A stretch of 64,000 bases of DNA, taken from assembly GCF_000733935.1 (NCBI RefSeq), contig NZ_JPON01000001.1, positions 1,612,001-1,676,000 of the forward strand. The letters run 5' to 3'. Shown in pieces: positions 1 through 64,000 of the stretch. The notes beneath the pieces are model-generated. The model had not been told where the DNA came from, made no database searches, and worked only from the letters and a program-made list of their open reading frames with translations. This DNA comes from Methylomarinum vadi (GTDB lineage: Bacteria > Pseudomonadota > Gammaproteobacteria > Methylococcales > Methylomonadaceae). Position numbers and translations under genes: made by a program. Numbering within the stretch: the first letter of the stretch is position 1; the number at the start of each line of letters is the position of its first letter.

Positions 1-2
1 TG

Positions 3-191
3 TTGGAAACGTATCAACAAAAACGCTATTCCGAGCAACGGGCGATTTATGAGCGATTGAAACGGCAAGGAAAAAACAAACGCCTGATCGATGGCGTTCG
101 GAAACAGCCATTGCAGTTTTTGCTGTATATCGGCCTCATCATTCTAATCGTCTATGTTTCGATCAAGCTAGTGTTCGAGCTTGGGCTGTAG
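3..191 (+). CDS. Small single-pass membrane protein, possibly 5' truncated
   Basis: The frame is open from the window edge and reads from a TTG at base 3, so the true start may lie outside the window. The product (62 residues as read) has a strongly basic, glutamine-rich first half and one hydrophobic segment at about residues 38-58, followed by a short tail. That pattern suggests an inner-membrane protein with a cytoplasmic basic N-terminus. I do not recognise a family. It converges on the SRAP gene with only three bases between them. Confidence 0.5.
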   Translation: METYQQKRYSEQRAIYERLKRQGKNKRLIDGVRKQPLQFLLYIGLIILIVYVSIKLVFELGL

Positions 192-194
192 GCG

Positions 195-848
195 TTAGGT
201 CAGACAATCGGCATCGTCGTGGGCCGGGTTGTTGACCCAATCGCTAACAGGCTTGGCGACGAAATCCTCATAGGCGTCATCAAGCAATAGGCTATTCAAT
301 TCGTCGATAGGGGTTTGCTTATCCAGCCAAAGCGGGTACTGGCCGGAATTCACCACCACCGGCATACGCTCGTGTATCGACTGCATCAAGGCATTGGCCG
401 CCGTTGTGAGAATCGTGCAGGAATAAACGGTTTCCGCGCCCTTTTCCCAATGTTCCCATAATCCGGCGAAAGCGAACACACTAAGGTCTTCGCGGCAGAT
501 ATGGTAAGCCTGTTTGCCGCGATCGGTTTTGTGCCATTCATAAAAACCGGTGGCCGGAATCAGGCACCGCCGTTGCCGGAAGGCTGCCCTGAATGCCGGC
601 TTTTCGGCAGCCGTTTCAGCGCGGGCATTGATCATGCGAGCACCGATCTTACGGTCCTTGGACCAGGACGGAATCAGCCCCCACCATAAATTGACCGCCT
701 TATGGCTGCCGTCTCCCAATCGCACGACGGTGAGGATTTTTTGCCCTGGCGCGATATTGTAACTGGTTCGATAAGGGCGTTGCCGTTGTAATTGAAAATG
801 CTCGCTCAGCCGGTCGGGCCCGGCCAACAAGTTGAATCGTCCGCACAT
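195..848 (-). CDS. yedK: SRAP-domain abasic-site processing protein (YedK/HMCES family)
   Basis: Proteins of this family form a covalent link to abasic sites in single-stranded DNA through the amino group and thiol of Cys2, protecting them from breakage. The N-terminus reads MCGRFN, so Cys2 is exposed once Met is removed. The family's active-site segments are visible: an Asn in NARAET, a Glu in GFYEW, and a His in IHERMP. Length (217 residues) is normal for the family. It stands alone, next to an unrelated lipoprotein gene on the same strand. No SOS box was identified. The older name 'SOS-associated peptidase' reflects gene-neighbourhood predictions. Confidence 0.93.
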   Translation of the reverse strand: MCGRFNLLAGPDRLSEHFQLQRQRPYRTSYNIAPGQKILTVVRLGDGSHKAVNLWWGLIPSWSKDRKIGARMINARAETAAEKPAFRAAFRQRRCLIPATGFYEWHKTDRGKQAYHICREDLSVFAFAGLWEHWEKGAETVYSCTILTTAANALMQSIHERMPVVVNSGQYPLWLDKQTPIDELNSLLLDDAYEDFVAKPVSDWVNNPAHDDADCLT

Positions 849-866
849 CGGTCCAGGTGTTTGCGA

Positions 867-1451
867 TCATTCTTCATGGGACATGTCGCAACCATTCAGA
901 TAAAAATAAAAAGAGTCCTGCAACGGCACTAAATCGATCATCAGGGTTGTGTTGGCTTCAAACTCGACGATGGCATCGGCAATCGCGGCGTCGAACAAAT
1001 CGGTCAATTTTCCCGCCAATCGACGTTGCGCATCTTCCTCATCCAATGCAAACGGGTCATCGGCAAATTCCAGCTCTTTGACTGCCTGTTCCAAAGCCAG
1101 CATGGAAAACTGCTCGATAACCTGTTCATAATCGGCAAATACTTTTTCTCCCTTTTCTTGCTTGATGCGTTCGATATCATCCGGATCCGCATACAACATG
1201 AACATGCCCACGACACCCTGATCTTCATTCTTACAAGCGCCGCCCTCCATCATGCGGACCAATTTCAACGTCTTGCCTTCCTTGTCGCGATACAAAAACG
1301 GCGCCGGCAACGCAGTCGTCACCGTCGCTTGTTCCTCCATGTCATCACCAATAGCCGGCTGTTCGTTATGCACTGGCCGTATCGGTTGCGAAGAACAGGA
1401 AAATAAAAGGGGTAAAGCCGCGATAACGGTAACTAAGACTGATTTTTTCAT
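867..1451 (-). CDS. Predicted lipoprotein of unknown function
   Basis: The first 19 residues form a type II signal peptide with a lipobox ending LLFSC, so the mature protein would begin with lipidated Cys19. The remaining 175 residues are acidic and partly helical, with charged segments rich in Glu and Asp and no motif I can place. Residue +2 of the mature protein is Ser, which predicts outer-membrane sorting. The ATG at 1451 directly precedes a good signal peptide and supports this start. Function unknown. Confidence 0.75.
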   Translation of the reverse strand: MKKSVLVTVIAALPLLFSCSSQPIRPVHNEQPAIGDDMEEQATVTTALPAPFLYRDKEGKTLKLVRMMEGGACKNEDQGVVGMFMLYADPDDIERIKQEKGEKVFADYEQVIEQFSMLALEQAVKELEFADDPFALDEEDAQRRLAGKLTDLFDAAIADAIVEFEANTTLMIDLVPLQDSFYFYLNGCDMSHEE

Positions 1452-1545
1452 AGGGGCCGATTGATTATGTAATGACTTGCATTGTAACCAAATTCAGCTC
1501 AAACTCGGCAAAATAAATTCGTTTATAATCGCACCAGGAGAAACC

Positions 1546-1767
1546 ATGACGACCGAAAACAACCAACTGGCCGATAAAGTCGTGACCGCCTTTAAAAACG
1601 TGTTGAGCGATGAAGCGAGGGATGCAATTTCCGACAAAGAGTTCCACGAACTTAACCTCATCGTCCGCGAAGCGCTATCGCAACACTTATCGATGGCGGC
1701 CGAACTGGTGGAAGACACCGCCAAACGGCTGAAAAGCATGACGGATCATCAGGATATTGGTTTATAA
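1546..1767 (+). CDS. Small helical protein of unknown function
   Basis: The frame is open from 1477, but the ATG at 1546 is preceded by AGGAG at 1536-1540 with good spacing, giving a 73-residue product. It is predicted to be mostly alpha-helical, acidic, with no signal or membrane segment. A TATAAT hexamer at 1523-1528 lies just upstream and may be a -10 box, which would imply a very short leader. The stop overlaps the beginning of the next reading frame, suggesting translational coupling. I do not recognise the family. Confidence 0.65.
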   Translation: MTTENNQLADKVVTAFKNVLSDEARDAISDKEFHELNLIVREALSQHLSMAAELVEDTAKRLKSMTDHQDIGL

Positions 1768-2098
1768 AGTACGCTTTAAGCAAACCATAGATGAGTTACT
1801 CTATAATTATTGTTTCAAGCCCTTGTTCTCTGTGATTGCCAAACCCGATCCTATCCAGTCGTTCTTAATGGTATGCAAGGAACTCAATACTTTTTGCAGC
1901 CAGAACGGCTGGATTATCGACGACTCGATTCATTACGAAATTCTAATACGCCAACCCGGCCGTCTTTTGATTTATTTCACATTTCTGGAAAGCATCATGG
2001 AAGGCTCCGGCTGTCAGGCCGACCAGAAATCGTGCTATGGCCGGTTATGGCTTAAACTCGATGAACGCGGCGAAGTGGCTGCCGCCGAGATTGATTGA
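1757..2098 (+). CDS. Hypothetical protein, coupled to the preceding small gene
   Basis: A 113-residue frame starts at a TTG (1757) inside the last codons of the preceding gene; no ATG alternative exists before residue 38. The product is a soluble-looking protein with several aromatic residues, a Cys-rich patch near the end (GSGC, KSCYG) and no signal peptide. The overlap with the upstream gene suggests the two are translated together. Family not recognised, and the start is uncertain. Confidence 0.5.
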   Translation: MVYKVRFKQTIDELLYNYCFKPLFSVIAKPDPIQSFLMVCKELNTFCSQNGWIIDDSIHYEILIRQPGRLLIYFTFLESIMEGSGCQADQKSCYGRLWLKLDERGEVAAAEID

Positions 2099-2131
2099 TA
2101 ACAGCAATATAAAAAGTATTTTGGATTAAGG

Positions 2132-3832
2132 CTAATCTGATTTCCCGGCCAATTCCTGCTGCATCATCTCGCGCATCTTATATTTCTGCATCTTGCCGGT
2201 CACCGTCATCGGAAAGCCGTCAACGAAACGAATGTAGCGGGGAATCTTGAAATGGCTCAGTTGCCCCTCACAAAAGGAGCGGATCTCGTTCTCATCGCAG
2301 CATTGCCCTTCCCGTAATTGCAGCCAGGCCGCGACCTCTTCGCCATAGTAATCGTCGGGCACGCCAAAGACCGCGGCCGCGGCGACTTTCGGATGGGTAT
2401 AAAGCAAGTCCTCGATCTCGCGCGGATAAATATTCTCGCCGCCGCGTATAATCATTTCCTTCAAGCGCCCGGTGATACTGACATAGCCCTCCCCGTCCAT
2501 AACCCCGACATCGCCAGAATGCAGCCAGCCCCGGTCGTCGATGGCCTCGCGGGTCGCTGGTTCATTGTCGTGATAACCGCGCATGATGTGATAGCCGCGA
2601 AAACAAATCTCGCCGGCCTCGCCTATCGCCACCGTCTTGCCGGTCGAAATATCGACGATCTTGACTTCCTGATGCGGCAAATTGCGGCCGACGGTGTGGG
2701 TGCGGCAATACGGGCTGTCGTCGATGGCGGTCAGGTGCGTCAACGGCGAGGCTTCGGTTTCGCCGTAACCGATCAGGATCTCTTGGCAATGCAAATCTTG
2801 CATGACCCGGCGCAATAGTTCCGGTGGACACGGCGCGCCGGCCATGATGCCGGTGCGTAGCGAATCGAGACGATGACGGGGAAAATCGGCATGATCCAGC
2901 TCGGCGATAAACATGGTCGGCACACCGTGCAGCCCGCTGCAGCGTTCCTGCTCGATGGCCTGCAGAACCAGGCCGGCGTCGAAATGCTCGCAGGCGATCA
3001 CCGCGCAGGCACCGACCGAGAAACACAGCAGATTGGCCAGCACCATGCCGAAACAATGATAAAACGGCACGGGGATGCACAGCCTGTCCTGTTCCGAGAA
3101 TCGCATCGCCTGGGCGGAAAACCAGGCATTGTTGAGGATATTGTGATGCGTCAGTTCGACGGCCTTGGGAAAACCGGTGGTGCCCGAGGTGTATTGGATA
3201 TTGATCGGATCGTCGATATCTAGAGCCGCGCCGGCCTGCTCGAGTTGCTTTGTCGACACATCGCCGGCGGCGGTCAATAAATCCGACCACCGTGAGAAAC
3301 CTGCGGACGGGGCCTTCCGCAACGGCATCAGGGGATCGAACAAAATCACGCGTTTCAAATTAGGCAAACGTTTACTGTCGATGATAGCGGAAGATTGCTG
3401 CAATTCCGGCAGCAATTCGACCAGCATCTCGACGTAATCGCTCTTCCTGAAAGCGGGAATGCACACCAGGCATTGCACTTGTGATTGTTGCAACGCAAAT
3501 TCCAGCTCATGAATGCGATAAGCCGGATTGATGTTGACCAGAATCGCGCCGATGCGCGCCGTGGCCAGTTGCAACAAGATCCACTCCACATTATTGGTCG
3601 ACCAGATGCCGATGCGGTTGCCGCGGGAATAGCCGAAGGCGAGCAGGCCTCGAGCGACGAGATCGACCTGTTCGCCTAATTCGCGATAAGTCAGGCGCTG
3701 TTGCTGTGGCAGGCTGACGACCGCTTCGCGGTCGGAATATCGTTCGGCAATCGCGGCGAAATGCTCCGGGATCGTCGCGCCGAGCAGCGGCGTTTCGCCG
3801 CCGCGATGGCAATAACTTTTCGTCATTGTCAT
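2132..3832 (-). CDS. AMP-dependent acyl-CoA synthetase/ligase
   Basis: This ANL-superfamily enzyme activates a carboxylic acid with ATP to an acyl-adenylate and transfers it to CoA. The P-loop-like A3 motif reads YTSGTTGFPKAV, the A5 motif reads GYGETEAS, the hinge region contains GRLKEMIIRGGENIYP, and the C-terminal catalytic lysine lies in TGKMQKYKM. Length (566 residues) fits medium/long-chain or general acyl-CoA synthetases. Its ATG overlaps the stop of the oxidoreductase beta-subunit gene (ATGA), making it the last gene of a five-gene set. That context suggests a substrate related to the acid or acyl-CoA produced by 2-oxoacid oxidation. The precise substrate cannot be read from sequence. 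Confidence 0.9.
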   Translation of the reverse strand: MTMTKSYCHRGGETPLLGATIPEHFAAIAERYSDREAVVSLPQQQRLTYRELGEQVDLVARGLLAFGYSRGNRIGIWSTNNVEWILLQLATARIGAILVNINPAYRIHELEFALQQSQVQCLVCIPAFRKSDYVEMLVELLPELQQSSAIIDSKRLPNLKRVILFDPLMPLRKAPSAGFSRWSDLLTAAGDVSTKQLEQAGAALDIDDPINIQYTSGTTGFPKAVELTHHNILNNAWFSAQAMRFSEQDRLCIPVPFYHCFGMVLANLLCFSVGACAVIACEHFDAGLVLQAIEQERCSGLHGVPTMFIAELDHADFPRHRLDSLRTGIMAGAPCPPELLRRVMQDLHCQEILIGYGETEASPLTHLTAIDDSPYCRTHTVGRNLPHQEVKIVDISTGKTVAIGEAGEICFRGYHIMRGYHDNEPATREAIDDRGWLHSGDVGVMDGEGYVSITGRLKEMIIRGGENIYPREIEDLLYTHPKVAAAAVFGVPDDYYGEEVAAWLQLREGQCCDENEIRSFCEGQLSHFKIPRYIRFVDGFPMTVTGKMQKYKMREMMQQELAGKSD

Positions 3833-4749
3833 TCCGGTTCTACTTTGTCCCAGTAATCATCGACCCGGTTTTGGATTTCCTGCAGCAATGCCTCGTTGCG
3901 TTGCGGCCTGAACAAGTGGGCGAAGCGTTGCTGCTTTTGCAGATAGTCTTCGACCGGCAGACGCTCCCGAGGAATTTTATTATGCACGACCCGACCGTCG
4001 ACATACTCCTTGAGCGGCCAGATGCCGGTCTTCACAGCCAAATGGCCTATCGCCGAGCTGTCGGCCGGATCGAAGCCCCAGCCGGTTGGACAAGGGGCCA
4101 AGGCCAACAGCAGCCGCGGCCCCTTGATTTGTTTCGCTTTTTCGACCTTGCGCGCCAGATCGAGCGGTTCGCTACCGATTACGGTGGCGACATAGGCCGG
4201 TTTGTTCGCCACCCATAACGAGAACAGGTCTTTCTTGAAGCCAGGATAGCCGGCCGCGCCCTCGCTGGTCGCCGTCTTCGCCCCATGCGGCGTGGCGCTG
4301 GAGAATTGCTGGCCGGTATTGCCGTAACCTTCGTTGTCGTAGCAGATATAGAGAAAATCGAGATTGCGGTCGATCGCGCCGGATGTCGCCGATACCCCCA
4401 TGCCGTAGGCCGAACCGTCACCGGTCAGCACCACGGCGGAAAGATCCTCTTCGGCCGGGATACGTTGCTTGGCCAACAGGATATCGAGCGCGTCGCGCAC
4501 CCCTTGCGCGCCGGCCGGCGCCGATCCCATCGCCGAATACAACCAGGAGCCGCTAAACGGCGTGAACGGATAGACCGACAACAGGGTCATGCAACCGGCG
4601 GCATTGATGAAAACGGTCTTGTCGCCGAACACGTCGTAGATCTGATGCAAGGCCTGCATTCCGCCGCAACCCGCGCAGGCGGCCGTGCCGGCGCCGAGCA
4701 GATGGGTCGACGGCAGATCCTTCATGCGCCGGTAAATCGTTTCGCTCAT
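3829..4749 (-). CDS. porB: 2-oxoacid:ferredoxin oxidoreductase, beta (TPP-binding) subunit
   Basis: The beta subunit binds thiamine diphosphate and performs oxidative decarboxylation of a 2-oxoacid to acyl-CoA with transfer of electrons to ferredoxin. The Mg-TPP signature begins with TGDGSAYGMG and continues to the Asn in YDNEGYGNTGQQ. Cysteines near the N-terminus (CAGCGG, then AAGC) match the iron-sulfur ligands of this family. The frame is open further upstream, but the ATG at 4749 sits in an ATGA overlap with the alpha-subunit gene and begins the conserved region, giving 306 residues. Whether the substrate is pyruvate or a branched-chain or aromatic 2-oxoacid is undecided; the adjacent amino-acid dehydrogenase favours the latter. 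Confidence 0.88.
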   Translation of the reverse strand: MSETIYRRMKDLPSTHLLGAGTAACAGCGGMQALHQIYDVFGDKTVFINAAGCMTLLSVYPFTPFSGSWLYSAMGSAPAGAQGVRDALDILLAKQRIPAEEDLSAVVLTGDGSAYGMGVSATSGAIDRNLDFLYICYDNEGYGNTGQQFSSATPHGAKTATSEGAAGYPGFKKDLFSLWVANKPAYVATVIGSEPLDLARKVEKAKQIKGPRLLLALAPCPTGWGFDPADSSAIGHLAVKTGIWPLKEYVDGRVVHNKIPRERLPVEDYLQKQQRFAHLFRPQRNEALLQEIQNRVDDYWDKVEPE

Positions 4750-5996
4750 GTCGGCTGCTCCTTGGACTCGTGTCGTTCGTAAACGGCTATGGCCTGCAAT
4801 TTCTTGAATTCTCTGAACTCGGTCTGCGTATAGAGCAGACGCGGCGCCGGCGTTTGCCCGCTGATCGCCGCATCCTGAAGGATTTCGGCGATATGGAAGA
4901 ATTCCTCCTGGGATATGTCGCGCCCGCCCAGACCGCCGATGAAACTGGCGACGATGGCTGGCATATCGCTTTGGCCATACAAGACCGAGGTCAGTTCGGC
5001 ATGCAACACGCCGCCCTTGCCCAGCGACAGATTCTGATCGATCACCGCCACCGCTTTTTTGCCGCGGCAGATGTCCCTGATGCGCCATTCCGGCAACGGC
5101 CTGAACAAGCGCGGCCGCAACAGGCCAATTTTGACGCCCGCTTTGCGCAGTTGCAGCACCGCATGTTTGGCCTTAGTGGCGAAACAGCCCATCATCACGA
5201 ACAAATAGTCGGCATTATCGGTCAGGAAAGCTTCGACCACGCCGTGATAGCGGCCGAAGCGTTGCTCGAACTCGCCCGCGATTTCATCGTAGGCATTCAA
5301 GGCCTGCTGCATGGCCAGATGGCATTCGTAACGAAAATAGGAATACGGCGAACCGCCGAGCACCGCGACGGCCTGGCTTTCCGGCATGCCGGCGCGAAAG
5401 CCGAGCCCGCCCATGTCGAAGTCGCCGACGAAGGCCCTGGCCTGTTTGGGGTCGGGCAACTGCACCGGCTCGCGGGTGAAGGACAGATAGAAACCGTCCT
5501 GGTTGACAATGATCGGCAGCCTGACCTGGCTATGTTCGGCCAGGCGATAGGCGATCAACACACTGTCCAATACCTCTTGGCAGGTGCTGCAATGCAACTG
5601 CAGGAACCCGCTGTCGCGCGCCGCCAGCACGTCGTTATGGTCCGGCTCCAGCGTGATCGGCGCACTCAGTCCACGCGAAACATTGACCAGCACGAACGGC
5701 ACCCGCCAGCCAGCCACCGTGTAGATCATTTCCATCGCGTGCAACAAGCCCTGGCTGGAAGTCGCCGTGAATACCCTGACCCCCGTCGCGGCGGCAGCCC
5801 CGGCTGCGGTCACCATCGAATGCTCCGATTCCAGCACCGTCATGCGCCCCTGCATCGAACCGTCGTCGAACCAGGCGGCCAGCGTTTCGATGATTTCGGT
5901 CTGCGGCGTGATCGGAAAGGCCGGCACATAATCGACCGCGGCCAGCCGCGCACCCCAGGCCGCGGCGGCGTTACCTGTCATCAACTGGCGGGTCAT
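4746..5996 (-). CDS. porA: 2-oxoacid:ferredoxin oxidoreductase, alpha subunit
   Basis: The alpha subunit contributes the pyrimidine-binding half of the TPP site. The product (416 residues from the ATG at 5996) opens with a typical segment containing FPITPQTE and later ESEHSM and TATSSQGL, all landmarks of POR/VOR alpha chains. The C-terminal transketolase-like domain contains GLLRPRLFRPLPE. The start was chosen at 5996 because it lies in an ATGA overlap with the gamma-delta gene and directly precedes conserved sequence; the frame to 6086 is antisense-like read-through. Order gamma-delta, alpha, beta is typical of four-domain oxidoreductases. Confidence 0.88.
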   Translation of the reverse strand: MTRQLMTGNAAAAWGARLAAVDYVPAFPITPQTEIIETLAAWFDDGSMQGRMTVLESEHSMVTAAGAAAATGVRVFTATSSQGLLHAMEMIYTVAGWRVPFVLVNVSRGLSAPITLEPDHNDVLAARDSGFLQLHCSTCQEVLDSVLIAYRLAEHSQVRLPIIVNQDGFYLSFTREPVQLPDPKQARAFVGDFDMGGLGFRAGMPESQAVAVLGGSPYSYFRYECHLAMQQALNAYDEIAGEFEQRFGRYHGVVEAFLTDNADYLFVMMGCFATKAKHAVLQLRKAGVKIGLLRPRLFRPLPEWRIRDICRGKKAVAVIDQNLSLGKGGVLHAELTSVLYGQSDMPAIVASFIGGLGGRDISQEEFFHIAEILQDAAISGQTPAPRLLYTQTEFREFKKLQAIAVYERHESKEQPT

Positions 5997-6901
5997 GACT
6001 TTTCCTCCTGTTGCGCTTCCGCCTCGGGAATGCTTTCGATGGCATGGGCCGGACATTGCGCGACGCAGATCATGCAACCCTTGCAATGTTCATAATCGAT
6101 CACCGGCCGGTTATCGATGATATTGATCGCGCTGTCCGGACAACTGCTGCTGCACACCCACCAGCATTGATTGCAGCGCTCGGCATCAATGACCGGGCGG
6201 CGCGTTCGCCACAAGCCGGTGCGGACCTTGACGCTAGTTTGCGGCCTATGGATCACCGGCGCCGACAGCTCCGCCGTTTCCAGCGGCAGATCGATCCAAT
6301 CGGGCTTAACATAATCCTCCGCGTCAGCGCCCTCGCGCTGCGGTACGATGCCGCGGTCGGCTGCGAATAACGTGTAGGCCTCCAACGCGGCGGCAATATT
6401 CTTATCGATCAGCGCCTGTTCCCGTCCGGTCAGTTCCTGTCTGATCGCCTCGCCAAGCTGTTCGGCTTCGATCACGCCGCATAAGCTGGCGGCGGCGCCG
6501 GCGCAGGCAGCGCTCGCCAAAGGCAGATCGCTGGTCGGCGGCGGCAGCAATTTGATCGGGCCGTTGATATTTAACCGTTGCCGCCAGGTCGCTTCCGTTT
6601 CCCGAGTCACCAGCAACAGTACCGTGTTTTCGCTAAGACCCCTCATGACGCCGGCGGACGCTATCGGCACCAGGCTGTCATCTGCGACGACGACCAAACC
6701 GGGATCGCGAATGATACCGCGGGAGAGAATCTGTTGTTTATCGGCCCGAACATAGGCCGTCATCGGCGCGCCGCGCCGTTCTGCGCCGTAACGCGGCGCG
6801 TCCTGAACCTCGTAGCCGGCCAGGAAAAAGGCGTTGCCGAGCATATGGCCGGCCGTCTTCATGCCCTGCCCGCCGCGACCGTGAAAGCGAATCGTGAACA
6901 T
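5993..6901 (-). CDS. porG: 2-oxoacid:ferredoxin oxidoreductase, fused gamma-delta subunit
   Basis: The N-terminal about 190 residues match the gamma (CoA-binding-side) subunit, opening with FHGRGGQG and containing RYGAERRGAP. The C-terminal 80 residues are a ferredoxin-like delta module with two 4Fe-4S sites. The second site has normal spacing (CKGCMICVAQCP). The first reads CNQCWWVCSSSCP, with three residues rather than two between the second and third cysteines. A gamma-delta fusion is known in this family. It would relay electrons from the TPP site to external ferredoxin. Its start at 6901 is 15 bases from the end of the upstream dehydrogenase gene. Confidence 0.87.
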   Translation of the reverse strand: MFTIRFHGRGGQGMKTAGHMLGNAFFLAGYEVQDAPRYGAERRGAPMTAYVRADKQQILSRGIIRDPGLVVVADDSLVPIASAGVMRGLSENTVLLLVTRETEATWRQRLNINGPIKLLPPPTSDLPLASAACAGAAASLCGVIEAEQLGEAIRQELTGREQALIDKNIAAALEAYTLFAADRGIVPQREGADAEDYVKPDWIDLPLETAELSAPVIHRPQTSVKVRTGLWRTRRPVIDAERCNQCWWVCSSSCPDSAINIIDNRPVIDYEHCKGCMICVAQCPAHAIESIPEAEAQQEEKS

Positions 6902-6916
6902 GGAACGGCACCCGCC

Positions 6917-8050
6917 TCAGAGGAAATGGGGAGCGGTGGAAAACAACGACCAGCGCCGCAGCGCCATCGCCTTCTTGACCCGGTCGGTGGCCATCTTGAC
7001 CGCCGCCTCGCGGGGTTGAATGCCATCGTTAGCGGAGATTTCCAATACCTTGCGGGTATTTCCGGCAACCTTCTCGGCGATGGTCGTCATGGCCGCATGC
7101 TCCGTCGCCCCCTTGTATTCCATCGCCGCGCAGATCACCCCGCCGGCGTTGGCGATGAAATCCGGCACGCACAACACGCCATGTTCGTATAAATACTTTT
7201 CCGCCCCTTCGGTAACGGGAATATTGGCGCCCTGCACGATCAGTTTGGTCCTCATCTGTTGCACATTGCCTTCATGGATCACATCGGGCCGTGCGGCCGG
7301 AATCCAGATATCGCAATCGATGGCGATAATCGCATCCCGTTCCAATGTTTTGCCGCCGCTGAAGTCAGCGACGCTTTTTCCCAACTTTTTCAATTCGAAC
7401 AAGGCCTCGATATCCAAACCCTGTTGATTGTAAACGGTTCCCCGGCTATCGTTGACGGCGACAATCCTGGCACCCTTGTCATGCAAATAGCGCGCACTGT
7501 GCTTCCCGACCGAACCGAACCCCTGGATCGCTACCCGCGCTTCAGTCAGATCGAAGTCCAAATGCTGCAAGGCCACTTCGGTGGCGTGCATCAAGCCCCA
7601 GCCGGTCGCGCCGAGCTGATCGAGCGGAATGCCGCCCAATTCCTCCGGCAGTCCCACCGACCGACCGATTTCGTCCCTGACCCAGGCCATGCATTCTTCG
7701 TTGGTCCCCATGTCGGGGCCGAAAATATAATCTTCCTCGTTGCGCAACGAATCGGCGGCGGCGCGTACGATTTGCTGTTTTTGCTGTAGCGGCATTTTCG
7801 GATCGCCGTAAATGACCATCTTGCCGCCGCCGTGCGGCAGATCCGCCGCGGCATTTTTCAACGTCATCGCCCGAGCCAGGCGAAAGCATTCATTGGCGCT
7901 GACATCGGGCGCGATGCGCAGACCGCCGATCGACGGCCCGCGGGCGACGTTGTCGATCACCAGTATCCCTTTCAAGCCGATGGCCGGTTCATAAACATGA
8001 ATTATTTTCGCCGGTCCCAACTCATCAGCAAATCCAAACATATTATCCAT
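6917..8050 (-). CDS. Glu/Leu/Phe/Val-type amino-acid dehydrogenase
   Basis: The enzyme interconverts an L-amino acid and its 2-oxoacid plus ammonia using NAD(P). Visible landmarks are the substrate-domain segment GGLRIAPDVS, the catalytic-lysine region LPHGGGKMVI, and a Rossmann motif IQGFGSVGKHSA. At 377 residues it is shorter than classical glutamate dehydrogenases (about 420-450) and nearer to leucine/valine/phenylalanine dehydrogenases (about 350-370). It is the first gene of the minus-strand set with the 2-oxoacid:ferredoxin oxidoreductase, so the product 2-oxoacid may be handed straight to that enzyme, or the pathway may run in reverse for amino-acid synthesis. Substrate is inferred only. 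Confidence 0.85.
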   Translation of the reverse strand: MDNMFGFADELGPAKIIHVYEPAIGLKGILVIDNVARGPSIGGLRIAPDVSANECFRLARAMTLKNAAADLPHGGGKMVIYGDPKMPLQQKQQIVRAAADSLRNEEDYIFGPDMGTNEECMAWVRDEIGRSVGLPEELGGIPLDQLGATGWGLMHATEVALQHLDFDLTEARVAIQGFGSVGKHSARYLHDKGARIVAVNDSRGTVYNQQGLDIEALFELKKLGKSVADFSGGKTLERDAIIAIDCDIWIPAARPDVIHEGNVQQMRTKLIVQGANIPVTEGAEKYLYEHGVLCVPDFIANAGGVICAAMEYKGATEHAAMTTIAEKVAGNTRKVLEISANDGIQPREAAVKMATDRVKKAMALRRWSLFSTAPHFL

Positions 8051-8217
8051 CCAAGATTCTCCTGAAATATGCGCTTTTATTTTCGAGTGTACTCCCGATG
8101 CCCCGGCAGAGCAATTACCCTGCGTTGTTCGTACCGGGGGGCGGCGCTCCTACCTATTCGTCTATACCTTCCCCTATCGGTTATAATCGCGGATTTTTTT
8201 AGCCGAAAGCGCCGACC

Positions 8218-9120
8218 TTGAACAATATTCGCATTCTCCTCTCCTACCTCTGCGTTACCCTGCTGTGGGCCACGACACCGCTGGCCATTAAATGGAGCGC
8301 CGAAGGCGCGGGATTTATTGCCGGCGCCGCTTTGCGCATGGCGATCGGGACTTTATGCGTATTTCTCATGCTGATATTTTCGCGCCAGCGCCTGCCCTGG
8401 CATCGCTTTGCGCTGCTGACTTACCTGGGCGTCGCGGTGCAGATTTTCGGCGCGATGATGGCGGTTTATTGGTCCTCCCGTTTCATCCCCTCCGGTTGGG
8501 TTTCGGTTATATTCGGGCTGACGCCATTCATGACCGCGCTGTTGGCGGCATTTTTTCAACAGGAACAAAGTCTGGGTTGGGGGAAATTATTTTCTTACTT
8601 GCTCGGCATCGGCGGGCTGGCCTTGATGTTCAGTTCGGCCATCGATCTCAACGTCGCCGCCATTCAAGGCATGTGCGGCGTCTTGTTTGGCGCCTTTCTA
8701 CATTCGCTCAGCGCCGTCTGGATCAAGCAGATCGACGCCAAATTGCCAGCCATGGTTCAGGTCGGCGGAGGCTTGTTGCTGGCGATGCCTTTGTATCTTG
8801 GCAGTTGGTATGTTTATGACGATGTGCAATTACCGTCGGATATGACGCTACGCAGCCTGATAGCCATCGTTTATTTAGGTGTGATCGCGACTAGCGTCGG
8901 CTTTGCCCTGTATTATTTCGTCCTGACCCACCTGCCGGCCACGACGGTAGCATTGATTACGATTATTGCTCCGGTTTTGGCATTATTATTGGGCTTTGCG
9001 GTCAACGACGAGGAATTGACCGCAAAGGTCGCCGCCGGCGCTTCGCTAATACTGACGGCTTTGTTGGTACATCAGTTTGTCGAACGCCGGCGGCGAAAGG
9101 AACAATTAAGAAGCGTGTAA
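8218..9120 (+). CDS. EamA/DMT-superfamily transporter
   Basis: The 300-residue product has about ten hydrophobic segments in two homologous halves, the mark of drug/metabolite transporters of the EamA type (RhaT/YdcZ-like exporters of small metabolites). The first helix contains LLWATTPLAIKWS, a common EamA opening, and the last ends with a basic tail. The start is a TTG at 8218; no in-frame ATG precedes the first helix. A TATAAT at 8182-8187 may be its -10 box. It is transcribed convergently with galU. Substrate unknown. Confidence 0.88.
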   Translation: MNNIRILLSYLCVTLLWATTPLAIKWSAEGAGFIAGAALRMAIGTLCVFLMLIFSRQRLPWHRFALLTYLGVAVQIFGAMMAVYWSSRFIPSGWVSVIFGLTPFMTALLAAFFQQEQSLGWGKLFSYLLGIGGLALMFSSAIDLNVAAIQGMCGVLFGAFLHSLSAVWIKQIDAKLPAMVQVGGGLLLAMPLYLGSWYVYDDVQLPSDMTLRSLIAIVYLGVIATSVGFALYYFVLTHLPATTVALITIIAPVLALLLGFAVNDEELTAKVAAGASLILTALLVHQFVERRRRKEQLRSV

Positions 9121-9143
9121 CGATTCGCTTGCCGGGCGGATCG
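9121..9143 (+). terminator. Hairpin terminator after the EamA gene
   Basis: CGATTCGC at 9121-9128 pairs with GCGGATCG at 9136-9143 (one G-T pair) around a seven-base loop. On the plus strand it is followed by TTTACAGTTTTTT. It starts directly after the TAA of the transporter gene and abuts the galU stop, so it separates two convergent genes. Confidence 0.6.
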
Positions 9144-9144
9144 T

Positions 9145-10026
9145 TTACAGTTTTTTCGACAAGTCCTTCAAGTAAGCCTCGAAATCGTCCTTCAAATCTT
9201 TATGCAACAGGGCATGTTCGACGGTGGCGATCAAATAACCTAGTTTGGAGCCACAATCGTAACGGTTACCTTCAAACTCATAGGACATGACGGTTTCATC
9301 GGCCATCAAATCGGCGATGGCATCGGTCAACTGGATCTCGCCGCCGGTGCCGCGGCCGGTATTTTCGATCTTGTTGAAAATTGCCGGGGTCAATATATAA
9401 CGGCCCACGACCGCTAGGTTGGAAGGAGCATCTTCCGGGGCCGGTTTTTCGACGATGGATTGCAACCGTCCGATTCTAGTTTCGACTTCTTCCGTTTCGA
9501 TAATCCCGTATTTATGGGTCTCGGCCGGATCGACCCTCTCCACCCCGAGGATACTGCGATGCTCGCGTTTGAACAGCTCCGTCATTTGCGCCATGCAGCC
9601 ACGGGTCGAATCCTCGATCAAGTCATCGGCCAGGATAACCGCGAAAGGTTCATCGTTAATGACCGGTTTGGCGCAGAGTACGGCATGTCCCAGGCCCAAA
9701 GCCTCCGGCTGGCGAATGAAGACACAAGAGACATGGGACGGCAGGATGTTACGGATCATTTTCAACATTTCCGTCTTACCGGCTTGCTCTAGCTCCATCT
9801 CCAACTCATAGGACTTATCGAAATGGTCGGGAATGGCCCGTTTGTTGCGCCCGGTGATAAAGATCATCGTATCGATGCCAGCCGCTATCGCCTCTTCGAC
9901 CGCATATTGAATTAAGGGCTTATCGACGATCGGAAGCATTTCTTTGGGGCTGGCCTTTGTTGCGGGCAGAAAGCGGGTCCCTAATCCGGCTACCGGAAAA
10001 ACAGCTTTGGTAATTTTCTTATTCAT
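9145..10026 (-). CDS. galU: UTP-glucose-1-phosphate uridylyltransferase
   Basis: GalU makes UDP-glucose from UTP and glucose-1-phosphate for lipopolysaccharide, exopolysaccharide and nucleotide-sugar synthesis. The nucleotidyltransferase signature GLGTRFLPATKASPKEML lies at residues 14-31, and downstream segments such as ILADDLI and GRYILTP are typical of bacterial GalU. Length (293 residues) is standard. It is single, convergent with the transporter gene and divergent from the class V aminotransferase, with a 170-base A+T-rich intergenic region that probably carries both promoters. Confidence 0.96.
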   Translation of the reverse strand: MNKKITKAVFPVAGLGTRFLPATKASPKEMLPIVDKPLIQYAVEEAIAAGIDTMIFITGRNKRAIPDHFDKSYELEMELEQAGKTEMLKMIRNILPSHVSCVFIRQPEALGLGHAVLCAKPVINDEPFAVILADDLIEDSTRGCMAQMTELFKREHRSILGVERVDPAETHKYGIIETEEVETRIGRLQSIVEKPAPEDAPSNLAVVGRYILTPAIFNKIENTGRGTGGEIQLTDAIADLMADETVMSYEFEGNRYDCGSKLGYLIATVEHALLHKDLKDDFEAYLKDLSKKL

Positions 10027-10196
10027 ATTTGTCAGTCCATTAAAGATTTAACAATACATGTTGTCATTGATGGGAGAGAATACTTTATGATTATGACATG
10101 ATTATGTTATTGGATATCGACATCATCCGTTATTGAACCATAGCATGTACGTTATTACACGGCAAAATTCTTAAATCATTTATCCAGACATCAACC

Positions 10197-11324
10197 ATGC
10201 AGAGACATCCAGAATTCCCACTAGAACAAGGATTGATTTACCTGAATCATGCCGCCGTCGCCCCTTGGCCCAAGCGGACCGCGCAAGCCGTGACGGCATT
10301 CGCCGAACAAAACGTCGTTCACGGTTCCCAATTCTATCCCCGATGGTTACAAAAAGAACGCGAATTACGCCAGCAGTTACAACAGTTACTGAACGCCCCC
10401 TCAACCGAGGATATTGCGCTGGTCAAAAACACGTCGGAAGCCCTATCCTTCGTCGCCTATGGCCTGCCCTGGCGAGCCGGCGACAACATCGTCAGCAGTA
10501 ACGAGGAATTTCCATCCAACCGAATTCCCTGGCAATCGTTGTCCGACCAAGGGGTGGAGTTCAGGGAAGCGGATCTCAATCCCTGTACGGAACCGGAGGA
10601 TGCCTTGTTCGCCCTGGTCGACCATCACACCCGTCTTATTACGATCAGCTCGATTCAATTTGCCAGCGGTCTGCGCCTCGATCTGAACAAAATCGGCGAA
10701 TTTTGCAAACAACGCAATATTCTGTTTTGCATCGATGCGATACAAAGCCTCGGCTGCGTTCAATTCGACGTACAGGCCTGCCAGGCCGATTTCGTCATGG
10801 CCGATGGCCACAAATGGATGTTGGGCCCAGAGGGTCTCGGCGTTTTTTACAGCCGCCCCGAAGCGCGAGAGCGACTGCGCCTTACCCAATACGGCTGGCA
10901 TATGATCGCCGATACCCACAATTACGAGAACAAACCCTGGTCCATTCACCCGACGGCGCAACGCTTCGAATGCGGCAGTCCCAATATGCTGGGCATACAC
11001 GCCTGGTCGGCCAGCCTTTCCTTGTTATTGGAAACCGGCATGCAAGAAGTCGAAAAAAAAGCCCTGGAAAACGCGGCCTGTGCGCGAGAACTGATTGAAC
11101 AAAGCAGTCGACTTATTTTATTATCTAGACATAACCCTGCATTGAGCTCAGCCATTATCGTTTTCCGCCATCATTCGGCGGATAACCGGACCTTATTTAG
11201 AACATTGACCGACAATAATGTTGCCTGCGCGATGAGGGGCCAAGGATTACGTTTCTCCCCCCACTTTTACAATGATTTCGAGGAAATTCACCATGCAATT
11301 GAATTGGCGCACAATGTGATTTGA
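10197..11324 (+). CDS. Class V (cysteine desulfurase-like) PLP-dependent aminotransferase
   Basis: The fold-type I PLP enzyme has the opening YLNHAAVAPWP, the PLP-contact sequence KNTSEALS, the Asp/Gln cofactor-binding region CIDAIQSLG, and the Schiff-base lysine in ADGHKWMLGPEG. At 375 residues it is the usual size for class V aminotransferases. It has no SUF/ISC neighbours and lacks an obvious desulfurase active-site cysteine loop, so a cysteine desulfurase role is not assured; a small-molecule aminotransferase or epimerase is equally possible. The start ATG at 10197 precedes the conserved N-terminus. Confidence 0.85.
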   Translation: MQRHPEFPLEQGLIYLNHAAVAPWPKRTAQAVTAFAEQNVVHGSQFYPRWLQKERELRQQLQQLLNAPSTEDIALVKNTSEALSFVAYGLPWRAGDNIVSSNEEFPSNRIPWQSLSDQGVEFREADLNPCTEPEDALFALVDHHTRLITISSIQFASGLRLDLNKIGEFCKQRNILFCIDAIQSLGCVQFDVQACQADFVMADGHKWMLGPEGLGVFYSRPEARERLRLTQYGWHMIADTHNYENKPWSIHPTAQRFECGSPNMLGIHAWSASLSLLLETGMQEVEKKALENAACARELIEQSSRLILLSRHNPALSSAIIVFRHHSADNRTLFRTLTDNNVACAMRGQGLRFSPHFYNDFEEIHHAIELAHNVI

Positions 11325-11412
11325 ATCTTAGAGAACATAGTCTAGGCTTACACAGTTTGTAATCATGGACCTATATTGCAGGGGCCAATGCCATACCGTT
11401 GAAACGACTTCA

Positions 11413-11874
11413 ATGAATTCATCTTCAAAAGGCATCATTCTGCTGATTATCTTTCTCTTGCAGGATCTTTGTCATGCTATGGATTTCGAGCATGCGCCCG
11501 GAAAGGTAGTACCTGTCGTTAATCACGCCATCACGCAGGATGCCATCAGTAAACAGGGACTTAGCGCCATCTTTAAGATGAGATTGCATCGCTGGCAGGA
11601 CGGCACCCCTATTACCGTGTTTGTACTAAGTGACGATAATCCCCTCCATAAAGCATTCTGCAAGGAAATATTAAATGTCTTTCCTCACCAGATGCGGCGA
11701 ATTTGGAATCGCCTGGTGTTTAGTGGTTCCGGCCAAGCGCCGATTGAATTGAATAGCAACGAAGAAATGATCAGTAGATTAATTTCCACTCCTGGCGCGA
11801 TCGGCTATCTGAGGTCCGATCAAATTGAACAAGGCTTGAAAGAATTGCGCATACAAGCGGGCGGGAAAGATTAA
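11413..11874 (+). CDS. Periplasmic phosphate-binding-like (PstS-type) single-domain protein
   Basis: From the ATG at 11413 the 153-residue product begins with a signal peptide (hydrophobic residues about 7-19, cleavage near CHA). The remainder resembles half of a periplasmic substrate-binding protein of the phosphate family: VVNHAI, then LSAIFKMRLHRWQDG, and near the end PGAIGYLRSDQI. Such short PBP-like proteins often sit beside porins and signalling proteins rather than ABC permeases, and here a porin follows one base after the stop. An upstream ATG at 11365 is in frame but spoils the signal peptide. Ligand unknown. Confidence 0.72.
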   Translation: MNSSSKGIILLIIFLLQDLCHAMDFEHAPGKVVPVVNHAITQDAISKQGLSAIFKMRLHRWQDGTPITVFVLSDDNPLHKAFCKEILNVFPHQMRRIWNRLVFSGSGQAPIELNSNEEMISRLISTPGAIGYLRSDQIEQGLKELRIQAGGKD

Positions 11875-11875
11875 C

Positions 11876-13102
11876 ATGCTTTATTATCAACACGACAAAG
11901 AATATCAATTTGGCAAGGTTATCACCGGCCTTTGTTGGCTATTATGCCTAGCCTCTACCTCGCTCGCAGCAAGCGAAGCGAGCCATGGTCCGAGCCTTCC
12001 CAAGTCCATGCAAATCCATGGTTTTCTCTCCCAGGGTTTTCTGCACACTTCCGACAATAACCTATTCGGTCATAGCGATGACAATATTTCGGTCGATTTT
12101 CGAGAACTGGGCATCAATGGCTCCTGGCGCCCCTTGCCGGACTTACAACTCGCGCTGCAAGTGGTGTGGCGGAATGCCGGACAAACCGACCAGGAAGATT
12201 TACGCATCGATTATGGCGTCTTGAATTACGCCATTTTGTCATCGGAATCGACGCTGCTGGGCATCAAGGTCGGCAGAGTGCCTACCCCCTTGGGGTTGTA
12301 CAACGATACCCGCGATGTTGCTTCGACCAGACCTGGCGTGTTACTCCCCCAATCGATTTATTTCGACCGAAATAGGAATATCGCCTTATCATCCGATGGC
12401 GGTTATTTTTATGCCGAGCAAAGAACGGATTATGGCGACTTCATGTTCAATATTGGAGCGTTTATTCCTCGCAATGAGGACCCCAGTTTCAAACATTCCT
12501 TGGTAGGCAGCAGTCCGGGGGATTTCGAGGGCGACGTTTCCTGGCTGACCCGTCTGAATTACGAATGGCAGGGCGGAATGGTCAGGTTGGCCGTGACTTA
12601 TGGCGAATACAATGCCGACTACCACCCGGAAGCCACGAACCGACAATTTTTGCCGGGTAATTTCAGGTTCAACCCGTTAATATTTTCCGCACAATACAAC
12701 GCAGAAAATTGGTCGATCACCGGAGAGTACGCGTTACGTAAAACACGCATTCACGATTTTGGTCCAGCCCTGCCCGACATGGATTACACCGGCGAAAGTT
12801 ATTATGTCCAAGGCTTATACAATATCACCTCTCGAATACAAGGCCTGGTCCGTTACGATCAACTCATCTGGGACAAAAACGACAGAGATGGCCAGAAATT
12901 TGCCCGAACCTTCTCCGTTCCGGCTTATAGTCGATTTGCCAAGGACTGGACCTTTGGCCTGAGGATCAGGTTAATATCGACGCTCTTGCTCAGCGCCGAA
13001 TATCACCGCATCAACGGTACCGGCTGGCTGTCCACCTTGGAAAACCGGCAGACCACCCAACATTGGGACTTATATACCCTGATGCTGTCCTATGATTTTT
13101 AA
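11876..13102 (+). CDS. Outer-membrane porin-like beta-barrel protein
   Basis: The 408-residue product starts with a signal peptide ending near SLAA and then shows alternating aromatic/polar strands typical of a 16-strand barrel. It closes with LMLSYDF, the C-terminal phenylalanine signature recognised by the BAM complex. Periplasm-facing turns are Gly/Asp/Asn-rich. It begins one base after the PBP-like gene, so the pair is surely co-transcribed and may work together in solute capture or sensing. It converges with the acyltransferase gene after a nine-base gap. Substrate specificity cannot be inferred. Confidence 0.8.
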   Translation: MLYYQHDKEYQFGKVITGLCWLLCLASTSLAASEASHGPSLPKSMQIHGFLSQGFLHTSDNNLFGHSDDNISVDFRELGINGSWRPLPDLQLALQVVWRNAGQTDQEDLRIDYGVLNYAILSSESTLLGIKVGRVPTPLGLYNDTRDVASTRPGVLLPQSIYFDRNRNIALSSDGGYFYAEQRTDYGDFMFNIGAFIPRNEDPSFKHSLVGSSPGDFEGDVSWLTRLNYEWQGGMVRLAVTYGEYNADYHPEATNRQFLPGNFRFNPLIFSAQYNAENWSITGEYALRKTRIHDFGPALPDMDYTGESYYVQGLYNITSRIQGLVRYDQLIWDKNDRDGQKFARTFSVPAYSRFAKDWTFGLRIRLISTLLLSAEYHRINGTGWLSTLENRQTTQHWDLYTLMLSYDF

Positions 13103-13111
13103 TACCGGCCG

Positions 13112-13708
13112 TCACGAAATCACTTTCTTAATTCTCTTCCAGGTTTCCTCGACATCAATCATTAGCAACGCGATATCGACCAGCCGTTTCCCGTCCAGGG
13201 AAGCCTGGCGTTGGGCGACAATTTCGGCCTCCATAAATTTCTTGTAGAACCCGATATGACGATAGGTTGAAACAACTAGACATTTATTGCAGTGTTGTTT
13301 CCGCCCTACGGCAAAAGCGGCGCAAATCATTTCCAAAACCAAGCGTCTGTTATTTCGATGTTTACGTTCGATAGCAAAACGCCAAGCGGTCCCCAATCTC
13401 ACATCGCCTTTTGCTCTAATTGCCTCGACCTCTCTTTCAAACCATTTCTCCAAATGCATGCCTTCTTTTCCATCGAGGGTGAAAGAGATCGTACCGATAA
13501 TCTCGTAACCCTCATCGGCAATCAATATGGATGTTTCCGCCATCTTATCCAGGCGAGGATCGATCACTAACATTCCATTTTGCCTAGGTGAGATATCCCC
13601 CACCTCACTCAGGGCATCGTGATTCAAGGCATATATCTCCTGCAAGCGGGAAAAATCCCTTAATAGAGAAATCTTATATTTTCCCTGCCAATTCAACACA
13701 TTTTCCAT
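13112..13708 (-). CDS. FeeM/LuxI-like N-acyl transferase (GNAT fold)
   Basis: The 198-residue protein resembles the FeeM/autoinducer-synthase branch of GNAT enzymes, which transfer an acyl group from acyl-ACP to an amino acid or amine. Supporting features are the conserved layout of an N-terminal charged helix, a strand ILIADEGYEIIGTISF, a central WRFAIERKHRN segment where the family has a conserved Arg-containing motif, and a C-terminal Y-x-x-x-GFYKKF element. It follows a GGDEF-EAL gene by 22 bases on the same strand. Sequence similarity to characterised members is weak as judged by eye, so the reaction remains a prediction. Confidence 0.55.
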   Translation of the reverse strand: MENVLNWQGKYKISLLRDFSRLQEIYALNHDALSEVGDISPRQNGMLVIDPRLDKMAETSILIADEGYEIIGTISFTLDGKEGMHLEKWFEREVEAIRAKGDVRLGTAWRFAIERKHRNNRRLVLEMICAAFAVGRKQHCNKCLVVSTYRHIGFYKKFMEAEIVAQRQASLDGKRLVDIALLMIDVEETWKRIKKVIS

Positions 13709-13730
13709 AAAATATCCGGCTAATACTTCG

Positions 13731-16583
13731 CTAATGAAGAAATTCGGGTTGAGGCGTCGGCTTGCCTATACCGTAACCTTGGGCATAATCGATACCAATT
13801 TTCGCCAAGGTATCCAATATTTCATTATTCTCGACAAATTCCGCGATGCTTTTGATATTCATGCCATGGGCCACTTCGTGAATAGCGTTGACAAACAACC
13901 TGTCTTCACGCGTGCCAGGCAAATGCTTGATGAATTCACCGTCAATTTTCAAAAACTGAATGGGTAATTGCTTGAGATGGTTCATCGAGGAAAAACCGAC
14001 GCCGAAATCATCCAAGGCGAAACTTCCCCCCAATTCGGTCAGATGAGTGATCAAATCCGTCGCGGCATACAAATTGGTCACGGCCTGGGTTTCCGTGACC
14101 TCGAATATAAATTTCTGTAGAGGGACATCAAACTGCGCGAATATCTTGGAAAAAATGATCATCGCGTCGGGATTGGAAATCATATCGCCCGACAAATTGA
14201 CAGACAAAGTAATATCATGTCCTGCCTTGATGAAGTCGCGTTGGGCTTGTAATGCCAATTTCAAGACCCGTTGGTCTATCAGGCTGATCAAGCCGGTTTG
14301 CTCGGCCACATGAATAAAGAAAGCGGGCGGAACGATGTTGCCGTTTTCATCGATCATGCGCAACAAGCATTCATAATGACTAATGGTTCGGCTCTTGATA
14401 TGTAGAATCGGTTGAAAGTAGAGAACGAAACGGTCATCCACCAACGCCTTCTCGATTTTGGCCTTCCAATTGACGCGCTGTTTGATATCCTCTCGATTCA
14501 AATCGTCAATCGACGCCAGGCACCATGTTCCTCTTCCGGCCGCTTTGGCTTTGTACATGGCGATATCGACGCTGGCCATCAGATCCTGTTCAGTATAGTC
14601 ACTGACCGGAAACATCAGTAGGCCGGCACTGATCGTGACTTTATGCAGAGTATCTTCCAATACGATTTCCACTTCTTGCATGAAGCGGAAGATTTTCGTG
14701 ATTAATGACTCGGCCTGGTCCTGGGCCACTTCAGGCGCCAGGATAACAAATTCATCGCCACCGAAGCGAGCGAGAATGTCGGTAGAGCGAACTATGGCCC
14801 TCAACTTTTCGGAAACCTTCAATAATAATTGGTCACCCGCCTGGTGTCCGCTACTGTCGTTGATATATTTGAACTGGTCAATATCGAAGAATATCAACGC
14901 GCCCGTATGATTGAAGCGTTGCGCCTCCTTGACGACCCGACGCAACTCCATTTCGAAACGACGACGATTAAACAAACGAGTCAAAGGATCATGATCGGCC
15001 AGCCAAGCTAATTCGGTTTCGGCTTTTTTTCTTTCCGTCAAATCCAAACCCACGGCCAGTATTTCCGGTTGCGTGTCGGGATTATCGATCATAGTAAAAA
15101 ACCAGGAGATAAACAGCTGCATACCTTCCAACGAATAAAGAGAACATTCGTGTTGAAAAGTTTTATATTTTTCCCGCAGCAAATCATCGATCATGTCAGT
15201 GATTAATTGATGACTTTCAGTATCGTAGATCAGGTCGGTAAAGAAATGATGCTTAGACAACATGATGTCGTTATAGCCCGTCACATTCTCACCAAATTTA
15301 TTGATCGACAAAATCTGGCCGAAACGATCTAACCGCATAATGATGACTTGTGCGGTATTCAGAATATTAGCAACAAAATTTCGCTCGTTTTGCAATTCCC
15401 TGCCACGCTCGATTAAATGTTGATTGCGTTGTTCGACTTCATGGTCAAGACGGCTCAGGGTATCGATCAAATTGTGGGACACTGAGCCAAGGATATCGAT
15501 TTCGTCGGCTAGGAATTTTGTTTGACTGGTACTGGGTAGGAATTGGCGAACCTTACTGTATTGCTTATCGGCAATAAGGGGCAATAAATTAATGATTTTC
15601 TTTAATTTATGCGTCGGCCTCACAAACATTAGGAAGAGAATGATCCCCGATAATACAATACTGGAGAGGCCACTGACGGCATATAAATTGACCGCCTTGT
15701 TTTTCTCCAGCAGCTCCTGGGTAATATTGTCGATGATGATCAATCTGGCCTGATGAGATTTCTCGCCGAATGGAATGGTAAAAATATCATAAGTATTGCC
15801 TTTATAAATGAAAGACAGGCTATCCTTCGTGATGATATCGGCATGGCGACTCCGCAGCGCCGTCAACAAGGGAAGATTGACTGGGGATTCGGTCAAGGCG
15901 GCGACATGCACCGACCAATTGGGCAAAGCGGTCTGTTGCCGCAATGACTGTCCTTTTGTTTCGATCAGAATGCCGACATCGGCTCCGGTAATCGCCTTCA
16001 TTTGCAAAACGATTTCCGCGATGCCGGAAACAAAAATGAACACACCACTCAATTTACCTTGGAGCAGAAAAGGCAAGGCATGAAACTGAAGGCACTCACC
16101 GCTACAAACGATTTTACTCAGTGGCTTCTCTTGTCGAAAAACCGCCTCTATCCAGGAGGCGGAAATTATAGTGCTATCGACGCGCTCTCCCCACTCCCCC
16201 TCCAATTGCCCCTGGGGTGAAAAAAGACAAATCGAGCGAATATCGGATTCCAGTTCGATCTTAAACCAGTTATTATCAAGCAACCGTTTAATTTGTTCTT
16301 CTATCCGAGCCTCTTTTTGCTCTGAAGCTATCAGTGAAGGAATCAACCAGCTTAATTCCGTCTCTTTTTGTTGCAATTGCTTTAAAACGCTGGCAAAAGC
16401 CTGCTGGTATTGTTCATGCCTCACTTTGCGCTTTTGTTTATGATTTTGTTCAAAGGTGTAGTTGCCCAGAACGAACACACTGCCGGAAACCAGTAACGTC
16501 GAAACCGTCACCGCAAACAACGCCTTCCATGTCAGACTGAAAAACAGCTTTTTCTTGACATACCGTTTCACTAGAATCGACAC
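13731..16583 (-). CDS. Membrane-bound GGDEF-EAL cyclic-di-GMP signalling protein with periplasmic sensor and PAS domain
   Basis: Of 950 residues, the N-terminus has one transmembrane helix (about 18-41), a roughly 250-residue periplasmic sensor, a second helix near residue 300, and a linker. A PAS domain follows, then GGDEF and EAL domains. GGDEF is intact, with the product-inhibition motif RSTD five residues before it. The EAL motif reads ECLLR, keeping the metal-binding Glu. Downstream landmarks NLSGDM, FEVTET, LDDFGVGFSS and KIDGEFI are present, so both synthesis and hydrolysis are possible. The start is a GTG at 16583 and is uncertain. It is co-oriented with the acyltransferase gene, which may be its output partner. 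Confidence 0.9.
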   Translation of the reverse strand: MSILVKRYVKKKLFFSLTWKALFAVTVSTLLVSGSVFVLGNYTFEQNHKQKRKVRHEQYQQAFASVLKQLQQKETELSWLIPSLIASEQKEARIEEQIKRLLDNNWFKIELESDIRSICLFSPQGQLEGEWGERVDSTIISASWIEAVFRQEKPLSKIVCSGECLQFHALPFLLQGKLSGVFIFVSGIAEIVLQMKAITGADVGILIETKGQSLRQQTALPNWSVHVAALTESPVNLPLLTALRSRHADIITKDSLSFIYKGNTYDIFTIPFGEKSHQARLIIIDNITQELLEKNKAVNLYAVSGLSSIVLSGIILFLMFVRPTHKLKKIINLLPLIADKQYSKVRQFLPSTSQTKFLADEIDILGSVSHNLIDTLSRLDHEVEQRNQHLIERGRELQNERNFVANILNTAQVIIMRLDRFGQILSINKFGENVTGYNDIMLSKHHFFTDLIYDTESHQLITDMIDDLLREKYKTFQHECSLYSLEGMQLFISWFFTMIDNPDTQPEILAVGLDLTERKKAETELAWLADHDPLTRLFNRRRFEMELRRVVKEAQRFNHTGALIFFDIDQFKYINDSSGHQAGDQLLLKVSEKLRAIVRSTDILARFGGDEFVILAPEVAQDQAESLITKIFRFMQEVEIVLEDTLHKVTISAGLLMFPVSDYTEQDLMASVDIAMYKAKAAGRGTWCLASIDDLNREDIKQRVNWKAKIEKALVDDRFVLYFQPILHIKSRTISHYECLLRMIDENGNIVPPAFFIHVAEQTGLISLIDQRVLKLALQAQRDFIKAGHDITLSVNLSGDMISNPDAMIIFSKIFAQFDVPLQKFIFEVTETQAVTNLYAATDLITHLTELGGSFALDDFGVGFSSMNHLKQLPIQFLKIDGEFIKHLPGTREDRLFVNAIHEVAHGMNIKSIAEFVENNEILDTLAKIGIDYAQGYGIGKPTPQPEFLH

Positions 16584-16725
16584 TCCATGATAAGGCGTTT
16601 TAAGTTTATTAACCCGTTCCTTTTATATCTCATGCAAGATACCGCCAGTTGTTCGCCCGCAAGATTAGGCTCTTTTCAGGGCTCGGACTTAAATTGCCCA
16701 AAAAGGAGAAAATTTCTGATCACCA

Positions 16726-16950
16726 TTACCCTAGGCTAGCTTTCCGGAACTGGCGTAAATTAAGCCATCCGATCTGATAACACATCTTGACGTCTTCCGG
16801 CAAAGTACGGAATCCACGAAAAAACGTCCGAGTGCTCTGTTCATACACTTCTACGCCGAAGCGTTAGAGTGTCTTTAAAACGCGGGTACGCCGCATCACA
16901 CTAAGGCAAATGCCTCCATGACCTTGTACATTGCTTTGAAAGAAAATCAT
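16726..16950 (-). pseudogene. Interrupted 75-codon reading frame of unknown origin
   Basis: Reading the minus strand from an ATG at 16950 gives 28 codons, an in-frame TAA at 16864-16866, then 45 more codons of protein-like, Arg-rich sequence (including RFGVEVYEQSTR and YQIGWLNLRQF) to a final TAA at 16726. The composition on both sides of the internal stop is similar. This suggests a single gene broken by a point mutation, or the remnant of a transferred gene. I could not assign a family. The remaining bases of the gap between the GGDEF-EAL gene and tatD contain only the terminator listed separately. Confidence 0.35.
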
Positions 16951-17049
16951 TTTACCTTCTAGCATGCAACTTTTATACATAAAAGGTTAATGAATTTGCA
17001 GATGTCGGTAAAAAATGTGATGTACTTAAAATTTTGGATGGAACTTGTT

Positions 17050-17077
17050 AAAAACCGATCAATGCTGAAAAGATCGG
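17050..17077 (-). terminator. Rho-independent terminator after tatD
   Basis: On the minus strand CCGATC (17077-17072) and GATCGG (17060-17055) form a six-pair stem with an 11-base loop, followed directly by TTTTT. A second inverted repeat, GAACCGA/TCGGTTC at 17080-17098, lies immediately before it. Together they end the fab-to-tatD transcript about 60-100 bases after the tatD stop. Confidence 0.5.
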
Positions 17078-17157
17078 CTGAACCGACGAATTCGGTTCGA
17101 TATGCAGGAAGGAAAAATCTTTATTTGAGCGCGAATCGATAGAATTTTCGGCAAGTA

Positions 17158-17934
17158 TCAACTTGACCCGGTAAACAATGCATGAAAATTCCGGCTCGAT
17201 TGTGCAGCGATTTCTTCGACCGTCGTCGAACGCAATTCGGCCAAATGTTCGGCCACATAACGCACATAGATGGGATAATTTGGCTTGCCGCGAAATGGGA
17301 CGGGGGCCAGATAAGGTGAATCCGTTTCGATCAAGAACCGGTCGACAGGTACTTTTTTCGCCGCCTCCTTGATTTTCAGGGCATTCTTAAAGGTAACGAT
17401 GCCGGAAAAGGAAATATAAAAACCGAGTTCCAGCGCCTTTTTGGCGTAGCTCCAATCCTCGGTGAAACAATGGATGATGCCGCCAACCCTTTGCGCGCCT
17501 TCCGCCGCCAGGACATCGAGCGAATCGTGTCCGGCTTCCCGGGTATGGATGATCAAGGGTTTATTTATTTCCCGTGCGACACGGATATGGTTCCTGAAAC
17601 GTTGATGCTGCCATTCCAGATCGCCCTCGCTACGAAAATAATCCAAACCGGTTTCGCCAATGGCGATGACCTTGTCGTCATCCGCCCAGCGCAGCAATTC
17701 ATCGACGCTAGGATCTTTTCCCTCCGTGACATTTGGATGTACGCCCACCGACAGCGATATGGAAGAATAAGGAGCGACCAAATCATACATTGCCGGATAG
17801 GATTCCAAATCGATGCCGATGCAAAGCATGTGATCGATTTTCGCCTTATCCGCCTCCCGCATGAATAAGCTGAAATCGTTTTGATAAGGCGCAAGATCGA
17901 TGCGATCCAGATGACAGTGCGAATCGATAAACAT
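17158..17934 (-). CDS. tatD: TatD-family metal-dependent DNase/hydrolase
   Basis: TatD proteins are TIM-barrel metallohydrolases with 3'-5' exonuclease activity. Metal ligands are visible: FIDSHCHLD at the N-terminus, GETGLDYF, IHTREA, IHCFTE and ETDSPYLAP. Length (258 residues) is normal. It is the last gene of the pabC-mltG-tmk-holB-pilZ-tatD run, an arrangement common in Pseudomonas and relatives, and is followed by a terminator. Confidence 0.95.
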   Translation of the reverse strand: MFIDSHCHLDRIDLAPYQNDFSLFMREADKAKIDHMLCIGIDLESYPAMYDLVAPYSSISLSVGVHPNVTEGKDPSVDELLRWADDDKVIAIGETGLDYFRSEGDLEWQHQRFRNHIRVAREINKPLIIHTREAGHDSLDVLAAEGAQRVGGIIHCFTEDWSYAKKALELGFYISFSGIVTFKNALKIKEAAKKVPVDRFLIETDSPYLAPVPFRGKPNYPIYVRYVAEHLAELRSTTVEEIAAQSSRNFHALFTGSS

Positions 17935-17957
17935 TGGAAATGAACTACGGAGATCGG

Positions 17958-18308
17958 TTACATCGTATGGGTAGAACGGTCGGACTCCAACGCGCCGGCC
18001 AAATAGGTTTCGATCTTGTTCCTGGCGGTTCCACCATCCTGATCGCTAAATTGCACGCCGATACCGGTGGCCCGGTATCCTTCCGCCCCCATGGGCGTCT
18101 TCCAGATAATTTTACCGGCTATCGGCAAGCGTTCGGTTTCTTCCATCAAATTAAGCAACATGAATACTTCTTCGCCCATTTGATAATCCCGCTTGGTCGG
18201 AATAAACAAACCGCCGTTTTTGACAAAAGGCATATAGGCAGCATACAGAGCATTTTTATCTTTAATGGACAACGACAAGATACCTTGTCTGGAGGAACTT
18301 TCAGCCAT
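17958..18308 (-). CDS. pilZ: Type IV pilus assembly protein PilZ
   Basis: The 116-residue protein matches the founding PilZ protein of type IV pilus assembly, which acts with FimX and PilB. It contains FIPTKRDYQMGEE and GIGVQFSDQ, but lacks the N-terminal RxxxR motif and the D/NxSxxG motif needed for canonical cyclic-di-GMP binding, as is normal for this orthologue. The gene sits four bases downstream of holB, the conserved gammaproteobacterial position. Confidence 0.92.
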   Translation of the reverse strand: MAESSSRQGILSLSIKDKNALYAAYMPFVKNGGLFIPTKRDYQMGEEVFMLLNLMEETERLPIAGKIIWKTPMGAEGYRATGIGVQFSDQDGGTARNKIETYLAGALESDRSTHTM

Positions 18309-18312
18309 GAGA

Positions 18313-19293
18313 TTATCGCTTATTCAGTCTGGACCATTCGATTAGGATATATTCTATCATTAACTGCTTGTTCAATTGCGTATCCAGTTTCTGAATACTC
18401 GACAGCAACACATCATAGAACCGATAAACTTGTAACAAGTCTAGCCGTTTCGACAATTCTTGCAAGGCGCTATGTTGTCCGATATCACAATCCGCCCGAT
18501 AGGCGCATTTTACGATAATCACCAACCACTGGGCCATCCAAGACAAAACTTCGGACAACGATACGGCTTCCTGCTTTTGCCATCGCTCGGCCAGCTGCAC
18601 TGCATTACCCTGTCCCCGAGCCAGTTTCAGCCAATCATTGAGATAGGTTTCATGTACGGCCAATAAGTTTCTCTCGGCATAGTCCTTAGCCCGCAAAGGC
18701 GCTCCCTGCGCCATCCGCAATAAGTCAGCGTCGGCGTCGATGCGATATTGCTTCAACCAGTCCAGCGTAACGACGGTATCCGGCGGAGCGATCGTCATCA
18801 GCTGACACCGACTGCGGATCGTGGCCGGCAATTTTGCCGGATTTTCCGCCAACAAGACAATGGAAGTTCGTTCCGTCGGTTCTTCCAGGCATTTTAGAAA
18901 CGCATTGGCGGCGGCATTATTCAATGAATCAGCCGAATTGATCACGATGCATCGATGCATGGGGTATTGCGGCTTCAAGGCCAGTTTATTGATCAACTGG
19001 CGTATGCTGTCGATCCCGATCGCCTTGCCGGATTCTTCCGGTTCGATAAACAAATAATCCGGATGGGTCCCGGCCGCGAACAAGCGACAGCCATGGCAAC
19101 CGCCGCAAGCAAAATACTCCTCGGTCGGGCGCTCGCACAGTAAAGCCTGGGCGTAACTTTCCGCCAGATGCAGCATACCCAAGCCAGGCCCGGCCTGGAT
19201 CAACAATGCTTGCGGAATGCGTTGTTGCGCGATATAGGCGGTCAGGTGTCGCCAGTTATCCTGCAACCAGGGATACAGGGAATCTTGCTTCAC
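18313..19293 (-). CDS. holB: DNA polymerase III, delta' subunit
   Basis: Delta' is the rigid subunit of the clamp loader. The 326-residue product has an AAA+ fold with a degenerate P-loop (GPGLGMLHLAES, no catalytic Lys), as expected for delta', followed by the zinc-binding CGGCHGC and GTHPDY. The SRC motif appears in IRSRCQ. I chose the GTG at 19293 because it overlaps the tmk stop codon (GTGA) and starts the conserved sequence; the frame is open a further 14 codons upstream but without homology. Translational coupling to tmk is implied. Confidence 0.93.
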   Translation of the reverse strand: MKQDSLYPWLQDNWRHLTAYIAQQRIPQALLIQAGPGLGMLHLAESYAQALLCERPTEEYFACGGCHGCRLFAAGTHPDYLFIEPEESGKAIGIDSIRQLINKLALKPQYPMHRCIVINSADSLNNAAANAFLKCLEEPTERTSIVLLAENPAKLPATIRSRCQLMTIAPPDTVVTLDWLKQYRIDADADLLRMAQGAPLRAKDYAERNLLAVHETYLNDWLKLARGQGNAVQLAERWQKQEAVSLSEVLSWMAQWLVIIVKCAYRADCDIGQHSALQELSKRLDLLQVYRFYDVLLSSIQKLDTQLNKQLMIEYILIEWSRLNKR

Positions 19294-19910
19294 GATAAAA
19301 CGGCGATCGCCTCGGCAATATTCTTCTGCACGCAATCCAATGATTGCGCGGCATCGATAATTTTAAAGCGGCGCTGATTCAGCCGCGCCCGTTGTAAATA
19401 CACCTGGCGCACCCGCTCGAAGAACTCGACTTGTTCCTGCTCGAAACGGTCGAAATCGCCCCGGCGTTGCGCCCGCCCCATGCCGGTTGCCACCGGCGCA
19501 TCGAGCAGGAGGGTCAGGTCCGGCCTTAACTCGCCTTGCACGCATTGCTCCAGCCAAGCGATCGTCTCCACATCCATGCCCCGACCGCCGCCTTGATAGG
19601 CAAAGGTGGCATCGGTGAAACGATCGCACAAAACCCACTGCCCGCGTTGCAGCGCCGGTTCGATGACATGGACGATATGTTGAGAGCGGGCGGCGAACAT
19701 CAACAACAATTCCGTCACCGGCGTCATCCCCTCGCTTTGTCTATCCAATAAAATATCACGGATTTTTTCGGCCATGCCTGTCCCCCCCGGCTCGCGGGTA
19801 ACGACCACCGAACGCCCCGTGTTTTCCAACAACTGTTGAACATATTTCATATTGGTCGTTTTCCCGACGCCCTCGCCGCCTTCGAGGGTAATAAATTTTC
19901 CTCTGATCAT
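19290..19910 (-). CDS. tmk: Thymidylate kinase
   Basis: Phosphorylates dTMP to dTDP for DNA synthesis. The P-loop GGEGVGKTT is at residues 10-18, the DRF-like motif appears in CDRFTDATFAYQGGGRG, and a LID-type Arg-rich segment follows (GRAQRRGDFDRFE). Length of 206 residues is standard. The ATG overlaps the mltG stop (ATGA), and its own stop overlaps the holB GTG. Confidence 0.96.
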   Translation of the reverse strand: MIRGKFITLEGGEGVGKTTNMKYVQQLLENTGRSVVVTREPGGTGMAEKIRDILLDRQSEGMTPVTELLLMFAARSQHIVHVIEPALQRGQWVLCDRFTDATFAYQGGGRGMDVETIAWLEQCVQGELRPDLTLLLDAPVATGMGRAQRRGDFDRFEQEQVEFFERVRQVYLQRARLNQRRFKIIDAAQSLDCVQKNIAEAIAVLS

Positions 19911-20905
19911 GGGCGCCTTTTCTGATACTTGTTGACCGCATTGACGTGTTCTCGCAGACTTGCCGAGAATACATGGCTGCCATCGCCCCGGGCGACGAAA
20001 TACAAACTACCTTCCGCTGACGGATGCAATACCGCATGGATCGCCTGCCGTCCCGGCATCGCGATCGGCGTCGGCGGCAACCCTTTGATGACATAAGTAT
20101 TGTAAGGAGTCGGCTCCTTGAGGTCCTTGGCCTGTATATTGCCCCGATAGCGGTCGCCCATGCCGTAAATCACGGTCGGATCGGTCTGCAACAACATCCC
20201 CTTGCGCAACCGGCGGATAAATACCCCGGCAATCTGCGGTCGTTCCTCGACCTTTGCCGTCTCTTTTTCGACAATCGAGGCAAGAATCAACGCTTCATAC
20301 GGGGTCTGCAGCGGCAAATTCTCATCTCGCTCTTGCCACTCCCGATGCAAAACGACGCGCATTTTTTCATAGGCGCGTTTCAGCAATTGCAGGTCGGTAC
20401 TGTGTTTCTCGAAAAAATAGGTTTCCGGAAAAAACCAACCTTCCGGGTGTTGTTGCTCAATTCCCAATTGGCTCATGATCGCTTGAGGCTCGGTGGCCGT
20501 CAGCCGATGCTCGAGATTCGGGTTCTCGGCAAGCGATTGCTGAATTTGCTTGAACGTCCAACCTTCCGGAATGGTAATTGCGTACTGCCGGGTTTTGCCG
20601 GACACAAATAACGCCAACAAATCAGGCATGGTCATACCCTCGACCAATTCGTATTCGCCCGCTTTCAGTTTGTGCGCGACCTTGCGCTGATAGGCAATGA
20701 CTTTAAACCAGAAGGGGTCGATATCGATTTTTCGGATCTGCAACTTGGCGACAATTGCGCGGAAGGAATCGCCTCTTTCTATCTCTATCGCTTTACCGCC
20801 ATCAGTCACTACTTGCCGATGCAAGGCCTGCTGGTAAGCGTGCCACGCCCAAGCCGCTGCCATAGCCATTAACATAACCGACAATAGCAGAATACGCTTA
20901 AGCAT
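19907..20905 (-). CDS. mltG: Endolytic murein transglycosylase
   Basis: MltG cleaves nascent peptidoglycan glycan strands at the inner membrane. From the ATG at 20905 the 332-residue protein has one N-terminal transmembrane helix (about residues 4-21), a LysM-like subdomain and the YceG catalytic domain. The catalytic Glu is in ASIVEKETA, with QTDPTVIYG and PYNTYVIKGLPPTPI following. The frame is open for 36 more codons upstream, but 20905 begins with MLKR just before the membrane segment and overlaps the pabC end, so I prefer it. Confidence 0.95.
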   Translation of the reverse strand: MLKRILLLSVMLMAMAAAWAWHAYQQALHRQVVTDGGKAIEIERGDSFRAIVAKLQIRKIDIDPFWFKVIAYQRKVAHKLKAGEYELVEGMTMPDLLALFVSGKTRQYAITIPEGWTFKQIQQSLAENPNLEHRLTATEPQAIMSQLGIEQQHPEGWFFPETYFFEKHSTDLQLLKRAYEKMRVVLHREWQERDENLPLQTPYEALILASIVEKETAKVEERPQIAGVFIRRLRKGMLLQTDPTVIYGMGDRYRGNIQAKDLKEPTPYNTYVIKGLPPTPIAMPGRQAIHAVLHPSAEGSLYFVARGDGSHVFSASLREHVNAVNKYQKRRP

Positions 20906-21728
20906 GGCCGACTTCCTGCTGCCGCATTTGCTGATAGGCTTTCTGAAATAGCTTGGTGACGGGGCCCGGTTCAAAACGCCGAGTTTCCAGCTGCCTAACC
21001 GGCCAGATGCCAATTACGGAATTGGTTACGAAAATTTCGTCGGCCCGTAGCAACTTCTCTGAAGTGAAATAGCGTTCCTGGACCTTGATTCCCATGTCAC
21101 CGGCCACATTTATCAACAAAGCGCGCACGATGCCGGCCACGCCGCAGCGCTCGATCGGCGCCGTAAGCAATATCCCATCCTGGACAGCAAAAACATTGGA
21201 CATGGTGCCTTCTATCACGAAGCCTTCTTCGTTCGACATCAATCCCTCCTGAATATCGCTACCTTGCCATTCGGCCCGAGCCATCACTTGCTCCAAGCGG
21301 TTCAGATGCTTTAGCCCGGCCAAATCGGGATTAAGGCCCAGGCGATGTCGGCAAAAACGCGCGGCAACACCTTTGCTTTGATAACTATGCGGATAATCGG
21401 GATAGGGATGCAATGAAAACAGGCGAGTGGGTTGAATACAATCCGGTTGCCGGTATCCTCTTCCGCCGCTACCGCGGGTGACGATGAGCTTCAAAACGGC
21501 TTGAACCGCCGATGCCGAAAGTTGTATAGCCTCGTGTCGCAATAATGACCTGTCCGGCATGGGGATCAACAGACGCTCGCAACCTGCCGCCAAACGCTCT
21601 AAATGCAGGTCGAGAAAAAGCGGCTTTCCGTTAGAAACTTCGATGGTTTCGAATAACCCATCGCCATATTGAAAGCCGCGATCGGAAACGTCGATGCAGT
21701 GTTTGCTTTCGCCATTGAGCAGGTACAT
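20898..21728 (-). CDS. pabC: Aminodeoxychorismate lyase (PLP fold type IV)
   Basis: PabC converts 4-amino-4-deoxychorismate to 4-aminobenzoate and pyruvate for folate synthesis. Family features are DRGFQYGDGLFET near the N-terminus (PLP-pocket lysine appears further along in the GLKHLNRLEQV segment) and NEEGFVIEGTMSNVFAV. The ATG at 21728 is preferred over a TTG two codons upstream. Position between fabF and mltG is the conserved one. Confidence 0.93.
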   Translation of the reverse strand: MYLLNGESKHCIDVSDRGFQYGDGLFETIEVSNGKPLFLDLHLERLAAGCERLLIPMPDRSLLRHEAIQLSASAVQAVLKLIVTRGSGGRGYRQPDCIQPTRLFSLHPYPDYPHSYQSKGVAARFCRHRLGLNPDLAGLKHLNRLEQVMARAEWQGSDIQEGLMSNEEGFVIEGTMSNVFAVQDGILLTAPIERCGVAGIVRALLINVAGDMGIKVQERYFTSEKLLRADEIFVTNSVIGIWPVRQLETRRFEPGPVTKLFQKAYQQMRQQEVGHA

Positions 21729-21748
21729 CCGCAAACACGCTTAATGAA

Positions 21749-22993
21749 TTATTGGTAGCGCTTGAACACCAGCGAGCCGTTGGTTCCGCCAAAACCGAAA
21801 GAATTGGATATCGCCACGTCAATCTTCATTTCTCTCGCCGTGTTGGGTACGTAGTCCAGGTCGCATTCCGGATCCTGGTTTTCCAGGTTGATAGTCGGTG
21901 GCGCAATTTGATTTTGGATGGACAAGGCGGTCAGCACGGCCTCGATGCCGCCGGCCGCGCCCAGTAGATGGCCTATCATCGATTTGGTCGAACTGACCGC
22001 AATATTATAGGCATGCTCGCCCAACGCCGCTTTCATCGCCTGGGTCTCGCCGATATCGCCGGCCGGCGTGGAAGTACCGTGGGCATTGATATAATCGACA
22101 TCTTCCGGGTTCAGGCCGGCATCGCGCATTGCATTTCTCATGCAACGGGCGGCACCCTCGCCTCCGACCGATGGCGTCGTCATATGATAGGCATCACCGC
22201 TCATGCCGTAACCGACCACTTCAGCATAGATCTTGGCGCCACGAGCCTTGGCATGCTCCAGTTCCTCCAACACCACGACACCGGAACCGTCGCTCAACAC
22301 GAAACCGTCGCGGTCCCGGTCCCAGGGGCGACTCGCCGCCTGCGGATCATCGTTACGGCGCGACAAGGCTTTCGCCGAGGCAAAACCGCCCATCGCCGTC
22401 GGCGAAGTCGTGCACCGCTCGGCACCGCCGGCGACCATGACGTCGGCATCGCCGTATTTAATCAGCCGTGCCGCATCGCCGATATTATGCGTGCCGGTCG
22501 TACAAGCGGTCACGATTGCAAAATTGGGGCCTTTGAGACCATATTTAATGGACAGGTTACCGGAAATCATATTGATAATATTGCCCGGCACGAAGAAAGG
22601 CGAGATTTTTCGTGGACCGCTTTTTTCGTAGGTCGCATAGCACTCTTCGATGCCGGTCACCCCACCGATACCCGCGCCGATGGCGACACCGATACGCTCG
22701 GCATTTTCTTCGGTGACCTCGATTCCGGAATCTTCAATGGCCTGGCAGCCTGCGGCAATACCATAATGAATGAAACCATCCATCCGTTTTGCATCTTTTG
22801 CCGGAATATATTCACTGATGTCGAAATTTCTGATCACACCGCCGAACCGGGTAGCGAACGGTGAGATATCGAAAGAATCGATCGGGCTAATCCCGCTTTT
22901 TCCGTTAATAATTCCGTCCCAAGTTTGTGCGACATTATTAGCTAGAGGCGTGACAGCGCCTAATCCAGTTATAACAACCCGACGTGTGCTCAA
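21749..22993 (-). CDS. fabF: 3-oxoacyl-ACP synthase II
   Basis: FabF elongates acyl-ACP chains by condensation with malonyl-ACP. The Cys-His-His triad is visible: active-site Cys in TACTTGTHNIG, His in NAHGTSTPAGD and His in STKSMIGHLLGAAG. The C-terminal SNSFGFGGTNGSLVF is diagnostic. At 414 residues it is full length. It follows acpP after an 88-base gap that contains a terminator-like hairpin, so its expression may be reduced relative to acpP. Confidence 0.97.
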   Translation of the reverse strand: MSTRRVVITGLGAVTPLANNVAQTWDGIINGKSGISPIDSFDISPFATRFGGVIRNFDISEYIPAKDAKRMDGFIHYGIAAGCQAIEDSGIEVTEENAERIGVAIGAGIGGVTGIEECYATYEKSGPRKISPFFVPGNIINMISGNLSIKYGLKGPNFAIVTACTTGTHNIGDAARLIKYGDADVMVAGGAERCTTSPTAMGGFASAKALSRRNDDPQAASRPWDRDRDGFVLSDGSGVVVLEELEHAKARGAKIYAEVVGYGMSGDAYHMTTPSVGGEGAARCMRNAMRDAGLNPEDVDYINAHGTSTPAGDIGETQAMKAALGEHAYNIAVSSTKSMIGHLLGAAGGIEAVLTALSIQNQIAPPTINLENQDPECDLDYVPNTAREMKIDVAISNSFGFGGTNGSLVFKRYQ

Positions 22994-23027
22994 AATGGTA
23001 TACCGTTAGACTATTCGAGAAAAAAAA

Positions 23028-23064
23028 GAGGTATGCGTTCTAGTGGATGAAAATCATCCACTAG
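23028..23064 (-). terminator. Partial terminator/attenuator between acpP and fabF
   Basis: CTAGTGGATGA (23040-23050) and TCATCCACTAG (23054-23064) form an 11-pair perfect stem with a three-base loop. On the minus strand a run of T (complement of 23022-23029) follows about ten bases later. It lies 18 bases after the acpP stop and would let acpP be made in excess over fabF. Confidence 0.6.
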
Positions 23065-23081
23065 GCATAAGTGACAATGGA

Positions 23082-23312
23082 TTAAAGATTGGCGTTAATA
23101 TAATCGATTGCCAATTGAACTGTGGTGATTTTTTCAGCTTCTTCGTCTGGAATTTCGCATTCAAATTCTTCTTCAAGTGCCATGACGAGTTCAACTGTAT
23201 CCAAGGAATCAGCGCCAAGATCGTCAACGAAAGAAGCATCGTTAGAGATATCTTCTTTTACACCCAATTGTTCCGCGACAATCTTTTTTACTCGTTCTTC
23301 AACATTGCTCAT
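23082..23312 (-). CDS. acpP: Acyl carrier protein
   Basis: Carries acyl chains as thioesters on a phosphopantetheine arm attached to the Ser of GADSLDTVE. The 76-residue acidic product is nearly canonical in length and sequence. The ATG at 23312 is preceded by GGGGA; an upstream in-frame start adds an unlikely eight residues. It has its own promoter within the 145 bases after fabG and a strong hairpin after it, matching the need for abundant ACP. Confidence 0.97.
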
Positions 23313-23425
23313 AATTATTTTCCCCAAACAATGCAAGCGTCTGTCGTTAGCAAACGCTTACCTTACTATCATTATTAATTTATTAGAAATCCCGTGACTG
23401 GCGACTATCCCAGACGGCGGGGTGA

Positions 23426-23455
23426 ATTATACTTGAATTTACCTTAAAGTCACAA
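23426..23455 (-). promoter_or_regulatory. Predicted sigma-70 promoter for acpP
   Basis: On the minus strand TTGTGA (23455-23450) is followed after 18 bases by a perfect TATAAT (23431-23426). The -35 box starts just past the fabG stop codon and the predicted start lies about 100 bases before the acpP ATG. Confidence 0.55.
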
Positions 23456-23457
23456 TA

Positions 23458-24186
23458 TTAAGGCATAAACATGCCGCCGTTCACATGCAGCGTTTCGCCA
23501 GTGATATAAGACGCGCCATCGGAAGCCAAAAAAGACACGGCATGAGCGATTTCATCGGGCTGGCCCAAACGCCCCAAGGCGATCGACGACAATAAGGCGT
23601 TTTTATGCTCTTCGGCCAATTCCTTGGTCATGTCCGTATCGATAAAACCGGGCGCGACCGTATTAACGGTGATGTTACGCGAACCGACTTCTTTCGCCAT
23701 CGATTTGGCGAAACCGACCATGCCGGCCTTGGCCGCCGCGTAATTGGTTTGCCCCGCATTACCGGTAGCGCCTACCACCGACGAGATATTGATGATACGG
23801 CCGCCTTTCGCCTTCATCATGCCGCGCAATACGGCTTTACTCATGCGATAGATCGAGGTCAAGTTAGTGTTGATGATGTCATCCCACTCCTCGTCCTTCA
23901 TCCGCATCAGCAGATTATCACGGGTGATGCCGGCGTTGTTGACCAACACGACCGGCGTACCGAAATCATCGTTAATCGTTTTCATGACCTCAGCGATCGA
24001 ATCGGCGTCGGCGACATTCAATCTCAATCCTTTGCCGTTATCACCCAGGTAAGTGCTAATCGACTCGGCCCCACCGTCGGAAGTCGCGGTACCAATCACA
24101 AAAAAACCATCCGCCACCAGACGCTCGGCGATGGCGCGCCCAATACCGCGACTGGCGCCTGTCACCAAAGCTATTTTCTTATCCAT
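23458..24186 (-). CDS. fabG: 3-oxoacyl-ACP reductase
   Basis: NADPH-dependent SDR enzyme that reduces 3-oxoacyl-ACP in fatty-acid elongation. The cofactor motif TGASRGIGRA is at residues 9-18, NNAG follows in VLVNNAGITRD, and the catalytic Ser and Tyr-x-x-x-Lys appear in NISSVVG and NYAAAKAG. The 242-residue length is typical. Its ATG lies inside the end of fabD (eight-base overlap), so the two are translationally coupled. Confidence 0.97.
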   Translation of the reverse strand: MDKKIALVTGASRGIGRAIAERLVADGFFVIGTATSDGGAESISTYLGDNGKGLRLNVADADSIAEVMKTINDDFGTPVVLVNNAGITRDNLLMRMKDEEWDDIINTNLTSIYRMSKAVLRGMMKAKGGRIINISSVVGATGNAGQTNYAAAKAGMVGFAKSMAKEVGSRNITVNTVAPGFIDTDMTKELAEEHKNALLSSIALGRLGQPDEIAHAVSFLASDGASYITGETLHVNGGMFMP

Positions 24187-25129
24187 TGAGTTGCTCCAAC
24201 ACGTTGTTTAAGGTTTCAGGATCATACATCGTCAGATGGTTAGCGTCCTTAACGATACGCTTGTTCAGCCCCATTAACACCTTGCCCGGGCCGCATTCAA
24301 CGAATTGAGTTACACCTTGATCATGCATGAATTTGACGCTATCGACCCAACGCACCGGCTTGAACAATTGTTCTCGCAACGCATTGCGAATCACCTCGGC
24401 CGCACTGTGGGCCGCTACGTCGACATTATGAATCAAAGTGACATTGGGAATTTCGACCGCGACGTCTTCCAGCCTTGCGGCGAGTTTTTCCGCCGCCGGT
24501 TCCATCAAGGCGCAATGGGAAGGCACGCTCACCGGCAATTTCAAGGCGCGTTTCGCCCCCATCGTCTTGGCCGCTTCCATCGCTCTTTCTACCGCAGCGG
24601 CATGGCCGGCGATAACGACTTGTCCCGGCGCATTAAAATTGACCGCAGCAACCACTTCATCGCCGGCACTATCGGCACAAGCCTTGACCACTTCGTGGTC
24701 CTCCAGTCCGATAATCGCCGCCATCGCGCCAACCCCCGCGGGCACCGCCTCTTGCATCAAGCGCCCGCGCTCGGCTACCAGCTTGACACCGTCTTCGAAA
24801 CTGATCGCATCGGAACAAACCAATGCACTGTATTCGCCAAGACTATGCCCCGCCATCCATCCGGGCCTGATAGGGGATTGCTCACACCAAACCCGCCACA
24901 TCGCCACACCGGCAGCTAACATAGCTGGCTGGGTGTTATGAGTTTGATTCAATTCATCGGCCGGTCCGTTTTGCACTAAATTCCACAAATCGAACCCCAA
25001 TGCATCGGAACCCTCCTCGAAAGTATGTTTGACCGTCGGATAAGCCGCCGCTAAATCGGCCATCATGCCGACGCCCTGGGAACCTTGCCCAGGAAAGACA
25101 AACGCTAAACTATAGTTCTGTTCACTCAT
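24179..25129 (-). CDS. fabD: Malonyl-CoA:ACP transacylase
   Basis: Loads malonyl groups onto ACP. The opening FVFPGQGSQGVGM and the nucleophile Ser in AGHSLGEYSAL are diagnostic; the catalytic His appears in VPSHCALM. Length 316 residues is standard. It lies ten bases after fabH and overlaps fabG. Confidence 0.97.
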   Translation of the reverse strand: MSEQNYSLAFVFPGQGSQGVGMMADLAAAYPTVKHTFEEGSDALGFDLWNLVQNGPADELNQTHNTQPAMLAAGVAMWRVWCEQSPIRPGWMAGHSLGEYSALVCSDAISFEDGVKLVAERGRLMQEAVPAGVGAMAAIIGLEDHEVVKACADSAGDEVVAAVNFNAPGQVVIAGHAAAVERAMEAAKTMGAKRALKLPVSVPSHCALMEPAAEKLAARLEDVAVEIPNVTLIHNVDVAAHSAAEVIRNALREQLFKPVRWVDSVKFMHDQGVTQFVECGPGKVLMGLNKRIVKDANHLTMYDPETLNNVLEQLNG

Positions 25130-25139
25130 CTTAATATTG

Positions 25140-26108
25140 TTAGTATTTTAATAATGCCGAACCCCAGGTAAATCCAGCGCCGAACGCCTCCAGTAAAATC
25201 ACGTGCCCGCGTTGAATACGACCGTCCCTGACGGCTTCGTTAAGCGCCAATAACACCGAGGCGGAAGACGTATTGCCTTGATTTTCCAATGTCATGACCA
25301 CTTGATCCATGGACATGCGCAGTTTCTTTGCGGTTGCGGCGATAATACGGGTATTGGCCTGGTGCGGAACCAACCAGTCCACATCGGATTTTTCCATGCC
25401 ATTCGCGGTCAGCGTTTCATCGACAATGCGCCCCAGCGTATTGACCGCCATCTTGAACACTTCATTTCCGCGCATGCTGATATAGCCAGACTCGTCTTTA
25501 TTCGATGCCGTCGCCACCTGCGGATTGGGACAATACAACAAATCCTCGTAGCCGCCGTCGGAATGAATATGCGTGGAAAGAATACCCGGCTCGCAACTCG
25601 CCTCCAGTATGGCCGCACCGGCACCGTCGCCAAACAGAATACATGTCGTTCTATCTTCCCAATCGACGATACGGGAACAAATCTCCGTGCCAACCACCAA
25701 GACCTTTTTGGCGGCCCCGGTTTTGATATATTGGTCGGCAATACTCAACGCAAAAATAGAGCCGGAACATGCGGCCTGGACATCAAAGCCGACACACCGC
25801 TTAATTCCCAAACGATGTTGAAGCAAACAGGCGGTACTGGGATAGATTCGATCGGGAGTGCCTGTTGCAACGACGATCAGGTCGATGTCATCGGCGGCAA
25901 TTCCTGCCATTTCGATCGCCTGGCGCGCCGCGATCTCGGCCATGCTCGCAGCACTTTCCTCGGGACCGGCAATGCGTCGCGACTTGATGCCGGTACGCTC
26001 GTAAATCCAACTATCGGAAGTATCCACCATTTGCGAGATATCATCATTGGTGCGCACCGTTTCCGGCAGATACCCCCCGGTTCCTATGACTCTTGCGTTG
26101 CGACTCAT
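25140..26108 (-). CDS. fabH: 3-oxoacyl-ACP synthase III
   Basis: FabH starts fatty-acid synthesis by condensing acetyl-CoA (or another short acyl-CoA) with malonyl-ACP. The Cys-His-Asn triad is present: Cys in [12 protein letters not shown], His in VPHQANTRI and Asn in [10 protein letters not shown]. The product is 322 residues. The ATG overlaps the plsX stop (ATGA). The acyl-CoA synthetase and oxidoreductase set at 2.1-8 kb could in principle supply unusual primers, but nothing here shows that. Confidence 0.97.
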
Positions 26109-27133
26109 ACGGCCTCTCTTCTGCTCAAGGCGATTTCGACTTTTTCGCTGATTTTGCGCGTGACGTCTTTTGCCACCTCGACTTCAGCCAGATGAATCGC
26201 TGTTTCGAAGGCAAGCGCATCGGCGCCGCCATGACTCTTGATCACCAAACCGCGCAAGCCGATAAAACTGGCGCCGTTATACAATCTGGGATCGATACTG
26301 TCCTTGAATGATTTTAAAACGGGATAAGCCGCCAGGCCGGCAAGCTTGGCAAACACATTCCTAGAAAACGCCTCTTTTAATTTGTCACCGATCATCTTGG
26401 CCGCACCTTCGATCGATTTCAGCGCGACATTGCCGACAAAACCATCGGTCACAATCAGATCAACCTTGACATTGCCGGCATTAATGGAATTCCCTTCGAC
26501 ATAGCCGATATAATTCAGCGGAGAATTTTCCAGCAATTTCGCGGCCGCCTTGACCTGCTCATTGCCTTTCATATCCTCTTCGCCAATATTCAGCAGGCCG
26601 ACTTTGGGCTTTTCGATGTTCTCGACCGCCTTGACCACCTCTTCACCCATGATGGCAAACTGGTAAAGATGTTCGGCGGTACAATCGACATTGCCGCCTA
26701 GATCGAGCATGTGGGTATGACCGAAGGTCGACGGCATCGTCGAAATAATGGCAGGGCGATCGATGCCCGGGATCATTTTCAACACGAACCGGGCCGTGGC
26801 CATCAGCGCGCCGGTATTGCCGGCACTCACACAAGCATCCGCGACACCGTCCCGCACCAGATTGATCGCCACACGCATGGAGGAGTCTTTCTTGTTTTTC
26901 AAAGCCTTTTGCGGCGACTCATCCATTTCAACAATCTGGGAGGCATGCTGAATAGTGATTCTACCCTGATAATCGACCAGCGCCTGCGCCAACTTCTGTT
27001 GCAGGACCGCCTCATCGCCGACCATGATAAGTTTCAAATCCGGATTTTTTTTCAGGCATGCCAGTGACGCAGGAATTGTGACCTCTGGCCCAAAATCCCC
27101 ACCCATAGCATCTATCGATAATGTCGAGCTCAC
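26105..27133 (-). CDS. plsX: Phosphate acyltransferase PlsX
   Basis: PlsX makes acyl-phosphate from acyl-ACP for phospholipid synthesis. The N-terminal [13 protein letters not shown] is the family hallmark, with [10 protein letters not shown] and [11 protein letters not shown] further on. Length (342 residues) is standard. It follows rpmF after a 78-base gap that contains a terminator-like hairpin. Confidence 0.97.
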
Positions 27134-27159
27134 GCTTAGGGTTAACTCCTGAATAATAG

Positions 27160-27186
27160 AAAAGAGACGGCCTGCAAAAGCAGGCC
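27160..27186 (-). terminator. Hairpin between rpmF and plsX
   Basis: GGCCTGC (27169-27175), loop AAAA and GCAGGCC (27180-27186) form a perfect seven-pair stem. On the minus strand it is followed by GTCTCTTTTCT, a T-rich tract. It would partially end the yceD-rpmF transcript and reduce read-through into plsX. Confidence 0.6.
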
Positions 27187-27211
27187 GGCTTAATCGAGAA
27201 GAGATCGAATA

Positions 27212-27394
27212 TTAATCTTCGTCGCTGCTTGCGATGATTTGACGACCTTTAAAAAAACCGTCGGGGGTCATGTGATGGCGCAAATGAGTTTCGCCGGTCA
27301 ACGGGTCTTGCGCCAATGTTTTGGCGTTCAATGCATCATGGGAACGACGTTGACCGCGGCGAGAGCGAGTCACTTTGCTTTTTTGTACAGCCAT
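27212..27394 (-). CDS. rpmF: 50S ribosomal protein L32
   Basis: The 60-residue basic protein opens with [20 protein letters not shown], the canonical L32 N-terminus, and lacks the zinc-binding cysteines, as in Escherichia coli L32. It starts two bases after the yceD stop, the conserved arrangement. Confidence 0.97.
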
Positions 27395-27396
27395 TA

Positions 27397-27918
27397 CTAA
27401 TCTCCAGTACTCTTAAGTTTTGCTAAAACGGAAAATGGATTGTCAGACCTTATCTGTTCTTTATTGTCGGCAGACATAGGCACCTGTTCCTGCCCGCTCT
27501 CCTTGCAATTATGCTCATGCTTAGGAAAATCGGGTAAAGCGAGAAGTATCTCGTCTTCCACCAACTCCCGCAAAGAGACTTTCTCCGTCTTCAACAATAA
27601 CGGCTCATATTCCGCAGCAAGCCTGTCAGCCTGCTCCAACGAGGACACAACCCCTAATTTAACCGCCACATCGATTGGCCATGACAACTCTTGCAAACAA
27701 CTCTGGCATATCAATGTCAACGTTGTTTTAATCGTTCCCTGTATGGTTGCCAGCCGACCTTCTTTGGAAAAAGAAAGCTCGATCCGAACATCACCCTGGC
27801 TATCCGCCAGGACCTCAGAAAGCCGAGCAAATTCGCTTTGCCTTATCGCTCCAGACAAAACCCTTCGCCTCTCGGCGAGTGCTATCGGATCGATAAAATC
27901 AGGTAACCTGTCTAACAT
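27397..27918 (-). CDS. yceD: YceD/DUF177 family protein
   Basis: DUF177 proteins nearly always precede rpmF and are linked to 23S rRNA accumulation in plants and bacteria. The 173-residue product has CQSCLQ in the middle and the family's late motif [15 protein letters not shown]. It is divergent from maf with 68 bases between starts. Confidence 0.9.
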
Positions 27919-27986
27919 AACTGTACAATGATATAGTTTATTGACACCTCAGTCAAACCAAAGCTCTCTTCCGAACTGAACTCGAC

Positions 27987-28565
27987 ATGAAAAAACTAGT
28001 GCTCGCCTCGTCTTCCCTTTACCGGCAACAACTGCTGCAAAAACTACGCCTAAATTTTATCACTTGCCCGGCGGAAATCGATGAATCGGCGCATGCCTTC
28101 GAATCAGGCCAAGAACTCGCCGTCAGACTGTCGATCACGAAAGCCAAATCCGTTGCCGAACACTACGGCGAACACCTCATTATCGCATCCGACCAGGTTG
28201 CGATGCATGAAGGTCAACAACTGCGCAAACCGGGAGACCGGGATACGGCCATCAAGCAATTAAGCCGGCAATCCGGCCTTCAGGTAAAATTTCACACCGG
28301 TTTGTGCGTGATGGACAGCGCTAATGACCGTTATTTGACTGCCCTCGACACCTGCACTGTGTACTTCAGGCAACTCGGCAGCGAACAAATACGCCATTAT
28401 GTCGACCTGGAACAACCTTATGACTGCGCCGGGAGCTTTAAGTCGGAGGGGCTTGGCATCGCCTTGTTCGAGAAAATCGAGGGCGACGATCCCAACGCAC
28501 TAATCGGTTTGCCGTTGATCAAGTTGGTCTCGCTGTTAGCACAATTCGGCCACCCTGTGCTTTAA
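27987..28565 (+). CDS. yceF: Maf-like nucleotide pyrophosphatase (YceF type)
   Basis: Maf proteins hydrolyse non-canonical nucleoside triphosphates; the YceF branch prefers 7-methyl-GTP. The opening KLVLASSSLYRQQLL, the catalytic-base region IIASDQVA and YDCAGSFKSEG are diagnostic. Length (192 residues) is typical. It lies divergently next to yceD-rpmF, as in E. coli. Confidence 0.93.
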   Translation: MKKLVLASSSLYRQQLLQKLRLNFITCPAEIDESAHAFESGQELAVRLSITKAKSVAEHYGEHLIIASDQVAMHEGQQLRKPGDRDTAIKQLSRQSGLQVKFHTGLCVMDSANDRYLTALDTCTVYFRQLGSEQIRHYVDLEQPYDCAGSFKSEGLGIALFEKIEGDDPNALIGLPLIKLVSLLAQFGHPVL

Positions 28566-28609
28566 CGAAAGCCGCAGGATACGGCCCACTATCGAGTCGC
28601 TACAACAAC

Positions 28610-28631
28610 ATCAGGAACCCTGGTGCCTGAT
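28610..28631. terminator. Bidirectional hairpin between maf and the pentapeptide-repeat gene
   Basis: ATCAGG at 28610-28615 pairs with CCTGAT at 28626-28631, and inner AC/GT pairs extend the stem. On the plus strand AATTTTCTC follows. It lies between two convergent genes. Confidence 0.5.
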
Positions 28632-28638
28632 AATTTTC

Positions 28639-29427
28639 TCAATCAAACACGGCTTTATTCTTGTTGCTGGCCTCATCTAAGCCGCGCAAGGAATCCAGGC
28701 CGTTGACGCCTTTAAATATTGTTCCCGACAAGTCCGCGTCACCCACAATAGCGTTCGCCACTTGACTATCGGACAAATTCGCACCGCTCAAATCGGCCCC
28801 GGTCAAATTAGCGGCACGCAAGTCCGTCACGGTCAATACCGCATTATGCAAATTTGCGTCGGTCAAATCGGCAAACATTAACATGGCCCGGCTCAAATTC
28901 GCCCCGCTCAGATTAGCCCCCTTCAATTTGGCCTTTTTCAAACTGGCCCGCATCAATCCCATCGGCTGATTTTTCATATCCGCGCCCCAATCAACATTGG
29001 ATAAATTCGCCCCACTGAGATCGGCATTATCGAGATTGGCGATAACCCTACTGCCGCTAAAATCCGCACCTTTTAAATTCGTACGCATCATACTGACTGC
29101 ATAAATACTGACTCCGGATAAGTCGGCCCCTTCCAGATTAGCGCCGGTCATCACCGTTAAATCCAAATTCAGCCCGGACAAGTTGCTATGGCTCAAATTA
29201 GCGCCCCGCAAATCCGCGCCCCAAAGGTCGGCCCGGCTAAAGTCCAACCCCGACAAGTCGACGCCGGTCAAATCCTTACGGCGCAAATCGACTGTCTCCC
29301 CGCTACTGGCGCTATTCAACAATTGCACGACTTGTTTGCGATTCATGTCGACGGCCATCGCCGGCGACAGCAAACCGACCGAAACACCCAGACAAAGAAT
29401 TTTTGTTAATTGCGCGACACGCTTCAT
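28639..29427 (-). CDS. Secreted pentapeptide-repeat protein
   Basis: After a signal peptide (cleavage near PAMA, about residue 25 from this start) the protein consists almost entirely of A(D/N)LxG-type pentapeptide repeats, which fold as a right-handed quadrilateral beta-helix. The ATG at 29427 has an ideal GGAGG six bases upstream, so it is preferred over the GTG two codons earlier. A periplasmic or surface location is expected. The repeat region is slightly interrupted mid-protein (VDWGADMKNQPMG). No gyrase-protection role can be inferred; those homologues are cytoplasmic. Confidence 0.85.
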   Translation of the reverse strand: MKRVAQLTKILCLGVSVGLLSPAMAVDMNRKQVVQLLNSASSGETVDLRRKDLTGVDLSGLDFSRADLWGADLRGANLSHSNLSGLNLDLTVMTGANLEGADLSGVSIYAVSMMRTNLKGADFSGSRVIANLDNADLSGANLSNVDWGADMKNQPMGLMRASLKKAKLKGANLSGANLSRAMLMFADLTDANLHNAVLTVTDLRAANLTGADLSGANLSDSQVANAIVGDADLSGTIFKGVNGLDSLRGLDEASNKNKAVFD

Positions 29428-29546
29428 TTTCACCCTCCAGAATCAGTATCGGGAAAGTGTATACCATCGCATCTTGAGAATACATAGCCAAGACCGTTTA
29501 TAAAGTCTTAGCGGTAGGGCAAGAGTAAGATTACATTTAGGCAGTT

Positions 29547-30683
29547 TTAAGCAATCTTTGAATCCAACAACTTATCAGCATCCAAAACCAAAACGCCCCG
29601 CTCGACTCTGTCCCGGCCGTTGTTTTTAGCGAGATAAAGCGCATTGTCGGCGCTGTTGATTAATCTTTCGGCAATTTCCGCACTCGTCTGCTGCATCCTG
29701 CTTTTCGACGGCTGATAAGTCGCCGAGCCGACGGAGATAGTGACGCTGACGGCATGGTCGCTGAAGCAAAGGTCCAGCCCTTTGATGGACGCGCGGATTC
29801 TCTCCGCTATTTCGCCGGCCATGCTTTCGTCGATATTGGTCAGCAATGCCACAAACTCCTCGCCGCCGTAACGGGCCAGCACATCGTTACTCCTGAGTTG
29901 TTTTTTGATGGTGCCGGCAACCTCGGCAAGCACACAATCACCTGCTTGATGGCCGTAATTATCGTTAACGCTTTTGAAATGATCGATATCCAGAAAAAGG
30001 CAGCTCAACGGCTGCTCATTGCGCTGACTGCGATCCAGCTCCTCGCCGATGCGCTGCTCAAGAAACAACCGATTGTTCACACCGGTCAAGGTGTCGACCA
30101 GGCTCGTCCTGCGCATCGTTTCGAAATTGAGATTATTTTCCAAGCAAATACTGACCACGGAAACCATATGCTCGACGAAATCGGTCGCCATTTCAAAATT
30201 AAAGCGCTCGCTTTGATAGCTGCCTAAATTCAACGACCCCATATAATTACCCCGCCGTGACAACGGAATAATGGCGACGGAAGACGGTTTTTGCTCAAAC
30301 GGAAAGAAATCGGCGCAAGTTTGCGCAGTATAGCGCCCCAAAAAAGGGCGGCCCGACATTCCCAACGTTTTCTGCAACATTTCCTTGTCACGCAATAAAA
30401 TCAATCCCTCGGCATTTTGATAATCATAGCCATCTTCTTCCAGGTATTTGGCAATATCCCCCTTTTCATCGAGCAAACAGAAACTGATCACGTCCAAATC
30501 GAAAAAGGTTTTCGCATCCCGCAGAATATGTTCGATCATTTCCGCCAATGAATTAAGGCGCAACAACCCCATCTCGAACATCTGGAAACGTTTCAAGGTC
30601 AGGCTATTGTGCTGCACGCGATCGAGCATGCCGTCTAAGTGACTTTGCAGCACTAATAGATCGGTCGTTAAATCTTCTTCCAA
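29547..30683 (-). CDS. Soluble GGDEF diguanylate cyclase with GAF-like sensor
   Basis: The N-terminal about 200 residues look like a GAF-type sensor (segments FLLDEKGD-like, then VAIIPLSRRGNYMGSLNLG), with no transmembrane segment. The C-terminal GGDEF domain has an intact GGEEF active site in LARYGGEEF, preceded by RSND at the position of the inhibitory I-site. The enzyme should make cyclic di-GMP from two GTP. The start is a TTG at 30683 with no clear ribosome-binding site, so the true start could be a few codons away. It is a single-gene unit between a pentapeptide-repeat gene and a divergent DNA ligase gene. Confidence 0.88.
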   Translation of the reverse strand: MEEDLTTDLLVLQSHLDGMLDRVQHNSLTLKRFQMFEMGLLRLNSLAEMIEHILRDAKTFFDLDVISFCLLDEKGDIAKYLEEDGYDYQNAEGLILLRDKEMLQKTLGMSGRPFLGRYTAQTCADFFPFEQKPSSVAIIPLSRRGNYMGSLNLGSYQSERFNFEMATDFVEHMVSVVSICLENNLNFETMRRTSLVDTLTGVNNRLFLEQRIGEELDRSQRNEQPLSCLFLDIDHFKSVNDNYGHQAGDCVLAEVAGTIKKQLRSNDVLARYGGEEFVALLTNIDESMAGEIAERIRASIKGLDLCFSDHAVSVTISVGSATYQPSKSRMQQTSAEIAERLINSADNALYLAKNNGRDRVERGVLVLDADKLLDSKIA

Positions 30684-30863
30684 CTTGGGAGTCTCATGAA
30701 ATATTAATATTGTGAATAGGTTAGCAGTTTTGCCAGAAATTACTAACCTCTTCCTCTACGGCGAAGCCTATGCCTCGACTCACCATCAGTCTTGCCAAAA
30801 CATGCTCCTCGGCATGACACGTTATATAATCAGTCTGAAATTTTGATTAAACACCGCAACTTC

Positions 30864-32813
30864 ATGCTGACACAAAACCAGAAAGCAATTCTTAGCCGCA
30901 GTCAATTGACATTGACCGAACTGGATGAAAAAAAGCTCCTTCACATTGCTAGCCACCCCGATCGGGCCGAACATCTGAGCGATGCAGAGTTGGTCGAATT
31001 CCTGACCATTGCCAACGCCCTCTATCGCGGCGGGGATGCCATCGTCAGCGATGCCGATTACGATTTTGTGTTCCAGGCCGAACTGAAGAAACGCCATCCG
31101 AATCATCCGTTTTTGCATAGAGTAGAGCCGGAAAGCGCGTTTACCGGCAAAACGGTGGAATTGCCGGTGCATATGTTATCCACCGACAAGGCTTACAGCT
31201 TAGACGAAATCAAACGTTGGGCGGCGCGAATCGAAAAAGCCGCGGAAGAATTGGGCAAATCATTCCCCGATCTCACCTTCAGGGTCACCCCGAAATTGGA
31301 CGGTTATGCCGCCTATGACGACGGCGCGATTCTCTATACCCGCGGCGATGGCCGCAAAGGCACCGACATCAGCCGCGTCTTCGAACGTGGCTTGAAGGTC
31401 GCCAACGGTGGCGACAGAGGCTTGGGCGCGGGCGAAATCGTCATCAGCAAAAGCTATTTCCAACAACGTTTGGCCAACCATTTCGACAATGCGCGAAATT
31501 TCCAGGCCAGCGTAATCAAGGAAAAAGAACTAGAGGAACATGCCGAACAAGCCATCCGCGACCAAGCCGCCGTGTTTTATCCTTTCGCACTGCTACCCGC
31601 ATGGACCGGCAGCTGGAAACAATTAAGCAACGACTTCGAGGGAATCATACAAACGATCTGGCACAAGTTGGATTACGACGTTGATGGTGTCATTTTGGAG
31701 ATCACCGACCCGGACCTGAAGGAATACATGGGCGCGACCAGGCACCATCACCGCTGGCAAATCGCTTACAAGGAGAATGTCGAAACCGCCGAGGTCGAAG
31801 TTCTCAACGTCACGCCGCAAACGTCGCGCTCCGGCCGCATTACGCCGGTGGCGGAACTGGAGCCGACCCGCCTGAGCGGCGCCCTTTTGTCCCGCGCCAC
31901 CGCGCATCATTACAAAATGGTTCAAGACAAAGGCATCGGCCCCGGCGCCATAATCCGCCTGGCCCGTTCCGGCGAGGTGATTCCGAAAATAGAAGAAGTC
32001 ATTATGGCGGTCGAACCGCAAATCCCCGAGCATTGCCCCAGTTGCGGCACCGAACTTGTTTGGGACAACGATTATTTGATTTGCACCAATAACCTGGAAT
32101 GCCCGGCGCAGATCACCCACAGTCTGGAGCATTTTTTCCGGGTCCTGAAAAACAACGACGGCTTCGGGCCGGCAACCATCAAAAAACTTTACCAACACGA
32201 CATCCGCACCGTCGATGCGATTTATCAGTTGAGCGTGGAACAATTCGAAGCGATGGGTTTCGGACCCAAGCAATCGCAAAACCTGGTCGAGCAGCTGCAA
32301 CGCAGCCGTAACGAAGCTATCGAGGACTGGCGTTTCCTGGCAGCCTTCGGCGTATTTCGGATGGGACTGGGGAATTGCGAGAAATTACTGCCCCATTATC
32401 CGCTGACCGACATTTTCCAGCTGTCGGAACAGGATATCGTGGCCGTCGAGGGGTTTGCCGAAAAAACCGCTACCGTCGTCATCAAGGGCCTGGCAAAGAT
32501 CAAACCGTTGTTCGATAAGCTCTACCGACTGGGTTTTAATCTGGAAAGCAGCACGATCGACCGTAGCCGCGATAATCAGCACCCTTTGGCCGGCAAACTG
32601 GTGGTCTTCACCGGCGCCATGCAACACGGCTCACGCGATGACATGAAGAAAGAAGCTAAAGCCCTGGGCGCCAAGGTCGGCAGCTCGGTCAGCGGCAAAA
32701 CCGATTATCTGGTCATAGGGGAAAAAGTCGGCGAAACCAAACTAAACGCCGCTCGCGATAAAGGCGTCGCCATCCTCACCGAACGACAATATCTCGACTT
32801 GATCAAGAGCTAG
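30864..32813 (+). CDS. Divergent NAD-dependent DNA ligase
   Basis: The 649-residue product has the LigA domain order: an N-terminal Ia-like segment with SDADYD, adenylation domain with nucleotide-accepting Lys in TPKLDGYAA (about residue 144), and the OB fold. A four-cysteine zinc finger (CPSC...CTNNLEC), helix-hairpin-helix region and C-terminal BRCT domain (KLVVFTGAM) follow. Several normally invariant stretches differ from housekeeping LigA (for example STDKAYS where LigA has SLDNAF). This suggests a second, specialised ligase rather than the essential one. The ATG at 30864 is chosen because the TTG at 30792 lies in non-homologous sequence. Confidence 0.85.
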   Translation: MLTQNQKAILSRSQLTLTELDEKKLLHIASHPDRAEHLSDAELVEFLTIANALYRGGDAIVSDADYDFVFQAELKKRHPNHPFLHRVEPESAFTGKTVELPVHMLSTDKAYSLDEIKRWAARIEKAAEELGKSFPDLTFRVTPKLDGYAAYDDGAILYTRGDGRKGTDISRVFERGLKVANGGDRGLGAGEIVISKSYFQQRLANHFDNARNFQASVIKEKELEEHAEQAIRDQAAVFYPFALLPAWTGSWKQLSNDFEGIIQTIWHKLDYDVDGVILEITDPDLKEYMGATRHHHRWQIAYKENVETAEVEVLNVTPQTSRSGRITPVAELEPTRLSGALLSRATAHHYKMVQDKGIGPGAIIRLARSGEVIPKIEEVIMAVEPQIPEHCPSCGTELVWDNDYLICTNNLECPAQITHSLEHFFRVLKNNDGFGPATIKKLYQHDIRTVDAIYQLSVEQFEAMGFGPKQSQNLVEQLQRSRNEAIEDWRFLAAFGVFRMGLGNCEKLLPHYPLTDIFQLSEQDIVAVEGFAEKTATVVIKGLAKIKPLFDKLYRLGFNLESSTIDRSRDNQHPLAGKLVVFTGAMQHGSRDDMKKEAKALGAKVGSSVSGKTDYLVIGEKVGETKLNAARDKGVAILTERQYLDLIKS

Positions 32814-32817
32814 CGAG

Positions 32818-32845
32818 GCGGGCAGGCGCTAAAACGCCTGCCCGC
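32818..32845. terminator. Strong hairpin between ligase and mucD
   Basis: GCGGGCAGGCG (32818-32828) pairs perfectly with CGCCTGCCCGC (32835-32845) around a six-base loop. It lies between convergent genes. T-rich sequence (TATTTTTCG) follows about 13 bases later on the plus strand, so it may end the ligase transcript. Confidence 0.55.
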
Positions 32846-32853
32846 AGCGGAGT

Positions 32854-34248
32854 CTATTTTTCGATTTTCAGTGCCAAAAACACCGGACTCCCCCGGCGCT
32901 GAATCAACACCGCAATGGATTTCTCGACCGGCAGGTTGGAGACGACCTCTTCGAAATCGGCAATATTACGGATCGTGTGATTTTGTATACGCAAGATCAC
33001 ATCGCCACGCCGCACGCCGGCATCCAGCGCCGGACCATTTTTAACGTCCTGCACCAAGACGCCATTCTTGTCGACCTGCAACTGTTCGCGCTGTTCGGCA
33101 GTCAATTCCGAAACGACAACCCCTAAGCGGTTAACAATTTTTTCCTGGTTTTCGCTCGCCGCCAGTTGTTCCTGATCCGGTAACAAGCCGATTTTAACTT
33201 CCAGCGTTTGGCTGTCGCCTTCTCTGATAACCTTGACACGCGCTTCTTCGTCAACCGGCGTCATACCGACGATCGGCGGCAACTCCCCGGAAGTTTCGAT
33301 TTCCTGACCGTTGAATTCGACGATGATATCGCCGATTTTGATCCCGGCTTTTTCCGCCGGACTTCCTGCGATGACTTTCGAGACCAAGGCGCCGTAAGGC
33401 CTGTCCATGCCGAAAGACTCCGCCAGTTCGCGCGTCACGTCCTGGATCTGCACGCCGAGCCAGCCCCGGGAAACTTTGCCATTGGTCTTGATCTGTTCCA
33501 CCACGTTCATCGCCACATCCATCGGAATGGCGAAGGAGAGCCCCATATAGCCTCCGGAGCGGCTATAGATCTGGGAATTCATGCCAACGACCTCGCCCTT
33601 CATATTGAATAACGGACCACCGGAATTGCCGGGATTGATCGCGACATCGGTTTGGATGAAAGGGACATAATTGCCGCCCGGAAGACTACGTCTTTTAGCG
33701 CTGACGATACCGGCGGTCACGGATTGCTCGAAGCCGAACGGCGAACCGATCGCTAATACCCATTCGCCTACCCGCAACTTTTTCGAGGAGCCGATGGCCA
33801 CGACCGGTAAATTTTTTGCTTCTACTTTCAATAAAGCGACATCGGTGCTTTCATCCGATCCGATCAATTTCGCTTCCAATTCGCGCCGGTCATTGAGCTT
33901 GACGACTATTTCATCGGCATTTTTGACGACATGGTGATTGGTCAGCACATACCCGTCCGAGGAAATGATGAAACCGGAACCTAGCGACTTGGTCTCGCGC
34001 GGTACAAAGCCCCGTCCGGGACCTTGAAAAAATCGCCGAAAAAATTCTTCCAATTGCGGCGGCACATCCTCAGGAATTTGCGGCAGATCATTCTCTTCAT
34101 CGCCCACCTGGGCAATCTTCTGCGTGGTACTGATATTGACTACCGCCTTACCATTGTCCTCCACCATTTCGGTAAAATCAGGCAATTGGGCAAACAACGG
34201 CTGGCTCATCAAAGCAAATCCGATGATAAAAATACATTTTTTAAGCAT
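32854..34248 (-). CDS. mucD: Periplasmic serine protease DegP/MucD (Do family)
   Basis: DegP-type protease/chaperone with signal peptide (cleavage near LFA), trypsin-like domain and two PDZ domains. The triad is visible: His in VLTNHHVV, Asp in STDVALLKV, Ser in NPGNSGGPLF. The PDZ repeats begin around VSRGWLGVQIQ and NRLGVVVSEL. The ATG at 34248 has GGGAG upstream and begins the signal peptide; the frame extends 32 codons further into non-conserved sequence. It is the fourth gene of the rpoE-mucA-mucB-mucD set, as in Pseudomonas, where MucD degrades misfolded envelope proteins. Confidence 0.93.
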   Translation of the reverse strand: MLKKCIFIIGFALMSQPLFAQLPDFTEMVEDNGKAVVNISTTQKIAQVGDEENDLPQIPEDVPPQLEEFFRRFFQGPGRGFVPRETKSLGSGFIISSDGYVLTNHHVVKNADEIVVKLNDRRELEAKLIGSDESTDVALLKVEAKNLPVVAIGSSKKLRVGEWVLAIGSPFGFEQSVTAGIVSAKRRSLPGGNYVPFIQTDVAINPGNSGGPLFNMKGEVVGMNSQIYSRSGGYMGLSFAIPMDVAMNVVEQIKTNGKVSRGWLGVQIQDVTRELAESFGMDRPYGALVSKVIAGSPAEKAGIKIGDIIVEFNGQEIETSGELPPIVGMTPVDEEARVKVIREGDSQTLEVKIGLLPDQEQLAASENQEKIVNRLGVVVSELTAEQREQLQVDKNGVLVQDVKNGPALDAGVRRGDVILRIQNHTIRNIADFEEVVSNLPVEKSIAVLIQRRGSPVFLALKIEK

Positions 34249-34312
34249 ACAAACTCCCATCATATGCAAGGTGAATGAATAAAGGTCGCGAATGAATCCG
34301 CGTAAAGAGGCC

Positions 34313-35266
34313 TCAAGGCTGGGCGAAAGAGATGCCTTGAGCAATCAATTCGACAGTTTTGGCCGGCACTTCTCCCATCACCGTCACCATAGAATCATCT
34401 ACGAGGCGGGTAAATGAATTGACGGAACCAACGGTATGCAAACCGCTTTCGATATCTTCGTTCTTATCGTCCATGTAAATGGAAATCGAAGAAAAACCGT
34501 CACTCAGCAATAAATGATCTACCGGCCGATCCGACTTGTGCATGGACATACGGGTAAAAAATACTTTATTGAATCCGGCCGGTAAAAAATTCAGAGTGAA
34601 AGACGACTTATCAAATGACTCCGAGTGCACCCTATGAATATGTTGAATTTCCATATCGCCGTTACGTTTATCGGCTTGAACAAACGGAATGGATTGTTCC
34701 ACATCGATATCGGTGAAAACCACTTGTTCGAGAATCGTTCCGTTTAAACTATAGACCTCAACCTTCAAAGGCAATGCCTGTTCCTTATCGATCCAGATTT
34801 TACGCCGGTAACGAAAAGCATCCCGCGGCTCGATATCGACAACCAGCGCGGGCCGCATGGCAACGGCTGCCTCGCCACTGACCTTTACTTGATATAACGC
34901 CGATAACGAAGAGATTTGTCGCGGCAAGTCCAGAATGAAAGACTGACTGACGGGACGATGGTTAATCACGCGCTTTTGTGTTTCCTTGAACGTACAGCTC
35001 ACTATACCGGAATCCCTGATGACTTCGCGCATGGGTGAGTTCAATGATAACAAGCGCTCCTGCTCCACCCCGTCCTTGGCGGCATGGATATATTTCATTG
35101 TATCGAGTTGGCCGTTTTTCATGAACGCGACCGTCCCCTGATAGTTCAGGTTTTTCATCGCGCGACTCATTTTTTCCAACAAAATCAGTCCATCAGTATT
35201 TTCGGCATAAACCGGCGTTGTAGCAAAACAAAACAAAACAAACAGACGTTGTAACACCTTTATCAT
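34313..35266 (-). CDS. mucB: MucB/RseB, periplasmic regulator of sigma-E
   Basis: RseB/MucB binds the periplasmic part of the anti-sigma factor and protects it from proteolysis until envelope stress. The 317-residue product has a signal peptide (cleavage near VYA), the lolA-like N-terminal domain with LNYQGTVAFMKNGQ and a C-terminal domain. Its ATG overlaps the mucA stop (ATGA). Confidence 0.9.
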   Translation of the reverse strand: MIKVLQRLFVLFCFATTPVYAENTDGLILLEKMSRAMKNLNYQGTVAFMKNGQLDTMKYIHAAKDGVEQERLLSLNSPMREVIRDSGIVSCTFKETQKRVINHRPVSQSFILDLPRQISSLSALYQVKVSGEAAVAMRPALVVDIEPRDAFRYRRKIWIDKEQALPLKVEVYSLNGTILEQVVFTDIDVEQSIPFVQADKRNGDMEIQHIHRVHSESFDKSSFTLNFLPAGFNKVFFTRMSMHKSDRPVDHLLLSDGFSSISIYMDDKNEDIESGLHTVGSVNSFTRLVDDSMVTVMGEVPAKTVELIAQGISFAQP

Positions 35267-35817
35267 TCCTGACTATATCCGGCTACTCGCGCATAGGGTT
35301 GATAATTGGATGCGCCTATCGTGTAAAGACTGTTGCTGTGCGCCTGTAAATAATCATTGAAACGCTGATTGGGAGGATATGCTTGAACACGCGCCAATTG
35401 CGGCCGTTCAGTTTGAGAGTGTTCGTTTTTCTTAAAGGTAGGTTGTTCAGCGACAGCTAGCGTGGATGTGTAATCGGGGGACGCCTGTCGATTGAACGCT
35501 TTGGGTAGCAATACCGCGGCAATTGCCAAAGAAGCGGCCACGGCCAAGGATGTTTTTTTCCAGGTTATCGCCGATTTTTTAGCGGGTATGAAATAAACCG
35601 GTTCCTGTTTGATTTGTTGTGAAATTTGCTCGGCAAAATCGGTTTTTAACAACACAGGTTGTTCGGATTTCAATACCTGACCAATCGTCTGATAACGGTT
35701 TATTTTCTTTTTCAATTCCGTATCGTTTTTAATTGACTGCATCAGCATTACAGTCTGTTGCAGATCCAGTTCATCGTCGACAAATTGGGAAATTTTATTG
35801 TTAATTTCTTCTTGCAT
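35263..35817 (-). CDS. mucA: Anti-sigma-E factor MucA/RseA
   Basis: The N-terminal cytoplasmic domain has the RseA pattern with a short Asp/Glu-rich first helix (ISQFVDDELDL). A membrane segment lies in the middle (about residues 92-110), followed by a periplasmic C-terminus. It should hold RpoE inactive at the membrane until cleaved. The ATG at 35817 is preferred to the GTG three codons earlier. Between rpoE and mucB it occupies the conserved position. Confidence 0.88.
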   Translation of the reverse strand: MQEEINNKISQFVDDELDLQQTVMLMQSIKNDTELKKKINRYQTIGQVLKSEQPVLLKTDFAEQISQQIKQEPVYFIPAKKSAITWKKTSLAVAASLAIAAVLLPKAFNRQASPDYTSTLAVAEQPTFKKNEHSQTERPQLARVQAYPPNQRFNDYLQAHSNSLYTIGASNYQPYARVAGYSQE

Positions 35818-35830
35818 CGAAAACACCTTA

Positions 35831-36421
35831 TTAATCGAGCAATGGGGTTAATTTTTGATCAATCGCTTCACGCGCCCTGAAAATGCGTGAACGTACCGTT
35901 CCAACCGGACAATCCATGGCCTGAGCAATTTCTTCGTAACTCATTCCTTCAAATTCTCTCAACATGATCGCAGTCCGCATTTCATCGGGTAAATTTTCAA
36001 TCGCAGACTTAATCGCATCGACAATCTGCTCGTTCATTAGAATGCTGTCCGGCGTTTCCAGGCCTTTCAGTTGCGGAGCATTCTCCACTTGTTCGGCGTC
36101 CTGAACATCGACCTCGTAATCGGAATAACGGCGCGATCTGGACACCAGATAGTTCTTTGCCGTATTGATGGCTATCCGGTAGAGCCATGTATAGAAGGCA
36201 CTGTCGCCTCTGAAGTTCCCTAGCGCACGATAAGCTTTAATGAATGCTTCCTGAGCGACATCTTGAGCCTCGCTGGGGTCTTTGACAAACCTGTTTACCA
36301 ATTGCACAATCTTGTGCTGATATTTAAGCACCAGTAAATCGTAGGCAGACTTATCCCCTTGCTGAACACGTTGCACCAGTTCTTGATCCAGTTCTGCGTT
36401 ATTCCTTGATTCTTCGTTCAC
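35831..36421 (-). CDS. rpoE: RNA polymerase sigma factor RpoE/AlgU
   Basis: ECF sigma factor for envelope stress. Region 2 contains DVAQEAFIKAYRAL and FYTWLYRIAINTAKN, and region 4 contains MREFEGMSYEEIAQAMDCPVGTVRSRI-type sequence (here beginning LREFEGMSYEEIA). The 196-residue length is normal. The start is a GTG at 36421. It is divergent from nadB as in E. coli. The 130-base region between them should contain an autoregulated promoter; I saw no confident GAACTT/TCTGA pair. Confidence 0.96.
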   Translation of the reverse strand: MNEESRNNAELDQELVQRVQQGDKSAYDLLVLKYQHKIVQLVNRFVKDPSEAQDVAQEAFIKAYRALGNFRGDSAFYTWLYRIAINTAKNYLVSRSRRYSDYEVDVQDAEQVENAPQLKGLETPDSILMNEQIVDAIKSAIENLPDEMRTAIMLREFEGMSYEEIAQAMDCPVGTVRSRIFRAREAIDQKLTPLLD

Positions 36422-36551
36422 TGTTCTGCTTTCTTGCTTGAATGGACAGAATTAAACCTTATTAGTTCTGTGATATCAAAAAAAATTGCCATGCCGATAT
36501 GATTTTCATAAACTCGTCACACTCCTGTAATTTTATTGACTTTGAACACCC

Positions 36552-38192
36552 TTGACCCAGCAAAACAGCCCTATAAATCCGCAGCACAATTATGACGTTC
36601 TTATCATCGGCAGTGGCGGTGCCGGCCTCAGCCTGGCCTTAAAACTGGCCGATAAAGACTTCATCCGAATAGGCGTATTGTCAAAATTCGCCTTGACCGA
36701 AGGGAGTACATTCTACGCCCAAGGCGGCATTTCGGCAGTGTTCGATGAGCAGGATTCATTGGAATCCCACATAGAAGACACCTTGATATCCGGAGCCGGC
36801 TTATGCGACCCCGAAATCGTCAGGCTGACGGTATCGAAAGGCCGGCAAAGTATCGAATGGCTACGCGGGCAAGGCGTCAATTTTACCGAAGAACGGACCG
36901 AAAACGGCACCCGGCAGTTACATTTGCACCGGGAGGGAGGACATTCACACCGACGCATTGTACATACAGCCGACGCTACCGGTAAAGCCGTTTCCCTGTC
37001 ATTAATCGAACGCGCCCGGGAACACGCGAATATCGATTTATTGGAAAATCACAATGTCGTTGAATTAATCACCGCCAAAAAACTGGGCGAATCAGCGCAA
37101 AGGATACGAGGCGCTTATGTCTTGGACACGGCCGTCGGCAACATTAAAGCCATAGCGGCAAAAATTGTCGTCCTGGCGACCGGCGGCGCCAGTAAAGTAT
37201 ATCTTTATTCCACCAATCCGCACATTTCCACTGGCGACGGCATCGCCCAGGCGTGGCGAGCCGGGTGTAGGGTCGGCAATATGGAGTTCATGCAATTTCA
37301 CCCTACCTGCCTCTACCATCCCAGCGCCCGCTCCTTTCTGATCAGCGAAGCGGTCCGCGGCGAGGGAGGTCGCCTTATTTTACCCGACGGCTCTGGCTTC
37401 ATGCAGCGTTATGACGAACGTTTGGAACTGGCCCCTCGGGACATCGTCGCCAGAGCCATCGACAGTGAAATCAAAAAACACGGCATCGATTGCGTCTATT
37501 TGGACATTAGCCATAAGACAAAGGACTTTATCCAACAGCACTTTCCCACTATCTATCAACAATGCCTGGCGCTGGACATCGACATCAGCAAACAGCCGAT
37601 TCCCGTCGTTCCAGCCGCGCATTATACCTGCGGCGGCATCATGACCGATAGCCATGCACGCACCGACATTCCCGGACTCTATGCAATCGGCGAAGTGGCA
37701 TGCACCGGCCTACACGGCGCCAACCGCATGGCCAGCAATTCCTTACTGGAGTGCCTGGTATTCGCCGAACGCGCCAATGAGGACATCAGGCGCATTATCG
37801 ATACGCTGCCGGAACCCACCGCCTTACCGCCTTGGGACGAATCGCAAGTCAGCGATTCCGATGAAGAAGTGGTCATTGCCCATAATTGGGACGAACTCCG
37901 CCGTTTCATGTGGGACTATGTCGGCATCGTCCGTACCAATAAACGTTTAAGCCGCGCGATGCGCCGGCTGGAACTGCTGAAAGAGGAAATCGCCGAATAC
38001 TACGGCAGTTTCCGAGTCACCAGCGACCTATTGGAATTGCGCAGCCTGGTGACCGTCGCCGAACTGATTATCCGTTGTGCGCAACAACGCAAGGAAAGCC
38101 GCGGCCTGCATTACACGCGCGATTACCCGGAAACTGACGATAGCCGGCCGCCGCAAAATACCGTATTGACGCCGGACAATTATCATCCTTAG
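36552..38192 (+). CDS. nadB: L-aspartate oxidase
   Basis: FAD-dependent enzyme that oxidises aspartate to iminoaspartate, the first step of de novo NAD synthesis. The FAD motif [13 protein letters not shown] starts at residue 18, [10 protein letters not shown]-type segment appears as [13 protein letters not shown], and the late [15 protein letters not shown] is diagnostic. Length 546 is standard. The start appears to be a TTG at 36552; no ATG precedes the FAD motif in frame. Confidence 0.95.
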
Positions 38193-38210
38193 CCATTGCA
38201 AGGAATAAGC

Positions 38211-38645
38211 ATGCCCAAACCCATCACCCCCTTATTGGCCGCCGATACTTTAATCGAGTTATTGGATCAACCGGGCCGCCCATTCGTTTTGATCGAACGC
38301 GCCAATCCGCCTTATGGCTGGGCGCTCCCCGGCGGCTTCGTCGATGTCGGCGAAAGCGTCGAGCAAGCGGCCGTGCGCGAAGCGAAAGAAGAAACCGGTC
38401 TGGATGCGGAACTGTCGGCCTTGCTGGGAATATACTCCAATCCCAATCGCGACCCGCGGGGACATACCGTCACCGCCGTTTATATCGCCCAGGCCCACGG
38501 CACGCCGGTCGCTGCCGACGACGCCAAACATTGCTCCATCTTCACATTCGACGACCTGCCGCAACAACTGGCCTTCGACCACGCTCAAGTCATCGCCGAT
38601 TACCAACGATTTCGAACAACCGGACAAGTGGCGCCGTTACGTTAA
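38211..38645 (+). CDS. Nudix hydrolase
   Basis: The Nudix box is complete: [12 protein letters not shown] then [12 protein letters not shown], with the metal-binding Glu residues in REAKEE. The 144-residue product resembles ADP-ribose/ADP-sugar and 8-oxo-type hydrolases. The ATG at 38211 has AAGGA upstream and is preferred to a start five codons earlier. It lies 18 bases after nadB, and co-transcription would suit a role with NAD-related nucleotides (ADP-ribose), although that is inference. Confidence 0.88.
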
Positions 38646-38757
38646 TTGCTTTAAGTGCCTATGAGCTTACTGCAGGTGACCTGTGAATTGTAAATAGCCA
38701 TTTTTTTAATTACTGAAAATTAGCCGGTTAACTTGATTGACAGGGAGCCGCCGCACA

Positions 38758-39870
38758 ATGATTTATTGCAAATTTAATTCGTTAATGTTTAACAAAATCC
38801 TCGCCCTATTGCTGGGTACATTATTGCTCAACGGTTGCCAATCCGCATTCGGCCCCAATGCGTTACAAAACACTCACCCGGCTTATAATCAGGCTATCGC
38901 GCAGTCGCTGAACGAACAAATGCTACTCAACCTGGTCAGGTTACGATATCGCGATCGACCTTATTATCTCAGGGTTGGCAGCGTCACCGCTTCGTTAGCA
39001 TTCGACAGTAACATCGGCATCGGCTCGGAATTGGACCTCGGTCCCGGCGGCAATATCATACAGCCCAATCTGGGTATCGGCTATTCCGACAAACCGACCC
39101 TATCTTTTCAACCACTCCAAGGCGAGGATTTCTTGAAAAGCGTGTTATCGTCCATTTCCTTCGACGCCCTGCTGGTCATGACCCAATCAGGCTGGAGCAT
39201 CGAACGTGTCTTCGGCTTATGCGTGGAACGCATCAACGACGCCTTCAACGCCCCCAGCGCATCCGGGCCCACTCCGGCCATGGAACCGGAATTCAGAAAC
39301 TTCAAAAAAGCGATGAAACTGATGCGAGAATTGCAGTTGTCCCACGGAATCGAAATCGGTCCCGACGAAAACAACCGTTTGAATATTTTGTTCAAAGCCA
39401 CGGCAGAAAATCGAACTAAAATAGCCGAATTATCGAACTTTCTCGGCTTCCAAAAACCCCAACATGAACAAACCTTATTAATCCGGCTGGATAATAATTT
39501 TCTCAATACCGATAGAAATGTACTGAAAATCCGTCCGCGTTCGATCGTCAGCGTCTTGTTTTATCTGTCCCAACAAGTCGACATTCCCAATCAACATATC
39601 GAAGCCGGCCTGGTAAACGTCACTCAACGGCGAGCAGGCGGCCCGTTTAACTGGGGCGAAACGCCTGCCGGCGAATTTTTCCGGATACGCTTCAGCGAAG
39701 ATTACCCAGATTCGGCCTTCTTAACAGTTCCTTATCGCGGACATTGGTTCTATATCGCCGACAACGACCTGGAATCGAAATCCACTTTCATGTTATTGAG
39801 CCAACTGTTTAATTTACAGGCCGGCCAAAGCCGCTACACTGGCCCTACCCTGACCTTGCCGGTGCGTTGA
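38758..39870 (+). CDS. Predicted outer-membrane lipoprotein of unknown function
   Basis: From the ATG at 38758 (GGGAG about ten bases upstream) the protein has a lipoprotein signal ending LLNGC. The mature region of about 340 residues contains NLVRLRYRDRPYYL soon after the Cys, a Gly-rich stretch (DLGPGGNIIQPN) and a structured C-terminal half. I do not know the family. The NLVRLRYRDRP segment is typical of secreted/lipoproteins found in methylotrophs and other proteobacteria, but I cannot assign a role. No partner gene lies nearby. Confidence 0.75.
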   Translation: MIYCKFNSLMFNKILALLLGTLLLNGCQSAFGPNALQNTHPAYNQAIAQSLNEQMLLNLVRLRYRDRPYYLRVGSVTASLAFDSNIGIGSELDLGPGGNIIQPNLGIGYSDKPTLSFQPLQGEDFLKSVLSSISFDALLVMTQSGWSIERVFGLCVERINDAFNAPSASGPTPAMEPEFRNFKKAMKLMRELQLSHGIEIGPDENNRLNILFKATAENRTKIAELSNFLGFQKPQHEQTLLIRLDNNFLNTDRNVLKIRPRSIVSVLFYLSQQVDIPNQHIEAGLVNVTQRRAGGPFNWGETPAGEFFRIRFSEDYPDSAFLTVPYRGHWFYIADNDLESKSTFMLLSQLFNLQAGQSRYTGPTLTLPVR

Positions 39871-40100
39871 TTGCTAGTGCATGCAATTGAGTCAAATCAC
39901 GCAATACTTACGTGAAATAACACAATTTCATAGTGTCATAGCCCTATCTTTTTAATTATCACCCAGATCATTTCGGCAAATCCCCTACTTCCATTTCTCT
40001 TCTTGTATTAGCTTCAAGGGATTCATATTCAAGCACTTAACTTGAAACCGCTGGCATTAAACAATAACACATCAATATCAACCCTCTAACTTTTTACATT

Positions 40101-40117
40101 TTGGCATGTAACGTGCT
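40101..40117 (+). promoter_or_regulatory. Predicted sigma-54 (-24/-12) promoter
   Basis: TTGGCATGTAACGTGCT matches the sigma-54 consensus: GG at 40103-40104 and GC at 40115-40116 are separated by exactly ten bases, with TTGGCA and TGC flanks. A start about 12 bases downstream would fall near 40128, just before the hairpin that opens the riboswitch-like leader. An enhancer-binding activator would be needed. No activator gene lies in the window. Confidence 0.55.
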
Positions 40118-40128
40118 TAAATCAAGAC

Positions 40129-40229
40129 GGCTGCAACGAAAAGGATTTTGCAGCCCTTTGCCACACCCGTTGTGAGACGGGGCCGGAAAGCCACGGGTCT
40201 TTCTCAGACAGCCGAGCTGCCTCCTTAGG
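40129..40229 (+). promoter_or_regulatory. Cyclic-di-GMP-I (GEMM) riboswitch-like leader
   Basis: After a leading hairpin (40129-40136 with 40148-40155) the RNA has the GEMM layout. CCCGTT and GACGGG (40166-40171, 40176-40181) form a stem capped by a GTGA (GNRA) tetraloop. The invariant-looking core GGAAAGCCACGGGTCT follows at 40185-40200. A second stem GTCT/AGAC and the receptor-side segment ACAGCCGAGCTGCC complete the element (to 40221). Aligned with the Vibrio Vc2 aptamer as I recall it, 40160 would be the ligand-selecting G and 40187 the stacked A. CTCC at 40221-40224 is complementary to the GGAG ribosome site at 40256-40259, which suggests translational control. P1 closure was not verified. 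Confidence 0.65.
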
Positions 40230-40268
40230 ATTCAAGGTGTGCGGAACAAGTCAATGGAGAGATTAAAA

Positions 40269-40559
40269 ATGTCCCGCAAACTTGCTAGTTCAGGAACAGC
40301 CATTTTGCTTTCCCTCCCCTCAATCAAAAGCAAATGTTCCTGAACTATGCATCCTCTTCTATTTGGGCAGTTCAGCATTTGTAACAGAACCTTTGCCAGC
40401 AAATCTATCCGTTGACGGGCCTCCATCGATTATCAACGAAAGAAAACATATCGCCCATTGATAAAATGCATCCGATGTTCCTCAAGGAAATGCCATTTTA
40501 ATCAACAATACCGATAACACAGGAAAGACGACCATTTTTTGGTCATATGGAACTATATG
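40269..40559 (+). pseudogene. Decayed small secreted-protein gene downstream of the riboswitch
   Basis: An ATG at 40269 with GGAGAG upstream starts a 24-codon frame (MSRKLASSGTAILLSLPS...), which looks like the start of a signal peptide but stops at 40343. The +1 frame continues with protein-like sequence (LGSSAFVTEPLPANLS..., then two adjacent stops at 40459-40464, then NASDVPQGNAILINNTDN...) to 40557-40559. One frameshift plus in-frame stops would explain this as a broken secreted protein. The minus-strand frame 40553-40747 also looks protein-like. The rest of the stretch to 40710 shows nothing I can name. Confidence 0.4.
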
Positions 40560-40710
40560 AAACCGCATATTCCTTTGCCGGTTGTTAAAAAATTTTCGAT
40601 CGATTTGTTCGCCTCTTCCATGATAATCCCTGCATCATCATTTGCATTACAATAAAACCATTTTCCACCTTCTGGCAGATTAACATTCCTTTCCGAAACA
40701 GATTTCAACC

Positions 40711-41802
40711 ATGACTTCCCGATTTCCCTTTCAATCCATCCAATCATTTACCAATAAATATCGTTGCCTCCCCTTCGACCTGCCGGTGTTATTTTTTTTA
40801 AGCCTGTCATTCGCCTCTTTCTCGGCTAACGCTTACTCAAATTTATTGAAACCATTACCGGCATTAACGGCAAATGAATTGGCAATCATCGTCAACGACT
40901 CCGACCCTTTAAGCGTAAAAATTACCGAATATTATCAAGCCCGCCGCCATATTCCGGATGAGAACATCATCCATGTACATTTTACCCCCGGTTACAACAC
41001 ATTGCCCGTAACCAAGTTCAACCGAATTAAAGCCTCAGTCGACCGGCAAACATCGCAACACGTACAGGCATACGCTCTAACCTGGATGCAACCCTACCGG
41101 GTCGGCTGCATGTCCATCACTACTGCTTTCGCGGCCGGTTATAACGAGTCTTTCTGCGCGCGCGGCTGTAAACAAACGCGTCCTTCCCCCTATTTCAACA
41201 GTGATAGCAGCCAACCTTATCAAGACTGGCAATGGCGGCCAACAATGGCCTTGGCCGGAGAAAATCTTGCGGACGTCAAGGCCTTGATCGACCGAGGAGT
41301 GGCATCGGATTACAGCAGGCCGAAAGGAACCGCCTATCTGTTGCAAACATCGGACAAAGCGCGCAATACCCGTGCGATCTTTTTCCCTTCGATCGACAAA
41401 GCTTTTTCAGGATTGTGGCCCGTTGAAATTCTGCATCAAGACACCATAAGCAACCGACAAGACGTGATGTTCTATTTTACCGGTAAGACCCATATCGATA
41501 ACATAAACACAAACCATTTTCTAGCCGGAGCTGTTGCCGACCATCTAACCTCTTCCGGCGGCATTCTTACCGGCGGCGAACAAATGAGCAGCATCGAATG
41601 GCTGAAAGCCGGAGCTACCGGAAGCTATGGCGCGGTTGTCGAGCCTTGCAATTTCGTTCAGAAATTTCCTAACCCCGCCATCATGTTGCATTATTACCTG
41701 AGAGGTAACAGCTTGATCGAGGCCTACTGGAAAAGCGTAGCTTGGCCCGGCCAAGGTATTTTCATTGGCGAACCGTTGGCCAAGCCCTTTGCTTACCAAT
41801 AA
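40711..41802 (+). CDS. Secreted TIGR03790-like protein
   Basis: The 363-residue product has a long n-region, a hydrophobic segment at about residues 25-41 and a cleavage site near SANA. The mature protein starts with the pattern ELAIIVNDSDPLSVKITEYY and RRHIPDENIIH, which I recognise as the TIGR03790 family of exported proteins found in scattered bacteria (function unknown). Conserved segments such as ALTWMQPYRVGC and GGEQMSSIEW follow. It lies about 370 bases downstream of the riboswitch-bearing leader and may share its transcript. Another PilZ gene follows. Confidence 0.68.
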   Translation: MTSRFPFQSIQSFTNKYRCLPFDLPVLFFLSLSFASFSANAYSNLLKPLPALTANELAIIVNDSDPLSVKITEYYQARRHIPDENIIHVHFTPGYNTLPVTKFNRIKASVDRQTSQHVQAYALTWMQPYRVGCMSITTAFAAGYNESFCARGCKQTRPSPYFNSDSSQPYQDWQWRPTMALAGENLADVKALIDRGVASDYSRPKGTAYLLQTSDKARNTRAIFFPSIDKAFSGLWPVEILHQDTISNRQDVMFYFTGKTHIDNINTNHFLAGAVADHLTSSGGILTGGEQMSSIEWLKAGATGSYGAVVEPCNFVQKFPNPAIMLHYYLRGNSLIEAYWKSVAWPGQGIFIGEPLAKPFAYQ

Positions 41803-41972
41803 ACCCCATCGGCATTCGTCCGCTCCGGCCTTCCTTCCGCACTGTTATTAAGCGCAAACTTACTATATTAATCAAATACCTACATAACAATAAAATAAGA
41901 CAAAACAGGGTACAACAAACCATTTAACTGCTATACTCATTCTCTCACTTAAACCAACAATCTCGTTTTGTT

Positions 41973-42335
41973 ATGAAACCGGACAGACGACGCCATCACA
42001 GGGTAAAACCGAAAAAAATGCAGGTTGCGGTTTATCCCGACCATCCTTGCGATCAAGAGACCAGCCTGAATGCCGAGATTCTCGATATCAGCCGCAGCGG
42101 CATCAGAATCAAACTCAGTCAACCGGCTCAAACACGCGTCAACGAAAAAATCAAAATTACCATGATCTTACCGGAATCCGGCGAACCTTTTTCGGTGCAT
42201 GGCATACTGAAGCACCAACATCTCGACGGTGAATACGGCGTACATTACACCGACCATGCCGAAGGTTCGATCGATGACATGTTATTCGAATGCATAAAAC
42301 TGAACGATTTGATAATGCTGATTAAATCCGCTTAA
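41973..42335 (+). CDS. PilZ-domain cyclic-di-GMP receptor
   Basis: The 120-residue protein is a single PilZ domain with both ligand motifs: RRHHR (within RRRHHRVKP) near the N-terminus and DISRSG at about residue 42. It should therefore bind cyclic di-GMP, unlike the PilZ protein encoded at 18 kb. It has no other domain and no signal peptide. The 170-base gap upstream of it contains TATACT at about 41933, a possible -10 box. Its target process is unknown. It is near the riboswitch and secreted-protein gene. Confidence 0.88.
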   Translation: MKPDRRRHHRVKPKKMQVAVYPDHPCDQETSLNAEILDISRSGIRIKLSQPAQTRVNEKIKITMILPESGEPFSVHGILKHQHLDGEYGVHYTDHAEGSIDDMLFECIKLNDLIMLIKSA

Positions 42336-42546
42336 AAAATCAGTTTATCTGTAGACTAAGAAATCGATATATGGCTGCAAGTTTTTGACAGTAGCCAATA
42401 ATATCTTTACAAGGAATTTCCGGTTATACGATTCGTCAATTCCATACAGGCATTTTTTCAGCCGTGGTACTTGGTAAAAAATTACTTACCGAAGCATGGG
42501 AGCCATGAGGGATATTATGAGTAAGCAATCCCATGGTTACCCTTCT

Positions 42547-43431
42547 CTACAATTCCTGCATGCATAAACGCAGGGCATCTCGCCAAGGCGGCATTTTCAA
42601 TGAAAATTTTTTCTCCAATTTATCGAGCGACAACTTCGAATTCATCGGCCGTCGCGCCGGAAGCGGATAGGATGTGGTTGGAATCGGTTCGATATGCCGC
42701 ACTGAAACAGGATGTGTTTCACTCTGCCTGGCCAGGTCGATGATTGCCTCGGCAAAATCATGCCAACTGGCAGCACCGCTGGATGTTAAATGATAAAGGT
42801 CCGAACTGAAATCTCCCTGCCGCCTTTCGTGCTGGGATTGTTTTAGTACATGAGAAGTCGTTTCCGCAATCAAACGCGCCCAGGTCGGCGCACCGATTTG
42901 GTCAGCAACAATTTTCAATTCCTGCCGCTCCGCCGCCAGCCTCAGCATGGTTTTCAAAAAATTATGCCCGCGGGACGCATAAACCCACGAAGTCCGTAAT
43001 ATGATATGGTCGACACCGGATTCCCTAATGACGACCTCGCCGGCTAATTTGCTGTGACCGTAACGATTGATTGGACAAGTGTCATCGCTCTCTCGATACG
43101 GCCTGTCCATACTGCCATCGAAAACATAATCGGTTGAAAAATGCAGCAGCAGCCCATTACGGGCCTTCATCTCCTCGGCCATCACCAATGGCGCCTCGGC
43201 ATTGATCAAATGAGCCAGTTCCGGCTCCTGTTCGGCCTTATCGACGGCGGTATAGGCAGCCGCATTGACGATTATATCTGGTCCGATTCGACGGATTTCA
43301 TGGCGTAATTGCCCGAGTTCGGCCAGATTCAATTGTTGTCGTGTCGCGGCGATCACCTCACCCAGCGGCAATAAGGTCCGCGCCAACTCCCAGCCGACTT
43401 GGCCGTTACTTCCCGTGACCAATATCTTCAT
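42547..43431 (-). CDS. rfbD: dTDP-4-dehydrorhamnose reductase
   Basis: Final step of dTDP-L-rhamnose synthesis. The Rossmann motif TGSNGQVGWEL starts at residue 6, and the SDR Tyr-x-x-x-Lys is in YGHSKLAGE. The ATG at 43431 overlaps the rfbC stop (ATGA) and gives 294 residues, the normal length; the longer frame to 43644 is antisense read-through within rfbC. Last gene of the rfbBACD order. Confidence 0.95.
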   Translation of the reverse strand: MKILVTGSNGQVGWELARTLLPLGEVIAATRQQLNLAELGQLRHEIRRIGPDIIVNAAAYTAVDKAEQEPELAHLINAEAPLVMAEEMKARNGLLLHFSTDYVFDGSMDRPYRESDDTCPINRYGHSKLAGEVVIRESGVDHIILRTSWVYASRGHNFLKTMLRLAAERQELKIVADQIGAPTWARLIAETTSHVLKQSQHERRQGDFSSDLYHLTSSGAASWHDFAEAIIDLARQSETHPVSVRHIEPIPTTSYPLPARRPMNSKLSLDKLEKKFSLKMPPWRDALRLCMQEL

Positions 43432-43976
43432 GCGAAATACTCGGCTTGTTCGAAGGATACGCCTTGTTGATCCTTGGCGGACAACCTTGGCTCGCCGTCG
43501 AGAGGCCAGTCGATATTCAGTTGCGGGTCGTTCCAAATGATGCAACGTTCGTGTTCCGGCGCATAATAATCCGTAGTTTTGTAGAGAAAATCCACGCTGT
43601 CCGACAGCACGACGAAGCCATGCGCGAACCCCGGCGGCACCCACAGTTGGCGGTGATTTCGCTCACTCAATTCAACGCCAACCCATTGGCCGAAGGTCGG
43701 AGATGAGCGGCGCAGGTCGACGGCGACATCGAATACACTACCGCTGCCGACGTAAACCAGTTTGCCTTGCGGTTGTTTAATCTGGTAATGCAGGCCTCGC
43801 AAAACATTTTTGCTCGACCGCGAATAATTGTCCTGAACAAAATCGGGTTCCACACCGGTGACCTGGGCAAAAGTCCTTTTATTGAAACTTTCCTTGAAAA
43901 AACCGCGTTCGTCGCCGAACACTCTCGGCTCCAAAATCAAAACATCCTTTATCTTGGTGGAAATCACTTTCATCAA
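43428..43976 (-). CDS. rfbC: dTDP-4-dehydrorhamnose 3,5-epimerase
   Basis: Epimerises the C3 and C5 positions of the 4-keto sugar. The cupin fold shows [10 protein letters not shown], the active-site His in LRGLHYQ and a conserved [10 protein letters not shown]. The 182-residue length fits. It overlaps both neighbours (rfbA stop and rfbD start). Confidence 0.96.
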
Positions 43977-44848
43977 AACACCCTTTCCTGCAGTAAACGC
44001 ATCAAGTACTTGCCATAATTATTTTTCAGCAACGGCTCGGCCAGCCGTTTCAGTTGTTCGTCATCGATCCATTTCTTACGCCAGGCGATTTCCTCCAGGC
44101 AGGCGATCTTCAAACCTTGCCGGTTTTCGATGGTCTGAATGAATTGCGAGGCATCGAGCAACGACTCGTGGGTTCCCGTATCCAACCAGGCCATGCCTCG
44201 CCCCATGATCTCGACGGAAAGCTGTTGCCGCTGTAAATAAGTTCTGTTGACATCGGTAATTTCCAGTTCGCCACGCGCCGAAGGCTTGATCGACTTGGCG
44301 ATATCGACCACTTGATTATCGTAAAAATACAGGCCGGTCACGGCATAACGGGAGCGCGGCCGGGGCGGCTTTTCCTCCAGACTGACGGCGACGCCATCCT
44401 CGCCGAATTCAACCACGCCATAGCGTTCCGGGTCCTGCACCGGATAGGCAAACACGGTCGCGCCCTCCTGCTTTTGCGCCGCCCGCTTCAACATCGGTTC
44501 GAAATCATGGCCATAAAACAGATTGTCACCGAGCACCAGCGCACAGGTATCGGAAGCGACAAAGTCCTCACCGATAATGAATGCCTGAGCCAATCCCTCG
44601 GGCGCCGGCTGCACCGCATAACTGATGTCGATTCCCCATTGTTTGCCTTCGCCCAACAAATATTCGAAACGGCCGATGTCTTCCGGTGTCGAAATGACCA
44701 GCACCTCCCTGATTCCGGCCAACATCAACACGCTCAACGGATAATAAATCATCGGCTTGTCATGGACCGGCAGCAACTGCTTGGACACAGCCAGAGTCAC
44801 CGGGTGCAGGCGCGTGCCGGAGCCGCCCGCCAGAATAATGCCTTTCAT
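43973..44848 (-). CDS. rfbA: Glucose-1-phosphate thymidylyltransferase
   Basis: Makes dTDP-glucose from dTTP and glucose-1-phosphate. The nucleotidyltransferase motif [20 protein letters not shown] is at residues 8-27 and [11 protein letters not shown] follows. Length 291 is standard. It starts three bases after rfbB. Confidence 0.96.
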
Positions 44849-44851
44849 CGA

Positions 44852-45928
44852 TCAGCCTCCTGTATTCAAACCAAGCCGTTCACGTTGATAACTACCATCC
44901 TGAACCCGTTGCCACCATCCGGGATTATCCAAATACCATTGTATAGTCTTGCGTATGCCGCTGGTGAAGGTTTCCTGCGGCTTCCAGCCCAGCTCGCCGG
45001 CAATTTTCCCGGCATCGATGGCATAGCGTTGATCATGGCCGGGGCGGTCTTGCACATGGGTAATCAATTCCTCGTAACGGGAAATTCCGTTGGGATGGTC
45101 CGGCTTCAGTTCGTCCAGAATGGCGCAAATAGCTTTCACCACCTCAAGATTGGTTTTTTCATTATGTCCGCCGATATTATAGGTTTCGCCGACCTTGCCT
45201 CTCGTCACGACTTCGTACAAAGCGCGAGCATGATCGTCGACATACAGCCAATCGCGTATCTGATCGCCCTTGCCATAAATCGGCAGCGGCTTGCCTTCCA
45301 ACGCATTCAGGGTCACCAACGGAATCAGCTTTTCGGGAAACTGATAAGGGCCATAATTGTTGGAGCAATTGGTAATCAAAATCGGCAAACCGAAGGTTCG
45401 ATGCCAGGCTCTGACCAAATGATCCGACGACGCCTTACTGGCGGAGTAGGGAGAACTGGGATCGTAAGGGGTTTGTTCGGTAAACAAACCGGTTTTTCCC
45501 AAGGCGCCATAAACTTCATCGGTCGAAATGTGGTGAAAACGAAATGAGGCTTTTTCCTCGCCGTCTAATTCCAACCAATAATTTCGCGCCGCCTCCAACA
45601 ATATATAAGTCCCGACGATATTGGACTGGATGAATTGCGCCGGCCCGTCGATTGATCGATCCACATGCGATTCCGCCGCCAGATGCATGACAATGTCGGG
45701 GTGGTGCTCGACAAACAAGTGCGAGACCTTATCCGCATCGCAAATATCAACTTGGGCGAAATGGTAACGCGGATTTTCTATGACACCGGCCAACGACTCG
45801 AGATTACCGGCATAGGTCAATTTATCGATGTTGAAGATTTCATGATCGGTTTCCTCGATCAGATAACGAATGACAGCGGAACCTATGAATCCGGCCCCGC
45901 CGGTGACAAAAATTGATTTTTTATTCAT
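44852..45928 (-). CDS. rfbB: dTDP-glucose 4,6-dehydratase
   Basis: NAD-dependent SDR enzyme that makes dTDP-4-keto-6-deoxyglucose. The cofactor motif [11 protein letters not shown] is at residues 9-19, [15 protein letters not shown] is typical, and the catalytic Tyr-x-x-x-Lys is in [10 protein letters not shown]. The ATG at 45928 is chosen over a TTG two codons upstream. As the first gene of rfbBACD it should be served by a promoter in the 330 bases before it. Confidence 0.96.
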
Positions 45929-46264
45929 TTGCAACCCTAGTTGTTATTTATACTTCCTGTCTAATACGCGACTCATGAAATACGCCGTCGAAATGCAGTA
46001 TCTGCAAGCCTTGTTTTTTGGCTTATAGAATACTTTTCCATTTTAGACTATTTATTCAACGGCCGAGGTTATTTCGGCTACTGCGCCCAAACGGGATGTC
46101 CGATAAACCATCGGAAATAACTAACGATAATTTCTCAACAATCATATAAGATTACATAGTAGACGAGCTTTTTACTTTGTTCCAAGCCAGTCCGGTCGGT
46201 TCTATGATTTGTGGTTCCTCCGTAACCCAACAATACGCCATCTTTCTAATCACTTATTCGCGGT
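45929..46264. other. Intergenic region between rfbB start and transglutaminase gene end
   Basis: This 336-base stretch is A+T-rich and has no convincing gene on either strand. GTTATTTC and GAAATAAC form an eight-base inverted repeat separated by about 45 bases near 46070-46130. A promoter for rfbB is expected near its left end, but no clear hexamer pair stands out. Confidence 0.4.
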
Positions 46265-47059
46265 TTAGGCGGGGGGCGCTATTTGTTCAACTCCGACATC
46301 CTGGGCAATTGGGCTAACCGCTGGACCAAACTGATTATAAATGGCCACGTCGGCCGCATCCCGCCCATAGCCGACGGCTATATATCCACTTTGTAACTGC
46401 GCCTGGGTCGCATCGAACGTATACCATCGTCCGCCGACATAAGCTTCGAACCAAGCATGCAGTTCCATTGGCTGCAGACCATAGAGATAACCGACCACCA
46501 TACGAGCGGGTATGCAGAGGGCACGGCATAGCGCGATGCCAAGATGAGCCAAATCCCGGCAGACGCCTTGTTGCTGTTGGTTAATCTCGATGGCCGATAA
46601 TGGTATCACGCTCGAACCGGGACAATAACGGATGTTCTGCCTGAGCCAGCCGACAATAGCGGCGACCTGATCGTAGCCGGGCAATTCTCCCGAAGTAATC
46701 TCCGTGGCGAGACTGCCAAAGCGATCCACTTCGCAATAACGACTCGGTAGCAGATAGGCTAATACACTTTCCGGCAATGTTGGAATTTCGTTAAATGGAG
46801 CGCCCGGCGCTTGATCGATGGAGTCGGCCGTCATCACTTCCGAGGAGGTGTGCACGGAAAACCGGCCAACGGGTGCGAGCAAGCGTTGGCAAAGATTGCC
46901 GTAGCCATCGGTGTATTCAAAGGCAACGACATTGGGAAGCAAGGTATATTCTTCCCTGGCCACCCATTGCTGGTAACCGCTGCGGGGCCGCAACATCAGA
47001 ATGAACGGCGTTGGCACTTTGATTTCGAAAGTCAGATCACAACGGGCTCGTAACCACAT
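46265..47059 (-). CDS. Transglutaminase-like cysteine protease-fold protein
   Basis: The papain-like triad is intact: Cys167 in [11 protein letters not shown], His201 in [10 protein letters not shown] and Asp216 in YTFDAT. An N-terminal beta-rich region (residues 1-90) matches the bacterial transglutaminase N-terminal domain. Such proteins act as proteases, cross-linkers or amidases, and are often found beside carbohydrate or peptide-modifying enzymes. No signal peptide is evident, so it is probably cytoplasmic. It starts nine bases after the PLD-like gene and ends the glycogen-associated gene run. Confidence 0.85.
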
Positions 47060-47068
47060 GGCTAATAA

Positions 47069-48664
47069 TTAATAAAAGACTCTGAAACTTCGGCGTATTT
47101 CATCGAATTCATACAGATAGGGTTTCGCCACCTCATGATTGGCGGCAACGACTATCAAGTCGTGTGAAAAAACCGAAGTGTTATACCAATTAAAACTGCC
47201 TTCGATGACGATGTAATCGTCGATGACGCAATATTTGGAATGGATCGGCGAATAAGGCACCGGATGGTCGTCTTGTCCGTAAACCAGGCCGATCGGAATA
47301 CCGGCATCCTTCAATCGTTGCACGGCCGGCAGTAACGGCCGGTTCAATTCATCATGCATGCTCCGTTCGACGCCGATCCGACCCTGTCGCGCCAAATGGC
47401 CGTTGAATAAAATATGCACATCGACGCCGCGATGCCAAGCCTGTATCAGGGCATTAACGACACTGTCATGATGGTCGCCCAACAAATCGCCGATTAAAAA
47501 CAGGCAAATGCGGATGGAATGGCGGGCGCGGTGAATCTCCGCCAGGATGGCGTGGTGCGGCAGGTATTTCTGCCCGTTCAACATCGTGTGGCGGCCGAAA
47601 GTATACAACAGATTGAAATGGCTAAGCGGGTCGATACCGTACTTCTGGATCACGCCGCCACGCTGGCTTTGGAAAATGTTGTCCAGCAAACGGCAAACCC
47701 CCTTGGAATGGAAGGTCATGCCGGACTCCCAATTGGCCCACCAACGATCGAAGGTAATGTTGAACGACCCCAGGATAGCATCTTCGTCGTTGAAGATGAT
47801 GAACTTGGTATGCATGTCCGGTTCCACTTCGATCAAGTGATGCTTGGGCGTACAGAACACGCCGACGAGTTCGACTCTCGACTGCTTCAGGCGGGCATAG
47901 GTATGGCTGTTGGTCATCGTCATCTTGCGCCAGTCGACGACACACTGGACGAAAACCCCCTGCTCGCTGGCGTGAATCAGGTGATTGATGAAATCATTGT
48001 CGTCGATACAATCGACGCTGACTTTGATGGTGCAAAACCGGTCGGGGTTCTGCCATTTGCAATGTATGACCTTTTCGATATGGTCATGGATGAAACGCTT
48101 GGGATGATAGGGATGATGCGGCTGCCCCTTGGTAAACTTAGGAGTCAAATGCAAGGATTCGAAATGATGGTTGTACCAATCGACGTCGCTTTGCAATTCC
48201 GCCGCATTTAATTCATAGGTCCGGTAATGATTCGGCGTGCACCATTCGCCATTGATATGGCGCTGCTGCGGATAACCATCCTGCAATTGATGCCAATCCA
48301 TGAAAATATATTCTTTCTCCGACGGAATGGAATGTTCGTTAATATGGACGACATAGGCAATCTTGATACAATTGATTTTGCCGAAATGGGTCGAAAACGG
48401 ATATACATAAAAATCCCGCGTGCTGCGTTTATGTCGGTCCCATTGAATATCGTAAGGGTCGGTATCGACAATGTAGGTTTCGCAAACGTGATTATCTCGA
48501 TAGACCTTCAGAATCACCTTCAAATTTGCCGATACGCCATGATACATCTCGAAATCGATCTTCCCCCAGCGAATATCGAAGGTATCCCTGAAATCGTTGA
48601 TCCGTTGAAAATACCCTCCTAACTGGCCAAAAAAAGGTCTGGCGTATTGTTCAGCGAACTGCAT
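47069..48664 (-). CDS. Phospholipase-D-like protein with two HKD motifs
   Basis: The 531-residue product has two PLD catalytic motifs: HTKFIIFND with a downstream GSFN (near residue 285) and HSKYCVIDD with GSFNWYN (near residue 475). Both copies keep His and Lys, so phosphodiester cleavage or transfer is likely; the exact substrate cannot be read. The first about 130 residues are beta-rich with many aromatics and lie outside the PLD core, and may form an added binding domain. There is no signal peptide. It lies 58 bases after the CBM21-EEP gene. The ATG at 48664 has AGAGG upstream and is preferred over a GTG two codons earlier. Confidence 0.85.
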   Translation of the reverse strand: MQFAEQYARPFFGQLGGYFQRINDFRDTFDIRWGKIDFEMYHGVSANLKVILKVYRDNHVCETYIVDTDPYDIQWDRHKRSTRDFYVYPFSTHFGKINCIKIAYVVHINEHSIPSEKEYIFMDWHQLQDGYPQQRHINGEWCTPNHYRTYELNAAELQSDVDWYNHHFESLHLTPKFTKGQPHHPYHPKRFIHDHIEKVIHCKWQNPDRFCTIKVSVDCIDDNDFINHLIHASEQGVFVQCVVDWRKMTMTNSHTYARLKQSRVELVGVFCTPKHHLIEVEPDMHTKFIIFNDEDAILGSFNITFDRWWANWESGMTFHSKGVCRLLDNIFQSQRGGVIQKYGIDPLSHFNLLYTFGRHTMLNGQKYLPHHAILAEIHRARHSIRICLFLIGDLLGDHHDSVVNALIQAWHRGVDVHILFNGHLARQGRIGVERSMHDELNRPLLPAVQRLKDAGIPIGLVYGQDDHPVPYSPIHSKYCVIDDYIVIEGSFNWYNTSVFSHDLIVVAANHEVAKPYLYEFDEIRRSFRVFY

Positions 48665-48722
48665 TGTCACCTCTTAAGTATTTCTTAGTTCTTTGCCGAC
48701 TGTCGAAGCAATAAAAGTGCCA

Positions 48723-50228
48723 TCACTTCGGCTCGAATGTCATGATAAAGCCGCAATGATCGGAAACACGACCATAATCCTGTTCGGTAAACACTACACG
48801 CGCCGTGGTTACCTGCAAGGAACTCTCCTTATTCATAAAAATATAATCAATCCGGTAGTCGTCAGCTAGATAATCGCGCCAATGGGGGTCATTGACGCGA
48901 AAAACCTTCTCGAACAAGCCCTGTTCGTTGGCCTGAAGATACTGATCTTCATATTCGTGGCTGTTGACCACCAGCTGATACCCCTCTGAACCCGCGGCGA
49001 TATTGAAATCGCCGCAGAGCAGTGTGCCCTTGACCTGTTTCGTCTGCTTGCTTGAAGCCCATGCGCACAAACGCTGAAATTGCTGCTCGAAACCATCTTC
49101 CCACCAACTCAGGTGGGCGGAAAAAAAATTAACCACCCCCATGTACGGTATCCGCACCTGCGCCATGACGACTTTGCGCGAATGAATGCTGTAGATATCG
49201 TCGCTGTCCGACACATAACGCCCTTCCTGTTTAAGCGGCGGGAAACGGCTTAAAATCGCGACGCCCTCGCGGTATTTGTCGAAACCCAGATGCGACCAAT
49301 CGGCCACTATATGATAGGGCGCGTGCAGGCGTTGATTGATGATGTTGGCCGAATTGGATTCCCAATCGCCATGGCCGCCGCTCCAATGTTCCGCAACTTC
49401 TTGAAAACAAACGATGTCGACTTGTTGTTCGTCGATGGCCTTGGCGATCTGCCAAAACTTCTGGTCTTGCTCCGTTTCCTGATAACAATGCAAATTCAAG
49501 ATCATCACGGTCAACGGCTTACGACTGGCGACATAATTGCGCCCTTCGTTATTATCCCACAGTATTTGGCCGTGCGCTTCGCAGCAAATACTGTACTGCA
49601 AACGGAAGGCGCTCCCAATTCTGAGGCGGCCGCTCCAAACTTGTGCACCATATTGGTTCGGATTACGCGCGTTACTCTTGGCCTTGCCATCCCAGTAATT
49701 TTTCTTGCAATGGCAGGTGGTCTTGAAGGTATGCTGCCAATTATCCACGGTCCAATGAATCGTGACTTTTTCGGCATGCACCGTTTTATCCAAAACCACG
49801 GTGATCGGCAGGGTTTTCTGCCCTTCCTGCAATTGGTTGTGAAAACCAACGTTATGCACCAGAATTTCCGGCCCTAATTGAATACCCGAGTCGGCCTGGC
49901 TTTCGTAATTATGGCCATGGCTGTTGTCCCAGAATTCCTGACCTTCGACCCGATAACGTAAACCGAAGCGGATATTACCAGGCAATGCTTGGTTGGCAGT
50001 CAGGGGAAAACTGGTTCGAACCATCCAATTCTCGACATCGTCATGCCAATGACTATGGTACTGCACCGGCAGGGTGTGCCAGACGCCATCCTCGCCCGAC
50101 CAGATGACATCGACTCGCTTGTCATAGCTGACATTTTTTACCCGCATGAAAAAGGTCAGCTCCTGCCGGGGCACCTTTTTCTTTCTGCTGATGACATTTT
50201 CAACGTATATCAGCTGAATCGGTTTCAT
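48723..50228 (-). CDS. Two CBM21-like glycogen-binding domains fused to an EEP phosphoesterase
   Basis: Residues about 22-110 and 120-235 each end with a CBM21 signature (WDNSHGHNY at 100-108, WDNNEGRNY at 224-232), the pattern of starch/glycogen-binding domains such as those of PP1 glycogen-targeting subunits. Residues 242-501 form an endonuclease/exonuclease/phosphatase domain with a complete active site: Asn245 (ILNLHCYQ), Glu277 (CFQEVAE), His372 (FSAHLS), Asp407/Asn409 (GDFN), Asp461 (RIDYIF) and Asp490-His491 (SDH). It has no signal peptide. It lies between a GH57 gene and a PLD-like gene. Its likely role is Mg-dependent phosphoester hydrolysis at glycogen; substrate unproven. Confidence 0.8.
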   Translation of the reverse strand: MKPIQLIYVENVISRKKKVPRQELTFFMRVKNVSYDKRVDVIWSGEDGVWHTLPVQYHSHWHDDVENWMVRTSFPLTANQALPGNIRFGLRYRVEGQEFWDNSHGHNYESQADSGIQLGPEILVHNVGFHNQLQEGQKTLPITVVLDKTVHAEKVTIHWTVDNWQHTFKTTCHCKKNYWDGKAKSNARNPNQYGAQVWSGRLRIGSAFRLQYSICCEAHGQILWDNNEGRNYVASRKPLTVMILNLHCYQETEQDQKFWQIAKAIDEQQVDIVCFQEVAEHWSGGHGDWESNSANIINQRLHAPYHIVADWSHLGFDKYREGVAILSRFPPLKQEGRYVSDSDDIYSIHSRKVVMAQVRIPYMGVVNFFSAHLSWWEDGFEQQFQRLCAWASSKQTKQVKGTLLCGDFNIAAGSEGYQLVVNSHEYEDQYLQANEQGLFEKVFRVNDPHWRDYLADDYRIDYIFMNKESSLQVTTARVVFTEQDYGRVSDHCGFIMTFEPK

Positions 50229-50327
50229 CGATTTTTCTCCATTGCGTGGCTAATCAACCATATCTCAACATACAGCCGTTCCATCATTGATCCGCCGGTC
50301 TTAGTGGCAACCCCCTTGCTCCAACTG

Positions 50328-51959
50328 TCATTCGGGCAAAGCAGGCAAGATTGTACCGAATTTCGAGGTGCTGCCGGTATAAGTTCTATAATCGATAGCC
50401 GGAAAAATATCGTCCATGATTTCCAACGCGGTCAAGTAACGCTCGTCGATACGGTTTTTGCGAATACAATCGTGCAGGTAATTGAAACGCGCCAGATGAT
50501 CGGTGATCCGCTTTCGCGCATAATCGGCGTCGGTCCCGGATTTCATGATAAAAGGCCAATCAGAAGCTTGCGCCAGCAAAACCGAACGCAATGCCTGATT
50601 CAACCCGCGGCGTTGTAACTCGCTCACCGTCAATCCAAGCAAATCTTCGGCCAATTTTTCCATTTCGGCGGCGGCTTGATGTAATAACGGGTAAATCCAA
50701 TCGTTACTGTCATTGAGCCAATAGGAAGAATACCCTTCATTCCCCCAACTGGACGCCGAAGGTGTCGCCTGCTGTTGCTGGGGATAGCGCAGTAGATATT
50801 CCTTGCTCGTTTGTAAACGGATGTTGCTTTCGTCATTGGCCGCCAACCGCAACACTTGCTCCAGCCACTGCGGCCCTTCAAACCACCAGTGTCCAAATAA
50901 CTCGGCATCGAAGGGAGCCACGACAACGGGAGAGCGTTCCATCGTAGCGCTCAATTTATCGCATTGCCGCCGCCGTTGTTGAATAAAATCAGCGGCATGT
51001 TGCTTGGCCCTGATGCTGGCGAGCTCGGGTCGGTAGATCGCCTTTTCGACGCCTTCGCCGGTCACTCGATGATATTTGATGCCGGTATTGATGCGCGTTT
51101 CGTCGTCGAGCATATAAGGCCCAACGTAATCCAAGTCCAACTCGAAGCCGATATCGCTGTAAAATTCACGATAATCGACATGACCGGGATAACCTTCCTC
51201 CGCGCTCCATACTTGCCGAGACGAGTGAGGATCCCGGCCGAATGCGCACACGCCGTTACCACAATCGAGGGGGGCATAAACCCCATGAACCGGCTCGATT
51301 GACGCATCCAGAATACCGTGGCTATCGACGAAAAAATAACGAATTCCGGCCTCCCGCAGACTCTGTTCCAGTCCTGGATAATAACCGCATTCGGGCAACC
51401 AAAACCCATCCGGCCTGAACCCAAAAGCGTCATGAAAAGTGTCGATACCGGTGTTGATTTGACAGCGCACCGAGGTCAAACTGGTATTCAATAACGGCAG
51501 ATAACCGTGGGTCGCGGCGGTTGTAAGCAGTTCCAACTTGCCGGAGGCCTGGTGTTTTTTGAAAGCCGTCAGTAAATCGCCTCGATATTGGTCCCGATAA
51601 ATCCGCAACGTCTCTTTGAACAATTCCCGGTACCACACGGCAAGTTTGTAATAATCGGGGTGCTCGCGGGTTCGTTCAATTTCCTTGTCGGCCAGCTCCA
51701 ATAAACGATTCAGATGGTCCAAATACCGGCTTCGCAATAACTCATCCCGCAACAGCGTGATCAACGTCGGCGACAACGACAGGCTCAAACGATAATCGAC
51801 CCGGTCGGCCTGCAATCGGTCGAGCATCGCCACTAATGGCACATAACACTCCGTGATGGCCTCGAACAGCCAGCTTTCCTCGAAAAAGCGTTCATATTCG
51901 GGATGCCGTACATAAGGGAGATGAGCGTGAAGAATAATATTGAGAAATCCTTGTTTCAT
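50328..51959 (-). CDS. GH57 1,4-alpha-glucan branching enzyme
   Basis: GH57 branching enzymes form alpha-1,6 branches in glycogen. The 543-residue product opens with ILHAHLPYVRHPE, contains the nucleophile Glu190 in FWLPECGYY and the acid/base Asp351 in APFDAELFGHWWFEG, and has the C-terminal helical domain (DUF1957-type) ending the protein. The ATG at 51959 overlaps the DUF4912 stop as TAATG, so translation is coupled. Family members can also be amylopullulanase or 4-alpha-glucanotransferase; size and C-terminal domain favour branching. Confidence 0.87.
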   Translation of the reverse strand: MKQGFLNIILHAHLPYVRHPEYERFFEESWLFEAITECYVPLVAMLDRLQADRVDYRLSLSLSPTLITLLRDELLRSRYLDHLNRLLELADKEIERTREHPDYYKLAVWYRELFKETLRIYRDQYRGDLLTAFKKHQASGKLELLTTAATHGYLPLLNTSLTSVRCQINTGIDTFHDAFGFRPDGFWLPECGYYPGLEQSLREAGIRYFFVDSHGILDASIEPVHGVYAPLDCGNGVCAFGRDPHSSRQVWSAEEGYPGHVDYREFYSDIGFELDLDYVGPYMLDDETRINTGIKYHRVTGEGVEKAIYRPELASIRAKQHAADFIQQRRRQCDKLSATMERSPVVVAPFDAELFGHWWFEGPQWLEQVLRLAANDESNIRLQTSKEYLLRYPQQQQATPSASSWGNEGYSSYWLNDSNDWIYPLLHQAAAEMEKLAEDLLGLTVSELQRRGLNQALRSVLLAQASDWPFIMKSGTDADYARKRITDHLARFNYLHDCIRKNRIDERYLTALEIMDDIFPAIDYRTYTGSTSKFGTILPALPE

Positions 51960-52801
51960 TAACTGCGCTTTCCTCCCCCGGAGGCATTGCCATGCATAAA
52001 TCGACGACCTTGCTGAAGCCTTGTAGGCTTGCCCGATTCGACAAACGGTGTCCGTGGGATATAAGTGGTCTCGGAACAGGCAAAGGAAGCAAAATGCCGT
52101 TCAGTCGGTCGCCAGCCGATAGCCGCGGAATAATAATTGCCGGTCATCATTGCCGGTACGGTCACTTTAAACTGATTTAGGCCGGACTCAATCGGCAAGT
52201 CAAACCAGTTCGGCTTTTCGCCGGGCACGGCTTGGTCCTCGAGCATGGCGTAAATTCGCAATGTCAGCGGATGACTTCCCTCCTTCCGCAATTGCTCTTC
52301 ATCGAGATGCCAGTAGGCGTGCAAGTGGTCCGGGTCGACCGGCAACAATACGATTTCCGAGTGAGGTATTTGGGGTGAAGCCCGTACGGCAAATTCACGA
52401 CTAATTTCTTCGCTAATTGACCGCATCTCTTGTGGCGCCAGTTTGATTGAGGGCTTTTTTCCCAAAAAGTGGCTGGAGTATTTCGGACTAAAATCGCGAC
52501 TGACCTGTTCGCTAATAACCAGCATTTCCCTAGGTGACAGCCTGATTCGGGAACCGTGCCTACTCTGAGAAGTCGCCATCTCCCGCAATGATAAAGTATT
52601 TTGAGCTTCCATACAGCCGACATGCTTGGCCGGACTATCATTATCTGAAAAAATCAGCCATCCGGACACACTCATCCCTGGAGCTTTTCCGGGTCGGGAT
52701 GGAAGACTTTGACTTATTTCTTCCATCAGCAATGAGCAGGGGTAATTAATAATGACCTCTCTTGCCAACGAAGGGTCAATGTTGTCTCCGGACGAACACA
52801 A
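51959..52801 (-). CDS. DUF4912 protein, first gene of the glycogen-associated set
   Basis: The C-terminal half matches DUF4912, with SEIVLLPVDPDHLHAYWHL and later PAMMTGNYYSAAIGW. DUF4912 genes often neighbour GH57 branching enzymes. The N-terminal half carries a duplicated helical motif: LSPREMLVISEQVSRDF (88-104) and LAPQEMRSISEEISREF (121-137). The start is unclear: the maximal frame begins with TTG at 52801, while ATGs lie at 52726, 52675 and 52612 without clear ribosome sites. It is divergent from glgX across a roughly 190-base A+T-rich region. Confidence 0.72.
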   Translation of the reverse strand: MCSSGDNIDPSLAREVIINYPCSLLMEEISQSLPSRPGKAPGMSVSGWLIFSDNDSPAKHVGCMEAQNTLSLREMATSQSRHGSRIRLSPREMLVISEQVSRDFSPKYSSHFLGKKPSIKLAPQEMRSISEEISREFAVRASPQIPHSEIVLLPVDPDHLHAYWHLDEEQLRKEGSHPLTLRIYAMLEDQAVPGEKPNWFDLPIESGLNQFKVTVPAMMTGNYYSAAIGWRPTERHFASFACSETTYIPRTPFVESGKPTRLQQGRRFMHGNASGGGKRS

Positions 52802-52992
52802 CTAACCATGAACGCTTGAAAACTCTACCTGTTGACGTTCATTTATGCAAGGCATTTATAGTTGTCATTAATTTATTACATGAAAAAACAAGACATTTTC
52901 GTTTAATTAGCGGTTTTTCGATATAAAAATACGCATTTCGCTGTTTATATGCAGTAAAATGACGCATTTTAAAATTCACCCTATTCAACAAC

Positions 52993-55104
52993 ATGCAGAG
53001 CGTCGGATTTAAAGTCAAACCCGGAAGCCCCTACCCTCATGGAGCCAAGCTCAACGATGGCGGCGTCAATTTTTCCATTTTCAGCCGTCACGCCGAAGAA
53101 GTGGAGCTATTACTGTTCAAGTCGGTAGATTGCAAGGAGCCCTTCCAGACAATCCAGTTACACAAAGACCGCAATCGTACCTTCTTTTCTTGGCATGTAT
53201 TTGTAAAACATCTGCCCGCTGGCACTTGGTATACTTGGCGCATAAAAGGTCCCACAGACACCCGGCACAGCGGTCTGCGTTTCGATCCGGACAAACATCT
53301 GCTTGATCCATGGGCTAAAGCAGTCAGCGACAAACATTGGGACAGGACTGCCGCCTGCCTGCCGGGAAATAATGGCCACTGTTCCATGCGTAGTGTCGTC
53401 GTGGATGATCATTATAATTGGGAAGGCGATAAACCGCTGGCCATCCGCAGTGAAAAAGCCATTATTTATGAACTGCATGTAGGAGGTTTTACCCGCCACC
53501 CGTCGGCCGAAGTGACTAACCCCGGCACCTTCTTAGGGCTGATAGAAAAAATCCCCTACCTCAAGGAACTGGGCATCACCCATGTCGAACTACTGCCAGT
53601 GATGGCTTTCGACGAACAGGATGTGCCCGAACATACCGCCGAGCTGGGATTAGAAAATTACTGGGGTTACAGCACCCACAGCTTCTTCAGCCCTCACCCC
53701 GGTTATTGCTCGACGCCGGACCAAGGCACTCACCAGAAGGAATTCCGCGACCTGGTCAAGGCCCTGCATAAAGCCGGCATCGGCGTCATCATGGACGTGG
53801 TGTTCAACCATACTTCCGAAGCGGGCGCCGACGGACCGGTCATCAATTTCAAGGGCATCATCGGTAACAGCTTTTATCTGATCGATAAAGTGGATAAAAG
53901 CATTTTTCACGACTATACCGGCTGCGGCAACACCGTCAACGCCAACCACCCACTGGTATCTCGCTTCATCATCAGTTGCCTGGAATACTGGGTGCGCGAC
54001 ATGCATGTCGACGGTTTCCGCTTCGACTTGGCAAGCGCCTTGTCGCGCAGCGAAGACGGCACGGTATTGCAAGACCCTCCTATCGTCTGGGGGATCGAAC
54101 TATCGGAATTGCTGGCAAAGACCAAATTGATCGCCGAAGCCTGGGATGCTACCGGTCTCTATCAAGTCGGTTGTTTTCCGGGTTACCGCTGGGCCGAATG
54201 GAACGGCATTTACCGGGATGTCATCCGTCAATTCGTGCGCGGCGACAAGGGGTTAATCAGAGATGTCGCCACGCGCATCTGCGGCAGCAGCGATTTGTAT
54301 GAGCATCAACATCGTCTCCCGATCAGTAGTATCAATTTCGTCACCTGCCATGACGGCTTCACCTTATACGATTTATTCAGCTATAACGAAAAGCATAACC
54401 TCGCCAACGGCGAACATAATCGCGATGGCTGCAACCATAATCTCAGCTACAACTGCGGCGTCGAAGGGGAGACCGACAATCCTGAAATTCAGGCATTACG
54501 CCGGAAACAAGTGAAAAATGTTTTCGCAATATTATTGCTCAGCCAGGGCGTCCCCATGTTATTGGCCGGCGATGAATTTTTGCATACCCAGCATGGTAAC
54601 AACAATTGTTATTGTCAAAATAACGAGCTGACCTGGTTGGACTGGAACAAGGCCGAGCAAAATGCCGACATGGTGCGCTTTGTGCGGCTGATGATTAAGC
54701 TCCGTAAAAGACATACGGCCTTGATGCGGAGGCATTTTTTCAGCGGCAAAAAACTTAAGAACCGGGACATCGCCGATATCACCTGGAGCGGATTACAGCC
54801 CGGCGAAACCCCCGATTGGCATGACCACGATTCACAGTTGCTTGCTTTCACCGTCGCGGCCCTCGACCCCAAGGAGCCCGACGTGCATATCGTCATTAAC
54901 ATGTCGGAGCACCAACATAGCGCCACCCTACCCGATATTGATGGCAGAATTTGGAATCTATCGGTGGATACCTCTTTACCGTCGCCTCACGAAATTATTC
55001 CCAGGGCGGAACAAACACCGATTAACGAAACCCAATATTACATCAACGCTCGCTCAGTAGTGGTGTTCGAAAATTCCATTATCGAAACCGGTGCCGAGGG
55101 ATGA
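52993..55104 (+). CDS. glgX: Glycogen debranching enzyme
   Basis: GlgX hydrolyses alpha-1,6 branches left by phosphorylase. The 703-residue GH13_11 protein has an N-terminal CBM48-like domain beginning PGSPYPHGAKLNDGGVNF. The GH13 regions follow: VVFNHTSE, the nucleophile Asp in GFRFDLASAL, the acid/base Glu in KLIAEAWDA, and FVTCHDGFTLYDL. It is divergent from the DUF4912-GH57 set and is followed by an 18-pair hairpin. Confidence 0.95.
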   Translation: MQSVGFKVKPGSPYPHGAKLNDGGVNFSIFSRHAEEVELLLFKSVDCKEPFQTIQLHKDRNRTFFSWHVFVKHLPAGTWYTWRIKGPTDTRHSGLRFDPDKHLLDPWAKAVSDKHWDRTAACLPGNNGHCSMRSVVVDDHYNWEGDKPLAIRSEKAIIYELHVGGFTRHPSAEVTNPGTFLGLIEKIPYLKELGITHVELLPVMAFDEQDVPEHTAELGLENYWGYSTHSFFSPHPGYCSTPDQGTHQKEFRDLVKALHKAGIGVIMDVVFNHTSEAGADGPVINFKGIIGNSFYLIDKVDKSIFHDYTGCGNTVNANHPLVSRFIISCLEYWVRDMHVDGFRFDLASALSRSEDGTVLQDPPIVWGIELSELLAKTKLIAEAWDATGLYQVGCFPGYRWAEWNGIYRDVIRQFVRGDKGLIRDVATRICGSSDLYEHQHRLPISSINFVTCHDGFTLYDLFSYNEKHNLANGEHNRDGCNHNLSYNCGVEGETDNPEIQALRRKQVKNVFAILLLSQGVPMLLAGDEFLHTQHGNNNCYCQNNELTWLDWNKAEQNADMVRFVRLMIKLRKRHTALMRRHFFSGKKLKNRDIADITWSGLQPGETPDWHDHDSQLLAFTVAALDPKEPDVHIVINMSEHQHSATLPDIDGRIWNLSVDTSLPSPHEIIPRAEQTPINETQYYINARSVVVFENSIIETGAEG

Positions 55105-55107
55105 AAT

Positions 55108-55147
55108 TTTGGGTCGCTATAGTTGATAGCAACTATAGCGACCCAAA
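55108..55147. terminator. 18-pair perfect inverted repeat after glgX
   Basis: TTTGGGTCGCTATAGTTG (55108-55125) and its exact complement (55130-55147) are separated by ATAG. The repeat begins four bases after the glgX stop. CTTTTT follows about 11 bases later on the plus strand. It is the longest perfect stem noticed in the window and probably ends the glgX transcript. Confidence 0.6.
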
Positions 55148-55235
55148 TCCGTCTACCCTTTTTATCCCTCATATTTACCCTCTTTAACGAATTCGGTTAC
55201 CATACTCGGGATTCTAAAATTCTGCGGAGAACAGC

Positions 55236-55826
55236 ATGGGGCTGCCGTTAAAAGATAGCCAACATCATAATTATCAGGACTATCTAAGTTGGCCGGACGA
55301 TGTGCGTTACGAGCTCATCGACGGCGATGCCTACTTGATGTCGCCTGCGCCAGACCTCGCTCATCAGGATGTCGCTGGGGAAATCTACTTTCAAGCCATG
55401 CGGGCTTTGCGTAATAAACCTTGCCGCCCTTTCATCGCACCGGTTGATGTCCGCCTACCCAAGCACGACGAAGCCGACGAATTTATCGATACCGTGGTAC
55501 AGCCCGATGTATTAGTGGTTTGCGATGACAATAAGTTGGACCGTCGCGGGGTGCGCGGCGCACCCGACTGGGTCGTGGAAGTCTTATCTCCATCCACCGC
55601 CAGCCACGACCAAATCAACAAACTCAAAATCTATCAGCGCCATGGCGTTCGGGAATATTGGTTGGTTCATCCTATTGACAGGGTATTGACGATTTACCGT
55701 TTAAACGAAATCGAATACGGCAAACCGGAAATCGTGGAATTACAAGGAACGACCACGGTCGGTATCCTGCCTGAAGTCACAATTGAATGGGATGAATTGG
55801 CGGCACGATTGCCGCGTGATTATTAA
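55236..55826 (+). CDS. Uma2-family (DUF820) restriction-endonuclease-fold protein
   Basis: The 196-residue product has a PD-(D/E)XK core typical of Uma2: RYELIDGDAYLMSPAP, VVQPDVLVVCD, DWVVEVLSPST and K in DQINKLKIYQRHG. These proteins are very numerous in cyanobacteria and scattered in other bacteria, with unproven roles, and occur in transposable or variable copies. No transposase flanks it. It stands alone between glgX and a HAD gene, with a good ATG at 55236. Confidence 0.88.
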   Translation: MGLPLKDSQHHNYQDYLSWPDDVRYELIDGDAYLMSPAPDLAHQDVAGEIYFQAMRALRNKPCRPFIAPVDVRLPKHDEADEFIDTVVQPDVLVVCDDNKLDRRGVRGAPDWVVEVLSPSTASHDQINKLKIYQRHGVREYWLVHPIDRVLTIYRLNEIEYGKPEIVELQGTTTVGILPEVTIEWDELAARLPRDY

Positions 55827-55989
55827 GGCAATTGACGCTCACGTTCCCCAATAATCAAACAACTCGCGCAAACCGTCATCGCAATGGGTGCGCTTTTCCG
55901 GCTGAATCAATATACAATCAATCGCCATAGGATGCTGAAGCACTGAAGTATAATTTTCATTTTTGTAGACTCTAGCCAACCACCCCCTT

Positions 55990-56757
55990 ATGGAACAATC
56001 AGTCATTCACGCGCTGGATTTCGATGGCGTCATCTGCGACAGTGCAATTGAAACCGGTATCGCCGGCTGGAAAGCGGCAACCCACCTCTGGAACGACATG
56101 GAAACGCCGCTGCCGCCGCCTGAACTGGTCGAACAATTCCGCCAAGCTCGGCCCATTATCGAAACCGGCTACGAATCGATACTTGCTATGCGACTTCTGC
56201 ATAATGGCGAAAGCATAGCTTCACTGCTGCAACATTTCGAACAAAAAAAACTGGAAATTCTGACGCAAAACGAACTCGACATCACAGAACTGAAACGTCT
56301 GTTCGGCGAAGTCAGGGATCGATGGATCGAAGCGTTACCTACCGAATGGTGTCGAATGAATCCGCTGTTTCCCGGCGTAGCGGAAAAATTGAACGGCCTC
56401 GCCGACCGGAGCATTTGGTATATCGTCACCACTAAACAGGAACGATTCGTCAGCCAGATACTTGCCGCCAATCATATCAGGATGCCCGCCGAACGAATTT
56501 TTGGCTTGGACCGCAACATGAACAAGGAAGAGGTGTTAGCCGGCCTATTGAAGCAACACCCGGAGCAAATCATTCATTTCGTCGAAGATCGCTTGCCGAC
56601 CCTATTAAAGATACTGCGAAACGACAAACTGCAGACGATCAAGCTGTTTTTCGCCGACTGGGGCTACAATACGGTGAAAGATAAACAAGAAGCTCAAAAA
56701 CAGCAATCCATCAATATAATTTCATTGCAAAATTTTTTGAATTGCCTGGACGGATAG
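55990..56757 (+). CDS. HAD-superfamily hydrolase
   Basis: HAD motif I reads LDFDGVICDS, with both Asp residues and a Val rather than Thr at the following position; motif II/III contains IVTTKQERF; motif IV region reads HFVEDRLPTL. The cap is C1-type helical. Length 255 residues. Phosphatase activity on a small metabolite is likely, with substrate unknown. The gene resembles cyanobacterial and methylotroph HAD proteins of unassigned function. Confidence 0.8.
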   Translation: MEQSVIHALDFDGVICDSAIETGIAGWKAATHLWNDMETPLPPPELVEQFRQARPIIETGYESILAMRLLHNGESIASLLQHFEQKKLEILTQNELDITELKRLFGEVRDRWIEALPTEWCRMNPLFPGVAEKLNGLADRSIWYIVTTKQERFVSQILAANHIRMPAERIFGLDRNMNKEEVLAGLLKQHPEQIIHFVEDRLPTLLKILRNDKLQTIKLFFADWGYNTVKDKQEAQKQQSINIISLQNFLNCLDG

Positions 56758-56858
56758 GATTGGGATTTAGAAACCAGACTGCCTGGTTACGGTTGGATAA
56801 AGAAGCGACTGGTATTTTTAGCATGGGGAAATTATCAGAATAGGACGGAACAAAGCTT

Positions 56859-57011
56859 TTAACAGCTTTGCTCCGGTCTCTTATCCAGGTTACTGAATAG
56901 CGAAGCGGCGGCAAAAACCAACGTCGACACGATAAATTCACCGGATAGAAAGCCAAAGATTCCGCTGATGAACAGCAAACCGACCAAAATATCTCTTTTT
57001 ATTTCGCTCAT
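56859..57011 (-). CDS. 50-residue two-helix membrane protein
   Basis: An ATG at 57011 with an AGGA ribosome site starts a 50-codon frame. It opens MSEIKRDILVGLLFISGIFG, continues with a second hydrophobic segment around VSTLVFAAASLF and ends NLDKRPEQSC. Two short hydrophobic helices separated by a tight turn suggest a small inner-membrane hairpin protein. A hairpin (GGAACAAAGCT with AGCTTTGCTCC, one mismatch, near 56848-56875) overlaps its stop codon. Confidence 0.55.
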   Translation of the reverse strand: MSEIKRDILVGLLFISGIFGFLSGEFIVSTLVFAAASLFSNLDKRPEQSC

Positions 57012-57266
57012 AATCATAGTCCTCATAATTTTTTCACGTTACGTTTGAGTCGCGCAAACTATAATTGATGACACAAAAAGAAACAATATCTCGCCAAATA
57101 ATCAATTTGCTTCCATTCAAGAAACAATTTTTGCATCAGTTTCATTATCTTGTCACAAAATTACTTTACAATATTGCTCTTTTTCTGACGTCTTATCTCA
57201 ACATTCCTCATCTCCCCAAAAAGGGAAACCGCCCCACCCGGCCGTTTTTCGATCAACGTAATGCTG

Positions 57267-58484
57267 TCAAAACGACGTCAATGCCGAGAGAATATAATCG
57301 ATATCCCGCTCACTGTGCTCGGTCGAAACCTGCACTCTGATTTCCTGTTCGCCCTTAGGCACGACCGGATAATTCAACCCAGTCACAAGAATATCGCGAG
57401 CGAATAAATGCTTCACCAGCGCACTGGTTTTAGCGGTGTCGCGAACCAGAATCGGAACGACCGGATGTTCGCCCGGCACTGTTTCATAACCGGCGTGGAC
57501 GATGCCGTTTCTCAATTTCGTCGTTCGCTGACGCAATGTTTCTAATAATTGCCTGCCTTCCGCGCTATCGACTATTTCCACGGCGATGCGGGCGGCCGCC
57601 GCCTCCGCCGGCGTGATCGGATTGGAATAAATATAGCTGGCGGCCGTCTCACGTAAGTAATCGATCATTTCTTGCTTCCCCACGACATATCCGCCATTCA
57701 CGCCGAAAGCCTTGCCCAGGGTCGCGACCAACAGATCGGCCCTAGCGCCACAGATGTCCTCGCAGCCGCGCCCCGTCACGCCCAAGGCGCCGACGCCGTG
57801 CGAATCGTCGATCACGGTTATCACTCCTTGTTCGTAATCCGCCTCGTGACGTCGGCAACAGGCTGCGATTTCGTCCAGCGGAGCATGATCGCCGCGCATG
57901 CTGAACACGCCGTCGCTGACGACGCAAACCCGCTTAAATTGCCCCCGGTGAACACTCAAAATATGTTCCAGAGCGGCCATATCCAAGTGCGGATAAACGG
58001 CCTTTTCACCCGGTTTGGCCAGACGCAACGCCTTGATAATGCAGTTGTGATTCAATTCGTCGCTAACCACCAACGTTGCTTCGTCGATCAACGCGGGCAA
58101 CACGCCGATCACCGTCGCATAAGCGGCGCTGAACAACATCGCCGCTTCGCGGCCGTGGAATGCGGCTAATCGCCGTTCCAAATCGATATGAGCCTGGAAC
58201 GTACCGCTAATGAACCTGACCGCGCCGGGCCCGGCACCAAAATGCTCGGCGGCGGCCGTTTCCGCTGCGATCACCCTTGGGTTCCTGCCTAGCCCCAGAT
58301 AGGAATTGGAATTCATTCGTAAAAACCGGCGGTCGGGATAATCCCGTAGCAACACCCTGGGGCCGAAGCCTTCGCCGGCCTCGACAAAACCGGTGATGAT
58401 GTTTTCCCGCCCCTTGGCAATGCCTTGCTCCCTTAAATTTTCCACCTGCCGCTGCAACAACGGCAATAGTTTCTCTGTACTCAT
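57267..58484 (-). CDS. kbl: Alpha-oxoamine synthase, probable 2-amino-3-ketobutyrate CoA ligase
   Basis: The PLP enzyme cleaves 2-amino-3-oxobutyrate with CoA to glycine and acetyl-CoA. Landmarks: NSNSYLGLGRNP, HFGAGPGAVRFISGT, DDSHGVGALG and the PLP lysine in VATLGKAFGVNGG. The ATG at 58484 gives 405 residues; the frame upstream overlaps tdh. Pairing with an epimerase-type threonine dehydrogenase supports Kbl over other alpha-oxoamine synthases (AONS, SPT, ALAS). It may serve threonine breakdown or, less likely, a lipid role. Confidence 0.85.
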   Translation of the reverse strand: MSTEKLLPLLQRQVENLREQGIAKGRENIITGFVEAGEGFGPRVLLRDYPDRRFLRMNSNSYLGLGRNPRVIAAETAAAEHFGAGPGAVRFISGTFQAHIDLERRLAAFHGREAAMLFSAAYATVIGVLPALIDEATLVVSDELNHNCIIKALRLAKPGEKAVYPHLDMAALEHILSVHRGQFKRVCVVSDGVFSMRGDHAPLDEIAACCRRHEADYEQGVITVIDDSHGVGALGVTGRGCEDICGARADLLVATLGKAFGVNGGYVVGKQEMIDYLRETAASYIYSNPITPAEAAAARIAVEIVDSAEGRQLLETLRQRTTKLRNGIVHAGYETVPGEHPVVPILVRDTAKTSALVKHLFARDILVTGLNYPVVPKGEQEIRVQVSTEHSERDIDYILSALTSF

Positions 58485-58489
58485 CGCGT

Positions 58490-59422
58490 TTACCTCATGT
58501 GTAGTAGCATATCGCTGACCATGGCCGGTAAATCGTATCGCGGTTGCCAGCCCCATTCCTTCCTGGCCGCCTGATCGTCCATGTGCGCCGGCCAGGAATC
58601 GGCAATCCCTTGCCGAATCGGATCGATCCGATAATCGATATTGAAATCGGGGATATGCTTGCGGATTTCTGCCGCCAGTTGTTCCGGCGTGAAACTCATC
58701 GCGGTGATATTAAAGGCGTTATGATGTTGTAATTCAGACGGGTTGGCCTGCATCAATTGGATGATCGCGGCGATGGCATCGGGCATATACATCATGTCCA
58801 ATTGCGTATCGGCTTTTAAAAAACATTGATAACGCCGGTTTTGCAAAGCCGCGGCGAATATCTCCACGGCGTAATCGGTGGTGCCGCCTCCCGGCGGCGT
58901 TCGGTAGGAAATTAAACCAGGGAAACGCAACCCGCGCGCATCGACTCCGTAACGTCGCTGGTAGTAATCGCACAACAACTCGCCGGCTACCTTGCTGATA
59001 CCGTAGACAGTGCTGGGACGTTGCAAGGTATCCTGGGGGGTGTCGATCTTTGGCGTGTTAGGACCGAAAGCGCCGATGGAAGAAGGAAAGAACACCGCGC
59101 ACTGATGTTCCCTGGCCACTTCCAGCACGTTGAACAGCCCATTCATGTTGATGTCCCAAGCCAATTGGGGACGAGCCTCGGCGACCGCGGATAACAATGC
59201 CGCCAAATGATAAATGCAAGCGATCCGATGCTTGGCGACGATCTTCTTCAAAGCGGCCTGGTCGCGAATATCCAGGCTACAATAAGCCGCCACCGGCATA
59301 TCCGCCGCGGGTTCGCGCCGATGTCCCACCGCAATCACATGATCGGCGCCATATACCTCGGCCAAAGCCGGCAATAATTCCGAGCCAATCTGCCCCGTCG
59401 CTCCGGTAACCAAATGCATCAT
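58490..59422 (-). CDS. tdh: L-threonine 3-dehydrogenase, short-chain (epimerase-type)
   Basis: An extended SDR enzyme with TGATGQIGSEL near the N-terminus, the Tyr-x-x-x-Lys in VYGISKVAGE, and RFPGLISYRTPPGGGTTDY, the last being diagnostic of the NAD-dependent epimerase-like threonine dehydrogenases. The ATG at 59422 has GGAG upstream. Its stop is five bases before the kbl start, so the two enzymes should act in sequence. Confidence 0.88.
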   Translation of the reverse strand: MMHLVTGATGQIGSELLPALAEVYGADHVIAVGHRREPAADMPVAAYCSLDIRDQAALKKIVAKHRIACIYHLAALLSAVAEARPQLAWDINMNGLFNVLEVAREHQCAVFFPSSIGAFGPNTPKIDTPQDTLQRPSTVYGISKVAGELLCDYYQRRYGVDARGLRFPGLISYRTPPGGGTTDYAVEIFAAALQNRRYQCFLKADTQLDMMYMPDAIAAIIQLMQANPSELQHHNAFNITAMSFTPEQLAAEIRKHIPDFNIDYRIDPIRQGIADSWPAHMDDQAARKEWGWQPRYDLPAMVSDMLLHMR

Positions 59423-59552
59423 CCGCCTGCTCCTGTCCAAAACCGCCTTAAAGCAAAGGATAACGCAAATTCAAAATTGGGGCACGATCCTATTTCGTCT
59501 TCAAATACAACAGCAAGATTAACGAACTCTCTCTGTCTCTCATTTGCCCAGT

Positions 59553-60227
59553 TCAGCTTTCATGGGACAGCTTATCGCCAAATGCCGCTCGCCAATCCGC
59601 CCCGAAACAATCGACGGCCGGCTGCACGGCTGGGTGGGACAACATTCGCTCGGCCACATCCAGCGGCAGCGTGACCGCGGCGGCACCGCATTGCATAATC
59701 GCCAATGCCTGCCGTGTACTTTTGAAGCTGGCCGCCAGAATTTTGCTGGTCATCCCTTGCCGTTCCAGCAATGACTGCAAATCGGCGACAACGCCGATCC
59801 CATCCATGCCCAAATTATCGATTCGGTTGACATAAGGCGCCAAATAATCGGCCCCGCAGAGCGCCGCTAAAAAACCTTGCTGGACCGAATAAATGGCAGT
59901 CGCCAAAAACGGGATGTTATCAGTCTTAATGCGCTTCATGGCCGCCAAGCCGGTTTCCGTTGTTGGCACCTTAACCACAATATCATAAGGCAGGTCATGC
60001 AGTTTTCTGGCTTCGGCCAGCATACCGTCGATATCGGCGCTAACGACCTGAACATGGAAACGCGCGTTATCGCCTAAAATCTTGCTCGCTTCGCTCAAAA
60101 ATTGATTCACGCCTATACCGGCTGCCGCCAGAATGGAAGGATTGGTCGTGATGCCGGCTAATGGCAGGCATTCATTGAATCGCGCGATCCGTTCCAGATC
60201 CGCACTGTCAAGATATAGCTCAAACAT
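59553..60227 (-). CDS. Fructose-6-phosphate aldolase/transaldolase-family enzyme
   Basis: The 224-residue protein aligns with the small transaldolases (FSA/TalC): MFELYLDSADLERI, GITTNPSILA, the Schiff-base lysine in DIVVKVPTTE, and AASFKSTRQAL with LPLDVAERM. The ATG at 60227 starts the conserved sequence; the frame reaches 60314 upstream without support. FSA-type enzymes make fructose-6-phosphate from dihydroxyacetone and glyceraldehyde-3-phosphate, while related small transaldolases move three-carbon units. In a one-carbon organism such an enzyme could feed sugar phosphate recycling, though nothing here proves that. Confidence 0.88.
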   Translation of the reverse strand: MFELYLDSADLERIARFNECLPLAGITTNPSILAAAGIGVNQFLSEASKILGDNARFHVQVVSADIDGMLAEARKLHDLPYDIVVKVPTTETGLAAMKRIKTDNIPFLATAIYSVQQGFLAALCGADYLAPYVNRIDNLGMDGIGVVADLQSLLERQGMTSKILAASFKSTRQALAIMQCGAAAVTLPLDVAERMLSHPAVQPAVDCFGADWRAAFGDKLSHES

Positions 60228-60377
60228 GGTGTAAAGTCCTGATCGATCGGCCGGCCATTGTAACGGAGCGTTGACGCTTGAAGCAAACAAGTAGTTTTGC
60301 CGCCAAGCAGTCATATTTTAGTAACAAAAAAGAGTTATAAAATACTCTAACCACTACCCCCAATCTCGACACATTTA

Positions 60378-61061
60378 ATGAAAGCTCACACCTACCACCC
60401 TTTCGACGGCGATTTGAATTGTCTGCATAACCAAGTGCTGACGATGGCAAACCTGATTATTGAGCAATTCGACACGATCGTGTTAGCCATCAATCAAAAG
60501 AGCACGGATTTGGCGGTAAAAGCGATGCAACAAGACAATGTGATAGATCAGTTCGAAGTCACCATCGATGCCGAGGTGATCGAAATATTGGCCAGGCAAA
60601 CGCCGCTGGCGAACGATCTGCGCACCATCATAGCAACATCGAAGACCGTTACCGAATTGGAAAGAATCGGGGATGAGCTGGTCAAAATCGGCGGCCTTGT
60701 CATCGACCTATATACCGACGAAATGGCCCTGCCCCAACCCAAAATACTCCCGGAAATCAATACCATCGCGAAAGTCATCAAAGCCGTGCTGGATAAAACC
60801 ATTCATTGCATCGAACAATGCTCAGCCCAGGAAGCCTATCAACTCATTCGTAGCGAAGATTTTTGTCATCAAGAACTCGAAGAAAGCCTGGTTCGCCAGT
60901 TGAACATGCTGACCAGGGAGGTTCGATTAATCGGCCCCACCCTTGATAGCATGCAAATCATCAATGGATTGTTACGCTGCGGAACTCACTGTATCAGCAT
61001 CGCCGAGCAAATGGTTTTCATGCTCGATGGCGAAGACATCAGACACCAAAAATCCGCTTGA
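60378..61061 (+). CDS. phoU: Phosphate-signalling protein PhoU
   Basis: PhoU links the Pst phosphate transporter to the PhoR/PhoB regulators. The 227-residue helical protein contains two PhoU repeats with the (E/D)xxxD metal-binding pattern, seen in ELERIGDELVKI of the first repeat; the second has a divergent counterpart. No pst genes are adjacent in this window. The 3' end overlaps the end of the convergent ppa gene by 23 bases. Confidence 0.92.
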   Translation: MKAHTYHPFDGDLNCLHNQVLTMANLIIEQFDTIVLAINQKSTDLAVKAMQQDNVIDQFEVTIDAEVIEILARQTPLANDLRTIIATSKTVTELERIGDELVKIGGLVIDLYTDEMALPQPKILPEINTIAKVIKAVLDKTIHCIEQCSAQEAYQLIRSEDFCHQELEESLVRQLNMLTREVRLIGPTLDSMQIINGLLRCGTHCISIAEQMVFMLDGEDIRHQKSA

Positions 61062-61689
61062 TGGATTTTCCTTTTTTACATTCTCGCACCAGGTTTTTAT
61101 AGTCTTCCATGGCACGTCTGATGACTTCATGCGCTTCCTCACGGCCATAAACATTGGCGATTTTACACGTCATCTCCTCGCCTGGCAGGTTCTTATAGGT
61201 GAGAAAATAATGCTTGAGTCGGTTGATATAGGATTTCGGACAATCGGAAATGTCGTTCCATTGCTCATGAAATTCATCACCTTTCATCACGGCGATAATC
61301 TTATCGTCCGCCTCGCCCCTATCCAACAGGCGAAAACCGCCGATCGGTATCGCTTCCAGTAAAATATCTCCATGCATCACATTGCGTTCGCTCAAGACAC
61401 AAATATCCAACGGGTCCTTATCCCCTTGAGATACCTTTTTCCCGGATTTCAGCGTGGCAAATTCGGCAATCTTTTCCGCGCAATAGGTCTGCGGGATAAA
61501 GCCATACAGAGTTGGGATCGTATTGGAAAATTTTTGCGGCCGATCGACTTTCAAATAACCGCTGAATTTATCGATTTCGTATTTGACTGTATCAGTGGGA
61601 ACGATTTCGATAAACGCCGTAACGATCTCGGGGGCTCTCCGGCCGACCTCGATACCGTGCCAGGGATGCGCCTTATACTTTATATTCAT
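61039..61689 (-). CDS. ppa: Inorganic pyrophosphatase
   Basis: The 216-residue protein resembles family I soluble pyrophosphatase: GDKDPLDICVLSE carries the DxDPxD metal-binding Asp residues, and the preceding YGFIPQTYC matches the family. It is longer than E. coli Ppa (about 175), with extra N-terminal sequence (HPWHGIEVG). It hydrolyses pyrophosphate in the cytoplasm. It is convergent with phoU, with which it shares 23 bases. Confidence 0.88.
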   Translation of the reverse strand: MNIKYKAHPWHGIEVGRRAPEIVTAFIEIVPTDTVKYEIDKFSGYLKVDRPQKFSNTIPTLYGFIPQTYCAEKIAEFATLKSGKKVSQGDKDPLDICVLSERNVMHGDILLEAIPIGGFRLLDRGEADDKIIAVMKGDEFHEQWNDISDCPKSYINRLKHYFLTYKNLPGEEMTCKIANVYGREEAHEVIRRAMEDYKNLVRECKKGKSIKRIFGV

Positions 61690-62141
61690 TCTCTCGGTTA
61701 ACCATTCTAAAAACAGGCAAATTTAGCGTGAATTCGTGACAACAAAATGACAGCGTCGCCGTCCAGGTTTAAAACACGTAAACAACCGCCTCACTCAAGC
61801 CTGAACGAACACAATAAAATGTCATCGAATTTCAGTATAACAAGACGCTTTTCCAGCTAGATGTCTATAAACACTGAATTTCCCAAGAAGTACAAGTTGG
61901 TTGACAATATATACTGCTCTGACTCCTAATTTCGACATTTCTCCAAGGCTGCAGGATAAGCTGAGATTTCGACAAAAGGTTTGTTGTCATAAAGTCTGCA
62001 AGATTTATCCAGCGCCTAAAAATTTCATTGGCTATGATTCATATCATCTTCGTTAATGTAGGTGATGGATGAACGGCATGCTCTTATAGGCGCCCCTGTG
62101 CCGAAATTTACCATATGATGAATATAAAGCGACATCTTCAG
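61690..62141. other. Intergenic region without recognised gene
   Basis: The 452 bases between the ppa start and the end of the GH13 gene contain no convincing reading frame. A TTGACA at about 61902, on the plus strand, has only a weak -10 partner and no gene downstream. The ppa promoter should lie near its left end. I saw no tRNA or structured RNA. Confidence 0.35.
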
Positions 62142-63899
62142 TCAATCCAACGCCTCCAACCAAGCCGACTGATACGGATATAACTTAAGTTTGCGGGTTC
62201 CCTTGCTGAGAGCGGTCCGTTCGATTAAATCTCTCCATACGCCTGAACCGGAAGCTAAAGGATGTTTGGGGAGCTGCAATGTCTGAACTTCCGGAGTGAT
62301 GTTGCTGACCGACAGAATACGTTGTTGCTGATCAGGACTGATACGCCAAAAGGCGAACAAACTATCTCCCAGAGAAATAGTTTCTTGTCTCGCATCGGGG
62401 TGGAAGGCGGGTTGTTTGCGGCGGATTCTAAACAAGCGCTTCAATTCGTGAAAAGTCATGGCATTCGACGAAGACGGGTTGTTTAACAAATCCAGCAATT
62501 CATTATATTGCCATTTGCGCCGGTTGATGGTGCGCGTTCGACCGCTTTGCTCGACACCTTGATAGTTGTTGGGGGTTGCGGTCAGGCTATGGATGTAAAG
62601 TGCCGGAATACCCTGGAGCGCCAGCATGATGGTGTGGGCGCAGATGAATCTCTGCACTTGGTAATTGTCTAGCCCTTTGCGGGTACCCTTCAAGGCATCG
62701 AACAAAGTAATGTTTATTTCGTAAGGAGATTCTTTGCCAAATTGATCGCTACGCATGCTGACATAGCCTCCATACTGGTGCATCGCATCGACTAACGATA
62801 ATACTTCCTGTTCCGGCAAGATTCCTTCTGCAGGACGCAAACCGATGCCGTCATGGGAGGCGATAAAGTTCAGATAGGTGCATTGTTTTTGCGGCCGCGG
62901 GGTATCTTTGGCCCATTGGCTCAGAAAATGGCTGTTACCGTGATGTAGTGCATGCAGTAATAATGGCGGTAGGGTAAATTGATAGACCATGTGGGCTTCA
63001 TCACTGTTACCGAAATAACTCAGATTCTCCCCGTTCGGCACATTGGTTTCGGTAATCAAAATAGTGCCCGGCGCAACAACATCGACGATATCCCGTAACA
63101 ACTTGACCACTTCATGGGTTTCGCGCAGATTGATGCAACGTGTGCCAATTTTTTTCCACAAAAAAGCGACCGCATCAAGACGGATAAATCGTGCGCCCTT
63201 GGAGATATACAATAATAAAATATCGATAAATTCAAATAGCACATCCGGATTGCTAAAATTGACATCGATTTGGTCCTCGCCGAATGTCGCCCATACATGA
63301 TGGACCCCTTCGTGGGTGTGGGCGGGAACAAGCACCGGCGTACTTCGTGGCCGCACCACCATGGAGACATCCGTGTCCGGCGGCATATCGATAAAATAAT
63401 GGCAGCCTGGCTCTTTTCGGCTGAGAAAGTCGATGAACCATAGATTTTCACGTGAGACATGATTGATCACTAAATCGGTCATCAGATGGAAATTTTTACT
63501 GATACGTTCGATATCCGACCACTCGCCCAACTGGGGGTCGACCGTTTTATAGTCGATGACTGCAAAGCCGTCATCCGAACTATAAGGAAAATAAGGCAAC
63601 ACATGTACGCTATTGATGCAATCCTGCAAATGCAAAGTGAGAAATTCGTACAGTGTTTGCAGGGGTTTTTCATTGACTTGTTGTACTGTGTCGCCATAGG
63701 TAATCAGAATGATATCCTGCTCGTTCCATTGTTCTTCTTTTAATGGAGCGGGATGGGGAGGCACTTCTTGCAACCGCTCTAATAAACGCTCCATTAATTC
63801 ATGAGTACGTTCTAATCCGTACAAAAATTGCAGTCGAGCTTCCGCTTTTTGGGTAAACCAGTGAGGTAATTCATTGTTGGGGCGGGAAACGCTATTCAT
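62142..63899 (-). CDS. GH13_18 sucrose/glucosylglycerate phosphorylase-like enzyme
   Basis: The 585-residue protein resembles the sucrose phosphorylase/glucosylglycerate phosphorylase branch of GH13. The nucleophile Asp lies in FIRLDAVAFLWK, the acid/base Glu in LITETNVPNGE, and ASHDGIGLRP marks the later catalytic region. The N-terminal sequence around LPYFPYSSDDGFAVIDY is typical of this subfamily. It would split an alpha-glucoside with phosphate to glucose-1-phosphate; the substrate could be sucrose, glucosylglycerate or glucosylglycerol. Its ATG overlaps the stop of an upstream gene (ATGA), so it belongs to an operon extending beyond the window. Confidence 0.85.
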   Translation of the reverse strand: MNSVSRPNNELPHWFTQKAEARLQFLYGLERTHELMERLLERLQEVPPHPAPLKEEQWNEQDIILITYGDTVQQVNEKPLQTLYEFLTLHLQDCINSVHVLPYFPYSSDDGFAVIDYKTVDPQLGEWSDIERISKNFHLMTDLVINHVSRENLWFIDFLSRKEPGCHYFIDMPPDTDVSMVVRPRSTPVLVPAHTHEGVHHVWATFGEDQIDVNFSNPDVLFEFIDILLLYISKGARFIRLDAVAFLWKKIGTRCINLRETHEVVKLLRDIVDVVAPGTILITETNVPNGENLSYFGNSDEAHMVYQFTLPPLLLHALHHGNSHFLSQWAKDTPRPQKQCTYLNFIASHDGIGLRPAEGILPEQEVLSLVDAMHQYGGYVSMRSDQFGKESPYEINITLFDALKGTRKGLDNYQVQRFICAHTIMLALQGIPALYIHSLTATPNNYQGVEQSGRTRTINRRKWQYNELLDLLNNPSSSNAMTFHELKRLFRIRRKQPAFHPDARQETISLGDSLFAFWRISPDQQQRILSVSNITPEVQTLQLPKHPLASGSGVWRDLIERTALSKGTRKLKLYPYQSAWLEALD

Positions 63900-64000
63900 G
63901 ACGAGAATTCCTTGGAGTTTTTTCGTTTTAATAACATTACTTCGGATTTGCTGCCAAGATAGATGTAGACAGCTAAAGATAGCAGCAGAAAGCCGGCCGC
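63896..64000 (-). CDS. C-terminal end of a membrane protein (partial)
   Basis: The minus-strand frame from the window edge is open for 34 codons before a TGA at 63896-63898. It contains one hydrophobic segment (AGFLLLSLAVYIYLG) followed by a basic tail (LLKRKNSKEF), as at the C-terminus of an inner-membrane transporter. The stop overlaps the GH13 gene's ATG, implying coupling. The gene is cut by the window edge, so the family is not known. Confidence 0.5.
   Translation of the reverse strand, partial: AAGFLLLSLAVYIYLGSKSEVMLLKRKNSKEFSS

Follow-up and report, generated by a model that had tools for sequence, protein, structure and literature searches.

A gene encoding a protein with two CBM21 domains and an EEP phosphoesterase domain was conserved as the partner of a gene encoding a PLD-like protein, and the pair was linked to glycogen genes across a single bacterial family, an arrangement best explained as a two-gene module associated with the glycogen metabolism of a single methanotroph family. 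The locus was identified in a 64,000-nucleotide stretch of the Methylomarinum vadi genome (the window, meaning the whole stretch that was analysed). This genome comprised 4.34 Mb in one contig and encoded subunit A of AMO/pMMO, as did 21 of 22 other genomes sampled from the same family, which we therefore took to be methanotroph Gammaproteobacteria. All six open reading frames that an earlier sequence-only reading of this DNA had named were found in the window, and Pfam and TIGRFAM profile matches bore out the domains that it had assigned to them (Table 1). The spacing it had given (1, 99, 58 and 9 bases) agreed with ours: DUF4912 and GH57 overlapped by one base, 99 bp separated GH57 from EEP and 9 bp separated PLD from the transglutaminase-like gene. 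The distance between EEP and PLD was 52 bp when counted from the GTG start of the PLD open reading frame, and the figure of 58 bp held for the ATG six bases further in (position 48664), which is the likely start. Simple scans of the window for promoter and terminator sites returned no more than were found in shuffled sequence. Beyond the transglutaminase-like gene on the minus strand, positions 42547-45934 of the window resembled by eye the dTDP-rhamnose genes rmlB, rmlA, rmlC and rmlD.

Table 1. Genes of the glycogen-associated run in the window, with the domains of the CBM21-EEP and PLD-like proteins
Feature	Position	Strand	Length, profile matches and remarks
Transglutaminase-like protein (TGL)	46265-47059	-	264 aa; Transglut_core, 1.7e-22
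PLD-like protein	47069-48670	-	533 aa; two PLDc_2 stretches, 2.1e-36
N-terminal domain of PLD-like protein	48221-48670 (residues 1-150)	-	orphan, beta-rich, ~150 aa
CBM21-CBM21-EEP protein	48723-50228	-	501 aa; two CBM21 stretches, 3.7e-21; Exo_endo_phos, 1.3e-16
CBM21-A	about residues 7-109		both PTG sites kept
CBM21-B	about residues 137-236		PTG site I only
EEP domain	about residues 239-499 of 501		EEP fold
GH57 glycogen branching enzyme	50328-51959	-	Glyco_hydro_57, 129.8 bits; BE_C, 111.9 bits; both above cut-offs
DUF4912 protein	51959-52801	-	DUF4912, 3.3e-10
GlgX glycogen debranching enzyme, divergent	52993-55104	+	TIGR02100 equivalog, 686.9 bits vs cut-off of 640.9

Conservation of the EEP-PLD pair and its linkage to glycogen genes

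Gene order was mapped in 25 EEP-bearing genomes of the family and one MAG, sampled at one genome per species, with a few hundred genomes sampled outside the family. In 23 of the 24 loci where both were visible, EEP and PLD were immediate neighbours on one strand, no more than 245 bp apart; in the exception (G012), ~3.2 kb of opposite-strand open reading frames separated them. Two further genomes carried EEP at a contig edge, with PLD at the edge of another contig in one and absent from the assembly in the other. Over 61 relatives, presence and absence of the two genes matched with two exceptions, namely a weak, partial match to PLD in one case and, in another genome, an EEP gene cut off by the end of its contig. 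The sequence-only reading had held that a conserved order elsewhere would support a system and that scattered distribution without co-occurrence would speak against one; for EEP and PLD the order was seen in other genera of the same family and such scatter was not seen among these 61 relatives. Because the order was kept in relatives whose proteins shared 53-80% (EEP) and 73-90% (PLD) identity, the pairing is more than chance. PLD was the more constrained of the two, with a mean column identity of 83% vs 69% for EEP. At the thresholds used, profile searches for EEP and PLD over the class (369 genomes each) returned only the query genome, besides matches to the EEP domain alone, as did a PLD profile search over the phylum (398 genomes), and a search of viral contigs returned neither protein. 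A scan of genome contigs with a single-sequence query, in which coverage of named organisms was thin, yielded one locus.

The pair was situated within glycogen loci in 18 of the 25 family genomes, in two arrangements. Thirteen genomes had the order DUF4912-GH57-EEP-PLD (in one of them with the pair within 2.3 kb), often with GlgX nearby, and five had glgB-glgA-EEP-PLD, flanked on the other side by glgC, malQ and, usually, a further GH57 gene. In four of the 13, both kinds of locus were joined in one island, with PLD abutting or convergent to glgA. DUF4912 regularly lay directly upstream of the GH57 branching enzyme, both in the window genome and in relatives, irrespective of whether EEP was linked. 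Across 37 family genomes, EEP and the C-domain of the GH57 branching enzyme occurred together in 23, EEP alone in two, GH57 alone in one and neither in 11 (Fisher p = 1e-6, uncorrected for descent). The two genes were unlinked in 10 of the 23 genomes carrying both, so linkage does not explain their co-occurrence; glycogen synthase was near-universal in the family (34/37 genomes). A tree-aware pair test pointed in the same direction in every informative pair, the four supported pairs giving it no power. Counting against the association were seven of the 25 pairs that lay away from glycogen genes, two that occurred without a GH57 branching enzyme, and one enzyme-bearing genome that had no pair.

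Two further glycogen loci were observed during the comparison. The window genome had a separate classical locus (malQ-GH57-glgC / glgB-glgA at about 1982000-1990600 of G000:C1), giving it two branching enzymes (GH13 and GH57). Another family genome (G035:C58) carried glgC-glgB-glgA twice, as similar copies either side of a GlgX-DUF4912-GH57-EEP-PLD block.

The coordinated glycogen system proposed by the sequence-only reading thus stands as regards EEP and PLD, which kept their order and were linked to branching, debranching and synthase genes, and falls as regards the transglutaminase. This gene was beside PLD in no other genome seen, its proximity to EEP-PLD or to glycogen genes was not conserved, and its orthologues (54-67% identity) were located elsewhere in relatives. 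One such orthologue (G028) sat in a cluster with DUF2126, a circularly permuted ATP-grasp/alpha-E protein, a second transglutaminase and a proteasome-type protein. The window genome possessed the same cluster without the gene, suggesting that it moved beside PLD in this lineage. Relocation is the most likely account of its position, which would then tell nothing about glycogen.

Domains and relatives of the two proteins

The CBM21 profile matched the EEP protein at 75.9 bits against a cut-off of 28.9, and a CBM21 profile search also recovered PPP1R3B/3C/3A and Rhizopus glucoamylase. Sugar contacts were mapped from the PTG-cyclodextrin complex, which defines sites I and II (PMC9582199). CBM21-A retained site II (N32, Y/F35 and K37, the lysine invariant) and site I (W50, W100, N102 and N107), and CBM21-B retained site I (W164, W224, N226 and N231). 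Conservation of these residues argues strongly that the EEP protein is tethered to glycogen via its CBM21 domains. The protein is presumably cytosolic; no signal sequence was apparent by eye. None of the 397 other Pseudomonadota genomes in the sample had CBM21, and a CBM25 search of the window genome, run with no positive control, found none. On a plasmid of the betaproteobacterium Eleftheria terrae (NZ_CP106952.1; L142:7800-8570), a tandem CBM21 occurred as a stand-alone protein that shared 31% identity with the paired CBM21 domains of the EEP protein.

The catalytic residues of the EEP domain (N245, E277, H372, D407, N409, D461, D490 and H491) were invariant in 26 sequences. A structural model of the domain (pLDDT 87) best matched 3TEB, an uncharacterised EEP protein, among solved structures, and the matches of a fold search included the mannosyl-6-phosphatase Bt3783, TDP2 and sphingomyelinase. 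Among plasmid-borne proteins, the one function-specific match was an annotated maltose 6'-phosphate phosphatase (MapP) of E. faecalis, which aligned with the EEP domain over its whole length (29% over 281 columns, 6e-23) and was the nearest characterised relative that we found. MapP of Enterococcus faecalis was reportedly described by Mokhtari et al. in 2013 as a maltose 6'-phosphate phosphatase acting on the disaccharide phosphate. Across the CBM-EEP proteins and seven MapP-type sequences, 31 residues were invariant. All seven of these sampled homologues (from Bacillota, Fusobacteriota and Enterobacterales) were encoded beside a PTS IIBC gene, and five also had a GH65 phosphorylase or alpha-glucosidase nearby, indicating that the characterised line of the subfamily handles phosphate on an alpha-1,4-glucoside. 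No alpha-glucoside-type PTS neighbourhood was found around the methanotroph EEP genes, whose neighbours were glycogen genes, and in a tree with long branches the MapP sequences formed a separate group. Two uncharacterised EEP proteins, a CBM-less paralogue and a lipoprotein of another order, were closer than MapP (34-43% vs ~30%), so that carrying the substrate of MapP over to the methanotroph protein means inferring it. With this kinship as the guide, the EEP part would most likely act by removing phosphate. The sequence-only reading had spoken of removing or adding phosphate, lipid or protein; removal of phosphate survives from that list in this qualified form, and nothing supports the addition of lipid or protein.

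In the window genome the CBM-less paralogue (G000:C1:1433894-1434736; L056:9386-10240) was ~35% identical to the EEP domain and lay directly upstream of phosphoketolase (XFP); it was present in many family members. The lipoprotein-like EEP (43% identical) came from a distantly related gammaproteobacterium (G226, L123:7982-8968), where it followed an oxidoreductase-like gene.

The PLD-like protein carried two HxK...GSxN motifs, each followed by an acidic residue, and the residues concerned (H287/K289/N304/E315 and H477/K479/N494/D504) were invariant in 22 sequences, including an N in place of the usual D in the first motif. Its structural model was weak (pLDDT 67), and profile and fold searches matched PLD, PLD3/PLD4, NucT, mitochondrial PLD, phosphatidylserine synthase and polyphosphate kinase. 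The orphan N-terminal domain was well conserved in the family; as a candidate relative of carbohydrate-binding modules it was rejected, since neither CBM21 matched it by profile comparison and it had no Pfam match. To our knowledge, no glycogen role is known for the PLD partner, and a pathway shared with EEP, in which it would act on a phosphodiester, is speculative.

Proposed function and competing explanations

We give about even weight to the reading in which the EEP protein is a cytosolic, glycogen-tethered alpha-glucan phosphatase and PLD probably serves the same pathway by acting on a phosphodiester. The CBM21 domains would hold the protein on cytosolic glycogen while the metal-dependent EEP domain would act as a phosphomonoesterase on glycogen or long maltodextrins; C6 is the most likely position, by analogy with the action of MapP on maltose 6'-phosphate. 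PLD, via its paired HKD sites, might cleave or transfer a phosphodiester, for example by converting a diester-linked group into a monoester for EEP, and such two-step removal would, speculatively, account for the persistence of the pair. Phosphorylase, GlgX and both branching enzymes (GH57 and GlgB) would then still be able to use the chains. Branching enzymes, among them a bacterial one, bind alpha-glucan with lower affinity when it carries phosphate (PMC13011383), which would explain the coupling of EEP to branching. Two points count against a phosphatase: whether bacterial glycogen carries covalent phosphate is treated as open (PMC13011383), and no glucan kinase was identified here. The larger proposal, that bacteria have their own cycle of glycogen phosphorylation and dephosphorylation in which CBM21-EEP would be a non-homologous laforin and PLD a new glucan phosphodiesterase or phosphotransferase, is one that we consider unlikely.

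Nucleases and lipases are familiar among proteins of both the EEP and the PLD fold, and glycogen might be only an anchor: PLD, as a phospholipase or Nuc-type nuclease, and EEP, as a nuclease or an enzyme like TDP2 or sphingomyelinase, would act on other phosphoesters brought to the granule, such as nucleic acid, phospholipid or a cofactor. TDP2 and sphingomyelinase among the EEP fold matches, a weak match of the EEP domain to the exoDNase III profile (4e-6), and PLD3/PLD4, NucT and mitochondrial PLD among the PLD matches all fit this; nevertheless, the nearest annotated sequence relatives were MapP-type sugar phosphatases rather than nucleases, and the tight linkage to glycogen enzymes and co-occurrence with GH57 also speak against it, leaving it doubtful. 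EEP could instead be a granule-localised phosphatase of soluble sugar phosphates (maltodextrin phosphate, glucose 1-phosphate or 6-phosphate) whose effect would be to draw flux at the granule surface and leave the polymer unedited. MapP itself acts on a disaccharide phosphate and the CBM-less paralogue adjoins phosphoketolase, yet two tethering domains are hard to account for on a soluble substrate, and the PLD partner and the coupling to a branching enzyme are left unexplained, so we hold it to be rather improbable.

The lipid- and polyphosphate-related PLD fold matches (phosphatidylserine synthase, phospholipase D and polyphosphate kinase), together with the membrane-rich interior of type I methanotrophs, would suit a role of PLD and EEP in removing or attaching a diester-linked anchor (glycerophosphate, lipid or polyphosphate) by which glycogen is held to membranes or polyphosphate. 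As no lipid or polyphosphate gene was conserved in the EEP-PLD neighbourhood, this appears very unlikely. We see next to no prospect that the pair is an unrelated housekeeping operon whose nearness to glycogen genes reflects a single arrangement inherited in common: its confinement to one bacterial family in these samples and its separation from glycogen genes in 7/25 genomes would agree with that origin, but the glycogen arrangements were two and different, the glucan-binding residues of CBM21 were conserved, and GH57 co-occurred where it was unlinked.

Significance and comparison with known systems

The pairing of EEP with PLD and its place in glycogen loci suggest that this family removes phosphate groups from stored glycogen. 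A conserved candidate phosphatase tethered to glycogen makes bacterial glycogen phosphorylation directly testable and, if the reading is true, would provide a bacterial model for phosphate control of branching, with bearing on Lafora disease, starch engineering and methanotroph carbon storage in biotechnology.

Animal laforin has been described as the only known glycogen phosphatase and consists of CBM20 and a cysteine dual-specificity phosphatase (PMC12834914). Like laforin and plant SEX4/LSF2, which are proposed to take phosphate monoesters off glycogen or starch and so keep chains branchable, the methanotroph protein would combine a carbohydrate-binding module with a phosphatase domain in one chain, the starch- or glycogen-binding part being two CBM21 domains where the module of laforin belongs to family CBM20. 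Unlike them, it is bacterial, is paired with PLD and is built from unrelated domains, joining two CBM21 to a predicted metal-dependent EEP; only CBM21 and Exo_endo_phos exceeded Pfam cut-offs, and no dual-specificity (Cx5R) phosphatase domain was found. MapP belongs to the same EEP subfamily by full-length alignment and has the catalytic and several flanking motifs in common, whereas it lacks a CBM and lies beside a PTS IIBC gene, in contrast to the two CBM21 domains and glycogen-gene context of the methanotroph EEP. The PPP1R3 proteins (PTG, GM and GL) share CBM21 with the same sugar-binding residues and bring a phosphatase to glycogen, but as separate adaptors for protein phosphatase 1, whereas here CBM21 is fused to the phosphoesterase. 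The PLD-like protein resembles Nuc/mitoPLD-type PLDs in its HKD motifs with GSxN and an acidic residue, and differs in the N for D of motif 1, the orphan beta-rich N-terminal domain and its constant CBM21-EEP partner. As in the known DUF4912-GH57 neighbourhood, DUF4912 lies directly upstream of the GH57 branching enzyme; across the genomes sampled, no other family had the added EEP-PLD pair. Set against these systems, the best reading of the module is a bacterial glucan phosphatase that, if confirmed, would be laforin-like by convergence, having arrived at a similar role with unrelated domains and an extra PLD component.
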